Source of the DNA: Bacteroidota bacterium
GTDB taxonomy: Bacteria > Bacteroidota > Bacteroidia > Bacteroidales > Lentimicrobiaceae
DNA length: 64,000 nucleotides
NCBI GenBank assembly: GCA_009773515.1
Contig: WSXX01000022.1
Location: 1 to 64,000 of the forward strand
Direction: 5' to 3'
Shown: positions 1-64,000 of the stretch, piece after piece
Position numbering within the stretch: the stretch's first letter is position 1
Layout of the letters: each line of letters opens with the position of its first letter
The notes under the pieces: model-generated
Databases searched by the model: none
What the model was told of the DNA's origin: nothing
Seen by the model: the letters and a program-made list of their open reading frames with translations, nothing else
Program-made: the position numbers and the translations under genes

Positions 1-100
1 TCTAATCCCAAAATTTTGCTATTTTTACCACCTCTTCTGTCACTGAAATAGTGGCCTACTTTGCTCCGGAATAGTGGCCTACTTTCACCGGAATATTCAA
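1..100. mobile_element. End of an insertion sequence (possibly IS21-like)
   Basis: A 16-base word, AATAGTGGCCTACTTT, occurs twice in direct orientation at 47-62 and 70-85, 23 bases apart. Just inside it (from about position 101 rightward) the minus strand encodes a normal ABC-exporter membrane segment; to the left the similarity stops, although the reading frame stays open to the edge. Multiple short repeats at a terminus are typical of IS21-family elements, so I read this as one end of such an element inserted in the transporter gene. No transposase is visible in the window, so the family is a guess from the repeated terminal word. Confidence 0.45.
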
Positions 101-758
101 TCAGTTGGGCAATAAGCACAAGTGTAACAAAGCCAAGGTTTTGATTGCCTATACCTTTATCAACAACTGCCTGAGTGAGAAAGGGTGTAATAAGCTGTAA
201 TAAACTACCCAGCAACATTGCCAGCATAATTTGCACCAGAAAACTCCTGTGTGGACGCAAATACTGTAACAAAAACCGGAATCTTTTTTTATCAAGCTTT
301 TCATCTTCTATGCTGTAAAAATCGGGACCTGGTTCAAGTAGCAAAGCTATTCCTTTTTCTTCACCCTCTGTTTTATCGCTTAACCACCCCCGTAAAAACT
401 CTTCATGTGTATATTTTACCAACCCGTGTGCAGGATCAGCAACCCAAACTATATTTTTTTTTCCTTTTCCGGTAATTTTATACATTACAACAAAATGATT
501 TTGTTTCCAATGAACAATGCAGGGTAAAGGCGCTTCGTTTGCAAGTTGATCCCAACCCAGGCGAACACCTATAGTTCTGAACCCTATCTTTTCAGCAGCA
601 TCGCTAATGCCGAGTAAGGAAACACCATCTTTCTCAATAAAACATTTTTCGCGCAAACTTTGAATGCTATGTTTTTTTCCATAATGCCCAGTAATCATTT
701 TAAGGCAGGTGGGGCCGCAATCACGGGAATCAAGTTGGAAAGATGTTTTGAATTTCAT
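1..758 (-). CDS. C39 peptidase-containing ABC exporter, N-terminal part, interrupted by an IS end
   Basis: Bacteriocin-type exporter that would cut the double-glycine leader from the precursor peptide and export the product through the inner membrane. The frame starts at ATG 758, overlapping the SPASM gene stop (ATGA). Residues 1 to about 130 are a C39 peptidase: Cys14 in DCGPTC, the histidine in KQNHFVV, and the aspartate in VADPAHG form the expected catalytic set. From about residue 170 a hydrophobic membrane domain begins (ITPFLTQAVVDKG). After LIAQLIEYSG the expected transmembrane sequence is replaced by unrelated sequence containing the repeated IS-like word, so the gene looks disrupted near position 100. 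The ATPase domain is outside the window or lost. The peptidase identity is firm; the disruption is inferred. Confidence 0.8.
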   Translation of the reverse strand, partial: MKFKTSFQLDSRDCGPTCLKMITGHYGKKHSIQSLREKCFIEKDGVSLLGISDAAEKIGFRTIGVRLGWDQLANEAPLPCIVHWKQNHFVVMYKITGKGKKNIVWVADPAHGLVKYTHEEFLRGWLSDKTEGEEKGIALLLEPGPDFYSIEDEKLDKKRFRFLLQYLRPHRSFLVQIMLAMLLGSLLQLITPFLTQAVVDKGIGNQNLGFVTLVLIAQLIEYSGESRPLFRSKVGHYFSDRRGGKNSKILGL

Positions 759-1822
759 TGAGTATTATTCTTACGCCACTTTTCAACTGTAATATACCCC
801 TTTTGTCCTTTCCATTTGCATATATATGGGTTGTAATTACATTTTGCTGGTTGTGAATAAATATTTGAAGTATCCTTAATGTTAGCTCTGCAATCAGTAC
901 ATAAATACCTAAATTCACAATCTTTGCATACATCAATTTTATCTTTAGTAATTTTCCATAAAGACTTAAAACCTTCTTCATTTAGTACTTCAACAAGCGA
1001 TTTATATTTTATATTGCCAAAACTTGTTTTCATGCTTGGACAATTTCTAATTTCACCATAGGCATCTATGCTGATCTTTCTGTTCAGACAAGTGTTGAAA
1101 TTCTTTGATTCTACAAAATGATTCAAATTAGGGCAAAAGTATTTTTTAGATACTATCCCGCAATCATCTAAAGAAGTAAAATGTTTTTTAGTAAAAACAA
1201 TATAAGATAACTTATCGATGACTTTTACCACTTTAGAATATGGTGAACTGTGAAAAATCAAAGAATTAATCCTCACATTTTTTCTAACAATTTTTTTTAG
1301 CCTAAGAATTGGTACCTCATTTTTTGGGTAAGGTATCAAAATTTGTACGGTATTAACGTTACTTCTTTCACAAGCAATTACCATACTTTCAATAATACTG
1401 AAATCGATATCAATGAGAGCCCTTATTTGAAGATGTGGTATCCTGAGATTAATAATCTGATCTATTAGATTCAGATAATCTATAGCAGAGTCGCTTCCAA
1501 TATCAATTATAACATTACTCAGCGGGAAGGGTAAATCCCATTCTTCGCGGATATCTGGGAAACGATGAAACTCATCCAAGGAATTGCACCAGAAACCATA
1601 TTCCCTATCAATTAGAAAGTTAAAATATTCATGAATTACTGAATGGTTTTCTTTTTCATAGAAATTCTCTAATTCCTCCTTGCTTTTGCCCCTGCTTACG
1701 TTTATTAATTCATACAAATCATTGGGAATTGCTTCATAAATACCACGTTGTAAATCAATAATTACAGAGCGAAAGGAGCCTTTTACCAATTTACAACATG
1801 CAAACAAATTGAAATATTTCAT
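755..1822 (-). CDS. SPASM-domain peptide maturase (GRASP-with-SPASM type)
   Basis: A 355-residue protein whose C-terminal third is a SPASM domain, the auxiliary iron-sulfur domain of peptide-modifying enzymes. From about residue 250 to the end it shows cysteines in CLNRKISIDAYGEIRNCPS, then CKDCEFRYLCTDC and a final CNYNPYIC pair, as expected for cluster ligands. The N-terminal part has no CxxxCxxC motif, so the canonical SAM-binding cluster of radical SAM enzymes is absent. This fits the family called SPASM domain peptide maturase in the grasp-with-spasm system, whose members pair with an ATP-grasp ligase. It lies in a tight minus-strand operon, 9 bases after the 66-residue gene and overlapping the exporter start. 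Whether it is catalytic or an accessory to the ligase cannot be told from sequence. Confidence 0.8.
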   Translation of the reverse strand: MKYFNLFACCKLVKGSFRSVIIDLQRGIYEAIPNDLYELINVSRGKSKEELENFYEKENHSVIHEYFNFLIDREYGFWCNSLDEFHRFPDIREEWDLPFPLSNVIIDIGSDSAIDYLNLIDQIINLRIPHLQIRALIDIDFSIIESMVIACERSNVNTVQILIPYPKNEVPILRLKKIVRKNVRINSLIFHSSPYSKVVKVIDKLSYIVFTKKHFTSLDDCGIVSKKYFCPNLNHFVESKNFNTCLNRKISIDAYGEIRNCPSMKTSFGNIKYKSLVEVLNEEGFKSLWKITKDKIDVCKDCEFRYLCTDCRANIKDTSNIYSQPAKCNYNPYICKWKGQKGYITVEKWRKNNTQ

Positions 1823-1831
1823 AGCAGGAAA

Positions 1832-2032
1832 TTAGATAGCTCTTGAGATTGATTTGTAAAGCTCAGTAATTGAATAGCATGTTGTTGCCAAATCTTCAAT
1901 CTCTATTAGCTTGATTACAGGATAATCCTTCATTAGATCTTTTTTTTCTTTAACATCAACATTTCGCAAAGCGAGGGATCCGTGCACTTTTATGATCTGG
2001 ACCAGTTCATTCTTATTATTACATTTTTCCAT
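1832..2032 (-). CDS. Small protein of unknown function in the peptide operon
   Basis: A 66-residue frame that starts with ATG inside the end of the ATP-grasp gene (14-base overlap) and stops 9 bases before the SPASM gene. This coupling supports translation. It is rich in Lys, Glu and Asp, has two cysteines (residues 4 and 52), no signal peptide, no membrane segment and no double-glycine leader, so it does not look like a second precursor. It could be an adaptor or recognition element between ligase and SPASM protein, or a small regulator. I do not recognise a family. Confidence 0.55.
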   Translation of the reverse strand: MEKCNNKNELVQIIKVHGSLALRNVDVKEKKDLMKDYPVIKLIEIEDLATTCYSITELYKSISRAI

Positions 2033-2984
2033 TTTCTATAGATAATAAGTTTTGTGCGATTTCGCGTTCAAGAAAAAAATTACATGGCTTGCTAATCATT
2101 CCAAATTGTCCAGCAGGATTTACTTCAAGAAATATATAATCACCATTTGAATTTACAATCATGTCTATAGACCCTGTTTTAAGACCAAGTTTTCTCATAA
2201 GAACTGTAAGTTTCTTTTCAATAAATTTTGGTAAAATGTATGGGACAATACGATTCGGTTTTTTCTGGTCATAATTTCTAAAATCTAGGTTTGTTTTATC
2301 ATTTGACTGAGAGAAAATTGCACTTGCAAAAAACTTCCCATTCAAAAAGAAGATTCTCAATTCATATTTTTTAACTACCTCTTTTTGAGTCAAACTGATG
2401 ATAAACTCTTCAGGAATAATTGAATTCTCTATACGTTTTGTATAACCATTACAGGAGAATTTCTTTGTATAGAATTGGATGTTTGAAATTGATTTAGCTA
2501 TTACATAATTTCCTTTGAAGTATTTATCTAAATATTTTTTCCTGTTTGTAATCAATGTTTGAGGAATTGACAGACCCACAATTGCAGCTTCCTTGAGCAC
2601 TATGAATTTATTGATTTCTGCATTATTAAGTTCGCCGATTACCTTTTTAGAATCCAATAGGAAATAAATAAAATCGATTATTGCAGAAATATCTCTTTTC
2701 GATATCAAGTCTATTTGAGATATACCCGTTTCATTTAATTGATCTTCAAATATTATACTTCCCTTTCTCATCCATATAGAATCAATTGCCTTCAGGTCTA
2801 TCTTAGCTCTGTTTGATGTAGAAATTTTTACTTCTGATTCTCCATTTGGTTCTATAGTCACACTTAGTTCTTTTATATGATTGTTTTCATTTATAATTAA
2901 TAAATCGCTATTCGAGATGTATTTAATCCAATTCGCAACTTCGTAAGTGCTTTGGTCAAAATCTATTGAAACAATTAATATCAT
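2019..2984 (-). CDS. ATP-grasp peptide maturase (graspetide ligase, GwsG-like)
   Basis: A 321-residue ATP-grasp ligase expected to make ester or amide crosslinks between acidic side chains and Ser/Thr/Lys side chains of the precursor, as graspetide synthetases do. It opens with an Asp-containing strand (MILIVSIDFDQST), has a WMRKG motif near residue 92, a central lysine-containing nucleotide-binding region (KGNYVIAKSISN), and ends with the metal-binding signature EVNPAGQFGMISKPCNFFL near residues 283-301, which is characteristic of the grasp-with-spasm ligases. It lies between the membrane-anchored unknown and the 66-residue gene on the same strand. The ATG at 2984 is preceded by AT-rich sequence without a clear Shine-Dalgarno, common in this phylum. 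Confidence 0.85.
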   Translation of the reverse strand: MILIVSIDFDQSTYEVANWIKYISNSDLLIINENNHIKELSVTIEPNGESEVKISTSNRAKIDLKAIDSIWMRKGSIIFEDQLNETGISQIDLISKRDISAIIDFIYFLLDSKKVIGELNNAEINKFIVLKEAAIVGLSIPQTLITNRKKYLDKYFKGNYVIAKSISNIQFYTKKFSCNGYTKRIENSIIPEEFIISLTQKEVVKKYELRIFFLNGKFFASAIFSQSNDKTNLDFRNYDQKKPNRIVPYILPKFIEKKLTVLMRKLGLKTGSIDMIVNSNGDYIFLEVNPAGQFGMISKPCNFFLEREIAQNLLSIENGKM

Positions 2985-3027
2985 TATTTTTAATTAAAGT
3001 GTATTATTCATTGTCGAACCAAAGATT

Positions 3028-4092
3028 TTAATAATTTTCTATTAAGTTTTTGCTTAGATGATTGTAATCCTCTATATTTGAAATGGTAAAAAATTGTACA
3101 CCACCCATAAATTTAAAATGAAATCTATTGTCTTTCTGACTGTATAAAACCTTTCGTCTTAAATCACCGATCGACTCAAGTCCGAATGTTTTTCTTTCCT
3201 GATTAATCTCTGCCATTTTATCGTCCGGAATTTTTACAAAACCTGTTTTATGTGGAAATGACCTGTAATTATCCCTGTTACAAATATTAAGTGTATCATA
3301 AGCTATTGTGGTCAGGCCAGAATAATTTATATTTAACTCATTAGTGTAATTTATGTGTGCTATCAGAAATTGAACCCTGTCAGGCTCAATCAGGCAATTC
3401 TCATAAGCATTATATAAATCTTCTGAATAATTGTAAACCTGATTCTTGGAACCACTTTGATGCATAATAATTGTTTGAAAACCAGGATGACCAAAATCAT
3501 AAGTTCCAATAATATCCATGGTTGGCCAACCATAGTTTTTTATAAGTTCATTCATGAGTTTAACATTTGAAGCATCAATCTTATTGATAGTATCGCCATA
3601 ATAATCCATATAACTACCTGGGTGATTCTTACGGAATAACTGGTCGGAATATACAATAGAATCATATTTTGCTCTCAAAACAATATCATAAGTGGACTTA
3701 ATATCTAGCTCTAAAATGTCTTTACCATAAATTGATAACAGGAAAGTCGAGAATGCTTGATTATCCTTAATCAAATTACGATTTAGCCCTTTTTCCATTA
3801 GAAAAATAGCTCCTGCCCTGCATTTCTGGTAATTCCCGGTAATTGCGTTACAAACTAATTCGTTAAATCGATCTCGAAAAAAGGGTGAATGTGTATTGTT
3901 GAAAGCACTGTCGTAATAAATTAACGCTTTTTCGTAAGTTGAATCAATAATTGCGAGTTCAGCCAGATTAGTATAATAACTATATAGTCTGATATTGCAT
4001 GTTTTTTGGAGGTGAGATCCTTTAGCAATATAAAAAAATATCATTGAAAAAACAAGCGAAAACGAAAAGAGAATGAATCTTTTATTTATCAT
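3028..4092 (-). CDS. Membrane-anchored or secreted protein of unknown function in the graspetide cluster
   Basis: About 354 residues from ATG 4092; a longer frame begins at a TTG at 4131 but lacks merit because a signal anchor starts directly at the ATG (KRFILFSFSLVFSMIFFYIA). The rest is soluble, with an N-terminal half that could be helical repeats and a C-terminal half containing NYGWPTMDIIG and a later IIMHQ. That GWP...HQ arrangement faintly resembles DUF6624 proteins, but I would not assign it on this basis. Because it lies between the precursor and the ligase on the same strand it is probably co-transcribed. It could be an immunity, folding or processing factor facing the periplasm. 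Confidence 0.6.
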   Translation of the reverse strand: MINKRFILFSFSLVFSMIFFYIAKGSHLQKTCNIRLYSYYTNLAELAIIDSTYEKALIYYDSAFNNTHSPFFRDRFNELVCNAITGNYQKCRAGAIFLMEKGLNRNLIKDNQAFSTFLLSIYGKDILELDIKSTYDIVLRAKYDSIVYSDQLFRKNHPGSYMDYYGDTINKIDASNVKLMNELIKNYGWPTMDIIGTYDFGHPGFQTIIMHQSGSKNQVYNYSEDLYNAYENCLIEPDRVQFLIAHINYTNELNINYSGLTTIAYDTLNICNRDNYRSFPHKTGFVKIPDDKMAEINQERKTFGLESIGDLRRKVLYSQKDNRFHFKFMGGVQFFTISNIEDYNHLSKNLIENY

Positions 4093-4165
4093 AAAAGTAT
4101 AAAATTTTATGGATGAGGAATGGCATATCAAAAATTATTGAAATGCCATTCCATATTTAATTTTA

Positions 4166-4390
4166 TTAATCGCAATTTTGAACATCCTTGATGTTATAAT
4201 AATCTCCAGCTGTTGTGTCACTTGTATATGTGACATACCCTGTAGCCGAGATTTCAGTATTCACAGATCTGCAACCTGCTTTTGTTTCAGTACTAGCTTG
4301 ACCTCCAGTAAGATGGGACATAGCTTTTAAATTTAAACCTAAGCTTCTGAAGCTCTCAAGACTTTGCAACTTTTTCATAATTTTTAACAT
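4166..4390 (-). CDS. Double-glycine leader precursor peptide of the graspetide cluster
   Basis: A 74-residue (or 70-residue from the second ATG at 4378) peptide. The leader has the pattern MKKLQSLESF...LKAMSHLTGG, with the GG at residues 29-30, like natural product precursors of the GG-Bacteroidales type. The 44-residue core after GG is rich in Thr, Ser, Tyr, Asp, Glu and Gly, and holds two cysteines (40 and 73), offering many donor and acceptor side chains for ester or amide crosslinks. The C39 exporter further down would cut after the GG. It is the first gene of the operon, 73 bases ahead of the membrane-anchored unknown. Which residues are linked cannot be predicted. Confidence 0.8.
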   Translation of the reverse strand: MLKIMKKLQSLESFRSLGLNLKAMSHLTGGQASTETKAGCRSVNTEISATGYVTYTSDTTAGDYYNIKDVQNCD

Positions 4391-4477
4391 TTTTGATATT
4401 TTTACCGGGCTGCGTTTATAGTGGCGTCACCCTTATCACTTGCATTTAGTATCCGGCCGTTGATAACAAATGCGAAA

Positions 4478-4485
4478 CAAAGATA
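4478..4485 (-). promoter_or_regulatory. Probable -7 element of the graspetide operon
   Basis: TATCTTTG on the minus strand matches the Bacteroidota -7 consensus TAnnTTTG and lies about 88 bases upstream of the precursor ATG. No good -33 TTG is seen at 19-21 bases, which would fit an activator-dependent promoter. Confidence 0.45.
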
Positions 4486-4531
4486 TTGAATATAGGGAAA
4501 AATATTTGAAATGGTCAACATAAATCATATG

Positions 4532-4561
4532 TGGTTAGTTATTACATACAACTGGTTACGA
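4532..4561. promoter_or_regulatory. Paired direct repeats, candidate LytTR binding site
   Basis: TGGTTAGTT (4532-4540) and TGGTTACGA (4553-4561) share TGGTTA and start 21 bases apart, leaving a 12-base gap. LytTR regulators typically bind two 9-base direct repeats with a 12-13-base spacer containing GTT. The pair lies between the LytTR gene and the precursor, 47 bases upstream of the candidate -7 element. Confidence 0.4.
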
Positions 4562-4581
4562 TTATCATGAAAGTGGGTAAC

Positions 4582-4932
4582 TCAAGAATCAAAAAAAACT
4601 TTTATTATCTGCCATTTTCTACGTGAAACTGAAAGAACTGTATCATTACTTAAAATAATTTCACGCGTTTTTGACTTCATCCTCTTTACATACGCCATGT
4701 TAACTATTTTGTTATGATTGATTCGAAGGAAGCCAAATTCGCCCAAACATTTTTCAATATCGGTAAGCGAATTGGTATAAGAAACAGGGGTATTGTCTCC
4801 GACAAGGATTACTGTTACAATGTTTCCATCACATTCAAGCCAGAGTATTTCATTATAAGGGACAATATGCCTAAGTGACTTTTCTTTTATTAATAGAGTC
4901 TTTTCTTTTTGTTTAGTGAAATCACAACTCAT
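4582..4932 (-). CDS. Stand-alone LytTR-domain DNA-binding regulator
   Basis: About 116 residues from ATG 4932; the TTG at 4977 would only add an unlikely extension. Nearly the whole protein is one LytTR domain: IVPYNEILWLECDGN near the start, then YTNSLTDIEKCL, the conserved FLRINHNKIVNMAYV block, and a terminal LSVSRRKW. There is no receiver, membrane or sensor domain, so activity must be set by abundance, a partner or a ligand. It is encoded just upstream of, and on the same strand as, the precursor gene, with candidate LytTR-type repeats in the gap, so it is the likely local regulator of the peptide cluster. Confidence 0.8.
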   Translation of the reverse strand: MSCDFTKQKEKTLLIKEKSLRHIVPYNEILWLECDGNIVTVILVGDNTPVSYTNSLTDIEKCLGEFGFLRINHNKIVNMAYVKRMKSKTREIILSNDTVLSVSRRKWQIIKVFFDS

Positions 4933-5604
4933 GATAAATATTTTGTAGAGTGAAATAAACTGGCAGTTCTCAATCAATCGGTTAGATATTCCATTAATTC
5001 TTGGCGACGGCTAAATTACACACAAGAGTTTCTTGCTTTGCTACTATTTTACTTTGTTGTAAACGAAATCAGTTTTCTTTTATTATTGGCACTGCAAATT
5101 ACATGTAATGTTTTTCAACAAAATCAAATTATGTAGGGATTCTTCAAGTGTTCAATCATATAATCATTTACATAAGACAAATTGCTCGTTTTTACTCTAT
5201 ATCAATTGCTTTATGCCAAAAAATATTTTTTTTTCGGGCAAATATAGTTATCAGATTGCAATTGCAATAAGGAAATTTAAATTAGTTTCTAGTTTCTATG
5301 ATTTTTCTCAATAAACGATCATGATACAAGAATAATTATGACTAATTATCCATTTTCATTGGCTAATAGACATCGTTCATTGATTAATACTTGAAGCATT
5401 TTCATCGATAGGTTAAGCTTAGCTATTAACAAATTTTATAAAATCGCACATTTTCAGATTATCCGAAATTCATTACCTTCGCACCGCTAAGTGAGGGATA
5501 ATCTGCTGTTGTCAGAATCCTGTTGTATAAGCACCTTTTGCAATGAATGAATACTTTGTTGTGCTGAATTAATTCCTTTTGTTAACATATATAATTTGCT
5601 AAAG
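4933..5604. promoter_or_regulatory. Non-coding gap with the promoter core of the DUF2723 gene
   Basis: About 670 AT-rich bases between the LytTR gene and the DUF2723 gene. It holds a plus-strand TACCTTCG (5474-5481), a TAnnTTTG-like -7 core about 125 bases before the downstream ATG, and a 12-base palindrome ATTACATGTAAT at 5098-5109. A 68-codon open frame (5108-5314) has no recognisable features. Nothing else is seen. Confidence 0.35.
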
Positions 5605-8600
5605 ATGAATTACAAAAAATTAAACAACATTCTCGGCTGGTTTACTTTTGCCATAGCCCTGATTGTTTATACCCTCACCCTCGAACCAACAGCCAGTTGG
5701 TGGGATTGCGGAGAGTATATTTCGACAGCATACAAATTGCAGGTAGGTCATCCGCCGGGAGCTCCTTTATTCCAGATCATTGGTCGTTTTTTCTCACTTT
5801 TTGCTTTTGGCGATACAATGAATGTTGCACTGATGGTCAACTTTATGTCGGGCCTGGTTAGTGCACTTACCATTATGTTCCTTTTCTGGACAATCACCCG
5901 ACTGGCGATTAAAATGGTAAGAACAGAAAATGAAATGACTTTCGGTCAGCAGGCAGTTGTTCTTGGCAGCGGACTTGTGGGGGCTCTTGCCTATACTTTC
6001 TCCGATTCATTCTGGTTTTCAGCGGTAGAAGGTGAAGTTTATGCAATGTCGTCTTTATTTACAGCTGTTGTTTTCTGGTCAATACTCAAGTGGGAAGAAG
6101 CTGCTGATCAGAAACATTCCATCAGATGGATTGTATTGATAGCTTATCTGGTTGGATTGTCTATAGGGGTGCATCTGCTTAATCTCCTTGCAATTCCTGC
6201 CATTGCCTATGTTTATTATTTCAAAAAATACAAAACCACCCCCAAAGGCATAATACTGACAGGCGCTATTTCAATTTTCCTCCTTTCCTTTATTATGTAC
6301 ATTGTTATTCCATGGGTTGTTGATCTTGCTGCAAAGTTTGAACTGGTGTTTGTAAACAACTTCCGGTTGCCCTTCAATTCAGGAATTATTGTCTATTTTA
6401 CGCTGATTATCACTGGTTTGGTATTTGGATTGCGTTATACACAGCGCAAAGGAAAACTGATTGCCAACACAGCGCTCCTTTCACTCGCATTTATACTGAT
6501 AGGCTATTCTTCATTTCTGATGCTGGTTATCAGAGCAAACACAAATACGCCCATCAATGAAAACAATCCGGATGATGCCATCAGTTTGCTTTCATACCTC
6601 AACCGTGAGCAATACGGCACCTGGCCATTATTTACCGGGCAGTATTACAGCGCACCCCTCGATCCGCAAAATCCTTACAGCGACGGTTCCCCTATTTATA
6701 TCAGAGATAAAAAAGCCGGGAAATACGTAATGACAGATCCCCGGAAGGGTGATATTCCGAATTTTGATCCGAAGTTTACAACGGTTCTGCCCCGCATGTA
6801 CAGTGCTCAGGAAAACCATATAAGGGCTTATAAAAGCTGGGGCAAGATTAAAGGAGTCCCCATTCAGGCAATAAACAACAGCGGGGAGCCTGAAACATTG
6901 ATAAGGCCGACAATGGGTGAAAACCTCAGGTTTATGTTCAGGTATCAGATCAACCATATGTATTTCCGTTATTTTATGTGGAACTTTGCCGGAAGGCAGA
7001 ACGATACGCAGGGTCATGGCGGAATTCAGAACGGAAACTGGATAAGCGGGATTAATTTTCTAGATGAAATGCGTTTGGGAAAACAAACCGATTTGCCTCA
7101 AAGCATGCAAAGTCCGGCGCGTAATACCTATTATTTACTTCCACTTATTCTTGGTGTCATTGGAATGTTGTTTCATTTTGGCAGAAATTATAAAGATGGT
7201 TTGGTGGTTGCATTGCTCTTCTTTATGACAGGATTAGCTATTGTAATTTACCTGAATCAAACACCATTTCAGCCCCGTGAACGGGATTATGCCTATGCCG
7301 GTTCGTTCTATGCTTTTGCGATATGGATAGGACTGGGGGTTGTTTCGATATGGGATGCACTTACGAAAAAGTTGAAAGTAAATGATATGGTTGCTGCTGC
7401 TTCAATCACTGCCGTATGTCTTATACTTGTGCCAGGCATTATGGCAGCTGAAAACTGGGACGATCATGACCGTTCAGATAAGTATGCTGCGCAAAACTTT
7501 GCCCACAATTACCTGAATTCATGCGCACCAAATGCAATTCTCATTACCAATGGCGACAACGACACTTTCCCGTTGTGGTACGCTCAGGAAGTAGAAGGAA
7601 TAAGGACCGACATCAGGGTTGTAAATTATATGCTTTCGTCAGGTGATTGGTATGTGCACCAGCTGGCAAGAAAGATTTATGTTTCCGAACCTCTGAAGTT
7701 TACATTAACACCCGAACAATACAACAAAGGTGTTAATGAATACATCCCTTATTTCAGTCGTGGCGAAATAGCTGAACGGGTTGAATTAAAAGAACTTATC
7801 GACTTTATTGCCGATGAGTCAGACAGAAGTAAAGTTACACTGCAATCAGGACGAAAAATTAATTTCTTCCCGACTAAAAGATTAAAACTTACCGTTGATT
7901 CAGCCAGTGCAGTTAAGAATGGAATAGTACCTGCTTACATGGCCGACCGCATTGTTCCTGTTATTGAATGGGATGTTAAGTCCAATTACATCTACAAGAA
8001 TGACCTTATGCTCCTTGATTTTCTGGCATCACAAAACTGGGACAGACCACTTTACTTTGCCAGCCCGAGCAGTGTAAACAAGGTGTTTGATGTGGATAAA
8101 TATTGTCATCAGACAGGAATCGTGTATAAGTTTATTCCTGTGCTTGCCGAAGATTATGCTCCCGGACTAGGAGGAGTTGATACCGAGGCTTCTTATAAAA
8201 TCCTTATGGATGAAAATACCAAATGGGGAAATCTTAATAAGCCCGGCGTCCATGTTGATCCGGAAAGCTACAGGAACTCAATTATGCCTCGCCAAAGCTA
8301 TCTGCGATTGGCAAAAGCTCTCCAACGCAAAGGTAAAAATGCCGAAGCCATAGCTGTTGCTGACAGATGTATTGCTGAGTTTCCAAACAACAAAATTACT
8401 TTTGACTATTATATGCTACCGCTTGCAGAAGTTTATTATGATGCCGGTGCTGAAGACAAAGGAAACGATTTTGTAAAAACACTCGCCGGTGTTTACATCG
8501 ACAACCTCAACTATTACAATGCAGTAAGCCCTGATTTAGCATCATTCTATCAGGAAGATTCAATGCAGGCATATGCTGTACTTGCAAGAATCTGGGAATA

Positions 8601-8688
8601 TGCTGAGAAGTATGGTCAAAGCGAAATGCTTGAGGATCTGAAAAGCCGCATGATGATTCCTGATGATCTGAAGGATATATTCCAATAA
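5605..8688 (+). CDS. DUF2723-family multi-membrane protein, putative glycosyltransferase (PMT-like)
   Basis: About 1027 residues. The start is the ATG at 5605 rather than the TTG at 5596. The N-terminus carries the DUF2723 hallmark LEPTASWWDCGEYISTAYKL followed by VGHPPGAPLFQIIGR, where the Asp and Glu after a first membrane span resemble the acidic loop of protein O-mannosyltransferases. About ten or more membrane helices follow up to about residue 620, including a PRERDYAYAGSFYAF segment, then a large soluble C-terminal part with the GDNDTFPLWYAQ motif and a terminal helical-repeat-like region. The family is common in Bacteroidota and thought to add sugars from lipid carriers to exported proteins; the substrate is unknown here. 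A strong terminator follows directly. Confidence 0.85.
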   Translation: MNYKKLNNILGWFTFAIALIVYTLTLEPTASWWDCGEYISTAYKLQVGHPPGAPLFQIIGRFFSLFAFGDTMNVALMVNFMSGLVSALTIMFLFWTITRLAIKMVRTENEMTFGQQAVVLGSGLVGALAYTFSDSFWFSAVEGEVYAMSSLFTAVVFWSILKWEEAADQKHSIRWIVLIAYLVGLSIGVHLLNLLAIPAIAYVYYFKKYKTTPKGIILTGAISIFLLSFIMYIVIPWVVDLAAKFELVFVNNFRLPFNSGIIVYFTLIITGLVFGLRYTQRKGKLIANTALLSLAFILIGYSSFLMLVIRANTNTPINENNPDDAISLLSYLNREQYGTWPLFTGQYYSAPLDPQNPYSDGSPIYIRDKKAGKYVMTDPRKGDIPNFDPKFTTVLPRMYSAQENHIRAYKSWGKIKGVPIQAINNSGEPETLIRPTMGENLRFMFRYQINHMYFRYFMWNFAGRQNDTQGHGGIQNGNWISGINFLDEMRLGKQTDLPQSMQSPARNTYYLLPLILGVIGMLFHFGRNYKDGLVVALLFFMTGLAIVIYLNQTPFQPRERDYAYAGSFYAFAIWIGLGVVSIWDALTKKLKVNDMVAAASITAVCLILVPGIMAAENWDDHDRSDKYAAQNFAHNYLNSCAPNAILITNGDNDTFPLWYAQEVEGIRTDIRVVNYMLSSGDWYVHQLARKIYVSEPLKFTLTPEQYNKGVNEYIPYFSRGEIAERVELKELIDFIADESDRSKVTLQSGRKINFFPTKRLKLTVDSASAVKNGIVPAYMADRIVPVIEWDVKSNYIYKNDLMLLDFLASQNWDRPLYFASPSSVNKVFDVDKYCHQTGIVYKFIPVLAEDYAPGLGGVDTEASYKILMDENTKWGNLNKPGVHVDPESYRNSIMPRQSYLRLAKALQRKGKNAEAIAVADRCIAEFPNNKITFDYYMLPLAEVYYDAGAEDKGNDFVKTLAGVYIDNLNYYNAVSPDLASFYQEDSMQAYAVLARIWEYAEKYGQSEMLEDLKSRMMIPDDLKDIFQ

Positions 8689-8713
8689 GATTACTTAATA
8701 CATTTCATGAAAG

Positions 8714-8742
8714 ACCGGCTGAAGTTCAGCCGGTTTTTTTTA
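8714..8742 (+). terminator. Rho-independent terminator after the DUF2723 gene
   Basis: ACCGGCTGAA (8714-8723) pairs with TTCAGCCGGT (8725-8734) and is followed by a run of T. It begins 25 bases after the stop codon. Confidence 0.85.
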
Positions 8743-8769
8743 TTCGATAAAGTGGTTTTTTTGTTGTTA

Positions 8770-9520
8770 TTCCTCCAGCTAAAGCTGGAGTGAACTCAGC
8801 AGGAGGGAATTCAGGAATAAAAGAAAATACTAAAAGAAAATCATATGAATTGCCACACGGCTTTAGCCTGTGGCAATAAATGGTTATGGTTTTAAGGGGT
8901 TTTAGCCCAAATTTTATAACATAATGGTTGGGCTAAAGCCCGGAATGGTATTGAGGTTTTTTATTAACCTTCCTCCAGCTAAAGCAGGAGGGAACTCAGC
9001 AGGAGGGAACTCAGCAGGAGGGAATTTGTAAGAGATATGCAATTTGAGCATTGGTGTTGCACGCGTCAGGGGACGCGCGCGAGCGGCATTGGGAATAGAA
9101 TAAAAGAAAATGTGATAAGAAAATCAAATGAATTGCCACATGGCTATAGCCTGTGGCAATAAATGGTTATGGTTTTAAGGGGCTTTAGCCCAAATTTTAT
9201 AACATAAAGGTTGGGCTAAAGCCCGGAATGGTATTGAAGTTTTTTTATCCTCCAGCTAAAGCAGGAGGGAACTCAGCAGGAGGGAATTCAGCAGGAGGGA
9301 ATTCAGAAGGAGGGAATTCGTAAGAGATATGCAATTTGAGCGTTGGTGTTGCACGCGTCAGGGGACGCGCGCGAGCGACATTGGGAATGAAAAAAATGTT
9401 ATAAGAAACTCAAATGACTTGCTATGGCTTTAGCCCGTGGCAAGAAAAGGGTGATGGTTTTGAGGGGCTTTAGCCCAAAATTTCAAAAGTGCTTGGATGT
9501 AGCCCAAAGTGGGTTTTGAA
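8770..9520. repeat. Tandem block of hairpin-rich intergenic repeats
   Basis: Two full and one decayed copy of a roughly 280-base unit. Each contains hairpins with a TAAA (or TTTA) loop and different stems: CTCCAGC/GCTGGAG at 8773-8790; TTGCCACA..GGC/GCC..TGTGGCAA at 8850-8876; GGGC/GCCC at 8930-8941 and again near 9210. The units also carry AGGAGGGAA repeats and two copies of a GC-rich word (CACGCGTCAGGGGACGCGCG, at about 9060 and 9352) that recurs at about 33953. No coding frame is convincing in this 840-base gap. Confidence 0.8.
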
Positions 9521-9529
9521 GGTTTTTTG

Positions 9530-10321
9530 TTACTTCTTCTTCCGCCTGACGTAAAAGAGCAGAAACACCCCGGCCAGAATAAATGGAATGCTTAAAAGCT
9601 GACCCATATTGAGTGCCATGGTTTGTTCAAAGGTAACCTGTGGTTCTTTTACAAACTCAATCAGGAATCTTACTCCAAAGAGGATGATCAGAAAAATGCC
9701 GAAGATGGTACCCTCTGTCATTGTTTTGAAATTCTTGCGGTAATATGCCATTAAGCCAAAGAAAAGCAGAAGATAGGAGAGTGCTTCGTAAATCTGCGTT
9801 GGATGGCGAGGATCGCTTTCGCCATCTCGAACGAAAATAAATCCCCAGGGCAAAGAAGTAAAATGACCGTAAATCTCACTGTTCATGAGGTTTCCCATGC
9901 GGATGAAAAATCCACCAAGTGCAACCACAATCACAACCCGGTCAAGGGTCCATAAATATGATTTACCCGATTTTCTGACAAACAACCAAAGAGCCAGCAG
10001 AATTCCAACAGCCGCGCCATGACTGGCAAGACCGCCTTCCCATATTTTAAGAATACTCAGGGGATCTTTCAGATATGATGCCGGTTCATAGAACAATACA
10101 TGACCTAATCTTGCGCCGATTACTGTTCCAATCACCACAAAAGTGGCCAGTTGGTCTAGAAGCCCGATTGGCAGTCCTTCTCGTTTAAAAACCTGTTTCT
10201 CAAGTATTACATATCCCAGATAAAAAGCAAGTGCAAAGAATAGTCCGTACCATCTGATCTGCAGACTGCCTAGGCTGAATATTACCGGGCTGATATCCCA
10301 GGTTATTTGATTTAGAAGCAT
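9530..10321 (-). CDS. lgt: Prolipoprotein diacylglyceryl transferase
   Basis: Transfers diacylglycerol from phosphatidylglycerol to the lipobox cysteine of prelipoproteins in the inner membrane, the first step of lipoprotein maturation. Seven or so hydrophobic segments; IRWYGLFFALAFYLGY near the N-terminus; the WEGGLASHGA motif near residue 95 with the essential His; and the Lgt signature IRMGNLMNSEIYG near residue 140, followed by RHPTQIYEAL. Length from ATG 10321 is 263 residues, normal for the family; a GTG at 10357 would add 12 residues but AGGAAAAT sits just before the ATG. The glycosyltransferase gene lies about 60 bases upstream on the same strand, so the two may be co-transcribed. Confidence 0.95.
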   Translation of the reverse strand: MLLNQITWDISPVIFSLGSLQIRWYGLFFALAFYLGYVILEKQVFKREGLPIGLLDQLATFVVIGTVIGARLGHVLFYEPASYLKDPLSILKIWEGGLASHGAAVGILLALWLFVRKSGKSYLWTLDRVVIVVALGGFFIRMGNLMNSEIYGHFTSLPWGFIFVRDGESDPRHPTQIYEALSYLLLFFGLMAYYRKNFKTMTEGTIFGIFLIILFGVRFLIEFVKEPQVTFEQTMALNMGQLLSIPFILAGVFLLFYVRRKKK

Positions 10322-10382
10322 ATTTTCCTGTTTGATTGCAAAGTTAGTGAAATTCACAGGAGATGGTTAATTCTCCCGAATA

Positions 10383-11474
10383 TTATTGCCTGAATTTGTT
10401 CAGTAATTCATTTATCACTGTTTTGTAAGAGCTTTCTTCGTTGGGAGGTTGAATTCCGGGTAACAACGAAGCTTTACTGAAAGCACTTGAAAGATTCATC
10501 TGCTTTTGGCTGGTGGTGTAAAAGATTCCGGATTCAGCTAAATTAGAAGCCAGATATTCCTGCTCGGTTTGCCCGGGCGTAGGTACAAGAATGGCTTTGT
10601 TTCCCGAAAATGCAATGTCCATAAGTGTTGAATATCCTGCTCTGCATATTACCATTGGGCCACTTCTGAGAATTGATTCAAGCTCGTTTGAAGAGAGGTG
10701 GTCGGCAACATCCACCGATCTGCGCAGTGTTCTGATTCTGGTGTCGCCAGGGATGCCTCTTATCAAAAGGCAAGGTTTGTCTTCCACAGGCAATTGTGCC
10801 AGAAGCTTTTCTTCAAATATGGTTCTTTGTGTTTCAGGGCCAGAAACAATGGCAATGATTTCATAGCGCCTTTCGGGAGCTGGCCTTAGTGCCGATCTGT
10901 CAAATCTGCTCAGTAATCCTATGTATTTACAGTTTGATGGAATATCGGCTCCGTGTGAAAGTTTCCCGGAAAGATTCTGATCCCCTTCAAAATCAGGAAC
11001 CCAGCATTCATCAAATCTACTGATGTATTTGTGGGTTATCCTGTGAAGCAATTGACCCGTAAATTTTAAAGAGGGAGGGACAATAATATTTACCTGATGG
11101 GTAATTATAATGGAATAAACGTTTTTATTCCAAAGGCCATATCGATTGTCTGAGATAACAACATCAATGTTATTTTCTTTAATTATGGTTTTTAAAAGCT
11201 TGTTTTCGTTTGCGACTTTAAAGAAAAGCCTTGGAACTTCGGTCAGAACCTTAAAAGCAATGGGTACAAAACGGTTGTAAGTCATTTTGTAGCCGGGAAG
11301 CAGAATAAATTCCATATCAGGAAATTCCTCCCTTAGCAAAGTAAGCTGCGGCCCGTCGGAAGCAATAATTACCTGAGCTCCACACTCCTTCAGGTACCTG
11401 ATGATGGGAATGCAACGTGTTGCATGTCCTAATCCCCAATCGAGCGGGCAAACCAATACTTTGGGGTTTTTCAT
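10383..11474 (-). CDS. GT-B fold glycosyltransferase
   Basis: A 363-residue protein with two Rossmann halves. The N-terminal half begins VLVCPLDWGLGHATRCIP, the glycine-rich acceptor-side loop of GT28/MurG-like enzymes with GLGHATR; the C-terminal half has VICRAGYSTLMDIAFSGNKAILVPTPGQTEQEYLA, the nucleotide-sugar binding region with a conserved acid-Gln pair. It resembles the bacterial family annotated simply as glycosyltransferase, probably acting on a cell-surface glycan or lipid; donor and acceptor are not predictable. It begins with ATG 11474, with a minus-strand TATATTTG core (about 11505-11512) close upstream, and is divergent from dprA. Confidence 0.8.
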   Translation of the reverse strand: MKNPKVLVCPLDWGLGHATRCIPIIRYLKECGAQVIIASDGPQLTLLREEFPDMEFILLPGYKMTYNRFVPIAFKVLTEVPRLFFKVANENKLLKTIIKENNIDVVISDNRYGLWNKNVYSIIITHQVNIIVPPSLKFTGQLLHRITHKYISRFDECWVPDFEGDQNLSGKLSHGADIPSNCKYIGLLSRFDRSALRPAPERRYEIIAIVSGPETQRTIFEEKLLAQLPVEDKPCLLIRGIPGDTRIRTLRRSVDVADHLSSNELESILRSGPMVICRAGYSTLMDIAFSGNKAILVPTPGQTEQEYLASNLAESGIFYTTSQKQMNLSSAFSKASLLPGIQPPNEESSYKTVINELLNKFRQ

Positions 11475-11578
11475 CCGGATTTTGAAGGTTTAATACTTTT
11501 GTGCAAATATAGATACGGAGCGGCAGTTATTGAGTGCTTATAAAAGATTTAATAAAAAGTTCATATATTCGCACCACT

Positions 11579-12694
11579 ATGAATGCAGCCGATCAGGAAA
11601 CTTTATTATATCAGATAGCCATTACATTATTGCCTGGCGTGGGTGATGTAAATGCTCGCAAATTAATTGCTTATACCGGAAGCCCGATGGCCGTTTTTCG
11701 CGAAAGCAAAGCCGGACTTTTAAAAATACCGGGTATGGGACAGATGACAGTTGACCTGATCTCAAAAAACAAAAGTGTGATTGATCGTGCCGCTCGTGAA
11801 GTTGAATTTATAAGAAAATATAAAATAAAAACAAGCTTTTTTACCGAAGCGCATTATCCCGAAAGGCTCAGGCATTGCACCGATAGTCCGGTTTTGATTT
11901 ACTCTCTCGGGAATATGGACCTGAATGCACCACATATTGTCAGCGTTGTTGGTACCAGAAAAGCCAGTGAATATGGGAAAGACATGTGTCGTAAACTGAT
12001 CGCGGGATTAAAGGAACTCGGAGTTCTTGTTGTCAGCGGGCTTGCTTACGGAATTGATACCTGTGCTCATAAATCTGCACTCGACGAGGATCTTAAAACG
12101 GTTGGTGTGCTGGCTCATGGACTCGACAGGATATATCCGCCGATGAATTTCAACCTTTCGCAGCGTATGCTTGAGCAGGGTGGGCTGGTGACTGAATTTA
12201 TGAGTGAAACCAATCCCGACCGTGAGAACTTCCCCAAACGAAACAGAATCATTGCCGGACTCGCCGATGCAACGGTGGTTATCGAAGCCGGATCACGTGG
12301 CGGTGCGCTTATCACAGCTGATATTGCAAACTCATACAACCGCGATGTATTTGCCGTGCCCGGGAGAATTAACGATCCGATGTCGGAAGGCTGTAATCAT
12401 CTGATAAAAACAAACAGAGCTGCCCTGGTTCAGACTTCAAGGGACATTCTATACATTATGGGGTGGGAAAAAACCGTCGCTAAAAAGGAATCTGTACAGC
12501 GAAAATTGTTTGTTCAGCTTCAACCCGATGAAGAAGTTGTGGTGAATCTGCTTCAGGAAAACGGGGACTGCAGCATGGATAAAATCTGCCTTTCATCAGG
12601 TATTCAGACAAGCAAAATTGCAGCAGCACTGCTGAACCTTGAATTTGAGGGCATCGTAAAAAGCCTTCCCGGGAAAATGTACAGGTTAGTATGA
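11579..12694 (+). CDS. dprA: DNA-processing protein DprA
   Basis: Loads RecA on incoming single-stranded DNA during transformation. From ATG 11579 the protein has 371 residues. An N-terminal helix-hairpin-helix-like region (LLPGVGDVNARKL) precedes the Rossmann domain with SVVGTRKASEYG, VSGLAYGIDTCAHKSAL, TVGVLAHGLDRIYPP, FPKRNRIIAGL and EAGSRGGALITADIA, all classic DprA motifs; a winged-helix tail follows (CLSSGIQTSKIAAALLNLE). The GTG at 11534 is rejected because the segment before the ATG holds a promoter-like TATATTCG about 7 bases upstream, suggesting a leaderless transcript. The 3' end overlaps the convergent PrsW-like gene by 9 bases. Confidence 0.95.
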   Translation: MNAADQETLLYQIAITLLPGVGDVNARKLIAYTGSPMAVFRESKAGLLKIPGMGQMTVDLISKNKSVIDRAAREVEFIRKYKIKTSFFTEAHYPERLRHCTDSPVLIYSLGNMDLNAPHIVSVVGTRKASEYGKDMCRKLIAGLKELGVLVVSGLAYGIDTCAHKSALDEDLKTVGVLAHGLDRIYPPMNFNLSQRMLEQGGLVTEFMSETNPDRENFPKRNRIIAGLADATVVIEAGSRGGALITADIANSYNRDVFAVPGRINDPMSEGCNHLIKTNRAALVQTSRDILYIMGWEKTVAKKESVQRKLFVQLQPDEEVVVNLLQENGDCSMDKICLSSGIQTSKIAAALLNLEFEGIVKSLPGKMYRLV

Positions 12695-13348
12695 GTCAGT
12701 TGGAGTGGTTATGCTTTTTTTGACCAGGATGATTGAAATGAACAGAAGGCCTCCGGCAACCAGATAAAAGAAAAGCATATCATTGCTGAGTAGCGTAAAA
12801 CGGAACAATCCGTGAAAAAAAGCGGCGGCACCTATTCCTGTCATCGAATCGATAAACTTGTTCTTGCGCACTTTTCCCATGCCGGAAAAAAAGCCGAGGG
12901 TAACTGCCAGCAATGCGTTCATGGACCCGACCACAATAATATATAGCCAGTCGCCTTCAACTTTAACGCCAAAGTATTGGTAATATATTGCGTATAAAGT
13001 AGTTAATCCGGTCGAAATGGCAATTGTGTAAATAATGCCATCCGGTGCGCCGTTGAAACTCTTATGTTTCATGATGCTGGCAAATAGCGGTATGAATTTA
13101 CTCAGCTCTGTGATAAAACCGACAAATACAAAGGAATACATAAACATTCTCCGGATACTCAGCGCACCATCAAGGTTCAGATAATTTGCCAGCATATTGG
13201 CCAGAATTACCGGTATGGCCATAAGACATCCCAGTCCCAATGCTTTGAAAAATAATCGAAATTGTCCTTTGGGATATTTGTACCGCAAATACAGGAAAAG
13301 CATCAGAAAAATAAGCGGGGAAATCAACAGTGGCAGGATTTCTTTCAT
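12686..13348 (-). CDS. PrsW-like intramembrane protease family protein with altered motif
   Basis: A 220-residue protein with about seven membrane segments. The PrsW signatures are recognisable: a first motif in FITELSKFIPL, a second in FNGAPDGIIYTIAISTG, and a third in AAFFHGLFRF. In active PrsW proteases the first motif is usually EExxK; here it reads TExxK, with the first glutamate replaced by threonine, so proteolytic activity is uncertain. PrsW relatives cut membrane-bound anti-sigma factors, but no sigma/anti-sigma pair is nearby. The gene is convergent with dprA and overlaps its end. An intergenic gap of about 225 bases separates its start from the cupin gene on the other strand. Confidence 0.75.
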   Translation of the reverse strand: MKEILPLLISPLIFLMLFLYLRYKYPKGQFRLFFKALGLGCLMAIPVILANMLANYLNLDGALSIRRMFMYSFVFVGFITELSKFIPLFASIMKHKSFNGAPDGIIYTIAISTGLTTLYAIYYQYFGVKVEGDWLYIIVVGSMNALLAVTLGFFSGMGKVRKNKFIDSMTGIGAAAFFHGLFRFTLLSNDMLFFYLVAGGLLFISIILVKKSITTPTDSY

Positions 13349-13574
13349 GTCAACTTAATTTTTATGTTCAATTCAACTACTTTTTGCTGATGATCTTTTA
13401 AAAATATGTGGCAAAAGAACCCTGCCGAAAATTATGTAGAATTGCAGAAAATGGAAGCAGGTATAGTAATGTTAAGCTAAGGCAAGGAATCTGAAATTGT
13501 TTATTAAGCACAAATTTAGGGAATATTACTAACTTTACGAACTTATAAAGTAAAATAAATTTAATTTTTAAAAC

Positions 13575-13838
13575 ATGATTCTTCAGGAGCAACTCACTGA
13601 TAACCAAATAGAAGAACTTGGAATCAGACAATGGCCAATATGGGAAAAAGAAATTTCCCGGTTTTCATATGTTTATGAAGAGGAAGAATTGTGCTATTTT
13701 CTTGAAGGAATCGTTGTAATTGAAACGGAACAAGGTGCAACAACCATCAAAAAAGGCGATTACATTACTTTTCCAAAAGGATTGAGTTGTGTTTGGGATA
13801 TCAAGGAACCGGTTCGCAAACATTACTTGTTCAGATAG
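13575..13838 (+). CDS. Small cupin-domain protein
   Basis: An 87-residue single cupin barrel: YEEEELCYFLEG and VIETEQGATTIKKGDYITFPKGLSCVW match the DUF861-like cupin pattern, in which glycine turns separate short strands, with a glutamate-rich first motif. It stops 2 bases before the rsgA start codon, so the two are translationally linked on one transcript. Such small cupins bind metals or small ligands; no catalytic role can be assigned. The start at ATG 13575 follows an AT-rich leader. Confidence 0.75.
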   Translation: MILQEQLTDNQIEELGIRQWPIWEKEISRFSYVYEEEELCYFLEGIVVIETEQGATTIKKGDYITFPKGLSCVWDIKEPVRKHYLFR

Positions 13839-13840
13839 TT

Positions 13841-14782
13841 ATGGCACTGATAAAGGGTGTTGTTATCCGTTCTACCGGAAGTTGGGTTGCAGTTATGTCC
13901 GATGATGGCGTAATTGCCGATTGCAGAATTAAAGGAAACTTCAGGATGAAGGGTTTTCGCTCAACCAATCCGGTTTCTGTGGGCGATGTGGTTGAATATC
14001 AACGCCAGCCAAACGAAGATACAGGTGTAATTCACACCATACACGAAAGGCATAATTTTATTGTTCGCAAGGCAACACGTTTGTCGAAACAGTCTCATAT
14101 TATTGCCTCAAATATTGATCAGGCTGTGGTCATGGCTACCATTTCCAGCCCCAGAACATCCACCGGTTTTATCGACAGGTTTCTTGTTACGGCCGAAGCA
14201 TATCATATTCCCGTTTCAATCTTTATCAATAAATGTGACTTATACAAAGATGGCGATCTTGTGAAGCTGAACGATATGATGTCGCTCTATTCTTCAATTG
14301 GTTATACCTGTTTTACAACCTCGGTAGTTTCAGGTCTCGGGCTTCAGGAAGTAAGAAGTTTTCTGGCAAATAAAGTCACGCTTATGAGCGGACATTCAGG
14401 AGTTGGAAAATCAGCACTTATCAATGCCATAGAACCCGGATTAAAGCAGAAAGTCGGTGTGATTTCCGAATATCATAAGAAAGGAAAACACACCACCACT
14501 TTTGCCGAAATGCTTCCACTTGCCGGTGGGGGATTTGTAATTGACACTCCCGGAATTAAAGAATTTGGTTTGATTCACTTCGATAAACAGGAGGTTGCCG
14601 AACGTTTTCCTGAAATGCGCCTACTTATGCATGCTTGTCAGTTTAACAATTGTACTCATGTGCATGAGCCGGGATGCGCTGTAAAAAGTGCACTGAACGA
14701 CGGTAGAATCAGTAAATCGAGGTACAACAATTACATAAGCATCATCAACGATGAGTACTTTGAGGAAAAGGAATGGGATTAA
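13841..14782 (+). CDS. rsgA: Ribosome small-subunit biogenesis GTPase RsgA
   Basis: Circularly permuted GTPase that checks late 30S subunit maturation. About 313 residues from ATG 13841; the TTG at 13787 lies inside the cupin gene. An OB-fold N-terminus (KGVVIRSTGSWVAVM) is followed by the permuted G motifs: G4 FINKCD, then G1 SGHSGVGKSALINA, then G3 DTPGIKEFG, and a C-terminal zinc finger with CQFNNCTHVHEPGC. The gene is directly coupled to the upstream cupin gene, two bases after its stop. Confidence 0.95.
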   Translation: MALIKGVVIRSTGSWVAVMSDDGVIADCRIKGNFRMKGFRSTNPVSVGDVVEYQRQPNEDTGVIHTIHERHNFIVRKATRLSKQSHIIASNIDQAVVMATISSPRTSTGFIDRFLVTAEAYHIPVSIFINKCDLYKDGDLVKLNDMMSLYSSIGYTCFTTSVVSGLGLQEVRSFLANKVTLMSGHSGVGKSALINAIEPGLKQKVGVISEYHKKGKHTTTFAEMLPLAGGGFVIDTPGIKEFGLIHFDKQEVAERFPEMRLLMHACQFNNCTHVHEPGCAVKSALNDGRISKSRYNNYISIINDEYFEEKEWD

Positions 14783-14922
14783 TTGGAATTAGAGGGAAAG
14801 TAGTTTCTATGAATCCAATAAGTGAAACTGTCGAAATAACTTCCCCACATAAGTACCCGATCTAACTGGACTTTCTGCAAACTAATGTGTCTAAAAAAAC
14901 GAAAGTAATCGTCCCCCTGTCA

Positions 14923-14942
14923 TGCTGAGCGGAGTCGAAGCA
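14923..14942. repeat. Constant-core hairpin repeat, stem TGCT/AGCA
   Basis: Core GAGCGGAGTCGA at 14927-14938 flanked by TGCT and its complement AGCA. One member of a family found at many places in this window with different complementary stems. Confidence 0.7.
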
Positions 14943-15042
14943 CAAAAGGGGAATAAGAGGGGGATATAAAATGTGTCTTATTTGAGGAAGTTAATTTGTT
15001 TTTTCCTCCTAAGCTTGTGTTTACATCTTTTTATAATCTGAT

Positions 15043-15495
15043 ATGAGAGTAGTTGTTCAAAGGGTAAGCAGTGCCGAAGTCAGCAGCACAGCGCATGAAT
15101 CTGCCAATATCGGCAACGGCATGATGATTCTTTTAGGAATAGAACATGACGACAGTCCCGAGGATATCGATTGGCTGGTAGGCAAGTTAATCCGACTCCG
15201 GATTTTTGCCGATGAAGCAGGAATAATGAATCTTTCGGTAATGGATATTGCAGGCAGCATATTGGTGGTGAGCCAGTTTACGCTGCATGCAAGTACCCGC
15301 AAAGGAAACCGACCATCTTATATTAAGGCAGCAAATCCTGATAAAGCCATTCCGCTTTACGAAGCATTTGTTGAAAGACTTAAAAGTGATTCGGGCTTAA
15401 AGATAAAATGTGGATGGTTTGGCGCAAATATGCAGGTTGCACTTGTAAACGATGGCCCCGTTACCATAATTATAGACACAAAAAACCGGGAATAA
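15043..15495 (+). CDS. dtd: D-aminoacyl-tRNA deacylase
   Basis: Removes D-amino acids (and glycine mischarged on tRNA-Ala) from tRNA. The 150-residue length is standard. It begins MRVVVQRVSSAEV, and carries both catalytic signatures: SQFTLHAST with the active-site Thr region, and the cross-subunit motif in NDGPVTIIIDT, plus GWFGANMQV before it. It stands alone, with a hairpin overlapping the stop codon and separating it from the convergent TonB receptor gene. Confidence 0.97.
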   Translation: MRVVVQRVSSAEVSSTAHESANIGNGMMILLGIEHDDSPEDIDWLVGKLIRLRIFADEAGIMNLSVMDIAGSILVVSQFTLHASTRKGNRPSYIKAANPDKAIPLYEAFVERLKSDSGLKIKCGWFGANMQVALVNDGPVTIIIDTKNRE

Positions 15496-15530
15496 ATTCC
15501 TGAATCATAAAGTTCAGTATTTATCCCCGG
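15486..15530. terminator. Bidirectional terminator hairpin between dtd and the TonB receptor
   Basis: CCGGGAATAAAT and TTCCTGAA on the left pair with TTCAG and ATTTATCCCCGG on the right; the dtd stop codon lies inside the left arm. A T-rich run follows on the plus strand. It lies between convergent genes. Confidence 0.65.
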
Positions 15531-15552
15531 TAAAATCTTTTTCAAAAATCTC

Positions 15553-17889
15553 TCAGAATCCCAAACTCATGCCAAAACTGGGCATAATCGGCAATTGATA
15601 CACTTTGTCGCCGGTAATGCGATTCACATAAAATATGTTATCGCGGTCGTAAATATTGGTCACGCTCAGGTTAAACTCAAGCATTCCTCTTTCGCCGATC
15701 CTTATTCTATGCATCATGCTTAAATCAAGTCTGTGATAATAAGGTAATCTTGCTTTGTTGTAATCCGAATAAATTATTCCGAGCTGACCATTGGAAATGT
15801 TATAGTTTGAGGCTGCACCTTGCTCAAAAGTCAGTTTCTCGTAAAATCCGCCGGTTTGAGTAAACGGGAAACCTGATCCGAGATTCCAGCGTGCATTAAA
15901 CTCCCAGTTCAGCTCTTTCCCAAAACGGTAAGAACCAACAAGATTTACGTTGTGGCGTCTGTCATAGTGAGGTACATAACTTATTACTCCGTCGTAGCGG
16001 TTTACATATGCCAGAGAATAAACAGCCCACAGATATACTTTCCTGACTTCATATTTTATGGAAACGTCAAATCCATTGGCATCGCCATTCTCGATGATAA
16101 AATCTTTGCGCAGGTAATCCGGTTTGTAGTTGGGATCGTTTGGATTGTTGTAATCTCCGTTGTCGTCAAATATCTTGTTGCGGTTGATGTTGGTGAGTTG
16201 CGAAAAATTCTTGTAATAGACCTCTACGTTGACTGTCATGTTTTTGAGAGGGTCAAATTCTGCGCCGATAATAATATGCTCCGATTTTTGGAGCTTATGG
16301 TTTACGTCTTTACCATCAAAGGTTTGCTGCAGATTGTCGGGGCCTGAAAGAAATCCATAAAACAGGTTGACAATATCACGGTCGGAGTTTGCACTGATGA
16401 GATTCTGAGAGTAAAGTCCGGCAGCCATTTTCAGGCGGAACCTATCGGTAAAATTATACTTCATAGCCAACCGGGGTTCCGGCGAGAAATTGGAGAGTGA
16501 TGCGTAATACTGTACCCTGAATCCTGGCTCAAAAAGCAGTTTGCCGCGTGTCATCTTATACTTGACAAAGCCGGCAATTTCGGTTGTGTTTTCAACCTGA
16601 GATATTTTGCGGCCTATCAGATTGGTAAAATCAAATTCGGTTTTAAAGCCCTGCATTTCAATTCCATACTTAATTTCATCTTTTCCAAGGAAATAAGTAA
16701 AGCCCATTCCAAGGTTAAATCCATTGATCGAGCTTGTTCTCTCGGGCAATGAACCCTCTTTCATTGAAATATTGTAGGATGAATAGGCAAAATTACCTTC
16801 CATAAGTACTGGATTGTTACCAGGAATAACTACCCAGTTGGTACCTCCGCCGGTTGAATTCCACTGATATGTTGCCAGGTCAGTATAGTCAACTTTGTCG
16901 TTGAAGTTAAATCCGTAAATGTTGACTTTTGATCCGTTAGAAGCATTGATTGAGACCTTTCCGTAAACATCGGTATAGTTGAATGGCAGTCCGGCAGTGT
17001 CAATGTAATTGTAAAAAATGTCTGAAGTCTCCTTAAGGTATGAGTTTTTGGCTGAGATGAGAAACGAAATGCTTCCACCGTTGTCTTTCTGCTTTTTTAT
17101 AGGGCCTTCGAGCATCAGTTTAGCACCGAAAGTGCTGGCTCCTGCTTTTCCGGCAATGTGTTTTTTGTTGCCGTCGCGGGTGGTTAAATCCATTACAGAT
17201 GAAATCCTGCCGCCATGTTCTGCATTGAAACCTCCTGTATAAATATCGGCATTGCGAAGAATATCGGTGTCAAATACCGAAAAAAGTCCGATAGAGTGAA
17301 ATGGATTGTAAATAATCATTCCATCGAGCAATACTTTATTCTGAATCGGTGATCCTCCGCGTATATATAACTGACCACCCTGATCACCGGTGAATACAAC
17401 GCCAGGCAATACCTGCAGATACTGTGCAAGGTCAGGTTGTCCTCCAATGCTGGGAATGCGGCTGATCTGTTTGGGTGTTAACTTGATAACTGAGGTACGG
17501 GTATCGTTTCTGGCTTCTTCGCGGTCGGCGGTAATCATTACCGCATCCAGGTTGAATGCTGCTTTGGTAAGGAATAAATTTTTGGTGATTACGGTGTTGC
17601 CTTTTATGGAAACAGGCAACTGAAGAGTATCAAATCCGAGGTAGGTAACCATCAAGGTATAATCTCCGTCAGGAATCCTTGAAATGGTGAAATAACCGTT
17701 TACATCGGTTGTAGATCCGTATGTAGTTTTGTAAAGGTAAACATTGGTAAAAATAATGGGTTCGCCCGATTCTTTTTCGTAAACAAAGCCTCTGATGGTG
17801 CCATTCTGAGCCGAAGTTTCTACAGCTTGCAGGATAAATCCTGTGAGTGCAATTGCAGCGATTACAACTGCTTTAAAGATTTTACGCAT
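15553..17889 (-). CDS. TonB-dependent outer-membrane receptor with carboxypeptidase-regulatory-like N-terminus
   Basis: About 778 residues from ATG 17889; the longer frame from 17961 is rejected because a clear signal peptide (MRKIFKAVVIAAIALTGFILQ) starts at this ATG. After it comes a beta-sandwich domain (GTIRGFVYEKESGEPIIFTNVYLYKT, about residues 30-105), then the plug domain (QISRIPSIGGQPDLAQYLQVLPGV; later YIRGGSPIQNKVLLDGMIIYNP), then a large barrel ending in LPIMPSFGMSLGF, the typical aromatic outer-membrane terminus. No SusD partner is adjacent, so this is not an obvious polysaccharide locus; the substrate is unknown. No riboswitch is evident upstream. Confidence 0.9.
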   Translation of the reverse strand: MRKIFKAVVIAAIALTGFILQAVETSAQNGTIRGFVYEKESGEPIIFTNVYLYKTTYGSTTDVNGYFTISRIPDGDYTLMVTYLGFDTLQLPVSIKGNTVITKNLFLTKAAFNLDAVMITADREEARNDTRTSVIKLTPKQISRIPSIGGQPDLAQYLQVLPGVVFTGDQGGQLYIRGGSPIQNKVLLDGMIIYNPFHSIGLFSVFDTDILRNADIYTGGFNAEHGGRISSVMDLTTRDGNKKHIAGKAGASTFGAKLMLEGPIKKQKDNGGSISFLISAKNSYLKETSDIFYNYIDTAGLPFNYTDVYGKVSINASNGSKVNIYGFNFNDKVDYTDLATYQWNSTGGGTNWVVIPGNNPVLMEGNFAYSSYNISMKEGSLPERTSSINGFNLGMGFTYFLGKDEIKYGIEMQGFKTEFDFTNLIGRKISQVENTTEIAGFVKYKMTRGKLLFEPGFRVQYYASLSNFSPEPRLAMKYNFTDRFRLKMAAGLYSQNLISANSDRDIVNLFYGFLSGPDNLQQTFDGKDVNHKLQKSEHIIIGAEFDPLKNMTVNVEVYYKNFSQLTNINRNKIFDDNGDYNNPNDPNYKPDYLRKDFIIENGDANGFDVSIKYEVRKVYLWAVYSLAYVNRYDGVISYVPHYDRRHNVNLVGSYRFGKELNWEFNARWNLGSGFPFTQTGGFYEKLTFEQGAASNYNISNGQLGIIYSDYNKARLPYYHRLDLSMMHRIRIGERGMLEFNLSVTNIYDRDNIFYVNRITGDKVYQLPIMPSFGMSLGF

Positions 17890-18049
17890 ATTGCAGGAAA
17901 TGAGTAATTTGAGTTTGTCAGTTTTATACATGCAGATAAATGAAGAAATACTTCTGTTCAAAACCGCTTATGCAAAATTAGTTTTTTTATGCTTTCATCT
18001 TTATAATTCACTGCAATTATCGAAAAACGCTGAAGTTTTTCATAAATAG

Positions 18050-18541
18050 CTAGTTTAAAGCTTTGGATTTGGTCATCAAAACAAGTTCATCCGGATCAAT
18101 TTCAGGCAGAAACCTTGCTGCATGTTTTTCATCCGGAATGTCGCATGTGGGTTTTTTACCAAATATGGTGTATCTGTTTTTTGCAATTATCCTGTAAAGA
18201 AATTCTCTGAAATCCAATGGGATGACCCGCAGGAATCGGGCTGATTTCCAGAAGCTGCCAATCCTGATCAGGATCATTATAATTGCTTCTGTTCCGCTGT
18301 AAAGCTTTTGATTTTCAATGTAAAGGATGCTTTCCGGCTGACTGCTTTTCTGTTTTTTCAGATCTTGATGATCTGAAGCTAAAGTTTGTTTGATGCTGGT
18401 AAACTGAAGTACTTTCCTTTTGTCAATCCTCAGAAGAAATTTAACAGCATTGCTGCATAAAACACAAAGTCCATCATAAATCACAAGGCCGGAGTCTGTC
18501 GGATAATGAGTTTTTGGGATTATTTGAGAATTTTCAGGCAT
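18050..18541 (-). CDS. DCC family thiol-disulfide oxidoreductase-like protein (DUF393)
   Basis: A 163-residue protein with the family signature near residue 22: YDGLCVLCSNAVKFLL, containing the D-x-x-C-x-x-C arrangement of DCC proteins. The C-terminal part (RFLRVIPLDFREFLYRIIAKNRYTIFGKK) also matches. The CxxC suggests a redox role, but no substrate is known for the family. A hexanucleotide tandem repeat begins only a few bases upstream of the ATG, displacing any normal leader, so its promoter or ribosome-binding region may be length-variable. Confidence 0.85.
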   Translation of the reverse strand: MPENSQIIPKTHYPTDSGLVIYDGLCVLCSNAVKFLLRIDKRKVLQFTSIKQTLASDHQDLKKQKSSQPESILYIENQKLYSGTEAIIMILIRIGSFWKSARFLRVIPLDFREFLYRIIAKNRYTIFGKKPTCDIPDEKHAARFLPEIDPDELVLMTKSKALN

Positions 18542-18544
18542 TAT

Positions 18545-18586
18545 TGAGGTTGAGGTTGAGGTTGAGGTTAAGGTTGAGGTTGAGGA
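18545..18586. repeat. Seven-unit TGAGGT tandem repeat
   Basis: Seven consecutive 6-base units, five perfect TGAGGT, one TAAGGT and one TGAGGA. It abuts the 5' end of the DCC gene (start codon at 18541-18539 on the minus strand) and could change in length by slippage. Confidence 0.9.
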
Positions 18587-18601
18587 TCAATAACGTCTAA
18601 A

Positions 18602-18706
18602 ACACTTCGACTCTCAGTGTGACATACGTATTATGTAAGAATTGATTCTATTTAATACATTAATATTCAATTAAATACGATGTCATCCTGAGCGGAGTCG
18701 AAGGAT
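18602..18706. repeat. Two constant-core hairpin repeats, stems ACACT/AGTGT and ATCCT/AGGAT
   Basis: At 18602-18620 ACACT and AGTGT flank a shortened core TCGACTCTC. At 18685-18706 ATCCT and AGGAT flank the full core GAGCGGAGTCGA. Confidence 0.7.
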
Positions 18707-18812
18707 TCCCATTTATTTTATGTGCAAATCCGGGACCAAAACAAGAAACATTAATTCTTAAGTATTGATTACATGCCTATTAACAAACAAAAAAACTTTA
18801 GCTTTGTTGGTC

Positions 18813-18844
18813 TTTGTAATTTCATAATTACTTTCTTACCTTTG
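18813..18844 (+). promoter_or_regulatory. Bacteroidota-type promoter of icd
   Basis: TTTG at 18813-18816 and TACCTTTG at 18837-18844 are separated by 20 bases, an excellent match to the TTTG / TAnnTTTG consensus. The icd ATG is 51 bases after the -7 element. Confidence 0.75.
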
Positions 18845-18895
18845 TGTTTTCAAATATTGCGTGTTAATACATAACTAACTAACTAAATACGTTAA

Positions 18896-20170
18896 ATGAG
18901 CGAGAATCTGATTTCAATTGTTGACGGGAAGCTCCACGTACCGGATCAACCTGTAATTCCATTTATTGAAGGCGATGGCACTGGTGCCGACATCTGGGCT
19001 GCATCTGTAAGAGTTTTGGATGCTGCTGTTGAGAAGGCTTATTCCGGTAAACGAAAATTATTGTGGAAAGAAGTTCTGGCGGGCGAGAAATCGTTCAACG
19101 AAACCGGAAACTGGCTTCCTGAAGAAACTTTGGAAGCTTTCAGAAAATACAAAGTAGGTATCAAAGGGCCTTTAACTACGCCGGTGGGAGGTGGCATACG
19201 TTCGTTGAATGTAGCGCTTCGCCAGCAACTTGATCTTTATGTTTGTCTGCGTCCTGTGCGCTGGTTTGATGGTGTGCCGAGTCCTGTGAAAGATCCATCG
19301 AAGGTTGATATGCACATTTTTCGCGAAAACACCGAAGATATTTATGCAGGAATCGAATTTATGAGCGGAACTCCTGAAGCCGATAAAGTACTTGCATTTT
19401 TGAAAAATGAAATGGGTGTCAACAAAATCCGTTTTCCTGAAACCAGTTCAATCGGCATTAAACCTGTTTCCAAAGAAGGCACCGAACGGCTTGTACGTGC
19501 AGCCCTGAATTATACCATTGAACGCAAACTGCCCTCGTTGACCATCGTTCATAAAGGCAACATCATGAAGTTCACCGAAGGGGCATTCAAAAAATGGGGC
19601 TACGAACTGGCGCGCCGTGAGTATGCCGACAAAACCTTCACCTGGGCTGAGTATGACGAAATTGCTGAAAAATCGGGCAAAGAAGTTGCTGATAAAGCTC
19701 AGCAAACTGCCATTGAAAGCGGTAAAATTCTGGTGAAAGATGTAATCGCTGATGCTTTTCTTCAGCAGATATTGCTTCGTCCGGCGGAGTATTCAGTTAT
19801 AGCCACTTTGAACCTTAATGGCGACTACATTTCTGATGCACTTGCTGCAATTGTCGGAGGAATCGGCATTGCCCCGGGTGCAAACATCAACTATGTTACC
19901 GGTCATGCCATTTTTGAAGCAACCCATGGAACAGCGCCAAAATATGCCGGACTTGATATGGTGAATCCTGGTTCGGTGATACTTTCGGGAGCCATGATGC
20001 TGGAATATCTGGGCTGGAACGAAGCCGCTGATCTGATCTACAGTTCCATAAGAAAAACCATCCTTTCGGGGAAAGTCACTTATGATTTTCACAGGCTTAT
20101 GGCAAATGCAACCAAACTAAAAACTTCTGAATTTGGAACTGAGATTGTAAATACAATCAAAAACTCCTGA
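18896..20170 (+). CDS. icd: NADP-dependent isocitrate dehydrogenase
   Basis: Oxidatively decarboxylates isocitrate to 2-oxoglutarate. 424 residues, the length of the bacterial homodimeric enzyme. Substrate phosphate and Mg sites are visible: [12 protein letters not shown] near residue 25, [18 protein letters not shown] with the isocitrate-binding Ser and Arg residues near 105, and HGTAPKYAG near 345, where the Lys-Tyr pair after HGTAP specifies NADP over NAD in this family. It has a consensus promoter and lies 38 bases before the citrate synthase gene, forming a two-gene TCA operon; aconitase is not in the window. Confidence 0.96.
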
Positions 20171-20208
20171 CCCAATAAAGAATTTATTAACTTTTATACC
20201 TGAAGCCG

Positions 20209-21528
20209 ATGGCAAAAAGAATTAAGGACACGCTTTACGAAAAAATAATGGACTGGCGGCCCCGTACCGAAAAACTGATGAAGGAATACGGTGATGTTGT
20301 GGTTGATAAGGTTACCATTGGACAAATTATTGGTGGGATGCGGGGAATAAAATCGCTCGTGTCGGATATTTCCTATCTTGATCCTCAGGAAGGAATACGA
20401 TACAGGGGATATACTTTGCCTGAGGTTTTTGAGAAACTTCCCAAGGCAAAAGGTGGTGAAATGCCCATGGTTGAGGGTTTATATTATCTTTTGCTAACCG
20501 GAGATATGCCTACCGAAGAACAGGCTGCTGAAATGGCAGATGAGTTTAATAAAAGGCGTATTTTGCCCAGGTACATCTATGAGCTTATCGATGCAATGCC
20601 TTGTTGCAGTCACCCGATGACGGTATTCTCAACTGCAATTCTGACCATGCACCGCGAATCTTTTTTCTCGAAAAAGTATCATGGAGGAATGAGCAAACAT
20701 GATTATTGGGATCCAACTTATGAGGATTCGCTGAGTCTGCTTGCCAAGCTTCCTGAGATTGCAACTTATACATATGCAAAACTATACAGGGATGGGAAAC
20801 GCATTCAATCCAACCCCAACCTTGATTTTGGAGGCAATTTTGCCCATATGATGGGAATTGGAAAGCCTTACGACGATGTTTCAAGAATGCATTTTATTGT
20901 ACACGCTGATCATGAAGCCGGAAACGTAAGTGCACACACAGGGCATCTGGTTGCCAGTTCACTCAGCGATGTTTATCTTTCCATCTCAGCCATGGTAAAC
21001 GGACTGGCCGGACCACTTCACGGACTGGCCAATCAGGAAGTTTTGCGCTGGTTGCAGGATCTGATGGATAAGATGAACGGGAATGTTCCAACGGAAGCTG
21101 AATTGAAACAGTTTGTCTGGGATACACTGGAATCTGGTCAGGTTATTCCGGGATTTGGTCATGCTGTATTACGCAAAACCGACCCCAGATATTCCCTGCA
21201 ACGCGAATTCAGCCTGAAGAATTTGTCTGATGACCCGTTATTCAAAATCGTGAGTATGCTTTATGATATCGTGCCTCCAATTTTGCTTGAGCAGGGAAAA
21301 GCCAAAAATCCATGGCCGAATGTTGATGCTCAATCGGGCGTAATTCAATGGCATTATGGCGTTAAAGAATATGACTTTTACACTGTCCTTTTTGGAATCG
21401 GCCGTTCCATCGGAATTTGTGCTAACATTATTTGGGACCGTGCTTTGGGTTATTCGCTTGAGCGACCAAAATCACTTACCACTGAAATGCTTGAGAAGAT
21501 TGCTGAAAATAGTCACAAGACTCCATAA
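20209..21528 (+). CDS. gltA: Citrate synthase, eukaryotic/mitochondrial-like type
   Basis: Condenses acetyl-CoA with oxaloacetate. 439 residues. The sequence follows the mitochondrial-type family rather than the hexameric Gram-negative type: GMRGIKSLVSDISYLDPQEGIRYRG, then HADHEAGNVSAHTGHLVASSLSD, and GLAGPLHGLANQEVL holding the first catalytic His; the second His is in PGFGHAVLRKTDPR and the catalytic Asp in NVDAQSG. It is encoded 38 bases after icd and is followed by a terminator. Such citrate synthases occur in several Bacteroidota. Confidence 0.95.
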   Translation: MAKRIKDTLYEKIMDWRPRTEKLMKEYGDVVVDKVTIGQIIGGMRGIKSLVSDISYLDPQEGIRYRGYTLPEVFEKLPKAKGGEMPMVEGLYYLLLTGDMPTEEQAAEMADEFNKRRILPRYIYELIDAMPCCSHPMTVFSTAILTMHRESFFSKKYHGGMSKHDYWDPTYEDSLSLLAKLPEIATYTYAKLYRDGKRIQSNPNLDFGGNFAHMMGIGKPYDDVSRMHFIVHADHEAGNVSAHTGHLVASSLSDVYLSISAMVNGLAGPLHGLANQEVLRWLQDLMDKMNGNVPTEAELKQFVWDTLESGQVIPGFGHAVLRKTDPRYSLQREFSLKNLSDDPLFKIVSMLYDIVPPILLEQGKAKNPWPNVDAQSGVIQWHYGVKEYDFYTVLFGIGRSIGICANIIWDRALGYSLERPKSLTTEMLEKIAENSHKTP

Positions 21529-21552
21529 GAATAGTTTGGGCTTTTGTAATTT

Positions 21553-21580
21553 AAGGGGGGCATATAGTGCCCTCTTTTTT
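21553..21580 (+). terminator. Terminator after citrate synthase
   Basis: GGGGGGCA and TGCCCTC form a stem around TATAG, followed by a run of seven T. It lies about 25 bases after the gltA stop. Confidence 0.7.
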
Positions 21581-21687
21581 TGTGCATGAATAAATAGTTG
21601 TGTATTAAAGTGATCATCTCACCAGCATCAATCTACAGCTCAACTTTTCCACTTTCACTCCTGCCGCTCCATATCACCTCACCCCAA

Positions 21688-21853
21688 CCCTCTCCTGCCT
21701 TCGACGAAAAGCTCAGGCACCAAAGGAGAGGGAGTTAAATCCTGCTAACTTTATAAATTAGTTTCTTAAAAAGCACAAATGCCCGATGCAGTAAGATTCC
21801 AGAACCCTCTCCTTGCCTTCGACAAAAAGCTCAGGCACCAGAGGAGAGGGCAG
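21688..21853. repeat. Two long hairpins of the constant-core family (CCCTCTCCT/AGGAGAGGG)
   Basis: Copies at 21688-21732 and 21805-21850. Each has an outer stem CCCTCTCCT/AGGAGAGGG and an inner stem GCCT/AGGC enclosing TCGAC-(GAAAA or AAAAA)-GCTC, the same half-cores as the GAGCGGAGTCGA family but with an A-rich tip. The rest of this 350-base gap between gltA and the remnant shows no gene. Confidence 0.65.
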
Positions 21854-21877
21854 GGTGAGGTGCTACAAGGTGAGGTA

Positions 21878-22145
21878 TTACCTGATCAGCATCACACTCC
21901 CCCTCATCTTCACCACCTTCCACACAATATCCGAATAACTGATCACCCAGCTATAAACCCCCACCGGTGCATCCTTCCCATCCCAATCCTCTGTGGGGTT
22001 GGTTGTTTCGAAGATCAGTTGCCCCCAGCGGTTGTAGATTACCATGCTGAACTGCCGGGTCAGATCGGTGGTTGCTACCGTTCGGAAGACATTGTTCAGG
22101 CCGTCGTTGTTGATAGCTATATCCGGGGAGGGTTTAATATAGGGA
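21878..22145 (-). pseudogene. Orphan gliding-motility-type (T9SS type B) C-terminal domain remnant
   Basis: An in-frame stretch of about 88 codons without a start, ending at a TAA. Its reading INNDGLNNVF, then MVIYNRWGQLIFETTNP, then WDGKDAPVGVYSWVISYSD and a final MRGSVMLIR closely matches the last 85 residues of the 1169-residue protein encoded at 23612-27121. Only the sorting domain is preserved; nothing resembling the upstream protein body precedes it. It is probably the broken end of a duplicated or recombined T9SS cargo gene, now separated from the intact paralogue by the DUF4143-type ATPase gene. Confidence 0.75.
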
Positions 22146-22321
22146 AAAAATATTGATTTATTTGAAAACGCACAAAGCTTCTAAGTCAAAGTCTTCCCTG
22201 ATTTAGTGGTAAACTTAACCGGGTAAATGCCATTTTTCAGGTGACTGATTATCGACTGGGAAACTGAGATTCAGTGGGTTTACATTTAATGATAATTGAA
22301 TTAGGGTTGTATTTGTTCATC

Positions 22322-23503
22322 TTAATAAATACTCCCTCCCCAGATGAAGTCCCTGAAACCTGATTGTGGAGGATAGCGACCTATAAGTTTATAGTTTTTC
22401 AAATCAACCATTGCAGCTCTTGCTTCAAGGGTTTTAAGGTCTGACGCTGTACATGTTTCTTTTACCTCATAAGCTGTTTGCCTGTCAAGGATAAAATCAA
22501 TCTCTGTTCCTGATGACTTTTCAAAGAAATTCAAGTCTCCTTTTAATGAAAGTTGCCCACTTATTGCATTCTCAAACATAGCTCCGCTGCTCAAGGTACC
22601 TGTTATGTTTAATATACCGTTGTCAGTAAAATATATCTTTGCCTGTTTACTTACTTCTTTATCAATACCCGATGTAAACGGTTTTACCAATCTAATGAAA
22701 TAAGTATATTCCAGCAGGTTGATATATTCTTTCACCTTATGGCGATTCAACCCGGTGATTGAAGCAATCTTTGAATAATCAACACGACTTCCAACCCTGT
22801 TTGCCAGAAGTTTGATCAATTTGTATAAACCATCACTTGCTGAAAAATCTGATAGCAGCTTTATATCAAGTTCAATATAAGAATTCAGAATGTCCTTCAG
22901 ATAGTTGGCTTTATCTTCGGGATGTTGTGTCAATGCAACTTCCGGAAATCCTCCATATTTGACATACTGCTCATAATGGTAATTAAAATTCTGATAAAAC
23001 ACCGGATGAAAATCTAACAGTGCAGCACCATTCAATGTCCTTGTATCTACATCATTGAAAAGCAGGTATTCTTCAAAATCGAGAGGCCATAATTCAAATA
23101 TTTGTTTCCGACCTGCCAGACTTTCAGAAAAATGATTTTTTAAATAAAAAGAGCTCGAACCGGTTGCTAAGATCTTAATATCAAAAGAATCATAGAGACT
23201 CTTGATTACGCTGGTGCTATTAGGAACCAATTGTATTTCATCAAGTGCCAATACCGGGGAATTGCTCAAATCCAAACCCAGGAACTCCAGGCCCTGCTCT
23301 ATCGTTTTGTAGGAATCTTCATTAAACAATGCCCTGTTTTCTATTCTTTCAAAGTCAAGGTAAAGTTTATTCTGATGTGAAACCTGATCAAGCAGATAAT
23401 TCAGGGCTGTTGACTTCCCAACCCTCCTGAGGCCGGTGATAACAGTAATTTGCTTTTTCGACAGATGCCTGGCAAGTAGTGGAAATGCTTTTCTGATTAT
23501 CAT
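22322..23503 (-). CDS. AAA ATPase with DUF4143 C-terminus
   Basis: About 393 residues from ATG 23503 (the TTG at 23521 is rejected because a minus-strand TATATTTG promoter core lies at 23519-23526). An N-terminal AAA_14 P-loop domain shows TVITGLRRVGKSTAL, Walker B VLALDEIQLVP and sensor ATGSSSF; the C-terminal half has a winged-helix-like segment (YSKIASITGLNRHKVKEYINLLEYTYFIRLVKPF) and a nuclease-like core KSSGTEIDFILDRQTAYEVKET. These proteins are widespread and mobile, of unclear role. A second member is at 39929-41068. The gene sits between a T9SS domain remnant and the related full gene. Confidence 0.85.
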   Translation of the reverse strand: MIIRKAFPLLARHLSKKQITVITGLRRVGKSTALNYLLDQVSHQNKLYLDFERIENRALFNEDSYKTIEQGLEFLGLDLSNSPVLALDEIQLVPNSTSVIKSLYDSFDIKILATGSSSFYLKNHFSESLAGRKQIFELWPLDFEEYLLFNDVDTRTLNGAALLDFHPVFYQNFNYHYEQYVKYGGFPEVALTQHPEDKANYLKDILNSYIELDIKLLSDFSASDGLYKLIKLLANRVGSRVDYSKIASITGLNRHKVKEYINLLEYTYFIRLVKPFTSGIDKEVSKQAKIYFTDNGILNITGTLSSGAMFENAISGQLSLKGDLNFFEKSSGTEIDFILDRQTAYEVKETCTASDLKTLEARAAMVDLKNYKLIGRYPPQSGFRDFIWGGSIY

Positions 23504-23611
23504 TGGGGATAATTTGTACAAATATAATACAAAAAAGGGGATAAAGTGTATACTATTGGTACAATAATATCACATCGTGTTTTTTCTTGCACTTTGTCAC
23601 CTAATCATCAA

Positions 23612-26600
23612 CTACCTCACCAACGTCACCCCACCCCTCATCTTCACAACCTTCCCCATCATATCCGAATAACTGATAACCCAGCTATAAACCCCCGCCG
23701 GTGCATCCTTCCCATTCCAACCCTCTGCAGGGTTGGTGGTTTCGAAGATCAGTTGCCCCCAGCGGTTGTAGATCATCATGCTGAACATGCGCACTCTTTC
23801 GTAATCAACTACAGGGCGGAAGGTATCGTTCAGGCCGTCGTTGTTGGGGGTGAAGGCGTTGGGGACGAGAAAAGGCGATTCGGCTTCCAGCATTTTGAGG
23901 TAGGTGGTATCTGCACCCGCGCATAGGTTGTGGGTGGTGAGCTGAAGGGTGTAGAGCCCTTCGGTGTTTACAGTGATTTCGGGCATGGTGTCGCCGGTAC
24001 TCCAGAGGTAGGAGGCATAACCCGCAGGGCCGGCAAGAAGGTATTGGTTTTCAAACAAAATGGTATCCTGCAAAAACCAATCGCGGGGATTGGGCGTAAC
24101 CTGCAGAGTGAGCAGGGTGGAATCGCTACAGCCTAAGGCATCGATAACATAGAAAGTATATATTCCTGCATCACTCTGAATTGCATTAAACAGATTAAGT
24201 TCAGCTTGTCCGGCAGTTTCACCGAGAGGTGATTTCCATGTAAAGGCCAGTTCACCGGAACCGCCGGAAACCTCGGGTATAACTTCAAAATTGCTGCCTT
24301 CGCATATTGTCGCCGACACCAACGCTGCTATTTCAGGGGTAGATGTTATGGTAATATTCCCTTTGGTGTATTCAACTGGTATTGACAGTCCATTGTTGTC
24401 CATAAACTGATTGACTCCAGGTGCTGCTTCCCAGCTTAGGTCAGAGATTCCAGCTGTACTGCCATCAAAAACCAGATCAAGTATTTTTGTGTTATCGGGC
24501 AGCAAAACCGCTGAAGTGCCTGTCCATTGAATGGTAATTTTTCCCGCTTCGGGAACCAGATAAGGCTGAATACCGGTTTCGAGCAGGGAGTGCACATTGG
24601 TATATCCAAGGCATTCCATGATTGCCGGATCATAGTTGAGCGAAATGGTAAAAGACTTTACTCCGTTGAAATTGCTGACAAAGACCGGTGATGATGCAAG
24701 ATTGCCCGTACAGGCTGATCCATCTCCTGCAATGGCATTCAGATAAACAATATCGAGTGTGGTAATGGTAATGGAAATGTAGGTACTGCATCCATTTTCA
24801 TCGGTGACTTCGCAAAGGTAATCTCCGGCGGGAAGGTCGTCGAAGTAGCCATCGTTGATCTGTGTGATGCCGTTCACGTTAAAGTAGATGGTATCGCCTG
24901 CAGCGGATTGTGCTATAAGGATAATTGTACCATCCGCTTGTCCGGCCGTTGCAGGCAGCATCAGGTGGTCTGTGATCTCCGGACCGTCAGGACTTGTGAT
25001 TATCACAGGCTGCCCGTAAACGCTGGTGCATCCGGTTGAATCAGAGGCCCAGGCATAATAAACACCTGCTTCAAGGCCGGTAAACAAACCGTTGTGCCAT
25101 TGAGACAATGTATCATTTTCATGCCTGATAAAGTATTGTATTCTTGAACCAAGCCCTGAAACAGCAATGACAAATATTTCCGCATTGGCCTCATTGCATA
25201 ATGCATTTGTATTCGTAACCGTGTCAATTAAAAGATCCCCTACATCCTTGATTTCGAAATTTGTTGCAGGCATGTTGCATCCATTTCCATCGGTGAAAGT
25301 CAGCTGATAAACACCCACACCCAGATTATAAAGGTTGGGCGTTTGGCCAGCAGTGTTGCCGGAGATAATTTCTGTCCAGCTGTAAGCAAATGGCGGCTGC
25401 CCATTGATGCTGAGGCCGGTAATGGCCCCCGTATTTCCTCCACAGGTGGTAGGGCTTACAACAAGATTGTCTGTTATAAGGACGGCTGCAGGGTGATGCA
25501 CCACCTGAACGGTATCGGTAAACGCGCAATCACCTTCGTTACGAACCTCAACCCAGTATTCACCGGGAGTGTTCACGGTTATTTGCGGACTGATGGAGCC
25601 ATTGCTCCACAGATAAGAAGCATATCCGGGTCCGGGGGTCAATACAGTGTTTCCGCCTGCACAGATTTTTATGGTATCGCCCAGTGAAAAAACGGGCAAA
25701 CCTAAAACCTGAACATTCCGGATGGAGGTTTGCTGCGTGCCATTGGGGAAAATCACGGTAACAGACACCTCGTATTCACCCGGTGTAAGGTAAATATGCC
25801 AGGGGTCAGCGTCAGTACTTGTGTTGGCTGCGCCGCTTCCCGGATCGCCAAAATTCCAGAGCCAGGAGACGGGTTCGGGTGAAAATCTTGAATCGAATTT
25901 AATGGTATCCCCTTCACAACTTCCTGTCCAGTCAAATTCGGCCATAAATGAACTGACAAAAGTCGGGAGTCCTTCCCAGGGGTTGAAAGTTTCAACGACC
26001 ATTAATTCAATATTGCACGCCTCGCCCTTTGCCGAAGGATTGTTGATGGCTGAAAGAAATCCGTAAAGACTGGTTCCGTTATTTTCGGACTGGGCAAAAT
26101 ATATTTTCCCGTTGTTTGCCAGCAGCAGGTTGCCATAACCAATCATAGAAGAGTCTCTGACCATTGCAACTTTTGAATTCATAAACTGGCTGAGATCATC
26201 TGCTTTACTCATCTCATACTGTGCAATCCATCTTTCGTGCTGTCCCACCGATGGTCGCCATATTCCCTCACTCATGTAAAGGAAGTCTGAATTTGCAGAG
26301 AACTCAATGCCCTGCACCGACTGCGACCCCCTGTTAAATAGCAGCATAGGCGTAAGTTGTCCGGTAACATTGTTGAAACGGTATATTTCGGTCATCCCCT
26401 GGTGCCCGGCAGTGCCGTTGCGGTCAGCAAACACAAGATATTTGCCGTCAGCAGAAATTTTCATGTATTCCGACTGATTTCCTTCGGCCGGAAAGTTGAG
26501 GATACAGTTAGAAACAACGGGAGTCTGGTTTACCCCTGACTGATCAACCAGATAGCTTAAAAACTTATTCGGGCTGCGATGATTACGTAAGATGACCCAA

Positions 26601-27121
26601 TAGGCATCGCGGCTTCCGTGTTTTACCCCCTGAATGGTTTCGTAAGTGCTGTCGGCGGCAATCAGGTTTATGTTTTTCTGACCTGCAATAATTCCGCCCA
26701 GACCTCCGTCAAGGGCCATGTCGATTACCGAGTATTCCGAGCCTGCCCTGTTGGTGGAGCCTGTTCTTCCTCCAACCGTAAAAAAATAATATTTGCCCGG
26801 ATCGCCCGGCTTGGGAAATGCAATGCACGGGTTGGTTGCCCAAGCTGCAGCCATCAACCCGTCGCTGTTTAACATTAATTGATAGTTTCTATTGAAAAGT
26901 TCAATCCCGTCAGAATAAAACAATAAATTTCCGGCACTATCGGATAAGGAAGTGGAGCCATAGGTTGAAGAGAGTCCGGAGTGAACAGGAACATATGCCG
27001 GTGCTCCCGATGAAAAGTTGATCCAGGTACTTAACCAGCCGAAAATCCAGTTATCTGCTTCGCGCTGGGCTGAAAGCTGAAGAGACAGGATGCATATGAC
27101 TATGGTCAGGAGTTTTTTCAT
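23612..27121 (-). CDS. Large T9SS type B (gliding-associated C-terminal domain) secreted protein with PKD and cohesin-like domains
   Basis: 1169 residues with a signal peptide (MKKLLTIVICILSLQLSAQ). The first 390 residues resemble a beta-propeller-type WD40-like region (SLSDSAGNLLFYSDGIELFNRN). A PKD domain follows (GDTIKFDSRF...WLWNFGDPG...YEVSVTV, about 400-475), then Ig-like and SprB-type repeats, a cohesin-like domain (FNGVKSFTISLNYDPAIMECLGY, about 815-930), another Ig/PKD-like unit, and a gliding-type CTD from about 1083 (PNAFTPNNDGLNDTF...YNRWGQLIFET...WNGKDAPAGVYSWVI). It is exported by the Sec and type IX systems and probably surface-attached. Its own C-terminus has a partial paralogue at 21878-22145. 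Confidence 0.85.
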   Translation of the reverse strand: MKKLLTIVICILSLQLSAQREADNWIFGWLSTWINFSSGAPAYVPVHSGLSSTYGSTSLSDSAGNLLFYSDGIELFNRNYQLMLNSDGLMAAAWATNPCIAFPKPGDPGKYYFFTVGGRTGSTNRAGSEYSVIDMALDGGLGGIIAGQKNINLIAADSTYETIQGVKHGSRDAYWVILRNHRSPNKFLSYLVDQSGVNQTPVVSNCILNFPAEGNQSEYMKISADGKYLVFADRNGTAGHQGMTEIYRFNNVTGQLTPMLLFNRGSQSVQGIEFSANSDFLYMSEGIWRPSVGQHERWIAQYEMSKADDLSQFMNSKVAMVRDSSMIGYGNLLLANNGKIYFAQSENNGTSLYGFLSAINNPSAKGEACNIELMVVETFNPWEGLPTFVSSFMAEFDWTGSCEGDTIKFDSRFSPEPVSWLWNFGDPGSGAANTSTDADPWHIYLTPGEYEVSVTVIFPNGTQQTSIRNVQVLGLPVFSLGDTIKICAGGNTVLTPGPGYASYLWSNGSISPQITVNTPGEYWVEVRNEGDCAFTDTVQVVHHPAAVLITDNLVVSPTTCGGNTGAITGLSINGQPPFAYSWTEIISGNTAGQTPNLYNLGVGVYQLTFTDGNGCNMPATNFEIKDVGDLLIDTVTNTNALCNEANAEIFVIAVSGLGSRIQYFIRHENDTLSQWHNGLFTGLEAGVYYAWASDSTGCTSVYGQPVIITSPDGPEITDHLMLPATAGQADGTIILIAQSAAGDTIYFNVNGITQINDGYFDDLPAGDYLCEVTDENGCSTYISITITTLDIVYLNAIAGDGSACTGNLASSPVFVSNFNGVKSFTISLNYDPAIMECLGYTNVHSLLETGIQPYLVPEAGKITIQWTGTSAVLLPDNTKILDLVFDGSTAGISDLSWEAAPGVNQFMDNNGLSIPVEYTKGNITITSTPEIAALVSATICEGSNFEVIPEVSGGSGELAFTWKSPLGETAGQAELNLFNAIQSDAGIYTFYVIDALGCSDSTLLTLQVTPNPRDWFLQDTILFENQYLLAGPAGYASYLWSTGDTMPEITVNTEGLYTLQLTTHNLCAGADTTYLKMLEAESPFLVPNAFTPNNDGLNDTFRPVVDYERVRMFSMMIYNRWGQLIFETTNPAEGWNGKDAPAGVYSWVISYSDMMGKVVKMRGGVTLVR

Positions 27122-27343
27122 GTGATCTCTACGAAATCATTTGATTCGTTATCTTCAGATAGTTCAGCAGCCGGTGTTGCTCGTCTTAAAGTTCAAAAGT
27201 AGGTAAAAATGAACGTTTAAGCAAGTTTAGTTTTTTAATGATTAAAGGTACGTATGTTACTGGATCAAATTAATGGCTTCGTAGGCAGGAATTCAGCTTC
27301 GGAGTATTGGAAGTATAGAAGACAAGGTAAACTCATTTAGGCT

Positions 27344-27351
27344 TATCTTTG
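27344..27351 (+). promoter_or_regulatory. -7 element of the YjbQ gene
   Basis: TATCTTTG fits TAnnTTTG and ends 18 bases before the ATG at 27370. It overlaps the upstream TTG at 27349, excluding that as a start. Confidence 0.5.
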
Positions 27352-27369
27352 TCTTTTACCCCATCAACC

Positions 27370-27780
27370 ATGACAAAACAAATAGAAATAATACTCCCCG
27401 CTTACCCTCGTGGTTTTCATCTGATTACCGATAAAGTTGTTTCGCAACTGGGGGAATTGCCTGTGTCGGGTTTGCTGCATTTGTTTATTTTGCACACTTC
27501 CGCTGGCATTTGCATCAACGAAAACGCCGATTCAACCGTGCTTGATGATTTTGAAACCGTTTTCAACAAACTGGTTCCTGAAAATCAACCTTATTACCGA
27601 CATAACGTTGAAGGTAGTGATGATATGCCGGCACATATAAAATCTGTGCTCACCGGAAGCGAATTGTCCGTTCCGGTAATAAACGGTAAACTTAGGCTGG
27701 GAACCTGGCAGGGTATTTATTTGTGTGAGTTTCGAAACAGAGCTGTTGCCAGAAAAATTGTTGCAACCATTATCAGTTGA
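27370..27780 (+). CDS. YjbQ/UPF0047 family protein (secondary thiamine-phosphate synthase-like)
   Basis: 136 residues from ATG 27370. The family pattern is clear: RGFHLITDKV near the start, LHLFILHTSAGICINENAD with the conserved His and Thr-Ser-Ala-Gly, then HNVEGSDDMPAHIKSVLTGSELSVPV with the paired His, and LGTWQGIYLCEFRN at the end. Some members have weak thiamine-phosphate synthase activity, but the real role is uncertain. The gene is a single-gene unit, divergent from the large T9SS gene with its own promoter core. Confidence 0.9.
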   Translation: MTKQIEIILPAYPRGFHLITDKVVSQLGELPVSGLLHLFILHTSAGICINENADSTVLDDFETVFNKLVPENQPYYRHNVEGSDDMPAHIKSVLTGSELSVPVINGKLRLGTWQGIYLCEFRNRAVARKIVATIIS

Positions 27781-27910
27781 TGCTGTGACAGATTGTCCGT
27801 ATTGAGGATTAAAATGGATTGAAGATTGATTGTTTAGTCCTTCGACTCAACTACCAATGACAGATTGTTCGTCCGATCCTTCGACTCCCGAAAGGGAGAA
27901 ACCAATGACG

Positions 27911-28056
27911 GCTGAGCGGCATTTGCAATGCCGCTCTGAACATTGGATAATTTGCAATTATCCAAATAAGCGACTTAAGGAATGAATCAGTCGGGCATAT
28001 ATTATTGAATTACAAATTCAATGATGTTCAAAGCGGCATTGCAAATGCCGCTTAGC
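27911..28056. repeat. REPIN-like double inverted repeat with four nested hairpins
   Basis: A near-palindromic element. The outer hairpins GCGGCATT-TGC-AATGCCGC (27916-27934) and its exact inverse complement (28033-28051) enclose two further hairpins, TTGGATAATT-TGC-AATTATCCAA (27943-27965) and ATTGAATT-ACA-AATTCAAT (28004-28022). Flanking words GGCTGAG and TTAGCC are inverted as well. This is the arrangement expected of a non-autonomous element built from two REP units. Confidence 0.8.
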
Positions 28057-28086
28057 CAGGTAATTGGATTGAAAATTGTTCGTCTT

Positions 28087-28194
28087 ATCCTTCGACTCCG
28101 CTCAGGATGACATTGTAATTAATTGAATGTGAGTGCAATAAAAAGAAACAACGCTAACTAAACACGAATGTCACACTGAGCGGAGTCGAAGTGT
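28087..28194. repeat. Two constant-core hairpin repeats, stems ATCCT/AGGAT and ACACT/AGTGT
   Basis: At 28087-28108 ATCCT and AGGAT flank TCGACTCCGCTC. At 28173-28194 ACACT and AGTGT flank GAGCGGAGTCGA (the inverse orientation). Degraded relatives are at about 27838 and 27870. Together with the REPIN-like element they fill the 430-base gap between the YjbQ and epimerase genes. Confidence 0.75.
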
Positions 28195-28211
28195 TTAGAC
28201 GCTTGAGCTTA

Positions 28212-29195
28212 TTACCTCAAAGCCTCATAATACCACCTGATGGCTTCTTTTAATCCTTGTGATACACTGTATCGGGGATGATAGCCCAGCAATGCTGAAG
28301 CTTTTTCAATGGAAGCAAGTGAATGTAAAACATCGCCTTTTCGGGTTGGACCAAAAACCGGCTTGATTGCTTTTACTTCAGGGATGAATTCCGAAAGGTT
28401 AAGTATCAGCTGATCATAAAGCTCCAGCAGACTGGTATTTTCTCCGAAAGCCACATTATAAACCGTATTTACAGCTTCAGGATTCTGCGTAAGCAGGGCA
28501 AGCTGATTTATGCTTACTACATTCTCAACATAAGTAAAATCACGGGAATGTGAGCCATCACCATTGATAACAGGCGTTTCTCCGCTGATCAGAGATTTGA
28601 GAAATTTTGGAATGACAGCGGCATATGCACCATCCGGGTCCTGCCGTTTGCCAAAGACGTTAAAATACCTTAATCCAATGGTTTCAATGCCATACAAATC
28701 GGAGAAAACATTGGCATACAATTCATTCACATATTTTGTGATGGCATAAGGTGATAAAGGTTTTCCAATAATGTCTTCCTTTTTTGGCAAAGCAGGATGA
28801 TCGCCATAAGTGGAAGAACTGGCTGCATAAACAAATCTTTTTATGCCGGCATCGCGCGTGGCAATCAGCATATTCAGAAACCCGGTAACGTTTACTTCAT
28901 TGCTTGTCAACGGATCGTTTATTGAACGTGGCACCGATCCGAGCGCTGCCTGGTGAAGCACATATTCTGCGCCTTCAACAGCCTTTTTGCAGTCTTCAGG
29001 GTTGCGAATGTCACCTTCAATCATCCTGAATTTAGGATTCTCAAGAAAGGGTTGAATGTTCTGCCTTTTGCCTGTGCTGAAATTGTCGAGGCAAATCACA
29101 TAGTTTCCCTGCAAAAGCAAGGCTTCAATAATGTTGGAGCCTATAAAGCCGGCACCACCGGTAACCAGAACTTTTGAATCGAAGAGCTTTTGCAT
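28212..29195 (-). CDS. UDP-hexose 4-epimerase, UDP-GlcNAc type (WbpP/TviC-like SDR)
   Basis: An extended short-chain dehydrogenase of 327 residues. NAD-binding GGAGFIGS is at about 13-20; the catalytic Ser-Tyr-Lys set appears in AASSSTYGDHPALPKK and SPYAITKYVNE. LHQAALGSVPRSINDP near residue 86 is typical of group 3 epimerases (WbpP, TviC) acting on UDP-GlcNAc or its acid. It supplies sugar nucleotides for surface polysaccharide. It is the last gene of the minus-strand run gldF-gldG-DUF4340-epimerase, 22 bases after the DUF4340 gene, although its metabolic link to the others is not obvious. Confidence 0.85.
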   Translation of the reverse strand: MQKLFDSKVLVTGGAGFIGSNIIEALLLQGNYVICLDNFSTGKRQNIQPFLENPKFRMIEGDIRNPEDCKKAVEGAEYVLHQAALGSVPRSINDPLTSNEVNVTGFLNMLIATRDAGIKRFVYAASSSTYGDHPALPKKEDIIGKPLSPYAITKYVNELYANVFSDLYGIETIGLRYFNVFGKRQDPDGAYAAVIPKFLKSLISGETPVINGDGSHSRDFTYVENVVSINQLALLTQNPEAVNTVYNVAFGENTSLLELYDQLILNLSEFIPEVKAIKPVFGPTRKGDVLHSLASIEKASALLGYHPRYSVSQGLKEAIRWYYEALR

Positions 29196-29217
29196 AGCTT
29201 ATGAATTAATCGTTTTA

Positions 29218-30279
29218 TTATTCTGTCCTTTGTCGTGTAAACGAGGAGAGCGGACGGAGTATCCTGTCAAAAACAAAATACTGAATCAGCACAAAGTCCT
29301 CATCGTTGTTGATGTAGGCATACATTCTATCCTTGTCGTGATATACAGTTGAGCCATCTGTGATATCAATTTCAGGTTCGGGCAGCATTCTTGGAAAGGT
29401 CCTGATGTTCTGCACCGTGCCATCCTTTGCCTGCAGTGTGATGATGTGCATGGGAGTTACGCCCGAAATGGAATCTTTGCGGTGTGGCTCCATATCGTTA
29501 AAGAGAGCCTCGTAACGGATATTTCTGAATGCATTGACAAATCCCATCAACTGGAGAGTATCGTACGAGGTAAGGGTTTGATTATCAGTCAGACGTATCA
29601 ACTCAATCATGGAATTGTCTCTATTTACAACTTTATACGATTCGTTGGGCTGAGCTGGAAATTCAACCTTGATAAAATCGATTTCGGGAAATCTTTTATT
29701 AAAAACAGTGTGCTCGCGCCAATCGGTTTCAAGTGTTGAAAACCGGGTGGCAACATATCCCCGTAAACCGGGCATATACAGGACTACCGGAGAATCTGAT
29801 CCTTCCATAATCGCATAAGTTCCGTTGTTGTCCATGGTTGCATCGCCTATGTAATAGGTTTTCGCCATTTTTTCGTAAGGGAAGAACTTGTATTGACCAA
29901 TTTTTATTCTATGGCTGTTCTGATAGATTTCTACTTTAACCGAACGGGCAGAGAGTAGAGTGATGATGTTGTTGTGCGCTGCTTTGGCCACTGGCTCGCG
30001 GACAGTAAGATTTGCAACCGTCAGAAGAAATGTGTTGATATTTTCAGGATGTGCATTGTACCTCTGATTCATCGTCCAGGTTCCGTCGCTTTTTCTTTCA
30101 AGCAGCATGGTTCTATCTGATTTATCAGACATAAAAATCTTTGTAATTGCAGCCGTGTCGCTGATTGCGAAATCTCTCAGATCCTTGTCAAGGGTGGTGT
30201 TTGACTTGTTGAATAAGATAAGACTGGCAATAATTGCAAGTATAACCGCAATAATGAGTGTGATTTTGGTTTTGTTCAT
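29218..30279 (-). CDS. DUF4340 domain protein linked to gldFG
   Basis: 353 residues with a single N-terminal membrane anchor (KITLIIAVILAIIASLILF) and a large periplasmic region. The pattern TMLLERKSDGTWTMNQRYNAHPENINTFLLTVANLTVREPVAKA fits DUF4340 repeats. Proteins of this family often follow ABC-2-type transporters with a GldG-like subunit, as here, so a periplasmic accessory function for the GldFG transporter is likely. The gene is 98 bases from gldG, with a short repeat (GCAAAGCCGCAAAG) in the gap. Confidence 0.8.
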   Translation of the reverse strand: MNKTKITLIIAVILAIIASLILFNKSNTTLDKDLRDFAISDTAAITKIFMSDKSDRTMLLERKSDGTWTMNQRYNAHPENINTFLLTVANLTVREPVAKAAHNNIITLLSARSVKVEIYQNSHRIKIGQYKFFPYEKMAKTYYIGDATMDNNGTYAIMEGSDSPVVLYMPGLRGYVATRFSTLETDWREHTVFNKRFPEIDFIKVEFPAQPNESYKVVNRDNSMIELIRLTDNQTLTSYDTLQLMGFVNAFRNIRYEALFNDMEPHRKDSISGVTPMHIITLQAKDGTVQNIRTFPRMLPEPEIDITDGSTVYHDKDRMYAYINNDEDFVLIQYFVFDRILRPLSSFTRQRTE

Positions 30280-30377
30280 GTTTCGTGCTTATGTTTTGTT
30301 ATTTTAACAATAGTCCGCTTTTGTCTCACGCAAAGCCGCAAAGCCGCAAAGAATCGAATTACCTTTGATTACCCGTC

Positions 30378-32147
30378 CTATCTTGCGTATCTTCGTTTTC
30401 GCAGGAAGAACTGTATCAATCCGAAAAGTATCACCAGCAAAACAGGTCCGGCTGTATTAATCAGTTGCCACATCACCAGATTTTTCGAAGCGCGTGTTCT
30501 GTCCAGTGCCCTGAGTTTCAGTTCCCTGGATCTTACTGACATCAGTCCGGTATCATCGCAAAGATAATTGACTGCATTCAGCATAAAATCCTTGTTTCCG
30601 AAAGTCTGTCCGGTGAAGCGGTCATAACCCAGCGGATAAGGATTATAAGTGCCGGCGCTGAATTGTACCTGATTTTTTATGATATCGCCATCGGCAATAA
30701 CAATCATTCGGTTTTCAGGACTTTTTTCGGTAAAACCGATTTCAGGGGCTTTCGAAATCTCACCCGGAATACGGTTGCTGAACAATGATTCAAATTCGCC
30801 TTCAAGCAGCACAGCAACGGGTTGTGGTGCCTGATTGTAGTCAGCCGGGTCAGGGTCATTTCGCAGTATTTCAAGACTTATCATCACCGGTGTCATTGCA
30901 ATACGGGTATATTCCGAAGTTTTCAGCAAAACGGTTTTACGGATTCCGGGATTCCCCACTGTGTCGATACTGCTGATAAATTCAGTGCGGACCGCATTCA
31001 GGTTATTGACAATCGGATGCCTTGATGTGGAAGTCAACACCGGAAAGTAAAACCATGGGAAAAAGCTATATTGCGGCTGATTGCCGACGTTACCGGTGTA
31101 AACGGGAATTGGTAAAGCATTAAGATCCATTACCAGGTTGCTGTTCAGCCTTACGCCGTAGCGGAATAACTGGTCGTTCAGGTTGATATCCTGCGTTATG
31201 CCCATGGTTCGGTTCGCTGCCTGAATGCTGTCCATGCTTGCGAAAACAGGATCGATCAGCCACAAAACCTTGCCACCTTTCATAATAAACTGGTCGATGA
31301 TGAATTTGTCCTTTTCGCTGAAAATGGTATCAGGCTTTGCAATGATGATGGCTTTATACTTGTTGGAAACTGCAAAGTTGCCGTCTTCACCCTCTTTGCG
31401 ATCGGTGAGAGCATTCACCTGTCCATCAAGTGTTACCCTGTCGACAATGTAAAAATCAGAAAGTGCATTTGAAATATCGGCGGTTTCGAGCCGCGACAAT
31501 TCGCCGTGACCTTCGGTAAATGCAATGCGGGGTTTGCTGGCGGTTCCAAGTTTTCTGATGGCATTTGAAATATTGTACTCCAATGCCTGAATGGAATTAT
31601 TGATAATTGCTTCGGGTGGTGCGCCAACCTGTTCCGACAGGAGGTTGATGGGGATTTCACGTCCTTTGTGTGAAAGAATAGCGCCGGGAAAAATCCGCTG
31701 CTGTTGTTGACCTTCCTTGGTTCTTACATTGATATCGGTGGGCTGAATTCCCTGTTGAGCCAATCTTTCAAATATATCGTTTCGGGTTTTGGCATCAGAA
31801 GCGGCAGAAGGATTGATAAACTCATACTCAATGTTATCGCTGAAAGCCCTGAATTCGTCAAGCATTTCGCGGGTTGACCGGCTCAGCAGTTTAAATCCGG
31901 CAGGAAATTCACCTTCAAGGTAAACCTTAAAATAGAAAATGTCGTCGGTTTCTCTGAGCAGTTTCTTTGTGGAAGGGGAGAGGGAGTATCTTTTTTCGGA
32001 AGTAAGGTCGAGCCTGAAATAAATAGCAGAGCCTATGATGTTGAGAAAAATAATGATAATCAAACCCAGAAACAGCTGTATAATATTTGCCCGGCGTACG
32101 TCTTTGTAAGAGTTGGTGGTAGGATTCATCTGAAATTCTTTTGACAT
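30378..32147 (-). CDS. gldG: Gliding-motility ABC transporter auxiliary/substrate-binding component GldG
   Basis: 589 residues: membrane helix near residues 24-46, a large periplasmic ABC_transp_aux-type domain (RYSLSPSTKKLLRETDD near 55, AIINNSIQALEYNISNAIRKL near 185, KVLWLIDPVFASMDS near 295), and a terminal helix (VLLVILFGLIQFFLRKRR). The order and length match GldG. It follows gldF by 12 bases in one operon. The ATPase partner GldA is not encoded here. With GldF it forms the transporter required for gliding in flavobacteria; in non-gliding Bacteroidota it is retained with unknown cargo. Confidence 0.93.
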   Translation of the reverse strand: MSKEFQMNPTTNSYKDVRRANIIQLFLGLIIIIFLNIIGSAIYFRLDLTSEKRYSLSPSTKKLLRETDDIFYFKVYLEGEFPAGFKLLSRSTREMLDEFRAFSDNIEYEFINPSAASDAKTRNDIFERLAQQGIQPTDINVRTKEGQQQQRIFPGAILSHKGREIPINLLSEQVGAPPEAIINNSIQALEYNISNAIRKLGTASKPRIAFTEGHGELSRLETADISNALSDFYIVDRVTLDGQVNALTDRKEGEDGNFAVSNKYKAIIIAKPDTIFSEKDKFIIDQFIMKGGKVLWLIDPVFASMDSIQAANRTMGITQDINLNDQLFRYGVRLNSNLVMDLNALPIPVYTGNVGNQPQYSFFPWFYFPVLTSTSRHPIVNNLNAVRTEFISSIDTVGNPGIRKTVLLKTSEYTRIAMTPVMISLEILRNDPDPADYNQAPQPVAVLLEGEFESLFSNRIPGEISKAPEIGFTEKSPENRMIVIADGDIIKNQVQFSAGTYNPYPLGYDRFTGQTFGNKDFMLNAVNYLCDDTGLMSVRSRELKLRALDRTRASKNLVMWQLINTAGPVLLVILFGLIQFFLRKRRYAR

Positions 32148-32159
32148 TTTTAAACGGGC

Positions 32160-32921
32160 TTATGCTTTCTTTTTTACTGAAACGGTGTTTTCCCACTTAC
32201 GGCTTTCGAGCGCCGTTTTGGTCATCATCAGAAAAATAGCAATGATACTCAGGAAATAGAGCACATCTCTGGTATCGATCACTCCGCGGCTCATTGATGT
32301 GTAATGGGCCTGTATTCCCAGCGAAATAATAAAAAGATCCACTTTCCCGAACAGGGCCAGACCCGCGATTATATCGAAGCCCATCAGCAGAAATCCGCAG
32401 ATAATCAACGACAACATAAAAGCAACAATCTGATTATCGGTAACTGATGATATGAAAAGCCCAATCGCAGCAAAGGCAGAGGCAAGGAAAATCAGACCAA
32501 TGTATGAACCCCACAAACCACCCATATCGAGGTTTCCTTTGGGACTTCCCAGCAGATAAACCGACACGGCATAAATTAGTGTTGGCAGCAATGCCAGCAA
32601 GACCAGGGTAATGCTCGCAAGGTATTTCGAGAAGATAATCTGGAAATCGGTAAGGGGCTTGGTGAGCAGCATTTCTATGGTTCCGCTGCGTTTTTCGTCG
32701 GCAAACGAACGCATGGTGATGGCGGGTATCAAAAACAGAAAAACCATGGGAGCCAGCGTAAACATATTGTCGAGGCTTGCATACCCGAAATCAATAATGT
32801 TGAATCCCATTGGGAAAACCCAGAGAAAGAGTCCGTTGATCAACAGAAAAACTATAACAGCAATGTACCCGATCAACGAGTTTAAAAAGCTGAAAATTTC
32901 TTTTTTGTAAAGGGTAAACAT
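32160..32921 (-). CDS. gldF: Gliding-motility ABC transporter permease GldF
   Basis: 253 residues, six membrane helices of the ABC-2 type. It begins MFTLYKKEIFSFLNSLIGYIAVIVF; RSFADEKRSGTIEMLLTKPLTDFQIIFSKYLAS near residues 67-100 is the family signature; a C-terminal RGVIDTRDVLYFLSII follows. It is the first gene of the run gldF-gldG-DUF4340. A gap of about 105 bases separates it from the SAM hydrolase gene on the same strand. Confidence 0.93.
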   Translation of the reverse strand: MFTLYKKEIFSFLNSLIGYIAVIVFLLINGLFLWVFPMGFNIIDFGYASLDNMFTLAPMVFLFLIPAITMRSFADEKRSGTIEMLLTKPLTDFQIIFSKYLASITLVLLALLPTLIYAVSVYLLGSPKGNLDMGGLWGSYIGLIFLASAFAAIGLFISSVTDNQIVAFMLSLIICGFLLMGFDIIAGLALFGKVDLFIISLGIQAHYTSMSRGVIDTRDVLYFLSIIAIFLMMTKTALESRKWENTVSVKKKA

Positions 32922-33026
32922 AGTAACTGAAGAGCTTAAACCTGAATCAGGCTGCTAAATTACTCAAAAATATGAATTGGGGCATGGAATGATGGATCAG
33001 GACAGGCTTGTGTGTGTTAAAATATC

Positions 33027-33812
33027 TTAACCTTCAAATTCAATCAGAACCACATCGTCGATATTCAGGCCGAGCAGGCTGGCTGCATTTCCTCTGTTGA
33101 TTGCAATTTCGAGATAGCCGGTTGTGCTGGGAAGCAAGGCAATTTCACCATCCGGAACATCGCTGTATGCACTTCGCAACTGATTAGGCTGATGTTTGCG
33201 GCCTTTGATGTTGATCGCAAATTTCCTTTTCATTCCGGTATCTTCAAACTCGGCAAGGGTAATGTTGAGGAAAATATTTTCGTAATTGTCGATATACATA
33301 ACCCGGCCTGCCAGCGTATTACCGTTTACCTGCGATTTCATACTGATAAGTGCTTTCAGATCGGTGTGCAGGTTGCCCAGTTCTTCCAGTTCACCGCCCT
33401 GCGCGAGATGCACGGCCGCTTTCACAAAACGATCGCGTGTTGAAAAAGTAAAATATCCAGAGTCCTGCGGAATTTCAATTTCAACGATTTTTTCGGGAAG
33501 TGCATCAAACATCAGGGTAAAAATACCATTGTCGGTGCCAATGAAATAATGTCCTTGATAAACCAAAGCAATGTGAGGAGTTTGTTCTGATTCCTCGGTA
33601 TTGATGCCCACAATGTGAATGCTGCCTTTCGGGAAACCGGGATAAGCATTGCGAAGGACAAATGATCCTTGTTTTACATTAAAAGGAGAAATGCTGTGTG
33701 AAATATCCACAATTCTTGCTTCGGGCAATTTGCTCAGAATGGCACCTTTCACCGCTCCGACGTAGTGATCGCGGAGTCCCCAGTCGGAGGTAAGTGTAAT
33801 AACAGGCGTCAT
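33027..33812 (-). CDS. SAM hydroxide adenosyltransferase (DUF62 family)
   Basis: 261 residues. Catalyses attack of hydroxide on S-adenosylmethionine to give adenosine and methionine, related to fluorinases. The motifs are TLTSDWGLRDHYVGAVKG at the N-terminus with the binding Asp, DISHSISPFNVKQGSFVLRN, FIGTDNGIFTLMF, STRDRFVKAAVHLAQG with the family RD..H pattern, and C-terminal SDVPDGEIALLPSTTGYLEIAINRGNAA. The gene stands alone, upstream of gldF, on the minus strand. Its physiological function is not clear; possibly SAM pool control. Confidence 0.9.
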   Translation of the reverse strand: MTPVITLTSDWGLRDHYVGAVKGAILSKLPEARIVDISHSISPFNVKQGSFVLRNAYPGFPKGSIHIVGINTEESEQTPHIALVYQGHYFIGTDNGIFTLMFDALPEKIVEIEIPQDSGYFTFSTRDRFVKAAVHLAQGGELEELGNLHTDLKALISMKSQVNGNTLAGRVMYIDNYENIFLNITLAEFEDTGMKRKFAINIKGRKHQPNQLRSAYSDVPDGEIALLPSTTGYLEIAINRGNAASLLGLNIDDVVLIEFEG

Positions 33813-33951
33813 AAGAGCGGATGTATTGCTGTTGATTAAGTGATGTTTATCATACCTTTATCAGGACGAAAGAATCATTGGTTTTGCAAAATTACATTAT
33901 CCATTCATGAAACCAACTATGTTTGTGTTTATTGATGATAAATAATTAGCA

Positions 33952-34130
33952 GCACGCGTCAGGGGACGCGCGCGAGCGGCAGAGTTGATATAAATCGATA
34001 GTTTGGTGTGAAGTTCTATGCTACGGTTAATTTTTTATTGCATTTTACCGCAGAGAGGCGCAGAGAACTCGCAGAGATTTTTGCCACAAAGGCACAAAAG
34101 CACAAAGCCAGCCTGCCGGCTGGCAGGTTA
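33952..34130. repeat. GC-rich REP word and hairpin repeats between the SAM hydrolase and Dabb genes
   Basis: 33952-33982 carries the same word (CACGCGTCAGGGGACGCGCG then CGAGCGGC) found at about 9060 and 9352. 34046-34105 has GCAGAG and GGCACAAA short repeats. 34108-34128 holds two overlapping palindromes, CCAGCC-TGCC-GGCTGG and CCTGCC-GGCT-GGCAGG. No gene is visible in this 440-base gap. Confidence 0.7.
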
Positions 34131-34205
34131 CACAAAGTTATTTGCCTCACTTAGTGAAGCTTATTGTCTTAGAGCCTTCGTGGCAAGCTTTTTTTTGAAG
34201 TTTTG

Positions 34206-34235
34206 TTGTAACCTTAAAGTACAATCTTAATTTTG
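34206..34235 (+). promoter_or_regulatory. Promoter of the Dabb gene
   Basis: TTG at 34206-34208 and TAATTTTG at 34228-34235 are 19 bases apart, matching the phylum consensus. The ATG at 34251 is 15 bases downstream, and the TTG at 34233 lies inside the promoter. Confidence 0.65.
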
Positions 34236-34250
34236 CCGCAAAACTATTTT

Positions 34251-34553
34251 ATGGTCAGGCACATTGTTTTTCTTAAATATCAGGGTTTGCTGAATCAGGC
34301 TGATCAAGATGAAGTTGTCAGAGAAGTTAAATCGCAGCTTGAACTACTTCCGGCCATTATTCCGGGCATTGATTTCTTTGAGGTTCATCATGTGCTTCCA
34401 ATCGATGGTTCATCTCCCGATCTGGTGATTGTCAGTGAGTTTGCGGATATGGATGCTTTAAAAGCTTATCTGTTTCATCCGGCTCACCTGGCTTTTGTTG
34501 AATGGAATAAAGATAAGTGTCCGAAAATTGCTGCTGCCGATAGTCTTATTTAA
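34251..34553 (+). CDS. Dabb (stress-responsive A/B barrel) family protein
   Basis: 100 residues from ATG 34251. The family pattern is visible: MVRHIVFLKYQG, then the mid-protein LPAIIPGIDFFEVHHV and DLVIVSEFADMDALKAYLFHPAHLAFVEW. These dimeric ferredoxin-fold proteins are of general, often unknown, function. Single-gene unit with its own promoter; a short AT-rich gap separates it from the lipoprotein gene. Confidence 0.85.
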   Translation: MVRHIVFLKYQGLLNQADQDEVVREVKSQLELLPAIIPGIDFFEVHHVLPIDGSSPDLVIVSEFADMDALKAYLFHPAHLAFVEWNKDKCPKIAAADSLI

Positions 34554-34640
34554 ATTTGACAGGTGATTCAAGCGACTGATAGATGTATCTTTCGGCAGGG
34601 TTTTTGTTGATTTTTGCTGTTTTTATTTTACTTTTCCATT

Positions 34641-35051
34641 ATGAAAAAACTTCAATTTCTTATTCTTGCTTTCTTCGCTCTGGCCTTGGTTTCATGCGGT
34701 CTTGATGGGGAAAATTACTCGCGTTATTACGAATTTGTCAACATCGATGAGACGGTTGTGCAGGACAGCGCCATCGTTGGCGATACCGTTAGTATTTACG
34801 CACTGGCCGGAGCTCCCAATGGTTGCTGGTCGAACCTGGTTCTTAATTTTTATCCTTACAACGATACCATTTATCTGATTAATTCTGTCGGGCTTTACGA
34901 ATCACACGATGGCATTTGTCCTGAAATATATGTAACGAATGACAGTACTTTTAAATTTATTGCCGATTCAGCCGGTACCTTTATTTTTGCTTCGCAGTCG
35001 CGCACAAAACCTGCAATATTTGACACATTGGTAGTTGTAAATCAGAGGTAA
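34641..35051 (+). CDS. Small lipoprotein of unknown function
   Basis: 136 residues from ATG 34641 (the upstream start at 34614 is rejected since the signal peptide begins at MKKLQFLILAFFALALVSC). Lipobox LVSC places the lipid cysteine at residue 19. The mature part is about 118 residues, rich in Asp, Tyr and Thr, with alternating beta-strand-like segments (SIVGDTVSIYALAGAPNGCW and TFIFASQSRTKP). It does not match a family I recognise. It is probably exposed on the periplasmic or cell surface face. Confidence 0.75.
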   Translation: MKKLQFLILAFFALALVSCGLDGENYSRYYEFVNIDETVVQDSAIVGDTVSIYALAGAPNGCWSNLVLNFYPYNDTIYLINSVGLYESHDGICPEIYVTNDSTFKFIADSAGTFIFASQSRTKPAIFDTLVVVNQR

Positions 35052-35507
35052 ATCCATTTTTTTTCGATCCTATTCTGTTTCCCTGAAAAATTCTCAGGCA
35101 GACGCTTATATAAATGTGGGGTGTTTATTTATTCGCCCCTTTCAGGGACGCCATTTCGTACTGCATACTCTTACCGTGGGTTTCATTTCATTACACACAC
35201 GGTTATTTGAAATTTGCCCCCTTCGGGGACGCTGTTATGCATAGAAAATTTCAAGACTGAAAGTTCTCAATTAAATTAACTGCATGTCATTGAATCTTGC
35301 CACTCCTTATATTTCATGAGATTCTGCCCTAAACCAACATAATTAAACCAGGTGGGTCTATTCCCGCACCAAATTAAATGTAGCCGTTTTTCAACCATAT
35401 TTCACTCCCCTGAAAAATTCATATGTTTATTCAGGGAATTTACTATTTTAGTGACCTAAAACTTTTTAAGGTATAGCCATATTGACCACCCAAATTAATC
35501 GACTGGT
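35052..35507. other. Non-coding gap
   Basis: About 455 bases with no convincing frame. It holds short imperfect duplications (CCCTGAAAAATTC at about 35080 and 35403; GGGACGC words at about 35145 and 35227) and nothing else I can name. Confidence 0.5.
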
Positions 35508-36749
35508 ATGAAAAATGTTGCAGCTCCCATTGCGCCGGGAGGAAGGCTTACTTTGCTGGATATTCTCAGAGGTTTTGCCATTTTTGGAATTTTAATGGTA
35601 AACATGAAGATATTTATAAATCCGCTCAGCATTATGATGGTGAAACCTGAGGCTGGCTTGTCAATGCTTGTTCTTTTGCCGGATTTATTGGTCCGGTTTC
35701 TTTTTGAAGGAAAGTTTTACACGCTGTTTTCTCTGCTTTTTGGATATGGTTTCTGGATTTTCATGAACAAGATGGTGGAGTCCGGAAGCATTTTACCGAT
35801 TTTCAGGCGCAGATTATTTGTCTTGCTCATGTTTGGAGTTCTGCATATCCTTTTGCTGTGGGCTGGCGACATTCTCTTTTTTTATGCCCTTTTCGGTTTT
35901 ATTCTCATCCTTTTCAGAAAATCATCAAACCGTAAAATTACCATCTGGGCGATAATCCTGATTCTGATTCCACCTATCGTGGTAACTTTCTCCTGGGGTA
36001 TTTTGGCACTGGGTGCATCTGTGCCTGAAGGAAAAGCTGCGATTGATGCCTCAATGGCCGAAAGTTTCCGAACGATCAATGAATTAATTGAAAGGGCTTA
36101 TCATGTCTACGGCAACGGAAGCTTTACTGAAATTGTAAAAATCAGGCTCGCTGAATGGCGTATGTTACTGCCGGGTTTGTTGTTCTTTTATCCTGCGGTA
36201 TTGGGTGTTTTTCTGTTGGGAATGTTAGCCGCCAGAAAAGGTTTGGCCGAACTGACTGCCGGTAGTTTGTCTTTTTTCAGACATGCCCTGCGCTGGAGCT
36301 TTTTGGTCGGCGTTATTTGTGAAGGCTTTTATACCTATGCGTCTCTTTACGCAGATATGATGGCACCCAACGGGTTTTCAGCACTTGCTTCTTTATCTCA
36401 TGCAATTGGTGCTCCGGCACTAACCTTATTTTATGTTTCACTGGTAATCACCCTTTACAAAAAAGGATTTCTCTGCGGCTTATGGAATGTGTTGGTGCCG
36501 GTCGGGCGAATGGCGCTCACCAATTATCTGATGCAATCAATTATCTGTACCACCATATTCTATTCTTATGGATTTGGTTATTTTGGAAAGCTAAGCACAT
36601 CCGAAGGAATAATTCTGGTATTTCTTATTTTTATATTCCAGATTTTCTTCAGCAGATACTGGCTTTCAAGGTTCCGTTTCGGGCCAATGGAATGGCTTTG
36701 GAGACGGCTGACTTATATGACGCCACAACCAATGAGGAAAAAGGGGTAA
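35508..36749 (+). CDS. DUF418 (YeiB-like) inner-membrane protein
   Basis: 413 residues with about ten membrane helices. The N-terminal RLTLLDILRGFAIFGILMVNM and LFSLLFGYGFWIFM segments and the C-terminal VGRMALTNYLMQS...RFRFGPMEWLWRRLTY are the two recognised parts of the DUF418 family, which includes YeiB. The role is unknown, perhaps acyl transfer or solute transport by analogy with other acyltransferase-like membrane proteins. It is separated from the Asp-box gene by about 95 bases on the same strand. Confidence 0.85.
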   Translation: MKNVAAPIAPGGRLTLLDILRGFAIFGILMVNMKIFINPLSIMMVKPEAGLSMLVLLPDLLVRFLFEGKFYTLFSLLFGYGFWIFMNKMVESGSILPIFRRRLFVLLMFGVLHILLLWAGDILFFYALFGFILILFRKSSNRKITIWAIILILIPPIVVTFSWGILALGASVPEGKAAIDASMAESFRTINELIERAYHVYGNGSFTEIVKIRLAEWRMLLPGLLFFYPAVLGVFLLGMLAARKGLAELTAGSLSFFRHALRWSFLVGVICEGFYTYASLYADMMAPNGFSALASLSHAIGAPALTLFYVSLVITLYKKGFLCGLWNVLVPVGRMALTNYLMQSIICTTIFYSYGFGYFGKLSTSEGIILVFLIFIFQIFFSRYWLSRFRFGPMEWLWRRLTYMTPQPMRKKG

Positions 36750-36845
36750 GTTGGTAGGTATGCCACTACGTATAAGTTCTTCATTCAATGATAATTCGTA
36801 TTTTTGGGTCGGAGGATGTTTTTTAAATCACTTTATCGAATCTTT

Positions 36846-39449
36846 ATGAAAACAAATTTGTCGAGGGTATTACCCATCTTACTGCCAGTTGTGATATTGT
36901 CTGTTTTTGCTTTTTTTGTCATACAAAGCAACGATCATAATGATCAAAATGAAAATTTTATGCTCAAACGCGCGGGCCTCGAAAAGGGACCCGGCTATCT
37001 TCCGAGTGACTGGCTTTCAAGGCAAAGAGCTTATCCTCATGGCAGGATAAAGTCAGAGTTTTATCTGAAAGCTGTTCGCGAAGCACAGGCAATGCACAGC
37101 AATTCATCGCGCAGTAGTTTCAACTGGGAGCTTGCCGGGCCTTTGAATATCGGAGGGAGAATTACTGACATTGAAGTTCCTGCCAATTCATTCTCAACCA
37201 TATACGTGGGTGCGGCATCTGGTGGAATTTTTAAAACTACTGACTCAGGAAATTCATGGGTCAATATTTTTGACGATGCAGCAACCATTTCTATCGGCGA
37301 CCTTGCCGTTGGAACTTTAAACACAAACCTGATTTATGCCGGAACTGGAGAAGCCAACGCTTCAAGCCAGAGTTTCAGGGGCGATGGCATCTACAAATCT
37401 ATCGATGGAGGAGATTCATGGACTCATTCAGGGTTGGATGAAACTGCTTATTTTGGAAGGATCATTATCGATTATCAGAACGAAGAAAGAGTTTTTGCAG
37501 CAGCTTGCGGAAATTTATTTTCGCCGGATGAGCACCGCGGAATATACAGGACCACCGATGGAGGTTCATCCTGGGAAAAGGTGCTTTTTATCAGCGATTC
37601 TACTTCCGGAATTGATCTGGTGCAGCATCCCACCAACCCCGATATTCTCTACGCTGCCATGTGGGAACGTATGCGCGGGTTAAATTACCGCCGTTCTTTT
37701 GGCCAGACCTCAGGCATATGGAAAACCATTGATGGTGGCGACACCTGGACCGAATTGCTCACCGGTTTGCCAAAGGGAAATGATGTCGGTCGCATCGGAC
37801 TTGCTCTATCCCCTTCTGATCCTTCTATACTTTATGCTTTTTACGATAACCGCACCAATGTTGCCGTTTACCGCACTAACAATGGTGGAAACAATTGGTC
37901 ACGAACCAACGACGATGCCATACAAGGAATGAACAGTTCATTCGGCTGGTATTTTGGACAGATCAGGGTACACCCGCAGATACCTGATATCATCTATATG
38001 CTGGGTGTTGACCTTTTCTATTCAACTGACGGCGGAAATACCTATTATCAACTTGCCGGTTATTATAACATGGAAGAAATTCATGTTGACCATCACGCAA
38101 TGTACATCCACCCTGTTACCGGCAGAATAATCGAAGGCAATGACGGAGGATTATATTTCAGCGATGATCTGGGCAACAGCTGGACATGGATCAACAATAT
38201 TCCGATAACTCAGTTTTATGATATAGAAATCGATTATCTGAATCCTCAGCGAATCTACGGTGGTACACAGGACAATAATACAATAAAAACTGCAACCGGA
38301 AATCTTGATGACTGGTATCCTATCCTTGGCGGAGATGGTTTCTATTCTTTGGTCGATTATACCCGTTCAAATGTAGTTTATGCTGAATATCAGTGGGGTA
38401 AACTTCATAAGTCAACAAATTCAGGAAACTCAATGAATTATATTGCGGGCTATTGGGAAAGCGACAGAGTGAACTGGTCAGCGCCTGTAATTATGCACCC
38501 AACCGAACCGAATACCTTGTATTTCGGAACTTACAGGGTATGGAAAACCACCAATGGAGGAAACTCATGGAGTGCAGTAAGTCCTGATCTTACCAATGGT
38601 GATGACGGTAGCACTTTTCATACAATTGCTACTCTGGGTATTTCATCGGTTGATCCCAACATTGTGCTTGCAGGATCAGATGATGGCCGGGTTCATATCA
38701 GTGTTAACGGAGGTACACTCTGGAATGACATCAGTACCGGTTTGCCCGACAGGTGGATTACCCGTGTGGCAGCCGATCCGTTTGATGCAAATACCATTTT
38801 TGCTACCTGTTCCGGTTTCAGGTGGGATGAACCGTTGGCTCATGTTTACCGATCAACGAACCTGGGACAAACCTGGCAGCCGATCAGTGCCAACCTTCCT
38901 GAAATTCCTGTAAATGCATTTGTAGCAGACCCAACGCGGCAGGGCAGGTACTTTATCGGAACCGATGCCGGTGTTTTTATGACCAAGGATTACGGTGCAA
39001 GCTGGGAAAGCATGAACGGAGGACTCGGAAATGTACCGGTAACAAGCATGAAAATTCATGATCAGGAACAGATGCTGGTGATTGGAACCTATGGTTTGTC
39101 AGCGTATCGCTTCGATCTTTCCGAACTGAGTGTGGATGTTTCTCAGACTGAAGTTCCTTCTTCAGGGCTTACTGTTGCAGCTATTTATCCCTCACCGGCA
39201 ATGGCCGGACAGGTTGGTGATGTATGGCTGAAAATAGGATCTTCATCGTTAAATCAGGCAGGTTTTAGTATATCAGATGCTTCGGGCAGGTTGATAGCAA
39301 CAGCATCTGGTATTAATCTGAAAGCCGGTATTAATGAACTGAATCTCAATCAGGTGTTTGGAAGCTTGCCCGCACTTAAGAAAGGATATTACTTTATCAG
39401 GGTTTCTTCTGGAAAGCAGTCAGCTCGGGCACGATTGCTGGTTGTGTAA
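36846..39449 (+). CDS. Secreted Asp-box/BNR beta-propeller protein with T9SS type A tail
   Basis: About 867 residues from ATG 36846, where a signal peptide begins (MKTNLSRVLPILLPVVILSV); ATG 36816 and TTG 36804 lie close to a TATTTTTG promoter core at about 36799-36806. The body consists of sortilin-like propeller repeats with many Asp-box turns: TTDSGNSWVN, SIDGGDSWTH, TTDGGSSWEK, TIDGGDTWTE, TNNGGNNWSR, TTNGGNSWSA, SVNGGTLWND. The last 90 residues form a type A sorting domain (AAIYPSPAMAGQVG ... GYYFIRVSSGKQSARARLLVV). The protein is probably a surface or extracellular enzyme or binding protein; which is not determinable here. Confidence 0.85.
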   Translation: MKTNLSRVLPILLPVVILSVFAFFVIQSNDHNDQNENFMLKRAGLEKGPGYLPSDWLSRQRAYPHGRIKSEFYLKAVREAQAMHSNSSRSSFNWELAGPLNIGGRITDIEVPANSFSTIYVGAASGGIFKTTDSGNSWVNIFDDAATISIGDLAVGTLNTNLIYAGTGEANASSQSFRGDGIYKSIDGGDSWTHSGLDETAYFGRIIIDYQNEERVFAAACGNLFSPDEHRGIYRTTDGGSSWEKVLFISDSTSGIDLVQHPTNPDILYAAMWERMRGLNYRRSFGQTSGIWKTIDGGDTWTELLTGLPKGNDVGRIGLALSPSDPSILYAFYDNRTNVAVYRTNNGGNNWSRTNDDAIQGMNSSFGWYFGQIRVHPQIPDIIYMLGVDLFYSTDGGNTYYQLAGYYNMEEIHVDHHAMYIHPVTGRIIEGNDGGLYFSDDLGNSWTWINNIPITQFYDIEIDYLNPQRIYGGTQDNNTIKTATGNLDDWYPILGGDGFYSLVDYTRSNVVYAEYQWGKLHKSTNSGNSMNYIAGYWESDRVNWSAPVIMHPTEPNTLYFGTYRVWKTTNGGNSWSAVSPDLTNGDDGSTFHTIATLGISSVDPNIVLAGSDDGRVHISVNGGTLWNDISTGLPDRWITRVAADPFDANTIFATCSGFRWDEPLAHVYRSTNLGQTWQPISANLPEIPVNAFVADPTRQGRYFIGTDAGVFMTKDYGASWESMNGGLGNVPVTSMKIHDQEQMLVIGTYGLSAYRFDLSELSVDVSQTEVPSSGLTVAAIYPSPAMAGQVGDVWLKIGSSSLNQAGFSISDASGRLIATASGINLKAGINELNLNQVFGSLPALKKGYYFIRVSSGKQSARARLLVV

Positions 39450-39455
39450 ACACTC

Positions 39456-39657
39456 ATGGCACACGAATCTCGTCTGAGGACGAGACACGGTGATGCGAAT
39501 CAGATAGATTTTCGCGGATTTTTATGGCACACAGATATCTTCTAAGGTTGGGACACTGTGACGCGGATCAGGATTCTCGTGGATTTTTATGGCACACGGA
39601 TCTCGTCTAAGGCCGAGACACAGTAACGTGGATCAGACAGATTCTCGCGGATTTTTT
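39456..39657. repeat. Three tandem degenerate 65-68 base repeats plus an inverted copy
   Basis: Units begin with ATGGCACACGGATCTCG-like sequence at 39456, 39524 and 39589 and end in GCGGATTTTT. A partial copy of the opposite orientation lies at about 39765-39808 (GTGTCTCGGCCTTAGACGAG). Internal GTCTAAGGCCGAGAC can fold. No gene is seen in this 480-base gap. Confidence 0.8.
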
Positions 39658-39828
39658 GTTTCAAAGAGTCCCACAGAGTAAGGAGTGTAATACAGAGTTT
39701 TTTTACACACGGTTTGGGCAAATTTTTATGGATTTTATTTTGTTCTTATCTGCGGAAAACCGTCGCATCGGTGTTACCGTGTCTCGGCCTTAGACGAGAT
39801 CCATGTGCAATTGAGCTGCCAAATCATG

Positions 39829-39908
39829 ATGATATTTTCAAAGGAAATTGAAAATTACATGATATTTTGAAATTGTATTTGAGATTATCATGATAATTTG
39901 TAAATTTG
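39829..39908 (+). promoter_or_regulatory. Promoter and candidate operator array of the second DUF4143 ATPase
   Basis: TTTG at 39878-39881 and TAAATTTG at 39901-39908, spaced by 19 bases, form a consensus promoter. A perfect palindrome ATTATCATGATAAT (39884-39897) lies between them. ATGATA(T/A)TTTxxAA repeats start at about 39829, 39859 and 39890, about 30 bases apart, suggesting a phased operator. Confidence 0.5.
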
Positions 39909-39928
39909 ACCTTCAAAATACCCAAGAT

Positions 39929-41068
39929 ATGTATAAGCGCAGACAAGTTTTTGAAGGAGCTGAAAATGAAAGCCTGTTTTTGTGGGGCGCCAGACAAACA
40001 GGTAAAAGCACCTTGCTTAAATTTATTTTCCCTGAAGCACGTTTATTTGATTTGCTGTTGAGCGACGTTTATGAACGTTTAAATAGAAATCCATCTTTAT
40101 TGCGCGAAACGATTTTAGCAGATGAAAGTCAAAGCGTGGTTGTAATAGATGAGATTCAAAGAATTCCGGCTTTGCTCAATGAGGTCCATTGGCTTATTGT
40201 AAATAAGGGTACGAGATTTATATTAAGTGGGTCGAGTCCTCGAAAAATATTGCATTCAGGCGCAAATTTGCTTGGAGGCAGAGCATTACGCTATGAATTG
40301 TATCCGCTGGTAAGCAGCGAGATTCCTGACTTTGATTTATTAACCGCCATTAACAATGGTATGTTACCCCGGCATTATGATTCAAAAAAACCAAAAAATT
40401 TAATCTCAGCATATATTGGAAATTATCTTAGAGATGAGATAGTTGCGGAAGCAAGGATCAGAAATGTTGGAACTTTCCAACGGTTTCTTGAAGTAGCGGC
40501 GCTAACAAACGGTGAGATCATGAATTATTCGAATATTGCATCAGATACCGGAGTGAGCGCCTATATAGTAAAAGAGTATTTTCAGATTGTTGAAGAAACG
40601 CTGATAGGAAGGTTTGTTCCATCATTTCAGAAACGGCCGAAGAGAAGGGTAATTTCTGCTCCAAAGTTCTATTTGTTCGATGTAGGAATTGTAAATTTCT
40701 TATTAAACAGAAGTAATATCGAAGTTAAAACAGAACTTTTCGGGAAGGCATTCGAGCATTTTATCTATCAGGAGATATATGCGCACAGTCGCTATTGCGA
40801 CAAGAATTACAACATTTCATACTGGCGGACAGCTTCGGGTCTTGAAGTTGACTTTATTTTAGGGGATCATGAAGTTGCCATCGAAATAAAAGCAACCGAA
40901 GAAGCACAACCCCGTCACCTGAAAGGTTTAAAAGCTTTTATGGAGGAGTACACGGTAAAAAAGGCTATTCTTGTTTCCAATGATTCATTTCCGCGTTTGA
41001 CAAACGGAGTATTGGTTTTGCCCTGGAAAGATTTCCTGAAAAAACTATGGAACAATGAGATTATCTGA
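39929..41068 (+). CDS. AAA ATPase with DUF4143 C-terminus
   Basis: About 379 residues from ATG 39929, since the upstream ATG at 39890 lies within the promoter. P-loop FLWGARQTGKSTLLKF near residue 18; Walker B VVVIDEIQRIP near 70; sensor FILSGSSPRKI near 96. The C-terminal half has NYSNIASDTGVSAYIVKEYFQIVEETLIGRFVPSF and a nuclease-like core in WRTASGLEVDFILGDHEVAIEIKATEE. Same broad family as the gene at 22322-23503 but not a close copy. Function unknown; these genes often behave as mobile or stand-alone units. Confidence 0.85.
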   Translation: MYKRRQVFEGAENESLFLWGARQTGKSTLLKFIFPEARLFDLLLSDVYERLNRNPSLLRETILADESQSVVVIDEIQRIPALLNEVHWLIVNKGTRFILSGSSPRKILHSGANLLGGRALRYELYPLVSSEIPDFDLLTAINNGMLPRHYDSKKPKNLISAYIGNYLRDEIVAEARIRNVGTFQRFLEVAALTNGEIMNYSNIASDTGVSAYIVKEYFQIVEETLIGRFVPSFQKRPKRRVISAPKFYLFDVGIVNFLLNRSNIEVKTELFGKAFEHFIYQEIYAHSRYCDKNYNISYWRTASGLEVDFILGDHEVAIEIKATEEAQPRHLKGLKAFMEEYTVKKAILVSNDSFPRLTNGVLVLPWKDFLKKLWNNEII

Positions 41069-41091
41069 GTGGAAGCGGTATTTATCCATCC

Positions 41092-41220
41092 ATCGGTCTC
41101 GACTTGTTTCGCTCCGATATCAATTGGAATCGCTCAACAACTAACGCCCGATCTCCGGTTAAACTCATTTATCCCTTTGTCTCATTGTCCCCCCGTCTCC
41201 TTGTCCCCCTGTCGCCGTGT
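41092..41220. repeat. Constant-core hairpin variant and pyrimidine-rich tract
   Basis: ATCGG (41092-41096) and CCGAT (41114-41118) flank a longer loop that contains TCGACTTGTTTCGCT, a variant of the constant core. The downstream stretch from 41171 to about 41218 is made of GTCTC and TTGTCCCCC words, the complement of the purine-rich tract at 50415-50450. Confidence 0.5.
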
Positions 41221-41231
41221 TCATTATCAGT

Positions 41232-41804
41232 TTACACCAATCCGGCAAATCCCATAAAGGCAAGTGACAGCAGGCCAGCAACTACCAGCGCAATAGGAAT
41301 ACCGCGCATCCCTTTGGGAACGCCCATCAGTTCCATATGTTCGCGTATGCCGGCAAAAATTACAAGGGCAAGGGTAAAACCAACTGAGGTGGCAACAGTA
41401 AACACAACACTTTCAAGAAGGTTAAGATTCTTTTGGATTACAAGGATTGCAACTCCCAGCACCGCACAGTTGGTGGTGATCAGTGGCAAAAAGATACCTA
41501 GTGCCTGATACATTGAAGGACTGACTTTTTTGAGAATGATCTCAACCATTTGCACCAACGCAGCTATAACAAGAATGTAGCTGATGGTTTGCAGAAATCC
41601 CAGTCCCAAGGGAATCAGAACAAATTGATAAATCAGATAGGTAACAATGGTTGCAAGTGTCATTACAAAAATAACGGCTCCACCCATTCCCACTGATGTG
41701 GATAATTTATTGGAAACGCCAAGAAATGGACAGATTCCAAGGAATTGTGCAAATACAATGTTGTTGACAAAGATTGCAGAGATGATGATTATGATGTATT
41801 CCAT
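41232..41804 (-). CDS. rnfA: Rnf complex membrane subunit RnfA
   Basis: Last gene of the operon. 190 residues, six membrane helices. It starts [29 protein letters not shown] with the conserved [12 protein letters not shown] motif, which carries a cysteine ligand of the intramembrane iron-sulfur centre shared with RnfE; a related NCAVLGVA element lies in the middle. It is paired in sequence with RnfE, with which it forms a pseudosymmetric dimer. Encoded 31 bases after rnfE. Confidence 0.95.
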
Positions 41805-41835
41805 ATCTTTTCTTGTTGGAGTTAAAATAACCAGC

Positions 41836-42417
41836 CTAAGCTTTGCGCATTTTATTAATCAGTGCGATGAGGTAACCAAGTGCAATAAATGCTCCCGGAG
41901 CCAGCACAAAAACGAGTATGGCATCTCCCTGAATAAATTTAAAACCGAAGATTGCACCGCTTCCAAGAATTTCGCGGATTCCGCCCAGCAAGGTAAGTGC
42001 AAATGCAAATCCGAAACCCATTCCCAGTCCATCAATAAATGAAGAAAACACATTATTTCTTGAGGCAAAAGCTTCAGCACGTCCAAGCACAATACAGTTT
42101 ACCACAATAAGCGGGATAAAAAGACCCAGTTGCTCATGCAGTGCAGGCGCATAACCAGCCATAACCAGATCAACAATGGTTACAAATGAAGCAATAACTA
42201 CAATGAATGAAGGTATTCTGACCTTATCGGGAATGATATTTTTTAACATCGAAATAACCACATTGGCTGCCACCAGCACAAAAGTGGTTGCCAGTCCCAT
42301 GCCCAATCCGTTTATGGCAGAAGTAGTCACTCCGAGTGTCGGACACATTCCAAGCAGCAGCGCGAAGACCGGATTATTGCTTATAAATCCTTTGGTGAAA
42401 TTTTGCATCTGGTTCAT
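41836..42417 (-). CDS. rnfE: Rnf complex membrane subunit RnfE
   Basis: 193 residues, six helices, homologous to Rnf[21 protein letters not shown] near residue 14 and [15 protein letters not shown] near 106 carry the two conserved cysteines. Its ATG overlaps the end of rnfG by 4 bases. It helps form the electron and ion path through the membrane. Confidence 0.95.
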
Positions 42418-42992
42418 TTTGAACCTCCTTCTTTTTTAACTACATCATAAGCACGTTGAACTCCGTCGCAAAAAGCCCTCGAAGTAATGGTTGCTGCAGT
42501 AATTGCATCAACTTCACCACCATCTTTTTTAACTTTCAGTTTGTAAACCTCAGGGTTTTTCGATTTGAACTGCTCAGGAAAAGCAGATTTTGAAGCATCC
42601 ATTTTATCGCCAAGGCCCGGAGTTTCGGTATGTTTCAGCACGGCTGTATTTACAATCGAGCCATCAGGTAAAAAGCCGACCATAAGCAGAATACGTCCGC
42701 TGAAACCTTTATCGGTATATGTTTCCACAGCGTAACCCACAACTTCACCGTTTTTCATGGCTTTGTTGATGGTTAAAGGATCTCCGCCATCATCAGGAGT
42801 AACGGAAACCGGTTCCAGCTGATCAAACTCAGGAACTACCTGTTTTATGGCAGCTTCCTTTTTGGCTTGCTGCGCTTTGGCGATTGGCTCCTTGGTAAGG
42901 TTGTAAACTGCCCCCAGCGAAAATGAAGCAATCAGGCTGATGCTCAGTAAAACGAGCACCATATTTTTAAAAGTAGATTCTGTTTTAGCCAT
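42414..42992 (-). CDS. rnfG: Rnf complex FMN-binding subunit RnfG
   Basis: 192 residues: N-terminal membrane anchor ([22 protein letters not shown]) and a periplasmic FMN-binding domain. The covalent flavinylation site is in [16 protein letters not shown] near residue 168, where a Thr is linked to FMN. The start ATG overlaps the end of rnfD. Note that a flavin transferase (ApbE) must act on it and is not in the window. Confidence 0.95.
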
Positions 42993-43992
42993 TTTTCACT
43001 ACCTCCCCGAATCTTTTGGGTTTAAACATATTATTGATGAGCGGTGTAAAAGCATTCATAATGAGAATGGCAAATGAAACACCCTCGGGATAAGCCCCCC
43101 ACACCCTGATTACAATGGTAAGCAAGCCGGCTCCCACGCCGAACACAATCTGCCCTTTGGCAGTCATTGGCGATGAAACCATATCGGTTGCCATAAAGAA
43201 AACCCCGAGTATCATTCCGCCAGCCAGAAGATGCATCAGCGGATCGATAAATTGAGTAGGATCAATCATCCATAAAATTCCTGAGAAAATTACAGCAGAA
43301 CCAATATAGGCTGTAGGGATGTGCCAGGTAATAATTTTGCGGGTAAGCATAAACAATGCACCCAATAAAAGAGCCAGCGCAGATATTTCGCCAAGCGAAC
43401 CAGCCTGAGCGCCCATAAGATCATTCACATATCCCGGAAAATTGGGTGAAGCCATGATTTCCTGAACGGTTTTCCCGGCATCCAGACCTTCTTTAAGAAT
43501 TCCAAGCGTAGTCGGTCCGGTGATGGCATCGGTAATGCCTTCGCCAAACAAGGCTTTCGGCATAGGCCATGAGGTCATCTGCACAGGAAATGAAATCAGC
43601 AAAAAAACCCTGCCGACCAGTGCCGGGTTAAATGGATTCTTTCCCAATCCGCCAAACGACATTTTTCCGATTCCTATGGAAACCAGTGCGCCAAGAATAA
43701 TAATCCAGGCTGGCAGATTTGACGGAACATTAAATGCCAGAAGCACACCGGTTACCAATGCGCTGCCATCGTTGATGGTTACAGGGCCTTTGATCAGGTA
43801 TTTTTGAATAAGCCATTCAAAAAATAAACAACCCAGAACTGAAATTAACAGAACACGGGCGGCATCGATACCAAAAAAGTAAACCGAGACAAAAATGGCC
43901 GGTATCATCGCGATGACCACACCATACATGATTGACTTCACACTCTGCTGTGTATGCACATGGGGTGAACCCGAAATGGTAAGTAAGCTCAT
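42985..43992 (-). CDS. rnfD: Rnf complex membrane subunit RnfD
   Basis: 335 residues with about ten helices. It starts SLLTISGSPHVHTQQSVKSIMYGVV; GKMSFGGLGKNPFNPALVGRVFL near residue 110 is a family signature; TDAITGPTTLG near 160 is in the region that receives FMN covalently. It lies one base after rnfC and overlaps rnfG by 8 bases. Confidence 0.95.
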   Translation of the reverse strand: MSLLTISGSPHVHTQQSVKSIMYGVVIAMIPAIFVSVYFFGIDAARVLLISVLGCLFFEWLIQKYLIKGPVTINDGSALVTGVLLAFNVPSNLPAWIIILGALVSIGIGKMSFGGLGKNPFNPALVGRVFLLISFPVQMTSWPMPKALFGEGITDAITGPTTLGILKEGLDAGKTVQEIMASPNFPGYVNDLMGAQAGSLGEISALALLLGALFMLTRKIITWHIPTAYIGSAVIFSGILWMIDPTQFIDPLMHLLAGGMILGVFFMATDMVSSPMTAKGQIVFGVGAGLLTIVIRVWGAYPEGVSFAILIMNAFTPLINNMFKPKRFGEVVKNG

Positions 43993-43993
43993 A

Positions 43994-45325
43994 TTATTTC
44001 TTCCCCCTATTTCTTATGAGTAATCCTGTTTTGTTTTTCCCAAGTCTGAGGTAATCCAGAAGCGGACGACCTGCCGGACAGGTATAATGGCATGAACCAC
44101 ATTCAATACAATCCATGATCCGTTCAGCTTCAGCACGCTCAAACATTAAATTTTCACTCAGTTGAGCCAGCAGAACCGGTTCTAATCCCATCGGACAGGC
44201 TGTTATGCATCTGCCGCATCTGATACAATTCAAAACCTGAGTTCGTTTGCTTTCTTCAACGGGCATAATCAGAATACCTGATGTTCCCTTTACTACAGGC
44301 GCTTCAAGCGAGGTAAGTGCTTTGCCCATCATTGGACCACCGCTTATGACTTTTCCCGTATTTTCAGGCAAACCACCGGCGCTTTCGATAAGCAGTGAAA
44401 CTGGAGTTCCAATACGCACCATAAAATTGGAAGGTTTTGTTACTGACTTCCCGGTAACGGTGACTATACGCTCAATCAGTGGTTTGTTTTTCTGGATGGC
44501 TTCATAAACGGCCAACGCAGTTCCCACATTATTTACCACACAACCTACTTCAATGGGAAGTTTGCCACTGGGTACTTCGCGGTTAACAACAGCTTTAATC
44601 AACTGTTTTTCACCACCCTGCGGATATTTTACTTTGAGCGGAATTACATCTATCCCCTGATAGCGTGTGCATAGCTTTCTCAGGTGTTCAATTGCATCGG
44701 GTTTGTTATTTTCGATGCCAATAAATGCTTTGCTTACGCCGAGTGCCTTTTTCAGGATGGAAATACCGATCATCATTTCTTCGCCTTTTTCGAGCATAAG
44801 GCGATGATCGGCAGTAAGATAAGGCTCACATTCAACGCCGTTGATCAGAAGATATTCAGCCTTTTTGCCATCAGGAACCATCAGTTTAACGTGCGAAGGG
44901 AAAGTAGCACCTCCAAGGCCAACAACGCCCAGCTCATTTATTTTTTTGATGATGGTATCTCTTTCGGCAGTTATTTCTGAAATGATTTCAGGTGAACGAT
45001 CGATGGATTCTTCCCATTCATCGCCAACTACATCAATAAATACAGCCTGACGCTTATACCCGGATGAATCAATCACGTCGTCAATTTTGACAACCTTTCC
45101 TGAAACAGGTGAATGAACGTTTGCAGAAATAAATGATTCTCCTTTGGCGATAAGCTGCCCGGTTTTAACCGTAGCGCCTTTTTCAACGACAACCTTTGAA
45201 GGAGCTCCCAGACTTTGTGAAACAGGGACATAAACCTTCTCAGGCAAAGGGAGTACTTCAATGGCTTTATCGGCAGAAAGTTTGTTCTCTTCCGGATGGA
45301 CACCGCCTAGTGTGAAAGTTTTCAA
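43994..45325 (-). CDS. rnfC: Rnf complex NADH-binding subunit RnfC, TTG start
   Basis: 443 residues. It starts MKTFTLGGVHPEENKLS, matching the family exactly, and this Met is encoded by TTG at 45325. GCGGAGG lies 8 bases upstream; the frame reaches a TAA just upstream of that, so no ATG alternative exists. VVGLGGATFPSHVKL near residue 133 binds the flavin and NADH; two [4Fe-4S] motifs, CIRCGRCITACPMG and CIECGSCHYTCPAG, follow near 370-415. It oxidises or reduces NADH at the cytoplasmic face and passes electrons within the complex. Confidence 0.95.
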   Translation of the reverse strand: MKTFTLGGVHPEENKLSADKAIEVLPLPEKVYVPVSQSLGAPSKVVVEKGATVKTGQLIAKGESFISANVHSPVSGKVVKIDDVIDSSGYKRQAVFIDVVGDEWEESIDRSPEIISEITAERDTIIKKINELGVVGLGGATFPSHVKLMVPDGKKAEYLLINGVECEPYLTADHRLMLEKGEEMMIGISILKKALGVSKAFIGIENNKPDAIEHLRKLCTRYQGIDVIPLKVKYPQGGEKQLIKAVVNREVPSGKLPIEVGCVVNNVGTALAVYEAIQKNKPLIERIVTVTGKSVTKPSNFMVRIGTPVSLLIESAGGLPENTGKVISGGPMMGKALTSLEAPVVKGTSGILIMPVEESKRTQVLNCIRCGRCITACPMGLEPVLLAQLSENLMFERAEAERIMDCIECGSCHYTCPAGRPLLDYLRLGKNKTGLLIRNRGKK

Positions 45326-45382
45326 ATTATTGGCCTCCGCTTATTTGTTAATGTTTTTATTTTCCAGGTAATGATGAACAGA

Positions 45383-46258
45383 TTATACCTCTTTTACGGG
45401 CTCGGCAACTTTTTCAGTTTCACCGGCTTTTTCTTTTCGTGGAGGGAAATTCAGTTCGAGAATGGCGCTTGTCGGGCAAACGGGTTCGCACTTGCGGCAG
45501 AGCTTGCATTTATCATAATCGATGTAAGCAAGATTATTTTGCAAGGTAATGGCATCATGAGGACATTCCTTTACACACTTTCCGCAGCCGATACAAGCTA
45601 CCTGACAATTCTTTTTCGCAGGTCCGCCTTTTTCGGTGTTTACACATGATACGAAAATACGGCGGTCTTTTTTGCCTTTTTTGCGAAGCTCAATAATGCT
45701 GCGCGGACAGGCTGTAACACAGGCTCCGCAAGCCACACAGTTTTCGTCGCTGATAACCGGCAATCCGGTTGTATCATCAATATATATAGCATCAAACTTG
45801 CATGAAACCACACAATCGCCTAAACCAAGGCAACCATTGGGGCAACCGCTCTCACCCGATGAAAGTACATGTGCAAATGCGCATGATGACGCACCCTCAT
45901 AAACAACTTTCTGAGGAGCATTAACCCTGCTTCCGCTGCAACGCAGCACTGCAATCATCGGATCTTTCTCCTCAGGTTCAAGCCCGAGAACTGCAGCGAT
46001 TTCTTTCATGACATCGCTTCCCCCAACCGGACAATTGAGCTTCGATAAATCGCCGGTTTTTACCAGCTCTTCAGCAAATGCACGGCAACCAGCCAGACCA
46101 CAGCCTCCGCAGTTGGCTCCGGGAAGCTTCTCGTTTACAATGTCGATACGGGGATCTTCAATAACTTTGAATTTCTGAGCTACAAAATATAGTATCACCG
46201 CGGAGGTGCCACCAATTGCACTCAGTGAAATTACAGCAAAAACAATGGTTTCGTTCAC
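45383..46258 (-). CDS. rnfB: Rnf complex iron-sulfur subunit RnfB, GTG start
   Basis: First gene of the operon. 291 residues, beginning at GTG 46258 with AAGGA close upstream; no nearby in-frame ATG fits. An N-terminal membrane anchor (VFAVISLSAIGGTSAVILYFV) precedes the CGGCGLAGC cluster region and several ferredoxin motifs: CPNGCLGLGDCVVSC, CVACGACVTACP, CIGCGKCVKECP and CKLCRKCEPVCP. It accepts electrons from ferredoxin. The C-terminal tail is Lys/Glu-rich. A minus-strand TACATTTG at 46320-46327 is a candidate promoter. Gene order B-C-D-G-E-A is usual for this phylum. Confidence 0.95.
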   Translation of the reverse strand: MNETIVFAVISLSAIGGTSAVILYFVAQKFKVIEDPRIDIVNEKLPGANCGGCGLAGCRAFAEELVKTGDLSKLNCPVGGSDVMKEIAAVLGLEPEEKDPMIAVLRCSGSRVNAPQKVVYEGASSCAFAHVLSSGESGCPNGCLGLGDCVVSCKFDAIYIDDTTGLPVISDENCVACGACVTACPRSIIELRKKGKKDRRIFVSCVNTEKGGPAKKNCQVACIGCGKCVKECPHDAITLQNNLAYIDYDKCKLCRKCEPVCPTSAILELNFPPRKEKAGETEKVAEPVKEV

Positions 46259-46565
46259 TGTCTGTTCCTTTTAGGTGCGAAATATTACAGGCTTCTGAAG
46301 GTTAATCCTCAGAACGTGACAAATGTAGCAACAATTGAAAAAAAAGACAGTAAATAAGCCAAAAATACGCATCAGGCATATGTGACTGTATTTCAGGTAT
46401 ATGCACTTTATTAAATATATAATGCGCTTTTATGCATGATACATAATTCTGTTTTTCAATGCTTTAAATATCAATTTAGAATTGGTATAAATTACAGTAA
46501 TGACTGAACATTATACTCAGTCTAAGTAAACACTATGAGGGATTTGGTGATCTTCAAGTGTTTAA

Positions 46566-46690
46566 ACACTTCAACTTCGCTCAGTGTGACATGGGTGATT
46601 TAACAGCGTTGTTCCACTTTAATAAATACATTATCAATTGAATACGAAGTCATCCTGAGCGGTTCCGATAGCTATCGGAACGAAGGATAA
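46566..46690. repeat. Constant-core hairpins, including one with an inserted inner hairpin
   Basis: 46566-46587: ACACT and AGTGT flank TCAACTTCGCTC. 46652-46688: ATCCT and AGGAT flank GAGCGG-[TTCCGATAGCTATCGGAA]-CGA, where the bracketed 18-base perfect inverted repeat replaces the middle of the normal core. A decayed copy of the latter follows at about 46708-46740. The remainder of this 490-base gap holds only the rnf promoter region. Confidence 0.7.
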
Positions 46691-46746
46691 AACGAACAAT
46701 CTGTCATTAGAAGCGGTTTCGATAGCTATTTGAACGAAGGATAAAA

Positions 46747-47376
46747 TCATTTATTTTCTACATTTCTACATGTAAGAACTTTAAATAATTTACTTTCATT
46801 TACTTGAATATCAATACTTTTATCTACCACTAAATTCGACTTAGATAAAATTACAGATAAATCTTCCGTATTTACCTCCCGGCCAAAACCTGACAGCTTT
46901 TCCAGAGAAGTGAATCTCGTTTTTGTAACAAATGAGCTGCTGAGCGACTGTTGAATCACAAATACAATCACTCCATTACTGGCAAGCACTTCAGCCAGTT
47001 TTGGAACAACAGTTTCCGGTTCCACATACTCAAGCAGCAATCCGCAAAATATAAGATCAATGCCGGAGAATGGAAGTTCTTCATTCTGAAGATCAATACA
47101 ATGGGTTGATAAACCGGGAATGGCTCCTGCAAAGCGTTGATTCAGCTGATCAAGAAAAACAGGGTTGATATCAACAGCATGAATTGACGGTATCTGCTGA
47201 TCGGTTATATTCTCCAGTCCATTTCCGGTGGCACAACCAAGCAACGCAACACTGGCAGGCTTGTAATCAGTCAAACAACCGGCAAATAATCTGCTCAGAA
47301 TCTGCGATTGTCCGACCTCGGTCATATGATTTTCGTAATCGGAGAAGGGAATATTAAGCCAGGGGTTTGTTTGCAT
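46747..47376 (-). CDS. Class I SAM-dependent methyltransferase
   Basis: 209 residues with a Rossmann methyltransferase core: motif I in SVALLGCATGNGLENI near residue 42, an acidic residue closing the next strand in IHAVDINPVFLD, and motif IV-like LIFCGLLLEYVEPE near 110. The substrate is unknown; the N-terminal lead-in (WLNIPFSDYENHMTEVGQSQILSRLF) is like small-molecule or quinone methyltransferases. It stands alone on the minus strand with repeats on its downstream side. Confidence 0.85.
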   Translation of the reverse strand: MQTNPWLNIPFSDYENHMTEVGQSQILSRLFAGCLTDYKPASVALLGCATGNGLENITDQQIPSIHAVDINPVFLDQLNQRFAGAIPGLSTHCIDLQNEELPFSGIDLIFCGLLLEYVEPETVVPKLAEVLASNGVIVFVIQQSLSSSFVTKTRFTSLEKLSGFGREVNTEDLSVILSKSNLVVDKSIDIQVNESKLFKVLTCRNVENK

Positions 47377-47488
47377 GGGAAGGTGTGTTATGTGTTAAAG
47401 CGACTGGGGTTTAGATTACTAACTTGGAGCAGAGAACCTAAAACAACCACCAAGCCCCGCTATTATGGCTGTACCATTTTGGGATCCG

Positions 47489-48142
47489 TTAATATTCATT
47501 TTTGCCAATTATAAATTTAGTCCTTACAATTCCGACAAAATTTAATGCTCCTATTCCTGGAAGGTGAGAATAAACATTATCAACTTGCCTTTTCGAAGTA
47601 TATAAATTATGTCCGCCTTGAATTCCAAGCTCAAGATGAAACCTATTTGTAATTTTCAGGTTTACCCCAATATCTCCTGCAAGACCCATAAAATATCCTT
47701 CAGAATAAACTCTGTCCCCTTTTATCTCATAATCAGCAGGAATAATACCATCTTTAAATAATGATGCAAAATCATCCCACATTTCTGCTGATTGCTTGAA
47801 GTATCCACCAAGAAGTTTAGCTCCTATAAAAAAATATGTCTGATTGGAGTTTTTTCTCGGTGTGTATCTTAATCCAGTAGAAAGATATTGTCCTGAATTA
47901 ATATGATTACTTCTTCCTGTGCCGATTTTGGTATAGGATCCTTTCAATTTACTGTCAATCATAATTCCAATTTCAACGTTTGCTGTGATTCTTTTTTGAG
48001 GAATTAATTCAGCATTCAATGTAAAAGTATTTCCTATAATTGGTGGCAGATTTGTTCCCACTGAATACACTGTTTTTTCTTGTGCCGAAACTGACAAATT
48101 AGTCAGAAGTACAAATGCTAATAATTTAATTTTAAGTTTCAT
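47489..48142 (-). CDS. Secreted or outer-membrane beta-barrel-like protein, unknown
   Basis: 217 residues from ATG 48142, where a signal peptide begins (MKLKIKLLAFVLLTNLSVSAQ); the longer frame to 48253 is rejected. The mature part alternates hydrophobic and polar residues with aromatic girdle patterns (VGTNLPPIIGNTFTLNAELIP; FFIGAKLLGGYFKQSAE; LELGIQGGHNLYTSK) and ends in VRTKFIIGKNEY, consistent with a small outer-membrane barrel. Base composition is more AT-rich than in the neighbours, as in the adjacent SecD-like gene, hinting at joint acquisition. Confidence 0.6.
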   Translation of the reverse strand: MKLKIKLLAFVLLTNLSVSAQEKTVYSVGTNLPPIIGNTFTLNAELIPQKRITANVEIGIMIDSKLKGSYTKIGTGRSNHINSGQYLSTGLRYTPRKNSNQTYFFIGAKLLGGYFKQSAEMWDDFASLFKDGIIPADYEIKGDRVYSEGYFMGLAGDIGVNLKITNRFHLELGIQGGHNLYTSKRQVDNVYSHLPGIGALNFVGIVRTKFIIGKNEY

Positions 48143-48261
48143 ACTTATTGCTGTGTTTAATTGGTGTTTAAGGTTGGGGGTTGATAAAGTGCTGGCGTTT
48201 GGAACATTGTCATTGTCCCACGAGACGACGCTGGATTGACCCACTATTAGCAATAGTTTAT

Positions 48262-49077
48262 TTATTTTCGTTTTAATTTCTCAATCATTCTATCAATCTC
48301 TTCTTCAGAGAAATCTCCAATTATGCTCAATTTTCCTCCCATAATTTCAGATTGAACTTTAGGTAAAGAAACAATTTGATTATCAATCACAATCGCTATG
48401 GGTTTTCCAATATTAGCTTTTGTAAGTAAATAAAAATTTCGAGCTCCGTCTTTTGTCAGCACAATGCTAATTTCTGGATTATTATCATTATATTTATTAT
48501 ACGTTTTTTTGACTTCTAGAATGTCCTTTGTGGTTATGGATGGATTATTCTCAAGTTGTATGTTTTTTTCTTCAGTTGAATAAGTATAATCAACTGTTTC
48601 GTAAAAGCCGTCTTCTTTATCAACTGGGATTGGCTCAAACTTCTTTGCTGGCTCTTCAATTGGTGCTTTGAGAATTTTTGTTATTTCTTCTATTTCATTG
48701 TCAATATCCACAAATTGAGAAGAAATAACTTTAAATGTTTCTTCTGATTTAAAAAACTTTTCAAAAGCACTTGAGTGAACAAATTCATAGATGCTATTAA
48801 TTTCTTCATCACTAAATATTTCATTGAAAGCTGAGCCCATCCTTTTAATAATCTCTTCTTCAGAGACTTTCTTTTCTAGTTCAAGAATTTTTAAGCTATC
48901 GTTCCCAGTAGTTTGATATTTTAGGGGTTCAAGCTGAAATTCATAATTCATTTTATGGTTCTTTATAAGATTAAATTTATTAAAAATGACAACAGTCTTT
49001 TCTTCTCTTGTTTGTCCATAGTTGACAAATGGAATTAATGTGAGAATTAATCCGAACGTTAATAGTTTTATATTCAT
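48262..49077 (-). CDS. Secreted protein with a SecD P1-head-like C-terminal domain
   Basis: 271 residues with a signal peptide (MNIKLLTFGLILTLIPFVNYGQ). A charged, helical middle section (EEEIIKRMGSAFNEIFSDEEINSIYEF) precedes a C-terminal region, about residues 200-270: ISIVLTKDGARNFYLLTKAN, IGKPIAIVIDNQIVSLPKV and IMGGKLSIIGDFSEEEIDRM. That pattern is like the P1 head subdomain of the SecD translocase subunit, but no membrane helices of SecD follow. It is a free-standing copy of a periplasmic Sec domain. Its function is unknown. It is AT-rich like its downstream neighbour. Confidence 0.7.
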   Translation of the reverse strand: MNIKLLTFGLILTLIPFVNYGQTREEKTVVIFNKFNLIKNHKMNYEFQLEPLKYQTTGNDSLKILELEKKVSEEEIIKRMGSAFNEIFSDEEINSIYEFVHSSAFEKFFKSEETFKVISSQFVDIDNEIEEITKILKAPIEEPAKKFEPIPVDKEDGFYETVDYTYSTEEKNIQLENNPSITTKDILEVKKTYNKYNDNNPEISIVLTKDGARNFYLLTKANIGKPIAIVIDNQIVSLPKVQSEIMGGKLSIIGDFSEEEIDRMIEKLKRK

Positions 49078-49226
49078 GTCATTAATAGTTTTTTTTGTAA
49101 ATATCGTCGCGTTCCAAAATTATGGCTAAATCCAGAGTAACAGCACAAACTTAATACTTTCCCCGTTTCCCAGCAAATTGTTTTCTTATCTGTTCTTGCT
49201 TTATGTAAAAACGAAATTGCATGGCA

Positions 49227-49646
49227 TTAACCACCAATAGTAAACCTGAATCTCTTCCCCATCCGATCTTTTAACAAATATAATCCGACATAATAAGGTA
49301 CCAGAACACCGAGTGAAATCAATCCTGCAATCAATTCAGAAACAAAATAAATGGCAACAATGAGCGAAAGAAAAACCAAAAGGAATGGCATTACATAACC
49401 GTAAAAAAGAGCCAGATTTCCGGCGGAAGACTCAACATTGACCGATACAGCTTGCCCTGGCTTTACATCACCGGCATCTGCCAAATCAACTTCTATCAGT
49501 TTTTCGCTGGTATCGGAAGCTGTGCATGCACCATTGGCATGGCAGGAAGCACAGGCACTTAAACTTACTATTCTTACAATTACTTTCTGGCCTTCAATGC
49601 TTTGAACTATTCCTGCTTTGGCAACACAATCGGGATTTGCTGACAT
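49227..49646 (-). CDS. rseC: RseC-family membrane protein (SoxR-reducing system type)
   Basis: 139 residues: an N-terminal domain with cysteines in SLSACASCHANGACTAS (C-x2-C-x5-C) and an earlier CVAKAG, then two membrane helices (GNLALFYGYVMPFLLVFLSLIVAIYF and LIAGLISLGVLVPYYVGLYLL). RseC proteins accompany Rnf/Rsx complexes and help assemble or regulate them. Here it is about 3 kb from the rnf operon, with unrelated genes between. It starts with ATG 49646 next to the SDR gene. Confidence 0.88.
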   Translation of the reverse strand: MSANPDCVAKAGIVQSIEGQKVIVRIVSLSACASCHANGACTASDTSEKLIEVDLADAGDVKPGQAVSVNVESSAGNLALFYGYVMPFLLVFLSLIVAIYFVSELIAGLISLGVLVPYYVGLYLLKDRMGKRFRFTIGG

Positions 49647-49666
49647 TTACTGAATTTTGAAATTGG

Positions 49667-50368
49667 TTAAGGAGTGGACAAAGATACCGGCAAAACTTTT
49701 CCGTTGAAGAATTTATGTCCGTTAATTGCAAAATCAGCGACAAATTCAGCCATTTTTTGCGCGGAAACAGGCGCTTCATATCCCGGAAAAGCTTTGGAAA
49801 GCATTTCTGTCTGCACTGCCCCGAAAGCCAGACAATTGACCGAGATATTCTTTTCGGCCAATTCCAGCGCAAGACATTCTGTCAGCACCGCCAAAGCACC
49901 TTTACTGGCGCTGTAAACCGACAATCCGGGAAATTTAACGCTTCCCTGCACGCCACCCATACTACTGATATTCACAACATGAGCTCCCGGATTCATAATC
50001 GGAAGCAGTGCCTGGGTCAGAAGCAACGGCGCTTTTACATTTACATCAAATACATTGTCAATTTCATTGGCAGTAATCTGCCCAATAGGCTTGTTGAGAA
50101 TGGTTCCGGCATTGTTGATGAGTACATCAATCTTACCAAATTGTCGGTTTATCTGTTGAGCAAGCTGATCAATATCACCTGTTGCCAGATCGAACTGAAT
50201 GGGCTGTACCACAGTTTCGTGGCGTTTGATGTTGCATTCGCCCGACAAAGACTGGATTTTCATGCCATTGCGTGCAATAACAATCACTTTGTTTCCCGGA
50301 ATATCTGCCAGAATTTTCGCTGTTTCGCGACCTACACCCGAAGATGCACCTGTTATGATTATGTTCAT
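49667..50368 (-). CDS. Short-chain dehydrogenase/reductase
   Basis: 233 residues, classical SDR. TGASSGVGRETA at the N-terminus is the nucleotide loop, INNAG near residue 88 stabilises the core, and the catalytic Ser and Tyr-x3-Lys appear in ISSMGGVQG and YSASKGAL near 135-160. The protein lacks features that would point to a substrate. It is 20 bases upstream of rseC on the same strand, likely one transcript. Confidence 0.88.
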   Translation of the reverse strand: MNIIITGASSGVGRETAKILADIPGNKVIVIARNGMKIQSLSGECNIKRHETVVQPIQFDLATGDIDQLAQQINRQFGKIDVLINNAGTILNKPIGQITANEIDNVFDVNVKAPLLLTQALLPIMNPGAHVVNISSMGGVQGSVKFPGLSVYSASKGALAVLTECLALELAEKNISVNCLAFGAVQTEMLSKAFPGYEAPVSAQKMAEFVADFAINGHKFFNGKVLPVSLSTP

Positions 50369-50399
50369 GTTTGAGATTTTATAGGTTATTTTTTAGGGA

Positions 50400-50515
50400 A
50401 GAGGGGCGGTTTTTGGACAAGGAGACAGGGAGACGGGGAGACAAGGGGATGGTAGAAAGGGGCGAGGGACGGAAAGAAGGGGCGAAGGACGAGGGGCGGG
50501 GGGCGAGGAGCAGCT
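50400..50515. repeat. Purine-rich low-complexity tract
   Basis: About 115 bases made of GGAGACAGGGAGACGGGG-like and GAGGGGCGGGG words between the SDR and hydF genes. Its first part is the complement of the tract at 41171-41218. Confidence 0.7.
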
Positions 50516-50530
50516 CTGAGACATATTTTT

Positions 50531-51760
50531 TCATAAATAGTCTGAGTTTTCATTGTTGTGTTTCGTAAAAGGTGCCACAGCTCGATTGTAAATTCCATGT
50601 ACCCAGGCAATTGCCATACCGTAGTTTGTAACCGGAATACCTGCATCAACAGCGGGTTTCAGGCGGTTAATAATCTGTTTGCGGGTGATCATACATCCTC
50701 CGCATTGAATCACCATGGCATAATCCTGTATTGTTCCGGGGATTTTACTTAGACCGGAAACTACCTCATATTCAAGCTTCTTGCCCGTATAATTGCCCAG
50801 CCACCTCGGGATTTTAACCCTGCCTATATCATCGCATGAAACATGATGTGTACATGATTCCAGTATAAGGATACGGTCGCCGTCTTTAAGGTTTGAAATA
50901 TGCGGTGTTCCTTTCAGGTAATTCTGAAAATCACCACGTTGACGCGCAAGCAAAATGCTGAAACTTGTCAGAGGAATGTCTTTGGGAACAGAAGCATCTG
51001 CTTTCAGAAACACCTGACTGTCGGTAATTACCAAAGCTGGCTTAGGGTTCATTCGGCGGATAAAACTGTCAACTTCGCGTTCCTTGCAAACCACCGCAAT
51101 ACCATCGTGATCAAGTATATCGCGTATAGCCTGAACCTGTGGCAGAATCATACGGCCTTCTGGAGCTTCAATGTCGATGGGCGTAATCAGCAACACCACA
51201 TCGCCATACGAAATAAGATCGCCAAGCAAAGAAGGAGATGTGTATGCCGATTCCGGAATCAACTTTCGCATGGCTGAAATTACGGCTTCAACTTCCGGAT
51301 GAAATGTTGCACTCAGGTCGATTACAGGTATTTTGTACTTTTCAGCCAGATTTTCCTTTAATGAAGCTGATAAAGGTTTCAGATCATTTTTGTTGTGAAC
51401 AATCAGAAATGGAACTGCCTTATCGCTAAACTCCGCAACAAGATCTTCTTCAACGCCATCGAAAACATTATCAGTAATCACTAGGATGGCAAGGTCGATA
51501 ATTTTCAGGGCTTCGCGGGTTTTGGCCACGCGCTTGCTGCCAAGATCACCGGTATCGTCAATGCCAGCGGTATCAATCAGAATCACAGGGCCAATGCCTG
51601 CAATTTCCATTGATTTCTTCACCGGATCAGTGGTTGTGCCGGCAACATCCGAAACTATCGCCAGTTCCTGACCAGCCAATGCATTGATCAGAGAGCTTTT
51701 GCCATTATTTCTGCGGCCAAATATGCCGATGTGCGGTTTGGTGTCTTTTCCTTTGGACAT
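50531..51760 (-). CDS. hydF: [FeFe]-hydrogenase H-cluster maturation GTPase HydF
   Basis: 409 residues. N-terminal GTPase: GIFGRRNNGKSSLINALAG (G1), GTTTDPVKK (G2), DTAGIDDTG (G3), HNKNDL (G4). The dimerisation domain and a C-terminal cluster domain follow, with CTHHVSC near residue 300 and VIQCGGCMITRKQ near 352, which are the CxH and CxxC ligands of the HydF iron-sulfur cluster. HydF is the scaffold on which the two-iron subcluster is assembled by HydE and HydG before transfer to the hydrogenase. It lies directly downstream of the aspartase gene in the same orientation; hydE, hydG and the hydrogenase are not in the window. Confidence 0.96.
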   Translation of the reverse strand: MSKGKDTKPHIGIFGRRNNGKSSLINALAGQELAIVSDVAGTTTDPVKKSMEIAGIGPVILIDTAGIDDTGDLGSKRVAKTREALKIIDLAILVITDNVFDGVEEDLVAEFSDKAVPFLIVHNKNDLKPLSASLKENLAEKYKIPVIDLSATFHPEVEAVISAMRKLIPESAYTSPSLLGDLISYGDVVLLITPIDIEAPEGRMILPQVQAIRDILDHDGIAVVCKEREVDSFIRRMNPKPALVITDSQVFLKADASVPKDIPLTSFSILLARQRGDFQNYLKGTPHISNLKDGDRILILESCTHHVSCDDIGRVKIPRWLGNYTGKKLEYEVVSGLSKIPGTIQDYAMVIQCGGCMITRKQIINRLKPAVDAGIPVTNYGMAIAWVHGIYNRAVAPFTKHNNENSDYL

Positions 51761-51762
51761 AA

Positions 51763-51818
51763 GGATTCAAAGATTCAAGGATTCAAAGATTCAAGATTCA
51801 AGGATTCAAAGATTCAAA
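51763..51818. repeat. Tandem 8-base GATTCAAA/G repeat
   Basis: Seven units of GATTCAAG or GATTCAAA (one shortened to 7 bases) fill the space between the aspartase stop and the hydF start. The aspartase stop codon lies within the last unit. Confidence 0.9.
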
Positions 51819-53256
51819 ATAAATCATTTATCGTGTAGCCGGCCTTCAGCAGATTGGCAGGTTTAAGTAGTTCTTCCAGCTTTTCGGCTGGCAATAGTTT
51901 CATTTCATCGTTAATCTCGAGTATACTTTTTTTGCCTGATTTCATCAGCAGCGCGATCTCCGTTGCCTTGTGATAACCAATGTAAGGACTCAGCGCTGTC
52001 GCGATAGCCGGACTATGCAGCAAGCGGTTGAGGCTGGTTTTTGTATCGACTTCAATACCAGCAACCATATTTTTAAGCATGGTGCGGCAGGAAGCAATCA
52101 GCAGCTTAAGACTACCAATCATGACATGCCCGATCATTGGAACATAAGCGTTCAGGTCGAGACAACCCTGTGCGGCCAACCCTGATATCAACCCATCATT
52201 GGCATATACCTGATGCGATGCACTGATCACAAATTCAGGAATTACAGGGTTCACTTTTCCAGGCATAATGGAACTTCCGGCCTGCATACGAGGCAATTTC
52301 AGCCCGGCATCGGTCAGGTCGGATGCGAGCAAGCGAAGGTCGTTCGAAATTTTTTCAAGATTCACCGCATGTGCCTTAAGAATGGCATGCACTTCAACGA
52401 TAGAATCAAGATTGCTGGTGGTGTCGTTCAGGTTTTCGCCGCGTGTTACCGGCAAACCGGTAAGCTGTTGCAATTGCTGAACTACCTCCATCACAAAAAA
52501 ACGTGGCACGGCAACCGAAGTTCCGATGGCACTTCCACCAAGATTCACCACTTTTATACGTTCATAGCACTTCGAAACCCTCCACCAATCGCGTGAAAGA
52601 GCGTCGCTGTAGTTTGAAAACAATTTCCCGTATGACGAAGGCACCGCCTCCTGCATCTGGGTATAAGCTATGCGCAGATCATCGCGGTAACGGCCTTCAA
52701 GCACTTCAAACCCAGCCCTGAGTTCATTGATGGCGGTTTCCAGATCGTTCAGTAAAAACATTACGGCTACCTTTAATGCAGTGGGAACCACATCATTGGT
52801 GCTTTGAAAAACATTGGCAGTTTCAGTAGGATCAATGTTGAGATATTCGCCGGGTTTAAAGCCAAGTTTCAGAAGCGCTGCATTGGCAATAATTTCATTC
52901 ACATTCATATTGATGCTGGTACCGGCTCCTCCGCTTATGGCGGGAACTATAAAATCGGAGAAATAATTACCCTTTGAAACTTCCGATGCAGCTTCTGTTA
53001 TAGCATTCAGCACTTCGCCAGGGATCACCCTGACAGGCAACTCCTTATTGCTGAATTTCTCATTTAATGCCTTGAAATAGGAAGCTGCAGTAAGATAACA
53101 TGCCTGCTTGACAATTCCCATGGCACAAAACCATTCCATATGGAACGGAGAATGATCAGGAAAGTTTTCCTTTGCCCTCAGGGCATGAATTCCGTAAAGA
53201 GCATCAGCAGGAATTTGGCGGCTGCCAAGGAAATCGGATTCGGTGCGTTGTTCCAT
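51814..53256 (-). CDS. aspA: Aspartate ammonia-lyase family protein
   Basis: 480 residues, fumarase/aspartase superfamily. The conserved regions are visible: GGAGTSINMNVNEIIAN near residue 108, TANVFQSTNDVVPTALK near 150, NLGGSAIGT near 232, and the signature loop GSSIMPGKVNPVIPEFV near 330, which carries the catalytic serine. It probably converts aspartate to fumarate and ammonia. The gene precedes hydF by about 53 bases in the same orientation; aspartase-like genes accompany hydrogenase-maturation genes in other anaerobes, so it may supply ammonia or act in that process. A signature Ala-to-Gly change (MPGKVNP) relative to the common MPAKVNP leaves the substrate open. Confidence 0.9.
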   Translation of the reverse strand: MEQRTESDFLGSRQIPADALYGIHALRAKENFPDHSPFHMEWFCAMGIVKQACYLTAASYFKALNEKFSNKELPVRVIPGEVLNAITEAASEVSKGNYFSDFIVPAISGGAGTSINMNVNEIIANAALLKLGFKPGEYLNIDPTETANVFQSTNDVVPTALKVAVMFLLNDLETAINELRAGFEVLEGRYRDDLRIAYTQMQEAVPSSYGKLFSNYSDALSRDWWRVSKCYERIKVVNLGGSAIGTSVAVPRFFVMEVVQQLQQLTGLPVTRGENLNDTTSNLDSIVEVHAILKAHAVNLEKISNDLRLLASDLTDAGLKLPRMQAGSSIMPGKVNPVIPEFVISASHQVYANDGLISGLAAQGCLDLNAYVPMIGHVMIGSLKLLIASCRTMLKNMVAGIEVDTKTSLNRLLHSPAIATALSPYIGYHKATEIALLMKSGKKSILEINDEMKLLPAEKLEELLKPANLLKAGYTINDLF

Positions 53257-53310
53257 GTTTCAAAAGTAGCAAATTTTAATGATGTTGGTTTAGGTTAGTT
53301 GGAAATATAC

Positions 53311-53555
53311 CGGATGGTCTCGACTTCGCTCGACCACCGGCATTCTGCCCGACCGGCATTCAGCTCGACCACAGGCTTCTCACTCGACCACCGGCAGCCC
53401 GATTTCCTTTTCCCGCAGGTCGAGCGGAGTCGAGACCTAAGGAAACAAGGCGGAGTCGAGACCTAAGGTTTTACCGGATGGTCTCGACTTCGCTCGACCA
53501 CCGGCATTCTGCCCGACCGGCATTCCGCTCAACCACCGGCATTCTGCTCTATGGT
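53311..53555. repeat. REPIN-like module and partial second copy, left of the GIY-YIG gene
   Basis: 53316-53335 is GGTC-TCGACTTCGCTC-GACC; after a spacer with CACCGGCATTCTG and CCCGATTTCCTTTTCCCGC comes the inverse hairpin AGGTC-GAGCGGAGTCGA-GACCT (53417-53438), then a half copy. A second copy starts at 53474 with the hairpin at 53480-53499 and is truncated at about 53555. The module matches that at 54016-54143. Confidence 0.8.
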
Positions 53556-53611
53556 AGACTAATGTTCTGTGATTATAAATCTTTTGTATTTTTATTGCAA
53601 ATAAAACATAT

Positions 53612-53923
53612 ATGAAAGGCTATGTTTACATTTTAAGATGTTTTGACGATAGATTGTATGTTGGAAGTACGATTGATCTTAACAAAAGATTATCGGAGCA
53701 TCAGCAAGGGAAAGGTGCAAATTTTACCAAAAAAAGGCTTCCAGTTCAATTAGTTTATTTTGAAGAGTTTGACAGAATTGATAAAGCCTTTTATCGCGAA
53801 AAACAATTGCAAAAGTGGTCGAGAGCTAAAAAAGAAGCATTGGTAGAGGGTAATAAGGAAGCTTTACACAGTCTTGCTGCGTGTATGAATTTTTCACATT
53901 ATATGTCTAAAAACGGTCAGTGA
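53612..53923 (+). CDS. Single-domain GIY-YIG nuclease
   Basis: 103 residues, almost entirely one GIY-YIG domain of the UPF0213/URI type: YVYILRCFDDRLYVGSTIDLNKRLSEH has the first two aromatic motifs and the catalytic arginine; FYREKQLQKWSRAKKEALV near residue 75 holds the conserved glutamate. It is flanked at 60-300 bases by the densest group of constant-core hairpins in the window. Such genes are numerous in Bacteroidota genomes and may act on DNA structures or repeats, but the substrate is unknown. The C-terminal 20 residues are variable. Confidence 0.88.
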   Translation: MKGYVYILRCFDDRLYVGSTIDLNKRLSEHQQGKGANFTKKRLPVQLVYFEEFDRIDKAFYREKQLQKWSRAKKEALVEGNKEALHSLAACMNFSHYMSKNGQ

Positions 53924-54015
53924 ATATTCTGGAAACGAATTAATGAATGACAAGAAATCATTTTAATAGACTCCTCCACCTTTTCCGCAAATAACCAAGG
54001 TGATTCCGCTTTTAT

Positions 54016-54143
54016 CCGGATGGTCTCGACTTCGCTCGACCACCGGCATTCTGCTCGACCACCGGCAGCCCGATTTCCTTTTCCCGCAGGTCGAGCGGAG
54101 TCGAGACCTAAGGTAAAAAAGGCGGAGTCGAGACCTAAGGTAA
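54016..54143. repeat. REPIN-like module right of the GIY-YIG gene
   Basis: A direct copy of the left module: 54022-54041 is GGTC-TCGACTTCGCTC-GACC, the same spacer words follow, 54088-54109 is AGGTC-GAGCGGAGTCGA-GACCT, then a half copy ending in AAGG. Confidence 0.8.
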
Positions 54144-54207
54144 AAACACTAAAAGAGCCACAATAATTGATTTTTGTCCTGCATATAGAATAACTTTATG
54201 CATCTTT

Positions 54208-54225
54208 TGTTCTACATATAGAACA
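54208..54225. other. 18-base palindrome in the gap before phoH
   Basis: TGTTCTA-CATA-TAGAACA, possibly an operator. The roughly 300 bases from 54144 to 54449 otherwise show no gene; a frame from about 54228 begins like a DUF4143-type ATPase (MDKST, stop, then KIILENQ) and may be a decayed remnant. TAATTTTG at 54435-54442 is a plausible -7 element for phoH. Confidence 0.35.
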
Positions 54226-54449
54226 CAATGGACAAGAGTACGATTTAGAAGATAATTCTGGAAAATCAAAGAAAAATTCCTATTACCTTTAACCCATTAT
54301 CTCCAATCAAATTACGAAAGTGCGACTCATGAAGCTAATCGCCGAAAAGTACATAAGATCAGCCATTCACTCTGAAAAATCAATTACTTTTGCATCCTGC
54401 CATCGGGTAAAACATTTCTATCCTGATGTTTATATAATTTTGAATTTTT

Positions 54450-55457
54450 ATGAGTGAAAAAGTCTTTAGCATAGAATCTCACAGTCCTCTTGAATTTTTT
54501 GGAGTCGGGGATCGTAACTTAAATACCATCAGGGATTTATACCCGAAATTAAAATTAATTGCGCGAGGTGAATTTCTTAAAGTAATAGGCGATCCTTCCG
54601 AAGTCGTTGCTTTTGAAGATTTTTTCCACCTGTTGATACTTCATTTCGAAAGGTTTGGCTCGATAACGGAATCTGACATCAGGCAACTGGCCGAACCGGG
54701 CAGCGGAAACGGCAGCCTGAAAGACAGTCCGCCCGATGTGCTGGTTCATGGCCGCAACGGAATGGTAATCAAAGCCCGCACGGCCAATCAGATAAAGATT
54801 GTTGAAAGCGTCGGTAAAAACGATATGGTGTTTGCTATCGGCCCTGCCGGAACCGGGAAAACCTACACCGCCGTTGCTTTGGCCGTTCGTGCGCTTAAAA
54901 ACCGCGAAGTCAAGCGTATCATATTAACCCGCCCTGCCGTTGAAGCCGGTGAAAATCTGGGATTTTTACCGGGAGATATGAAAGAGAAGCTTGATCCTTA
55001 CATGCAACCGCTTTATGATGCTTTGCGCGATATGCTGCCTCCGCAGAAACTCCTCACTTATCTGGAAGACGGTACCATTGAAATTGCTCCGCTGGCTTTT
55101 ATGCGCGGACGCACGCTCGACAATGTTTTTGCAATCCTTGATGAAGCTCAGAATGCCACCTCAAGTCAGCTGAAAATGTTTCTTACCCGCATGGGGCGAT
55201 CGGCCAAATTTTTTATTACCGGAGATGTTACCCAGATCGACCTGCCACGTCACCAGCAATCGGGACTGCTTCAGGCTTCTATTATTCTGAAAGATATTCC
55301 CGGCATTGATTTTATAATGCTTGATGAATCAGATGTGGTGAGGCATAAACTTGTGACCCGCATCATCAGGGCATACGATGGTGTGAACCCACGTCAGGAA
55401 ACGAAACAGGCGAAACCTGAAGTTCCGCCTGCACCTGAAAATCCTGAAATTTCTTAA
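54450..55457 (+). CDS. phoH: PhoH-family ATPase
   Basis: 335 residues. The PhoH P-loop ATPase core occupies about residues 105-315: VFAIGPAGTGKTYTAVALAVRAL (Walker A), ILTRPAVEAGENLGFLPGDMKEKLDPYMQPLYD, then DNVFAILDEAQNATSSQLKMFLTRMG (Walker B and DEAQN) and FFITGDVTQIDLP. The N-terminal region is typical of the YbeZ subtype, which works with YbeY in rRNA metabolism. The C-terminus overlaps the convergent C10 peptidase gene by 4 bases. Starts at ATG 54450. Confidence 0.95.
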   Translation: MSEKVFSIESHSPLEFFGVGDRNLNTIRDLYPKLKLIARGEFLKVIGDPSEVVAFEDFFHLLILHFERFGSITESDIRQLAEPGSGNGSLKDSPPDVLVHGRNGMVIKARTANQIKIVESVGKNDMVFAIGPAGTGKTYTAVALAVRALKNREVKRIILTRPAVEAGENLGFLPGDMKEKLDPYMQPLYDALRDMLPPQKLLTYLEDGTIEIAPLAFMRGRTLDNVFAILDEAQNATSSQLKMFLTRMGRSAKFFITGDVTQIDLPRHQQSGLLQASIILKDIPGIDFIMLDESDVVRHKLVTRIIRAYDGVNPRQETKQAKPEVPPAPENPEIS

Positions 55458-57562
55458 TTTCTGATCAGCACTTTTCTTACACCCGATCCACTTTCTGAAA
55501 CATACCTAAGGTAATAAATACCATCTGCAAGTGTGTGTACCGGAATCATAACCGTTTTTTGTCCTTCCAGTTTAACCAGCGAATTGTCAACAACAATTCT
55601 TCCTGAAAGATCGTGGATTGAAAGATTCACTTCCGCTGAAACTTTGTTGCTCAGCTCTACCCTCAGCCATTGATTGGCGGGAACAGGAAATACATTAACC
55701 TTAAGTTTATCGGCAGACTCAAATTCTGTGGCTACTGCTGATGATGAACTTGTATAGGAAATTTCCCAACCCTCTCCGGTAACTGAACTATTGGTGGTAA
55801 AAAGTATCAGCGCTTTTCCTGAAGGAACAGTAACAGAACCTGGATTATCGCTCCCTGAAAAATTTCCAACCATAGTCTGCGATGCAAGGTTATAAATCTT
55901 TATTGCATCATGAACAGGCTCTGTGTCAAGAAAGTCAAAGGTAAAAGTGATTGAAGCAGCATCTTCAGGCTCAATCCTGAATTTGCAAACGCTGTTGTTG
56001 TTGTAATCCCGGGTGCCGCTTCCGTCGGCAATTACACCGTTTGCATCGTTCAGAATAGTCTGTCCTGAACAGTAAACAGCCAGTTCGCTGTTGTACGAAA
56101 GTCTGAAACCACTGCCCTGATCACCTGAAGTAAGAAACTCAAGAAACATTTTATCGCCTGAAGCAGTAACTGATGGAGGCAAAGCATTTCCTGAGTAGCT
56201 TCCCAGCAATGGATAAGACGCATCGGGGCCATCAAATATATTCAGTACATCTTCGCCTTCGGTAAGGCCGAATTTTTCAAAATTTACGGTCAGGTTGGTA
56301 ACTGAATCAAGTGGAGCGATGAGCCATCCGCATTCAAGTCCGGAGATATATCCATCCACAGGTCCGGAACCATCTTCAATGGTGCCATTGTATCGGGTGA
56401 GGGTTTTAACACCGTTGCAATAATAAGGATAATTATCACTAGGCACAAAATTTACAATTGCACCCTGTCCGTTGGTAAAGTTACTTCCGTTAGGATTCAG
56501 GTTGTTCAGATAAAAATACCCGTTGGCAGATCCGCCCCATCCCCAGTTGAAATGGAAGAAATCATCACCCTGATATCCATCAACATTAAAGGCATGGCCA
56601 CCGGAACCAAAACCATGGTAATACATCGGCCAACCGTTGTCGAGATTTTGAATCAGCAATGAAGCCCAGGCACTGTTTGAATAATCATCTTTGTATTCCA
56701 GCGAAAGTTCATCGGAAAAACCAAAATGGTTTCTGAGTGCTTCGGCGGCATCATGGCTGTAAGCACCTGATCCGGAAGCCGAATACATCATGTCAACAGT
56801 TATTCCGCAATGGTATTGAATTTCAGCCATTTCATAATTGCTTTCACTACCTATAGAATTACGCATTTCCTCATAATTATATCCTACGTCAGCGAAATCA
56901 ACAAAAAGATAACCGTAATCAGAATAATATCCATGTGTGCCAGTCCCCTGTAAGGGATATCGCCAGTAATAAATCACTTGCGACATGGCTGTAGCAACGC
57001 AACCCGAATAAACATGTCCGCCTGGTCCACCATCATCTTCCGGACACAAATCATTGTACAAAGCACCCTGATTCCATGTGCAGGGAAGAAGTGGCTCAAC
57101 CTGACGATTATTCCTGTTTGATGCGGATTTTTCAGGGTCGTAATTCAATAAATCATTCCATGCAAGTTCAATTTCGGTGGTTGCCTGAAGTTGCTGATCA
57201 ATAATTTCCTGAAGCTGAAGTTCATATCCGGCCATCCAGCCAATGAGAGAAGGAGACTGGTTTTGCATTGAAAAAGATCCGACAGGAGAATACCCAATCA
57301 CAGGAAGTGCGGCATCGGTAGCCGAAACCAGAACAAAACCACCCTTGACAAAATTTATGGCATAAAGCAGCGGGGTGTTTGCTGTTAAAGTCAGTGCTGG
57401 TAAAGTTTCCAGAGATTCAAAACTTACACCGGCATCTGAAATTACTTTACTGTGCATAAATGCTTTGGCAACTTTATGAGCATTCTGCTCTGAAATTCCT
57501 CCGGCAATAACCTGCACTGCCAAAAGAGTTGAAAATAAGAAAGTGGTAAATCTTTTTATCAT
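55454..57562 (-). CDS. Secreted C10 (streptopain-like) cysteine peptidase with CUB-like domains and T9SS tail
   Basis: 702 residues with signal peptide (MIKRFTTFLFSTLLAVQVIAG) and an inhibitory propeptide (about 20-145: NAHKVAKAFMHSK). The catalytic Cys is about residue 188 in GHVYSGCVATAMSQVIYYW; the catalytic His about 323 in GSGGHAFNVDGYQ. Two CUB-like domains follow (about 383-490 and 495-605: IEDGSGPVDGYISGLECGWLI; GVIADGSGTRDYNNNSVCKFRI). The last about 75 residues form a T9SS type A sorting domain (VNVFPVPANQWLRVEL ... GIYYLRYVSESGSGVRKVLIRN). Convergent overlap with phoH. Closely similar in layout to the next gene. Confidence 0.93.
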   Translation of the reverse strand: MIKRFTTFLFSTLLAVQVIAGGISEQNAHKVAKAFMHSKVISDAGVSFESLETLPALTLTANTPLLYAINFVKGGFVLVSATDAALPVIGYSPVGSFSMQNQSPSLIGWMAGYELQLQEIIDQQLQATTEIELAWNDLLNYDPEKSASNRNNRQVEPLLPCTWNQGALYNDLCPEDDGGPGGHVYSGCVATAMSQVIYYWRYPLQGTGTHGYYSDYGYLFVDFADVGYNYEEMRNSIGSESNYEMAEIQYHCGITVDMMYSASGSGAYSHDAAEALRNHFGFSDELSLEYKDDYSNSAWASLLIQNLDNGWPMYYHGFGSGGHAFNVDGYQGDDFFHFNWGWGGSANGYFYLNNLNPNGSNFTNGQGAIVNFVPSDNYPYYCNGVKTLTRYNGTIEDGSGPVDGYISGLECGWLIAPLDSVTNLTVNFEKFGLTEGEDVLNIFDGPDASYPLLGSYSGNALPPSVTASGDKMFLEFLTSGDQGSGFRLSYNSELAVYCSGQTILNDANGVIADGSGTRDYNNNSVCKFRIEPEDAASITFTFDFLDTEPVHDAIKIYNLASQTMVGNFSGSDNPGSVTVPSGKALILFTTNSSVTGEGWEISYTSSSSAVATEFESADKLKVNVFPVPANQWLRVELSNKVSAEVNLSIHDLSGRIVVDNSLVKLEGQKTVMIPVHTLADGIYYLRYVSESGSGVRKVLIRN

Positions 57563-57612
57563 TTTTTAATATTTAAGAATCCAAAAGTACACAAAAGCAA
57601 AACGATAAATAC

Positions 57613-57651
57613 AAAAAGGGAAGTTCTACATCGAGTAAAACTTCCCTTTTT
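57613..57651. terminator. Bidirectional terminator between the two C10 peptidase genes
   Basis: AAAAAGGGAAGTT (57613-57625) pairs with AACTTCCCTTTTT (57639-57651). It ends transcription from the upstream (57690-59807) gene on the minus strand. Confidence 0.75.
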
Positions 57652-57689
57652 ATGTTAGATGAGCTTATAAATAGCTCTGATTCAGCACA

Positions 57690-59807
57690 CTAATCAACAA
57701 TTAGTTTTCTTGAAACGATTCCTTTTTCACTGCTTATCCTGAGCAGATAAACACCACTTTTCAGATTATTCAGTTGTATTACCTTGTTATTGAATCCTGA
57801 GTTCAGGAAAGTAGTTTCCTGATAAACTTCGCGGCCGGTAAGATCGTAAAGTCCAAAAACAGCACTGGTGGCTTCAGCAACACTGAATTTAACTTCTGTG
57901 TATCCTTTCGCAGGGTTTGGATAAACTGATAAATTGCCGGTAAATTCATTGGCTGATGCGCTTACATTCAAAATGTAATACTCAGCATCAAAACCTCCTT
58001 TGTTATTAAAGCCATTAGAAGTAAACAGCAGCAGCATTCTTCCGGTAGGTGATACCAGGGGTTCAGGAATGGTAGAACCGGTAAAATTGGCAATCAACTG
58101 ATTGGTTGGCAGCGCGTAAACTTTCAGGTAATCTTTATTTTCTTCAAGATCAAATGAAGTAAAAGCGAGGGTAAGATTCTCGGCATACGGACCTGGTTCA
58201 ATCTTCCATTTGCACATAGAATTGTGGTTGTAGCTATGATCTCCACTGCCATCAGTAATTGTTCCGGTTGGCTCGTTCAAAGTGATTGTGCCTGTGCAGA
58301 AAACAGGATAGGTCGAATTAAACTCAGCAATAAAGCCGTTGCCTTCATTGGTGTTATCTGTCAGAAATTCAACAAACAAGCGGTTTCCTGTTGATGTCAG
58401 TTGGGTTGTGGCAGCATTCATTGAATAACTCGCGATAAGCGGAGCACTGACATCTGCACCATCATAAACATTTACAGCATCGCCTTCTCCAAGGTCAAAA
58501 GTGCTGAAAGTCAATGAAATTGAGGTAACAGAGTCCTCAGGAGCAATAAGCCATGAGCAAGATTTGTTTGGCAGATAGCTGGCAAGAGGGCCGCTTCGGT
58601 CCTCAAAAATTCCCATTGGGGAAGTTATTACATGGTTTTCACAGCTGTATGGATAATTTGCCGTATTGGGAATGAAATTTCTTACCATCGCTTGTCCGCT
58701 GCTGAAACCGTTAACATCAGAAAGGGTGTAAAAGCCATTTCCGCTACCGCTCCATCCAAAATTGAAGTGAAACAACTTGCCGGTTCCGGTTACTTCGTAA
58801 CCATCAAGCACAAAAGCATGTCCACCATCTGTGCTTTGACCAGAGTAATAAAGGGGTTTTAATTCATCAAGACTTGCGGTGATCATATTTTCCCAGGCAG
58901 ATGAAGAATAATTACTTTTCCGCACATGCTGCACAGTGCTTGAGTATCCGAAATATGTACGCAATGCATAAGGAACGTCTTCGCTGTAGGCTCCTGAGCC
59001 ATCAGCACCATACATCATCCGCACACTTACACCACACTGATACTGAAGTTCCGCAATTGCATTAACAGCCCTTCCGCTGCCGGATGTAATTGAATTGAGC
59101 ATTGCATCCCAATCGTAATAGGTCTGGCCAAAATTTGCGCTGATGTTGCCATAGGGACTATAATTGTATGAATAACTTCCGGTTCCGTGTTCGGGATAAC
59201 GGTAATAAGTCATAATCATCGACATTGCTGTTGCTACACAACCAGCATAAACATGTCCGCCTGGTCCGGCAGCATCAAGCGGGCAGTAAGCATTGTAAGG
59301 AAAATCCTGATTCCACAATACAGGGAGCAATGGATCCATATCTCTTCCACCGGTAAATGACATTCTTGTTGTGTTCATGGAGGAATAATACTGCCATGAA
59401 TCTCCTATCTCGCTGGTTTGATTGATTTTAGTATCACGAACGAAGATAATCTGATCTTCATATCCTTTCAGGAAACTGCCAAAGTTCTGATCAAGGCTTC
59501 CTGCCGGGAAATAACCTTCAGGTGAATAACCGATAACCGGTGTGTAAACATCTTCGGCAGAAACAATAACATAGCCTCCATCCTGAAAATTAAAAACGTG
59601 GTACACCGGCAGATCATCCGACATTTTAGAACTTAACCAAACAGGAACAACAGCATCAATGTCGGTATTAATTCCACTTTGCACCTGTCGCTCATAAAAG
59701 AAATTACGGGCAACCAAAGCTGCAGATTCACGGTCAACAACATCGGCCATGGCGTTAAATGCCGGCATCAGAGCCAATACAATAAAAAGAAGTAGTCTTG
59801 ATTTCAT
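57690..59807 (-). CDS. Secreted C10 cysteine peptidase with CUB-like domains and T9SS tail (paralogue)
   Basis: About 705 residues from ATG 59807 (the longer frame to 59885 is rejected; signal peptide MKSRLLLFIVLALMPAFNAMA begins here). It has the same layout as its neighbour: propeptide, catalytic Cys in GHVYAGCVATAMSMIMTYY, catalytic His in DGGHAFVLDGYE, two CUB-like domains (FEDRSGPLASYLPNKSCSWLI; ITDGSGDHSYNHNSMCKWKI), and a type A sorting domain (LSVYPNPAKGYTEVKF ... GVYLLRISSEKGIVSRKLIVD). Tandem duplication is likely. Flanked by terminators on both sides, so it is an independent transcript. Confidence 0.93.
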   Translation of the reverse strand: MKSRLLLFIVLALMPAFNAMADVVDRESAALVARNFFYERQVQSGINTDIDAVVPVWLSSKMSDDLPVYHVFNFQDGGYVIVSAEDVYTPVIGYSPEGYFPAGSLDQNFGSFLKGYEDQIIFVRDTKINQTSEIGDSWQYYSSMNTTRMSFTGGRDMDPLLPVLWNQDFPYNAYCPLDAAGPGGHVYAGCVATAMSMIMTYYRYPEHGTGSYSYNYSPYGNISANFGQTYYDWDAMLNSITSGSGRAVNAIAELQYQCGVSVRMMYGADGSGAYSEDVPYALRTYFGYSSTVQHVRKSNYSSSAWENMITASLDELKPLYYSGQSTDGGHAFVLDGYEVTGTGKLFHFNFGWSGSGNGFYTLSDVNGFSSGQAMVRNFIPNTANYPYSCENHVITSPMGIFEDRSGPLASYLPNKSCSWLIAPEDSVTSISLTFSTFDLGEGDAVNVYDGADVSAPLIASYSMNAATTQLTSTGNRLFVEFLTDNTNEGNGFIAEFNSTYPVFCTGTITLNEPTGTITDGSGDHSYNHNSMCKWKIEPGPYAENLTLAFTSFDLEENKDYLKVYALPTNQLIANFTGSTIPEPLVSPTGRMLLLFTSNGFNNKGGFDAEYYILNVSASANEFTGNLSVYPNPAKGYTEVKFSVAEATSAVFGLYDLTGREVYQETTFLNSGFNNKVIQLNNLKSGVYLLRISSEKGIVSRKLIVD

Positions 59808-59847
59808 CAGAAATAATTTGGGAATAAGTAGATTGGCGCCAAAAGTA

Positions 59848-59888
59848 AAAAAAATGCCCCTGCACTTTACATAAGGCAGGGGCATTTA
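59848..59888 (-). terminator. Terminator of the subtilase gene
   Basis: On the minus strand ATGCCCCTGC and GCAGGGGCAT (59854-59863 and 59876-59885) form a stem followed by a run of T (A on the plus strand at 59848-59854). It lies just after the subtilase stop. Confidence 0.85.
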
Positions 59889-59906
59889 GAATGATTTTAA
59901 ATAAGG

Positions 59907-62588
59907 CTATCTTATAATAATCCTTTGGTTAAAATTCTGATTCTCATTCGAAATGTTAATCAGATATACTCCTGCAGGTAAATGACTGAGATCAATTGCT
60001 TTCAGCAAGCGACCGTTCGAATCGCCTGATACTGAGTAAACTGAATTTCCGAGCAGCGATAAAACCTTGATGTTATATGTGCCTTCAAGTTTGTCAGATG
60101 CAATGGTGAATCTGCCGTCAGATGGATTAGGATAAACCCTGAAACCTGATGACTTCTGAGCCAGGGGTTTGGTGTTGGTGGTGTTGGTAATGCTGATGTT
60201 GTCAATAAATACATTATCACCTTCTCCCTGTGTTTTATCTGAAAAACGGGTAGCTGACTGAAGTGTCAGGTCAAAAACGGTGCCTGCATAGGCAGAAAGG
60301 TCATAAGTTAATCTTGCCCATGGATCTGCAGCAGCAGTAACCGGGTTAAAGTCAGTATTTCCATTTTCATCAGCAATCTGCTCGCCATTTACCAGAACCC
60401 TGAACCAGCTGAATCGTGGGCCGAGGGAGTATGTCTGGCGAAGGTCAAATGAAAGGGCGATATTGTCGAGACCAGTTCCGTCAACTCCACAAATATGAAC
60501 TTTGCCATGGAATCCCAGATTGCTTTCCCATGCCTGGGTTGCAGTACCTGAAGATGGGCTGCCCGACCATCCTGTTGGAACCGGATCTCCATGAAAATGA
60601 ATGCCGAAATTACTTTCGTTAGCTGAACGCGCATCAATTTTTGATTGTGATTTAATGGTATCCCAAACCATAAAGTAACCAGAAGTTCCATCTTCCATAT
60701 CAACTGTGTAAGAGGGAATGGCACCATAAACATCAAAATAATCGGTCTCGGTTACTGACGAAGATCCGTTTGCATTGGTTGCAGTAAACTCTACTGAATA
60801 TAAGCCCGGAAGCATAAACTGAATCTGCGGATTTTGTGAAGTGCTGCTTGTACCGTTAACAAATTCAAAATGATCGGGAGTTACTGACCATGACCAACTG
60901 GTAGGACTGTAGAGCGAAAGATCGTTCATTTCTACAACATCCTGAATACATGGGGCCAGATCTGCTGCGGAAAATCCAACATAGGGTGCAGGTGTATTGG
61001 TTGCAGTAATATAGTCTTCAAGAACAAGTGTATGTGTTCCGAACTGATTTGTTACAGTCAGGGTAACATCGTAAACACCGGGTGAGTTAAACTTAATGTT
61101 GGTTGGATTGGCAACTGATGATGATGCAGGGTTTCCTCCCTGAAATGTCCATGCCCATGTAGATGGAACGCCGGTGGAAAGATCAGTAAAATCAATTCCT
61201 CCGCCTGGAAGTATGGTTGTAACCGGAGTACTGAAATTGGCTGTTGGCTGAAACGGTGTATTTAATACAGCCTGATATGCGTTAATACGCCCGGAACCAA
61301 GTTGTCCGGCATGATCAGGGTTTAAAGCTTCAATATCATCGGCAGTTGTTTTCAGAATGGTTTCAACCTGAGCAGGTGTCAGCGCAGGATTTATTGAAAG
61401 TATTAGTCCAACCAAACCAACTGCAACCGGAGTAGCCATTGATGTACCAGCCATCAGATCATAATATCCGTAGGTGTTTGAATTGTAGGTTGTACTTAAC
61501 AAACCTGAAGGGCCGGATGTGCTTATACCTCCGGGAGCGCACAAATCAACTGCTGTACCAAAGTTGGAAAAATCACTTTTACGATCGTCTGAGTCAGTTG
61601 AAGCTATTGAAATAACATTGTTGTATCCCGAAGGGTAATGTGTACTGGACACATTATCATTACCGGCTGAAGCCAGAAGCACAACTCCCATATTTGTAAT
61701 GGTATTGATCAGATTCTGGTTGGTTGCCGAGTAACCCGGGCCACCCCATGACATATTGATAACATCTGCGCCATTGTTTGCAGCCCACTGAATACCAGGG
61801 TAGCCATAAATACCATTTGGATTGGTGTTATTGGCAGCTTTTACTGCTATGATACTCACGTTGAAGCCAATGGCTGAAATTCCGGTTCCATTATCGGTAA
61901 TGGCTGCAGCCAGACCAGCACAATGAGTTCCGTGTGACCATTCGAAAGGATCACCGGTTCCTGGTGGATTTGCATTGTTGTTATTATAATAAGTATCGCG
62001 CTGAAGTACAATTTTATCAGCCAGATCCGGATGATCTACCCAAACAGCGTTATCAACAATGGCTACTTTTATATTTGATGAACCTTTGGTGATGTTCCAC
62101 GCCTGTTCAGCCTGAATAACATCCATATGCCAGTTCCAGTTGCTCGGGCCATTGTACATATTATACAAAGAATCATTTGGAACATAGTGGATGTAATCCA
62201 TCGGCACTTTCTCCACATATTCAAGTTCAGGCTCAATCTGCAATTCCTGAAGCACCTGATTTATCAGCGCAATATCCTCAATTTCAAGCATGAAAGTGCG
62301 GAGAAGTTTGCTATCCTGATTCAGATCAAAAGGACGCTCGAGGCTTTTAAGACGATAAACAGATTGAAGATCCGCTATAAACGGAATGTCCTCAATTGCA
62401 ACGCTGTTGTCGCTTCGAACCGAAAAATTCAGATTAACATCATCCTTAAACTTGAAGTAAAGGCGCCCGTCCTGGTAATCCTTCTCAAAATTTTGAGCCA
62501 TTAGGCCAAAAGTGCCGGCAATAACAAGCAAAGCGAGTAGCGCAAGACCTTTAAAAGTTGATGTTTCAGTGCGAAAATTTGTTTTCAT
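59907..62588 (-). CDS. Secreted S8 (subtilisin-like) serine peptidase with PKD domains and T9SS tail
   Basis: 893 residues. Signal peptide (LALLALLVIAGTFGLMAQ), a propeptide-like region (to about 165), then the S8 domain with the triad Asp179 (VAIVDNAVWVDHPDL), His219 (HGTHCAGLAAA) and Ser383 (AGTSMATPVAVG). Two PKD-like domains follow (about 453-530: GGGIDFTDLSTGVPSTWAWTF; about 540-620: PTSWSWSV), then a concanavalin-like domain (SLGPRFSWFRVLVNG) and a type A sorting domain (YPNPSDGRFTIASDKL ... PAGVYLINISNEN). It is one of three extracellular T9SS peptidases encoded together. Confidence 0.93.
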   Translation of the reverse strand: MKTNFRTETSTFKGLALLALLVIAGTFGLMAQNFEKDYQDGRLYFKFKDDVNLNFSVRSDNSVAIEDIPFIADLQSVYRLKSLERPFDLNQDSKLLRTFMLEIEDIALINQVLQELQIEPELEYVEKVPMDYIHYVPNDSLYNMYNGPSNWNWHMDVIQAEQAWNITKGSSNIKVAIVDNAVWVDHPDLADKIVLQRDTYYNNNNANPPGTGDPFEWSHGTHCAGLAAAITDNGTGISAIGFNVSIIAVKAANNTNPNGIYGYPGIQWAANNGADVINMSWGGPGYSATNQNLINTITNMGVVLLASAGNDNVSSTHYPSGYNNVISIASTDSDDRKSDFSNFGTAVDLCAPGGISTSGPSGLLSTTYNSNTYGYYDLMAGTSMATPVAVGLVGLILSINPALTPAQVETILKTTADDIEALNPDHAGQLGSGRINAYQAVLNTPFQPTANFSTPVTTILPGGGIDFTDLSTGVPSTWAWTFQGGNPASSSVANPTNIKFNSPGVYDVTLTVTNQFGTHTLVLEDYITATNTPAPYVGFSAADLAPCIQDVVEMNDLSLYSPTSWSWSVTPDHFEFVNGTSSTSQNPQIQFMLPGLYSVEFTATNANGSSSVTETDYFDVYGAIPSYTVDMEDGTSGYFMVWDTIKSQSKIDARSANESNFGIHFHGDPVPTGWSGSPSSGTATQAWESNLGFHGKVHICGVDGTGLDNIALSFDLRQTYSLGPRFSWFRVLVNGEQIADENGNTDFNPVTAAADPWARLTYDLSAYAGTVFDLTLQSATRFSDKTQGEGDNVFIDNISITNTTNTKPLAQKSSGFRVYPNPSDGRFTIASDKLEGTYNIKVLSLLGNSVYSVSGDSNGRLLKAIDLSHLPAGVYLINISNENQNFNQRIIIR

Positions 62589-62998
62589 AAGCTGTGTTAG
62601 ATTGATGAATGGGTTGAAGATTCCTGATTTAGCCGGACAATGATTAAATCAGGAAATTGTCAGATCAGAATTATTAACCATTTAAACCTTAAAAGGTTGT
62701 ATAAACGATGCTGAAAGGATCAATAATAATGCAGTGCATTTTTAAGTTTCCTGTGACAAAATTAATAAAAAACCCATTGCAGCGCCAAAAATCAATCGGT
62801 CGTATTATAATTATGCATTAAAAGTCCATATGCTTTAAATCCGCATGAATATCGATGACTCATTCAAAGTCAGGACTTGACTTGATTTTGCCTTGATTTT
62901 GCAAAACGATTTTTTTTAACTGGTCGAACCCTGACTTGCGGATTCCGGGATATACAACAATCGCTTTAAAAAACTGATCTGATAAAGACCTAAATTAA

Positions 62999-63006
62999 TA
63001 CCTTTG
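62999..63006 (+). promoter_or_regulatory. -7 element of hutI
   Basis: TACCTTTG matches TAnnTTTG, 34 bases upstream of the ATG. No good -33 is seen. The remaining roughly 400 bases between the subtilase and this site show no gene. Confidence 0.5.
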
Positions 63007-63040
63007 CAACACTTCTAAATCAAAATGCGGAGGCTTTATT

Positions 63041-64000
63041 ATGAACAATACCAATAGATTACTAATCACAAACATTAAATCGCTGAATGGGATTGGCAGC
63101 CTAGAAACCCGTTTGCTGGCAGGAAAAAAAATGTCGGAATGGAACCGGATTGAAGATGCATACCTATTAACAGAAGGAAGTCAGATCTCTTCCTATGGTT
63201 TGATGAGCGAAATTGACAGCAGTCTTTTTGAAGAAGAAGAAGGAATCAAGGTAATTGATGCCCGTGGCCGGATGGTATTCCCTTCGTTCTGCGATTCCCA
63301 CACCCATCTGGTTTATGCCGGAAGCCGTGAAATTGAGTACGTTGACAAGATAAAGGGACTTACTTATGAAGAAATAGCCAAACGCGGTGGCGGCATTCTG
63401 AACTCTGCCCAACGTCTGCATGATGCTTCGGAGGAAGAGCTTGTGGAACAGGCACTTGAGCGCCTCAACGAAATTATTCAATATGGCACCGGTGCTGTTG
63501 AAATAAAAAGCGGTTATGGTCTGAATACGCAGGATGAGATTAAAATGCTGCGCGTTATTCACCGACTGAAAATGCTCAGTCCACTGACAATAAAATCTAC
63601 ATTTCTGGGAGCTCATGCAGTGCCGGCCGAATACAAAGGCAAGCAGGACGAATATGTAGATTTGATTATCAATGAAATGATACCTCAGGTTGCTTCCGCC
63701 AATCTTGCCGATTTTATTGATGTGTTCTGCGATCGCGGATTTTTTACTCCTGATGATACCGAACGCATTCTTATGGCCGGTATGAAATATGGTATGCGAC
63801 CAAAAATTCATGCCAATGAACTTGATTATTCAGGAGGAATACAGGTTGGCGTAAAATATAATGCCCTATCGGTAGATCACCTTGAATTTACAGGCGACGA
63901 TGAGATTGATGCCCTTCTGGGAACCGAAACCATGCCAACACTGCTTCCGGGCGCTGCATTCTTCCTGAATATGGTTCACGCGCCGGCCCGCAAAATGATG
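63041..64000 (+). CDS. hutI: Imidazolonepropionase, N-terminal part (cut by window edge)
   Basis: 320 codons are visible of about 410 expected. Third step of histidine degradation, hydrolysing imidazolonepropionate to formiminoglutamate. The metal motif HTHLVYAG has its two His at residues 87 and 89; SREIEYVDKIKGLTYEEIAKRGGGILNSA follows the family pattern; GAVEIKSGYGLN near 150 binds substrate; LGAHAVPAEYK near 187 and KIHANELDYSGG near 260 carry further metal ligands; SVDHLEFT and MPTLLPGAAFFL are near the edge. GGAGG lies 9 bases before the ATG. No other hut gene is in the window. Confidence 0.95.
   Translation, partial: MNNTNRLLITNIKSLNGIGSLETRLLAGKKMSEWNRIEDAYLLTEGSQISSYGLMSEIDSSLFEEEEGIKVIDARGRMVFPSFCDSHTHLVYAGSREIEYVDKIKGLTYEEIAKRGGGILNSAQRLHDASEEELVEQALERLNEIIQYGTGAVEIKSGYGLNTQDEIKMLRVIHRLKMLSPLTIKSTFLGAHAVPAEYKGKQDEYVDLIINEMIPQVASANLADFIDVFCDRGFFTPDDTERILMAGMKYGMRPKIHANELDYSGGIQVGVKYNALSVDHLEFTGDDEIDALLGTETMPTLLPGAAFFLNMVHAPARKMM

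Follow-up and report, generated by a model that had tools for sequence, protein, structure and literature searches.

A grasp-with-spasm cluster at the start of the contig

The locus raises the question of how a precursor peptide encoded beside an ATP-grasp ligase and a SPASM protein is presented for modification, and whether the SPASM protein acts there as a radical enzyme or in another capacity. The window, the whole stretch of DNA analysed, comprises 64,000 nucleotides, and its base 1, which is also the first base of contig C15, falls within the end of an insertion element. The cluster is situated between rimP and a DUF2723 gene and consists of the following features.

1–99, no strand assigned: end of an insertion element of the IS21 type (contig start; recurring contig-end sequence)
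100–758, minus strand: N-terminal part of an ABC exporter of the C39 kind, with its peptidase domain and initial membrane segments (PF03412, 114 bits, cut-off 22)
755–1822, minus strand: SPASM protein (TIGR04193, 322 bits, cut-off 175)
1832–2032, minus strand: LPL-family small protein of 66 aa (blastp to the L044 small ORF; same-position ORFs in other loci)
2019–2984, minus strand: ATP-grasp peptide ligase of the gwsG type (TIGR04192, 274 bits, cut-off 230)
3028–4131, minus strand: TPR and DUF6624-like protein of the 'cluster 23' kind (homologues in many clusters)
4166–4390, minus strand: graspetide-type precursor (GG leader and 44-residue core)
4582–4932, minus strand: LytTR DNA-binding regulator (PF04397, 55.5 bits, cut-off 22.6; ORF open from TTG 4977)

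All parts named in the original prediction (precursor, ATP-grasp ligase, SPASM protein, start of a C39 exporter and LytTR regulator) were found, all on the minus strand, with ligase and SPASM scores far past chance. The gene set listed there was incomplete, two family-typical reading frames at 1832–2032 and 3028–4131 having been overlooked. Judged from its family scores, the locus is a graspetide-type grasp-with-spasm cluster as had been proposed, a known kind of which this is a new member. The ligase gene lies within 4 kb of the SPASM gene in 96 of 97 cases, and the two are approximately 200 bases apart in the window.

With the grasp-with-spasm system (TIGR04192 and TIGR04193) the cluster shares scores above both cut-offs, a precursor with a GG leader, and a C39 exporter with HlyD; it differs in a precursor that falls under the TIGR04149 cut-off, a rare LytTR type and an exporter split by an insertion. 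The gwsG name occurs on plasmid records. The term 'grasp-with-spasm' was not found in the literature searched, and the papers listed there for gwsS and gwsG were unrelated. ATP-grasp branch 5, as described in the available text of a 2022 survey (PMC8939145), has the same SPASM, LPL and cluster 23 kinds of protein, a small protein directly upstream of SPASM, and cores with Thr/Ser and Asp as well as Cys. Graspetide group 14 of PMC13097080 is a further candidate among the closest known systems, and the available text of that paper describes no group 14 product. The products of such systems in Bacteroidota had been called mostly uncharacterised, and in agreement with this no characterised product of the SPASM-linked group was found in the literature searched. 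The cluster is one among the numerous members of a large group that is chemically uncharacterised, and the more general and more useful point concerns its SPASM protein.

An IS21-type element divides the exporter

The exporter had been described as broken, which was borne out and proved an understatement: the gene is truly interrupted by an IS21-type element and not merely cut by the edge of the window. The insertion falls between the first membrane segments and the ATPase, and the other half of the exporter, together with an HlyD gene, opens contig C14 (the remainder is L070, about 100–1653). Exact copies of bases 1–99 of the window stand at contig ends in C39 and C51, and contigs C14, C19, C33 and C60 each begin or finish with a related end that carries the same GTGGCCTACTTT repeats. 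A 6-base target duplication flanks the insertion, and the exporter reading frame is open on both sides of it, so the insertion looks recent.

Within the source assembly the IS21 features are the ends, the repeats and the 6-base duplication; IstA-like and IstB genes were found only in a complete relative of the element in genome G011. The search for IstB in the source genome returned weak PF01695 matches only and the interior of the element was not found in the assembly, so that the interior seems to be unassembled. A plasmid search using the IS end gave no match. An assembly artefact or a plain window edge was also considered as an explanation of the interrupted gene, and was excluded by the recurring contig-end sequence, the target duplication, the continuous frame and the rimP/DUF2723 synteny.

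A C39 exporter with HlyD would be expected to cut after the GG and export the product. Such export, which the original prediction had assumed, probably fails here because the element splits the exporter before its ATPase, and the genome as assembled probably makes the peptide but does not export it. The insertion may further mark a loss of function of the whole cluster, with the remaining genes not yet degraded. In addition to the split exporter, decay is consistent with the rarity of the cluster in the genus, where just 2 of 19 genomes gave a detection, and with a decayed SPASM copy containing stops on contig C11 of the same-genus genome G007 (73% identical over the first 54 residues). However, all other reading frames are intact and the insertion looks recent, and decay is considered possible, if doubtful.

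The precursor and its ligase

The precursor leader (4301–4390) ends in GG and is followed by a core of 44 residues (4169–4300) containing two Cys; the likelier start is the MKKL at 4378. The core is rich in Thr, Ser, Asp and Glu and is encoded near the ligase, as in graspetide precursors. TIGR04149 matched the precursor weakly (13 bits, cut-off 25). The precursor core had been reported as unmatched to a described product, with a search for homologues recommended; the precursor does have a match, a relative of 43–45% identity in genome G029 (L044/L078), itself within a cluster with ligase and SPASM genes beside it. In the order, 393 genomes yielded this single relative, and the precursor is a rare one.

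Proline is absent from the leader, which accordingly carries no microviridin-type Phhx(1,2)h motif; branch 5 precursors likewise have none in the available text of PMC8939145. Cys is frequent in the precursor cores of the family. A broad core motif, [YWFT][STNCR][SEDT]D, was not significant (14 of 83 precursor-like ORFs; shuffled mean 8.0, maximum 17). A strict form picked post hoc, [YW][ST]SD, occurred in 8 of the 83 (mean 0.43 and maximum 3 over 500 shuffles).

Sequence relatives of the ligase in the PDB include AMdnB (7m4s), 5ig8, 5ig9 and CdnC (7mgv), and residues K164, R210, D234, R236, D274, E287, N289 and G292 are conserved in all 93 of 93 ligases. From family membership and these conserved residues we infer that the precursor is crosslinked, with the ligase forming ester or amide links from Thr/Ser to Asp/Glu of the core.

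The LPL protein as a proposed partner

The small reading frame at 1832–2032 overlaps the ligase gene by 14 bases and sits 9 bases upstream of the SPASM gene. By blastp its product showed 37.5% identity over 64 aa (E 4e-8) with that of the small ORF occupying this place in L044, and its size, position and relatedness to counterparts place it in the LPL family. An LPL gene lies next to the SPASM gene in 90 of 97 loci with a median overlap of 4 bases, a count that is partly circular, since these loci also supplied the training set of the LPL profile. By-eye alignment with L078 showed the LPL motif to be degenerate in the window protein, with LAL replacing the proline motif, and in this it departs from branch 5 as described in the available text of PMC8939145. 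The 66-aa ORF was also considered as a second precursor; this was ruled out given that it has no GG and that its position and tail are conserved across loci.

LPL and SPASM are fused in L089 and L091, and they stay side by side in L125 although the ligase gene there is on the opposite strand, which suggests that the two proteins act together. LPL could instead be chiefly a partner of the ligase, replacing the leader motif as a detached element that activates the ATP-grasp enzyme in trans, with a separate role for the SPASM protein. Its gene directly follows that of the ligase in most loci, and does so in L095 and L140, where a DUF6624-type gene separates LPL from SPASM; LPL is likened to the Phhx(1,2)h motif in the available text of PMC8939145, and partner-dependent graspetide synthetases occur in other groups according to that of PMC13097080. 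Set against the fusions and the L125 arrangement, a role chiefly with the ligase appears somewhat unlikely. The arrangement in L095 and L140 would fit a ligase partner equally well. The LPL part of the AF2 model has a pLDDT of about 41–55 and supports no interface.

The SPASM protein has lost the radical-SAM motif

A PF13186 match (30 bits, cut-off 21.5) accompanied the TIGR04193 score of the SPASM protein. The CxxxCxxC radical-SAM motif was present neither in the window protein nor in any of 97 family members. In its barrel region the window protein has a single Cys, and any C..C in this region was found in 2 of 97. The cysteines C10, C221, C245, C261, C299, C302, C308, C311 and C328 are kept in 93–100% of the 97, and all of these but C10 form two complete four-Cys auxiliary-cluster sets, as expected of a SPASM domain. 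They are partly missing in 3 of 15 members of A1 (L051, L053 and L054). Intact auxiliary-cluster cysteines suggest a use in redox reactions, for which a pure adapter would have no call.

The AF2 model of the SPASM protein (pLDDT about 86–98) consists of a predicted RRE-like domain, a reduced barrel and a SPASM domain with eight Cys. The first of these has the three-strand sheet and three helices of the RRE fold; residues 72–148 of the fused model match the lasso B1 leader-binding protein 6jx3 (Z 10.1, 2.0 Å over 77), and the domain also matches TbiB1 (5v1v, Z 8.9). The whole model matches TigE (Z 12.7) and CteB (Z 12.5), and its later part PqqE (Z 12.1). The SPASM profile gave no match among PDB sequences at E 0.1. 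The predicted order of leader-binding domain, barrel and SPASM domain is thus that of the RRE-SPASM radical SAM maturases CteB and TigE; in contrast to these, the window protein has no radical-SAM motif and a reduced barrel.

In the available text of PMC8939145 these SPASM proteins are described as radical SAM enzymes, which the motif count here does not support; apart from that survey, the literature searched held nothing on TIGR04193 or pseudo-rSAM SPASM proteins, and the missing motif may already be stated in the NCBI text for TIGR04193. The reading that follows the survey, in which the two auxiliary clusters and perhaps a non-canonical SAM site make thioether or other links at core Cys and the esters or amides come from the ligase, could draw on the complete cysteine sets, the Cys of the precursor cores and a predicted overall fold near TigE and CteB, but is improbable given the absence of CxxxCxxC and the near absence of paired barrel cysteines. 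The same CxxxCxxC screen does find radical-SAM-like ORFs in genes adjoining the cluster at several loci. That the clusters are as a rule accompanied by a separate radical SAM enzyme was rejected, as the screen (ORFs of at least 200 aa) gave 12 of 92 loci, of which approximately eight hold radical-SAM-like peptide-maturase candidates by eye and at least two (L081 and L130) look like chance.

With its radical-SAM cluster motif lost, the SPASM protein resembles a helper that holds the peptide rather than a radical enzyme, and is best read as a pseudo-radical-SAM leader adapter for the ligase with the LPL protein as partner. On this reading, the LytTR protein would switch the cluster on, and the GG leader, having no proline motif, would be held by the RRE-like domain of an adapter that keeps both iron-sulphur sites. 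The LPL protein would partner the adapter and help to present the precursor to the ligase, or to activate it, ahead of crosslinking and of an export step that the insertion here interrupts. This combined explanation is considered rather probable. A broader form of it is proposed tentatively, and falls somewhat short of probable: that recognition is split, the SPASM protein being an obligate leader adapter that, through its RRE and LPL, feeds the ligase freely varying cores, and that TIGR04193 is misread as a 'radical maturase' throughout the family. If true, this would explain why unrelated precursors occur alongside closely related ligases. The motif loss, RRE-like domain, two iron-sulphur sites and LPL fusions shift the modifications to be sought to dehydrations rather than thioethers, and also change which proteins need to be co-expressed.

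The DUF6624-like protein and the genus comparison

The ORF at 3028–4131 (367 codons) lies between the precursor and ligase genes and probably starts at the ATG at 4092. PF20329 matches 12 of 39 aligned members, and the window protein has no match at E 0.01. The modelled fold gave no Foldseek match at E 0.001, with only TPR-like matches from VIA (best Z 6.6) that indicate no function. His223 and Arg312 are invariant in the 39 aligned members. The literature searched held a single paper on DUF6624.

A LytTR regulator of this type occurs near 3 of 97 SPASM genes, and that of the window is 54% identical to one upstream of the cluster in G007. Among 9 other genomes examined within the genus, 7 have the flanking genes of the cluster directly beside each other. 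In the same-genus comparison the export genes are 88% and 70% identical, against 35–36% for the biosynthetic core. On these identities the genus offers a clear case of module exchange, with the export genes conserved and the biosynthetic core exchanged.

Gene content and classification of the cluster

The source genome comprises 5.03 Mb in 67 contigs, with the window forming the opening 64 kb of contig C15.

Genes of the cluster in order of transcription
4582–4932, minus strand, LytTR gene
4166–4390, minus strand, precursor
3028–4131, minus strand, 367-codon ORF, ATG probably at 4092
2019–2984, minus strand, ATP-grasp ligase
1832–2032, minus strand, 66-aa ORF between the ligase and SPASM genes
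755–1822, minus strand, SPASM protein
from 758, minus strand, C39 exporter, start only

Scores for the ligase (TIGR04192) and the SPASM protein (TIGR04193) lie above the curated cut-offs of these two profiles, which together make up the NCBI grasp-with-spasm system. All genes named in the original prediction are present, but the 367-codon and 66-aa ORFs had been overlooked. The cluster belongs to the grasp-with-spasm kind, within branch 5 of PMC8939145, and is not new in kind; in the scheme of PMC13097080 it is probably group 14. As far as can be told, the new elements are the precursor, the insertion, fusions of the small LPL protein to the SPASM protein, and a radical motif missing across 97 family members.

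Of 198 related genomes, 14 scored above cut-off for TIGR04193 and 14 for TIGR04192, with 13 common to both. The two unshared genomes are contig-edge cases: in G099 one SPASM match begins at base 30 of its contig and the other at base 9, and in G187 the contig ends 42 bases past the ligase. A scan of a species-genome collection returned 525 relatives of the SPASM protein. The best 80 of the 525 (79 loci) were kept, largely from Bacteroidota plus a small number of Acidobacteria-type and Gemmatimonadetes bins. Counts refer to 97 SPASM proteins, each 300 aa or longer, encoded at 92 loci; this set is biased to near relatives and leaves out four duplicate loci (L042, L044, L052 and L057). Of the 97 SPASM genes, 96 have a ligase no more than 4 kb away, and the remaining one is at a contig start. 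Many loci are short, and a DUF6624-type protein was found within 6 kb of at least 59 of the 97, and an exporter, HlyD and a LytTR gene of the window type within 8 kb of at least 66, 49 and 3, respectively. One contig of a Chitinophagales bin (L099) carries three consecutive ligase–SPASM pairs and several precursors.

Absence of the radical-SAM motif from 97 SPASM family members

CxxxCxxC is the motif of the radical-SAM cluster. A motif screen found it in none of the 97 SPASM proteins. The same screen applied to neighbouring ORFs listed 12 of the 92 loci, about eight radical-SAM-like by eye, and was therefore able to detect the motif. Within the barrel region (residues 90–218) the window protein has one cysteine, and any C..C spacing occurs in 2 of the 97. 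Nine cysteines are kept in 93–100% of the set: C10, close to the N terminus, and C221, C245, C261, C299, C302, C308, C311 and C328, which we take to form two four-cysteine auxiliary clusters, after the anaerobic sulphatase-maturating enzymes. The absence of the motif across the 97 members conflicts with PMC8939145, where SPASM proteins of this kind are labelled 'radical SAM enzyme'. No statement of the absence was found in the literature searched, the NCBI model notes and the 2011 SPASM-family paper being outside its scope.

An AlphaFold2 model was built with 54 sequences from a read-through fusion of the small protein and the SPASM protein. The SPASM part reached a pLDDT of about 86–98 and the small protein about 41–55, and because of the latter the model is uninformative on contact between the two. 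As modelled, the first 80 residues of the SPASM protein match lasso peptide leader-binding proteins (6jx3, Z 10.1, 2.0 Å over 77 residues; TbiB1, Z 8.9), with TigE, CteB and PqqE as larger structural matches (Z 12.1–12.7).

Residue 128 (about base 1440) is Cys in 89% of the 97 proteins and Ile in the window protein and, in an alignment of 15 family members, likewise in L044/L078, the nearest relative. Radical-SAM-like ORFs with CxxxCxxC flank grasp-with-spasm clusters, beside a motif-less SPASM protein, in L082 (9269–10606), L096 (9021–10367) and L086 (3173–4480).

Proteins accompanying the SPASM protein

Nearly all loci have, between the ligase and SPASM genes, a small ORF whose product carries a hydrophobic motif containing proline, along with a FYKPISK-like tail. 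The window copy has YKSIS in its tail and resembles that of L044/L078 (37.5% over 64 aa). A small-ORF profile, trained on the same set and hence partly circular, matched beside 90 of the 97 SPASM genes with a median overlap of 4 bases. Such proteins are named the LPL family in PMC8939145, which suggests a PqqD-like role. Bearing on this role, L089 and L091 carry the small protein as a fusion to the SPASM N terminus, and in L125 it stays with the SPASM gene while the ligase is on the opposite strand; counter to this pairing, it stays with the ligase in L095 and L140.

The 367-codon ORF encodes a TPR-like plus DUF6624-like protein. PF20329 matches 12 of 39 aligned members of its group, the window protein not among them, and His223 and Arg312 are invariant in all 39. 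For these loci PMC8939145 describes a secreted family, 'cluster 23', in which a His and an Arg are conserved, and PMC13097080 regards DUF6624, in other graspetide groups, as a possible undiscovered enzyme class; the 367-codon ORF is treated as encoding a putative protein of the same kind.

The precursor leader ends in GG and contains no proline, and therefore lacks the leader motif of microviridin-type ligases, as do branch 5 precursors according to PMC8939145. The search for homologous precursors that the original prediction had proposed found none without a ligase: one other of 393 genomes of the order (G029) has a relative (43%), inside a ligase–SPASM cluster, and L079 holds a weaker one. 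Across 93 aligned sequences the ligase residues K164, R210, D234, R236, D274, E287, N289 and G292 never vary.

A split exporter and an inserted cluster

Exact copies of window bases 1–99 terminate contigs C39 and C51, and C14, C19, C33 and C60 open or close with related repeats (GTGGCCTACTTT). C14 starts with such a repeat end; next come the rest of the exporter, covering TIGR01193 profile positions up to 707, and an HlyD gene. The exporter flanks on C15 and C14 have a common 6-base direct repeat and, joined minus one copy, form a single open frame of 735 codons, bearing out the broken exporter of the original prediction. The genes after HlyD on C14 are presumably rimP and nusA, and that beyond the cluster on C15 a DUF2723 gene, names given by recognition of sequence. 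Nine of the 18 other genomes available in the genus were examined, and in seven rimP lies about 0.5–0.8 kb from the DUF2723 gene with no cluster between. The repeat ends, 6-base repeat, joined frame and rimP/DUF2723 neighbourhood thus establish C15 and C14 as neighbours, and because the two genes adjoin without it in those seven genomes, the cluster is an insertion between them. The exporter was split by a mobile element whose nearest complete relative, in G011, carries IstB and an IstA-like transposase; the interior of the element was not found in the source assembly. Past the DUF2723 gene, at 8914–9051, lies a short near-tandem repeat, open on both strands, with the translation PPAEFPPAEFPPALAGG.

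Exchange of the biosynthetic core within the genus

G007, a genome of the same genus, has a cluster whose outer genes are shared with the window cluster. Its exporter and HlyD are 88% and 70% identical to those of the source genome (rank 1 of 50 and 1 of 40), its LytTR protein 54% and, between the two genomes, the DUF2723 protein 75%, whereas the SPASM protein and ligase reach 35% (rank 89 of 96) and 36% (rank 50 of 92). Given high exporter and HlyD identities against low SPASM and ligase identities, the outer genes have been kept while the biosynthetic core was exchanged. Apart from its intact cluster, G007 contains a decayed SPASM gene of the window type (contig C11, L058 6068–6679), 73% identical over the first 54 residues before frameshifts and stops. 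Downstream of HlyD the G007 cluster also carries another, short LytTR gene (L046 3856–4095), which shares 57% identity with the window regulator across 60 residues.

Follow-up and report, generated by a model that had tools for sequence, protein, structure and literature searches.

A single-domain GIY-YIG nuclease gene flanked by inverted hairpin pairs, with a hairpin loop core that follows the C-terminal tail of the nuclease

In this study, we identified a single-domain GIY-YIG nuclease gene flanked on both sides by inverted hairpin pairs in a 64,000-nt stretch of Bacteroidota DNA (hereafter the window), and comparison of about 150 related loci shows the association between hairpin and nuclease to be general. 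The reading that we consider reasonably likely is that the nuclease has a structure-coded, single-strand hairpin target that is read through the tail of the protein and the loop of the hairpin, and that the module moves, or has moved, by hairpin cleavage. The nuclease would bind single-strand DNA folded into a hairpin, in which the outer stem is complementary yet free to vary in sequence and the core (GAG...YCGA) is constant. It would be the loop within this core that sets the partnership between nuclease and hairpin, and the C-terminal tail that reads the loop. The gene and its hairpins would form the module, and lone hairpin pairs would be its non-autonomous copies. We read the module as mobile because the hairpins occur mostly as inverted pairs, both at the gene and dispersed through the genome. 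The initial annotation had suggested that the nuclease could recognise or mobilise the hairpins. Recognition is well supported, since the hairpins flank the gene above chance and the loop core changes with the nuclease tail, and mobilisation is plausible given that the module is inserted in frame in HsdR, that hairpin pairs are dispersed, and that one site exists in three states.

The nuclease gene (53612-53923, + strand) encodes 103 amino acids ending in the tail LAACMN, which belongs to the CxN class described below. The GIY-YIG domain makes up the whole product (PF01541, 2.8e-19), as had been read from the sequence initially, and its score of 69.6 bits against a cut-off of 22.6 places the protein in the GIY-YIG superfamily. 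Pfam reports only this domain in the nuclease, and no other domain, including HUH/Y1 (TnpA), was found with it. The catalytic Y, Y, R, and E of GIY-YIG enzymes are present as Y6, Y16, R26, and E63; Y6, Y16, G18, R26, H30, and E63 are kept in an alignment of its relatives, and R26 is nearly invariant in another. The closest solved structures to its AlphaFold2 model (pLDDT 88.9) are the UPF0213 proteins 1zg2 and 1ywl, followed by Slx1. The UPF0213 proteins resemble the window nuclease in fold and size, and we know of no function for them. The product thus looks like an active single-domain GIY-YIG nuclease. Its gene sits between a gene that we take, from its translation, to be aspA (aspartate ammonia-lyase-like; 51814-53256, - strand) and one that, read in the same way, is presumably a PhoH-like ATPase gene (54450-55457, + strand).

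The nuclease gene is surrounded by GGTCTCGACTYCGCTCGACC, present in five copies, and by two half copies of 14 bases; the 20-mer has no further copy elsewhere in the 64,000-nt window. A search with GGTCTCGACTTCGCTCGACC at up to three mismatches gave five occurrences in the window, all within 53316-54108, compared with a chance expectation of 0 in 100 shuffles, and the 14-base half GGTCTCGACTTCGC gave seven, the extra two being the half copies at 53450 and 54122. All five full and two half copies lie about 300 bases or less from the gene on either side, which confirms the clustering noticed initially. Each side of the gene has a module in which a spacer separates a '-' hairpin from a '+' hairpin and a half copy follows; the modules extend over 53310-53442 plus 53450 upstream and 54016-54113 plus 54122 downstream. 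Upstream, hairpin 1 (53310-53340, - strand; core GAGCGAAGTCGA, stem CCGGTGGTC/GACCATCCGG) and the inverted hairpin 2 (53413-53442, + strand; core GAGCGGAGTCGA, stem AGGTC/GACCT) form a REPIN-like pair, which is followed by a half copy GCGGAGTCGAGACC (53450-53463, + strand) and by hairpin 3 (53474-53504, - strand), which is the same as hairpin 1. Downstream, hairpins 4 (54016-54046, - strand) and 5 (54084-54113, + strand) are the two halves of the other pair, and a half copy GCGGAGTCGAGACC follows at 54122-54135 (+ strand). The matching modules reported by the initial annotation were borne out: the conserved spacer with hairpin 2 (53363-53448, + strand) and that with hairpin 5 (54034-54119, + strand) are direct repeats with 91% identity over 86 nt. 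A search of 53200-54250 gave no Rfam match for the hairpins at E <= 1.

The association extends well beyond this locus. Homologs of the nuclease within the same order, drawn from a search of 393 genomes and from family hits, provided 75 loci that we examined for hairpins of the form stem-GAG-N3..12-CGA-stem, with the reversed motif as a control. Hairpin density was 2.9/kb just upstream and 4.6/kb just downstream of the gene, compared with 0.06-0.15/kb beyond 500 nt, and the control motif occurred once across all 75 loci. In a second set of 80 named genomes, from which proteins common to the first set were removed, the density was 4.1 and 5.6 hairpins/kb at the gene and 0.03-0.16/kb farther away. 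The two sets overlap and were de-duplicated by protein, and the locus counts do not equal independent events. Hairpins of the local family are clearly enriched above chance at such genes in both sets, the outcome on which the initial proposal had been made to depend. Nine low-scoring homologs were also checked, and none of the nine has hairpins. The second set includes Flavobacteriia, Ignavibacteria, Calditrichia, Cloacimonadota, a Methylococcaceae MAG, a cyanobacterium, and a Termititenax; matched nuclease and hairpin thus recur across several phyla, with the proviso that MAG assignments can err. With respect to the gene, the hairpins face either way about equally often (+114/-113 upstream, +158/-157 downstream), which argues against an mRNA element.

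Comparison with the relatives of the nuclease indicated that constancy in the hairpin is confined to the 12 bases of the core, GAGCGNAGYCGA, with a free stem around them, as in the examples cgctcgtt-core-aacgagcg, cgcaccct-core-agggtgc, and cggtcgtc-core-gacgac at different nuclease genes. The description of the hairpins as constant therefore holds for the loop core and fails for the outer stem, which varies across the family. For the analysis of covariation, cores were gathered without requiring a stem, thereby avoiding circularity. Among 146 distinct flank pairs, Watson-Crick pairing at stem positions 1-4 was 97/92/90/92%, compared with 56/48/30/38% when partners were shuffled, and all four pair types were seen at positions 3 to 8. 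Such covariation strongly supports a role for the single strand in its folded form, because the stem letters vary while their complementarity is kept. The case for a hairpin structure rests on covariation, since nearest-neighbour DNA folding gave only moderate z-scores for some single hairpins. Among paired cases, stem position 1 on the 5' side is always a pyrimidine; each strand therefore reads Y-GA-R, a context in which tandem sheared G.A pairs are favoured. The passage of PMC6479982 that cites Hirao 1994 and Yoshizawa 1997 describes d(GCGNAGC) mini-hairpins as very stable. The loop GCGNAG(Y)C resembles these mini-hairpins, and the Y-GA-R context suggests that the hairpin may contain tandem G.A pairs.

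The loop core is matched to the C-terminal tail of the nuclease. In addition to GAGCGNAGYCGA (CG), the core types are GAGCYTGYCGA (YTG), GAGGYTCYCGA (GYTC), a longer one (LONG), and GAGT..TATCGA, and they are separated by the tail that follows WSRKKKEALI. The CxN tail goes with the CG core GAGCGNAGYCGA in 88/89 loci, the AYRD tail with GYTC in 11/12, the CMK tail with LONG in 3/3, and most remaining tails with YTG (25/30). The KKxF tails have none of the CG, YTG, GYTC, and LONG cores in 12/13 loci; GAGT..TATCGA hairpins are present in 9/13 KKxF loci vs 2/140 other loci. Loci lacking a GAGCG, GAGCYTG, or GAGGYTC core were at one point taken as exceptions, and many of them proved to be this fourth tail class with its GAGT..TATCGA core. 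We derived the tail classes from the first set; in the second set by itself, the agreement is 54/55 and 5/5. Part of this match could be physical linkage, because the closest downstream hairpin is a median of 43 nt from the tail motif. On the upstream side only, about 300 nt from the tail, 65/68 CxN loci having a core agree. A first tree had given strong coevolution of clade and core (4 changes) and was rejected, as its alignment columns had included the tail. The tree of the catalytic domain without the tail is poorly resolved, with 35 core changes, which ties the core match to the tail rather than to the whole protein; just two independent contrasts in it are well supported, and both go the expected way. 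Within the putative recognition sequence, the core is fixed for each tail class and the stem is free. The idea that the hairpin changes with the nuclease clade consequently survives for the loop core and the C-terminal tail, which change together, and was abandoned for the stem, which does not. The tail is the part of the nuclease that we would expect to read the loop.

Signs of movement come from three sources, the first of which is a coding gene. At the five loci of one clade (L081, L088, L092, L093, and L095), the GIY-YIG domain lies in frame within the helicase part of an EcoAI-type HsdR, where it interrupts Pfam ResIII. Hairpins are present on both sides of the domain at four of the five and on the downstream side, as a single one, at the fifth, and translation of the hairpin DNA yields linkers such as STSSPT and GELVEP. 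When the HsdR flanks are joined, they align as one piece, with about 72% identity, to plasmid HsdR records among the matches listed, and 227 plasmid records cover at least 80% of the joined-flank query. Open reading frames also run from GIY-YIG through hairpin-coded linkers into a presumed GHMP-kinase-like protein in Winogradskyella and Bizionia (L167, L182, and L189), and through such a linker into a presumed HsdS-like protein at L058, both names being read from translations.

The second source is the dispersed hairpin pairs. Among adjacent hairpins, the order '-+' was found 136 times vs 57, 56, and 48 for the others. The genome of the window has 257 cores and one occurrence of the reversed control; among the first 100 of these cores listed, neighbouring pairs are '-+' in 30 cases vs 8 others, and the spacing is exactly 86 nt in 17 pairs and 29 nt in five. 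The window itself contains two dispersed inverted pairs without a nuclease: one at 18607-18701, with stems ACACT/AGTGT and ATCCT/AGGAT that resemble those at another nuclease gene of the same genome (C66), and one at 28092-28189 with the 86-nt spacing. At least 10 dispersed cores are present in 18/29 genomes with a CG-core nuclease vs 36/307 (p 3e-9), where cores near the gene were subtracted and the genome groups are not phylogenetically independent. Three genomes (G037, G167, and G202) have 49-113 GAGCGNAGYCGA cores and no single-domain nuclease of this kind, for which loss after spread is one explanation. A variant hairpin, TGCCT-GAGCTTTTYGTCGA-AGGCA, occurs twice at 21701-21832 of the window and has a core type that we matched to no nuclease. 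Certain 29-nt pairs (L115, L123, L129, and L142, on contigs C2, C3, and C5 of the genome of the window) are enclosed by longer inverted repeats, AATGTCGTTTAGTTAAGG...CCTTAACTAAACGACATT, an arrangement that resembles a miniature transposon.

The third source is the aspA-phoH site, which exists in three states among congeners: nuclease with hairpins (three), hairpins alone (three), and an empty spacer of 144-250 nt (three). The module at this site may be old rather than freshly inserted, since it is common to three congeners. Taken together, the HsdR insertion, the dispersed pairs, and the site states favour a mobile module that is old in some places. No target-site duplication was defined for the module, which counts against this explanation, as do the three core-rich genomes in which no single-domain nuclease of this kind is present.

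The main alternative keeps the same nuclease and its recognition of the hairpins and removes its own mobility. Cutting would tune DNA uptake or recombination, as is said of Ssn, and the flanking hairpins would arise by recombination or self-regulation. The Ssn proteins are reportedly site-specific single-strand GIY-YIG nucleases with repeats that flank their gene, and those of Neisseria are said to tune DNA uptake or recombination by single-strand cutting at dispersed hairpins. Repeats of the CGTCATTCCTGCGAAGGCAGGAATC type lie on both sides of one homolog (L112), and we take them to resemble the Neisseria repeats said to be Ssn targets. This likeness, the hundreds of dispersed cores per genome, and the persistence of hairpins where the nuclease is absent all suit this alternative, whereas the in-frame insertion within HsdR, the fixed spacing of dispersed pairs, and the recurrence of a nuclease with its matching hairpin across several phyla point to movement. 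We regard it as rather unlikely, with a chance of perhaps one in four.

Much less probable is that the nuclease gene is a passenger among intergenic repeats spread by other machinery, or among terminators or RNA signals. The hairpins in genomes without the nuclease and the pairs enclosed by AATGTCGTTTAGTTAAGG...CCTTAACTAAACGACATT could be explained in this way, but the core type follows the tail class almost perfectly, hairpin density peaks sharply at the gene edges, and the hairpins are not oriented relative to the gene. Least probable of all, to the point that we give it hardly any weight, is that the hairpins are the footprint of a homing-type endonuclease, which would cut the hairpin loci as duplex DNA and spread from repeat to repeat by gene conversion, without recognition of a single strand: GIY-YIG is a homing-endonuclease fold, direct copies of the presumed target flank the gene, and sites occur with hairpins only or with hairpins and gene, but a double-strand reading of sequence is hard to reconcile with stems that are free in sequence while their pairing is kept, and the match to the group I intron endonucleases is weak (TIGR01453 of NCBIfam, 23.9 bits, far below the cut-off of 56.05). 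The group I intron GIY-YIG homing endonucleases share with the present nuclease the catalytic fold and the spread into coding genes, and differ from it in having an intron and a separate DNA-binding domain.

Among known systems, we favour comparison of the putative mobile module with RAYT/REPIN. A RAYT is a single-copy HUH/Y1 enzyme gene beside its cognate palindromes, with inverted doublets as the dispersed unit; the abundance of the cognate repeat follows the enzyme, and orphan repeats are left after enzyme loss (PMC3116915, PMC3686654). The present system likewise has an enzyme beside palindromes, inverted doublets both dispersed and at the enzyme gene, a repeat abundance that follows the enzyme, and hairpin-rich genomes without the enzyme. 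It is not a RAYT, because the HUH/Y1 domain is absent and the enzyme is a GIY-YIG protein. REP sequences have a 5' GTAG/GTGG tetranucleotide at the foot of the hairpin (PMC3116915, PMC3686654), whereas the constant part here is in the loop and the flanks 5' of the stem vary. On these likenesses, our best reading is that the system works like RAYT/REPIN with a different enzyme fold. More tentatively, and at somewhat less than even chances, it would be a GIY-YIG counterpart that mobilises hairpin pairs, with the C-terminal tail as a readable code for the loop. The core would then be constant in a tandem G.A context with a free stem, and hairpin target and enzyme would be predictable from each other.

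The nuclease probably also belongs beside the Ssn family: it is a single-domain GIY-YIG protein whose gene is flanked by a short palindromic repeat dispersed through the genome. It differs from Ssn in the inverted hairpin pairs, the match of tail to loop, and the occurrence inside coding genes, and may differ in the free outer stem with only the loop core constant. The initial remark that no described system of this form was known is doubtful, as Ssn would itself be a GIY-YIG family with gene-flanking repeats. Our literature search found no paper on GIY-YIG with REP or inverted repeats in Bacteroidetes; pairing GIY-YIG with REPIN returned only other uses of the word 'Repin' or a name, and the core sequences returned no paper on these repeats among the matches listed.

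This nuclease would give an owner to short palindromic repeats that are very common in Bacteroidota, and to similar repeats in other phyla: a 100-aa protein with a tail that predicts its loop. If the proposed cleavage is true, it would yield small nucleases that differ in their hairpin targets and have a specificity predictable from sequence. It would also explain hundreds of intergenic repeats per genome, and the spread of REPIN-like repeats would become testable with a second, unrelated enzyme fold.

Two further arrangements were seen among the homologs. At L064/L075 and L096, hairpin arrays contain tandem duplicated nuclease genes, separated by about 1.2 kb and 0.5 kb. A more distant GIY-YIG subfamily adjoins tRNA genes (L003, L039, L040, L044, and L046; also L041 and L246), namely tRNA-Pro(TGG) in four congeners, tRNA-Asp(GTC) in the genome of the window and another, and tRNA-His once. 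At L003, L039, L040, L044, and L046, copies of tRNA pieces are present on either side of the gene, a layout that resembles very small elements with tRNA genes as their insertion sites.
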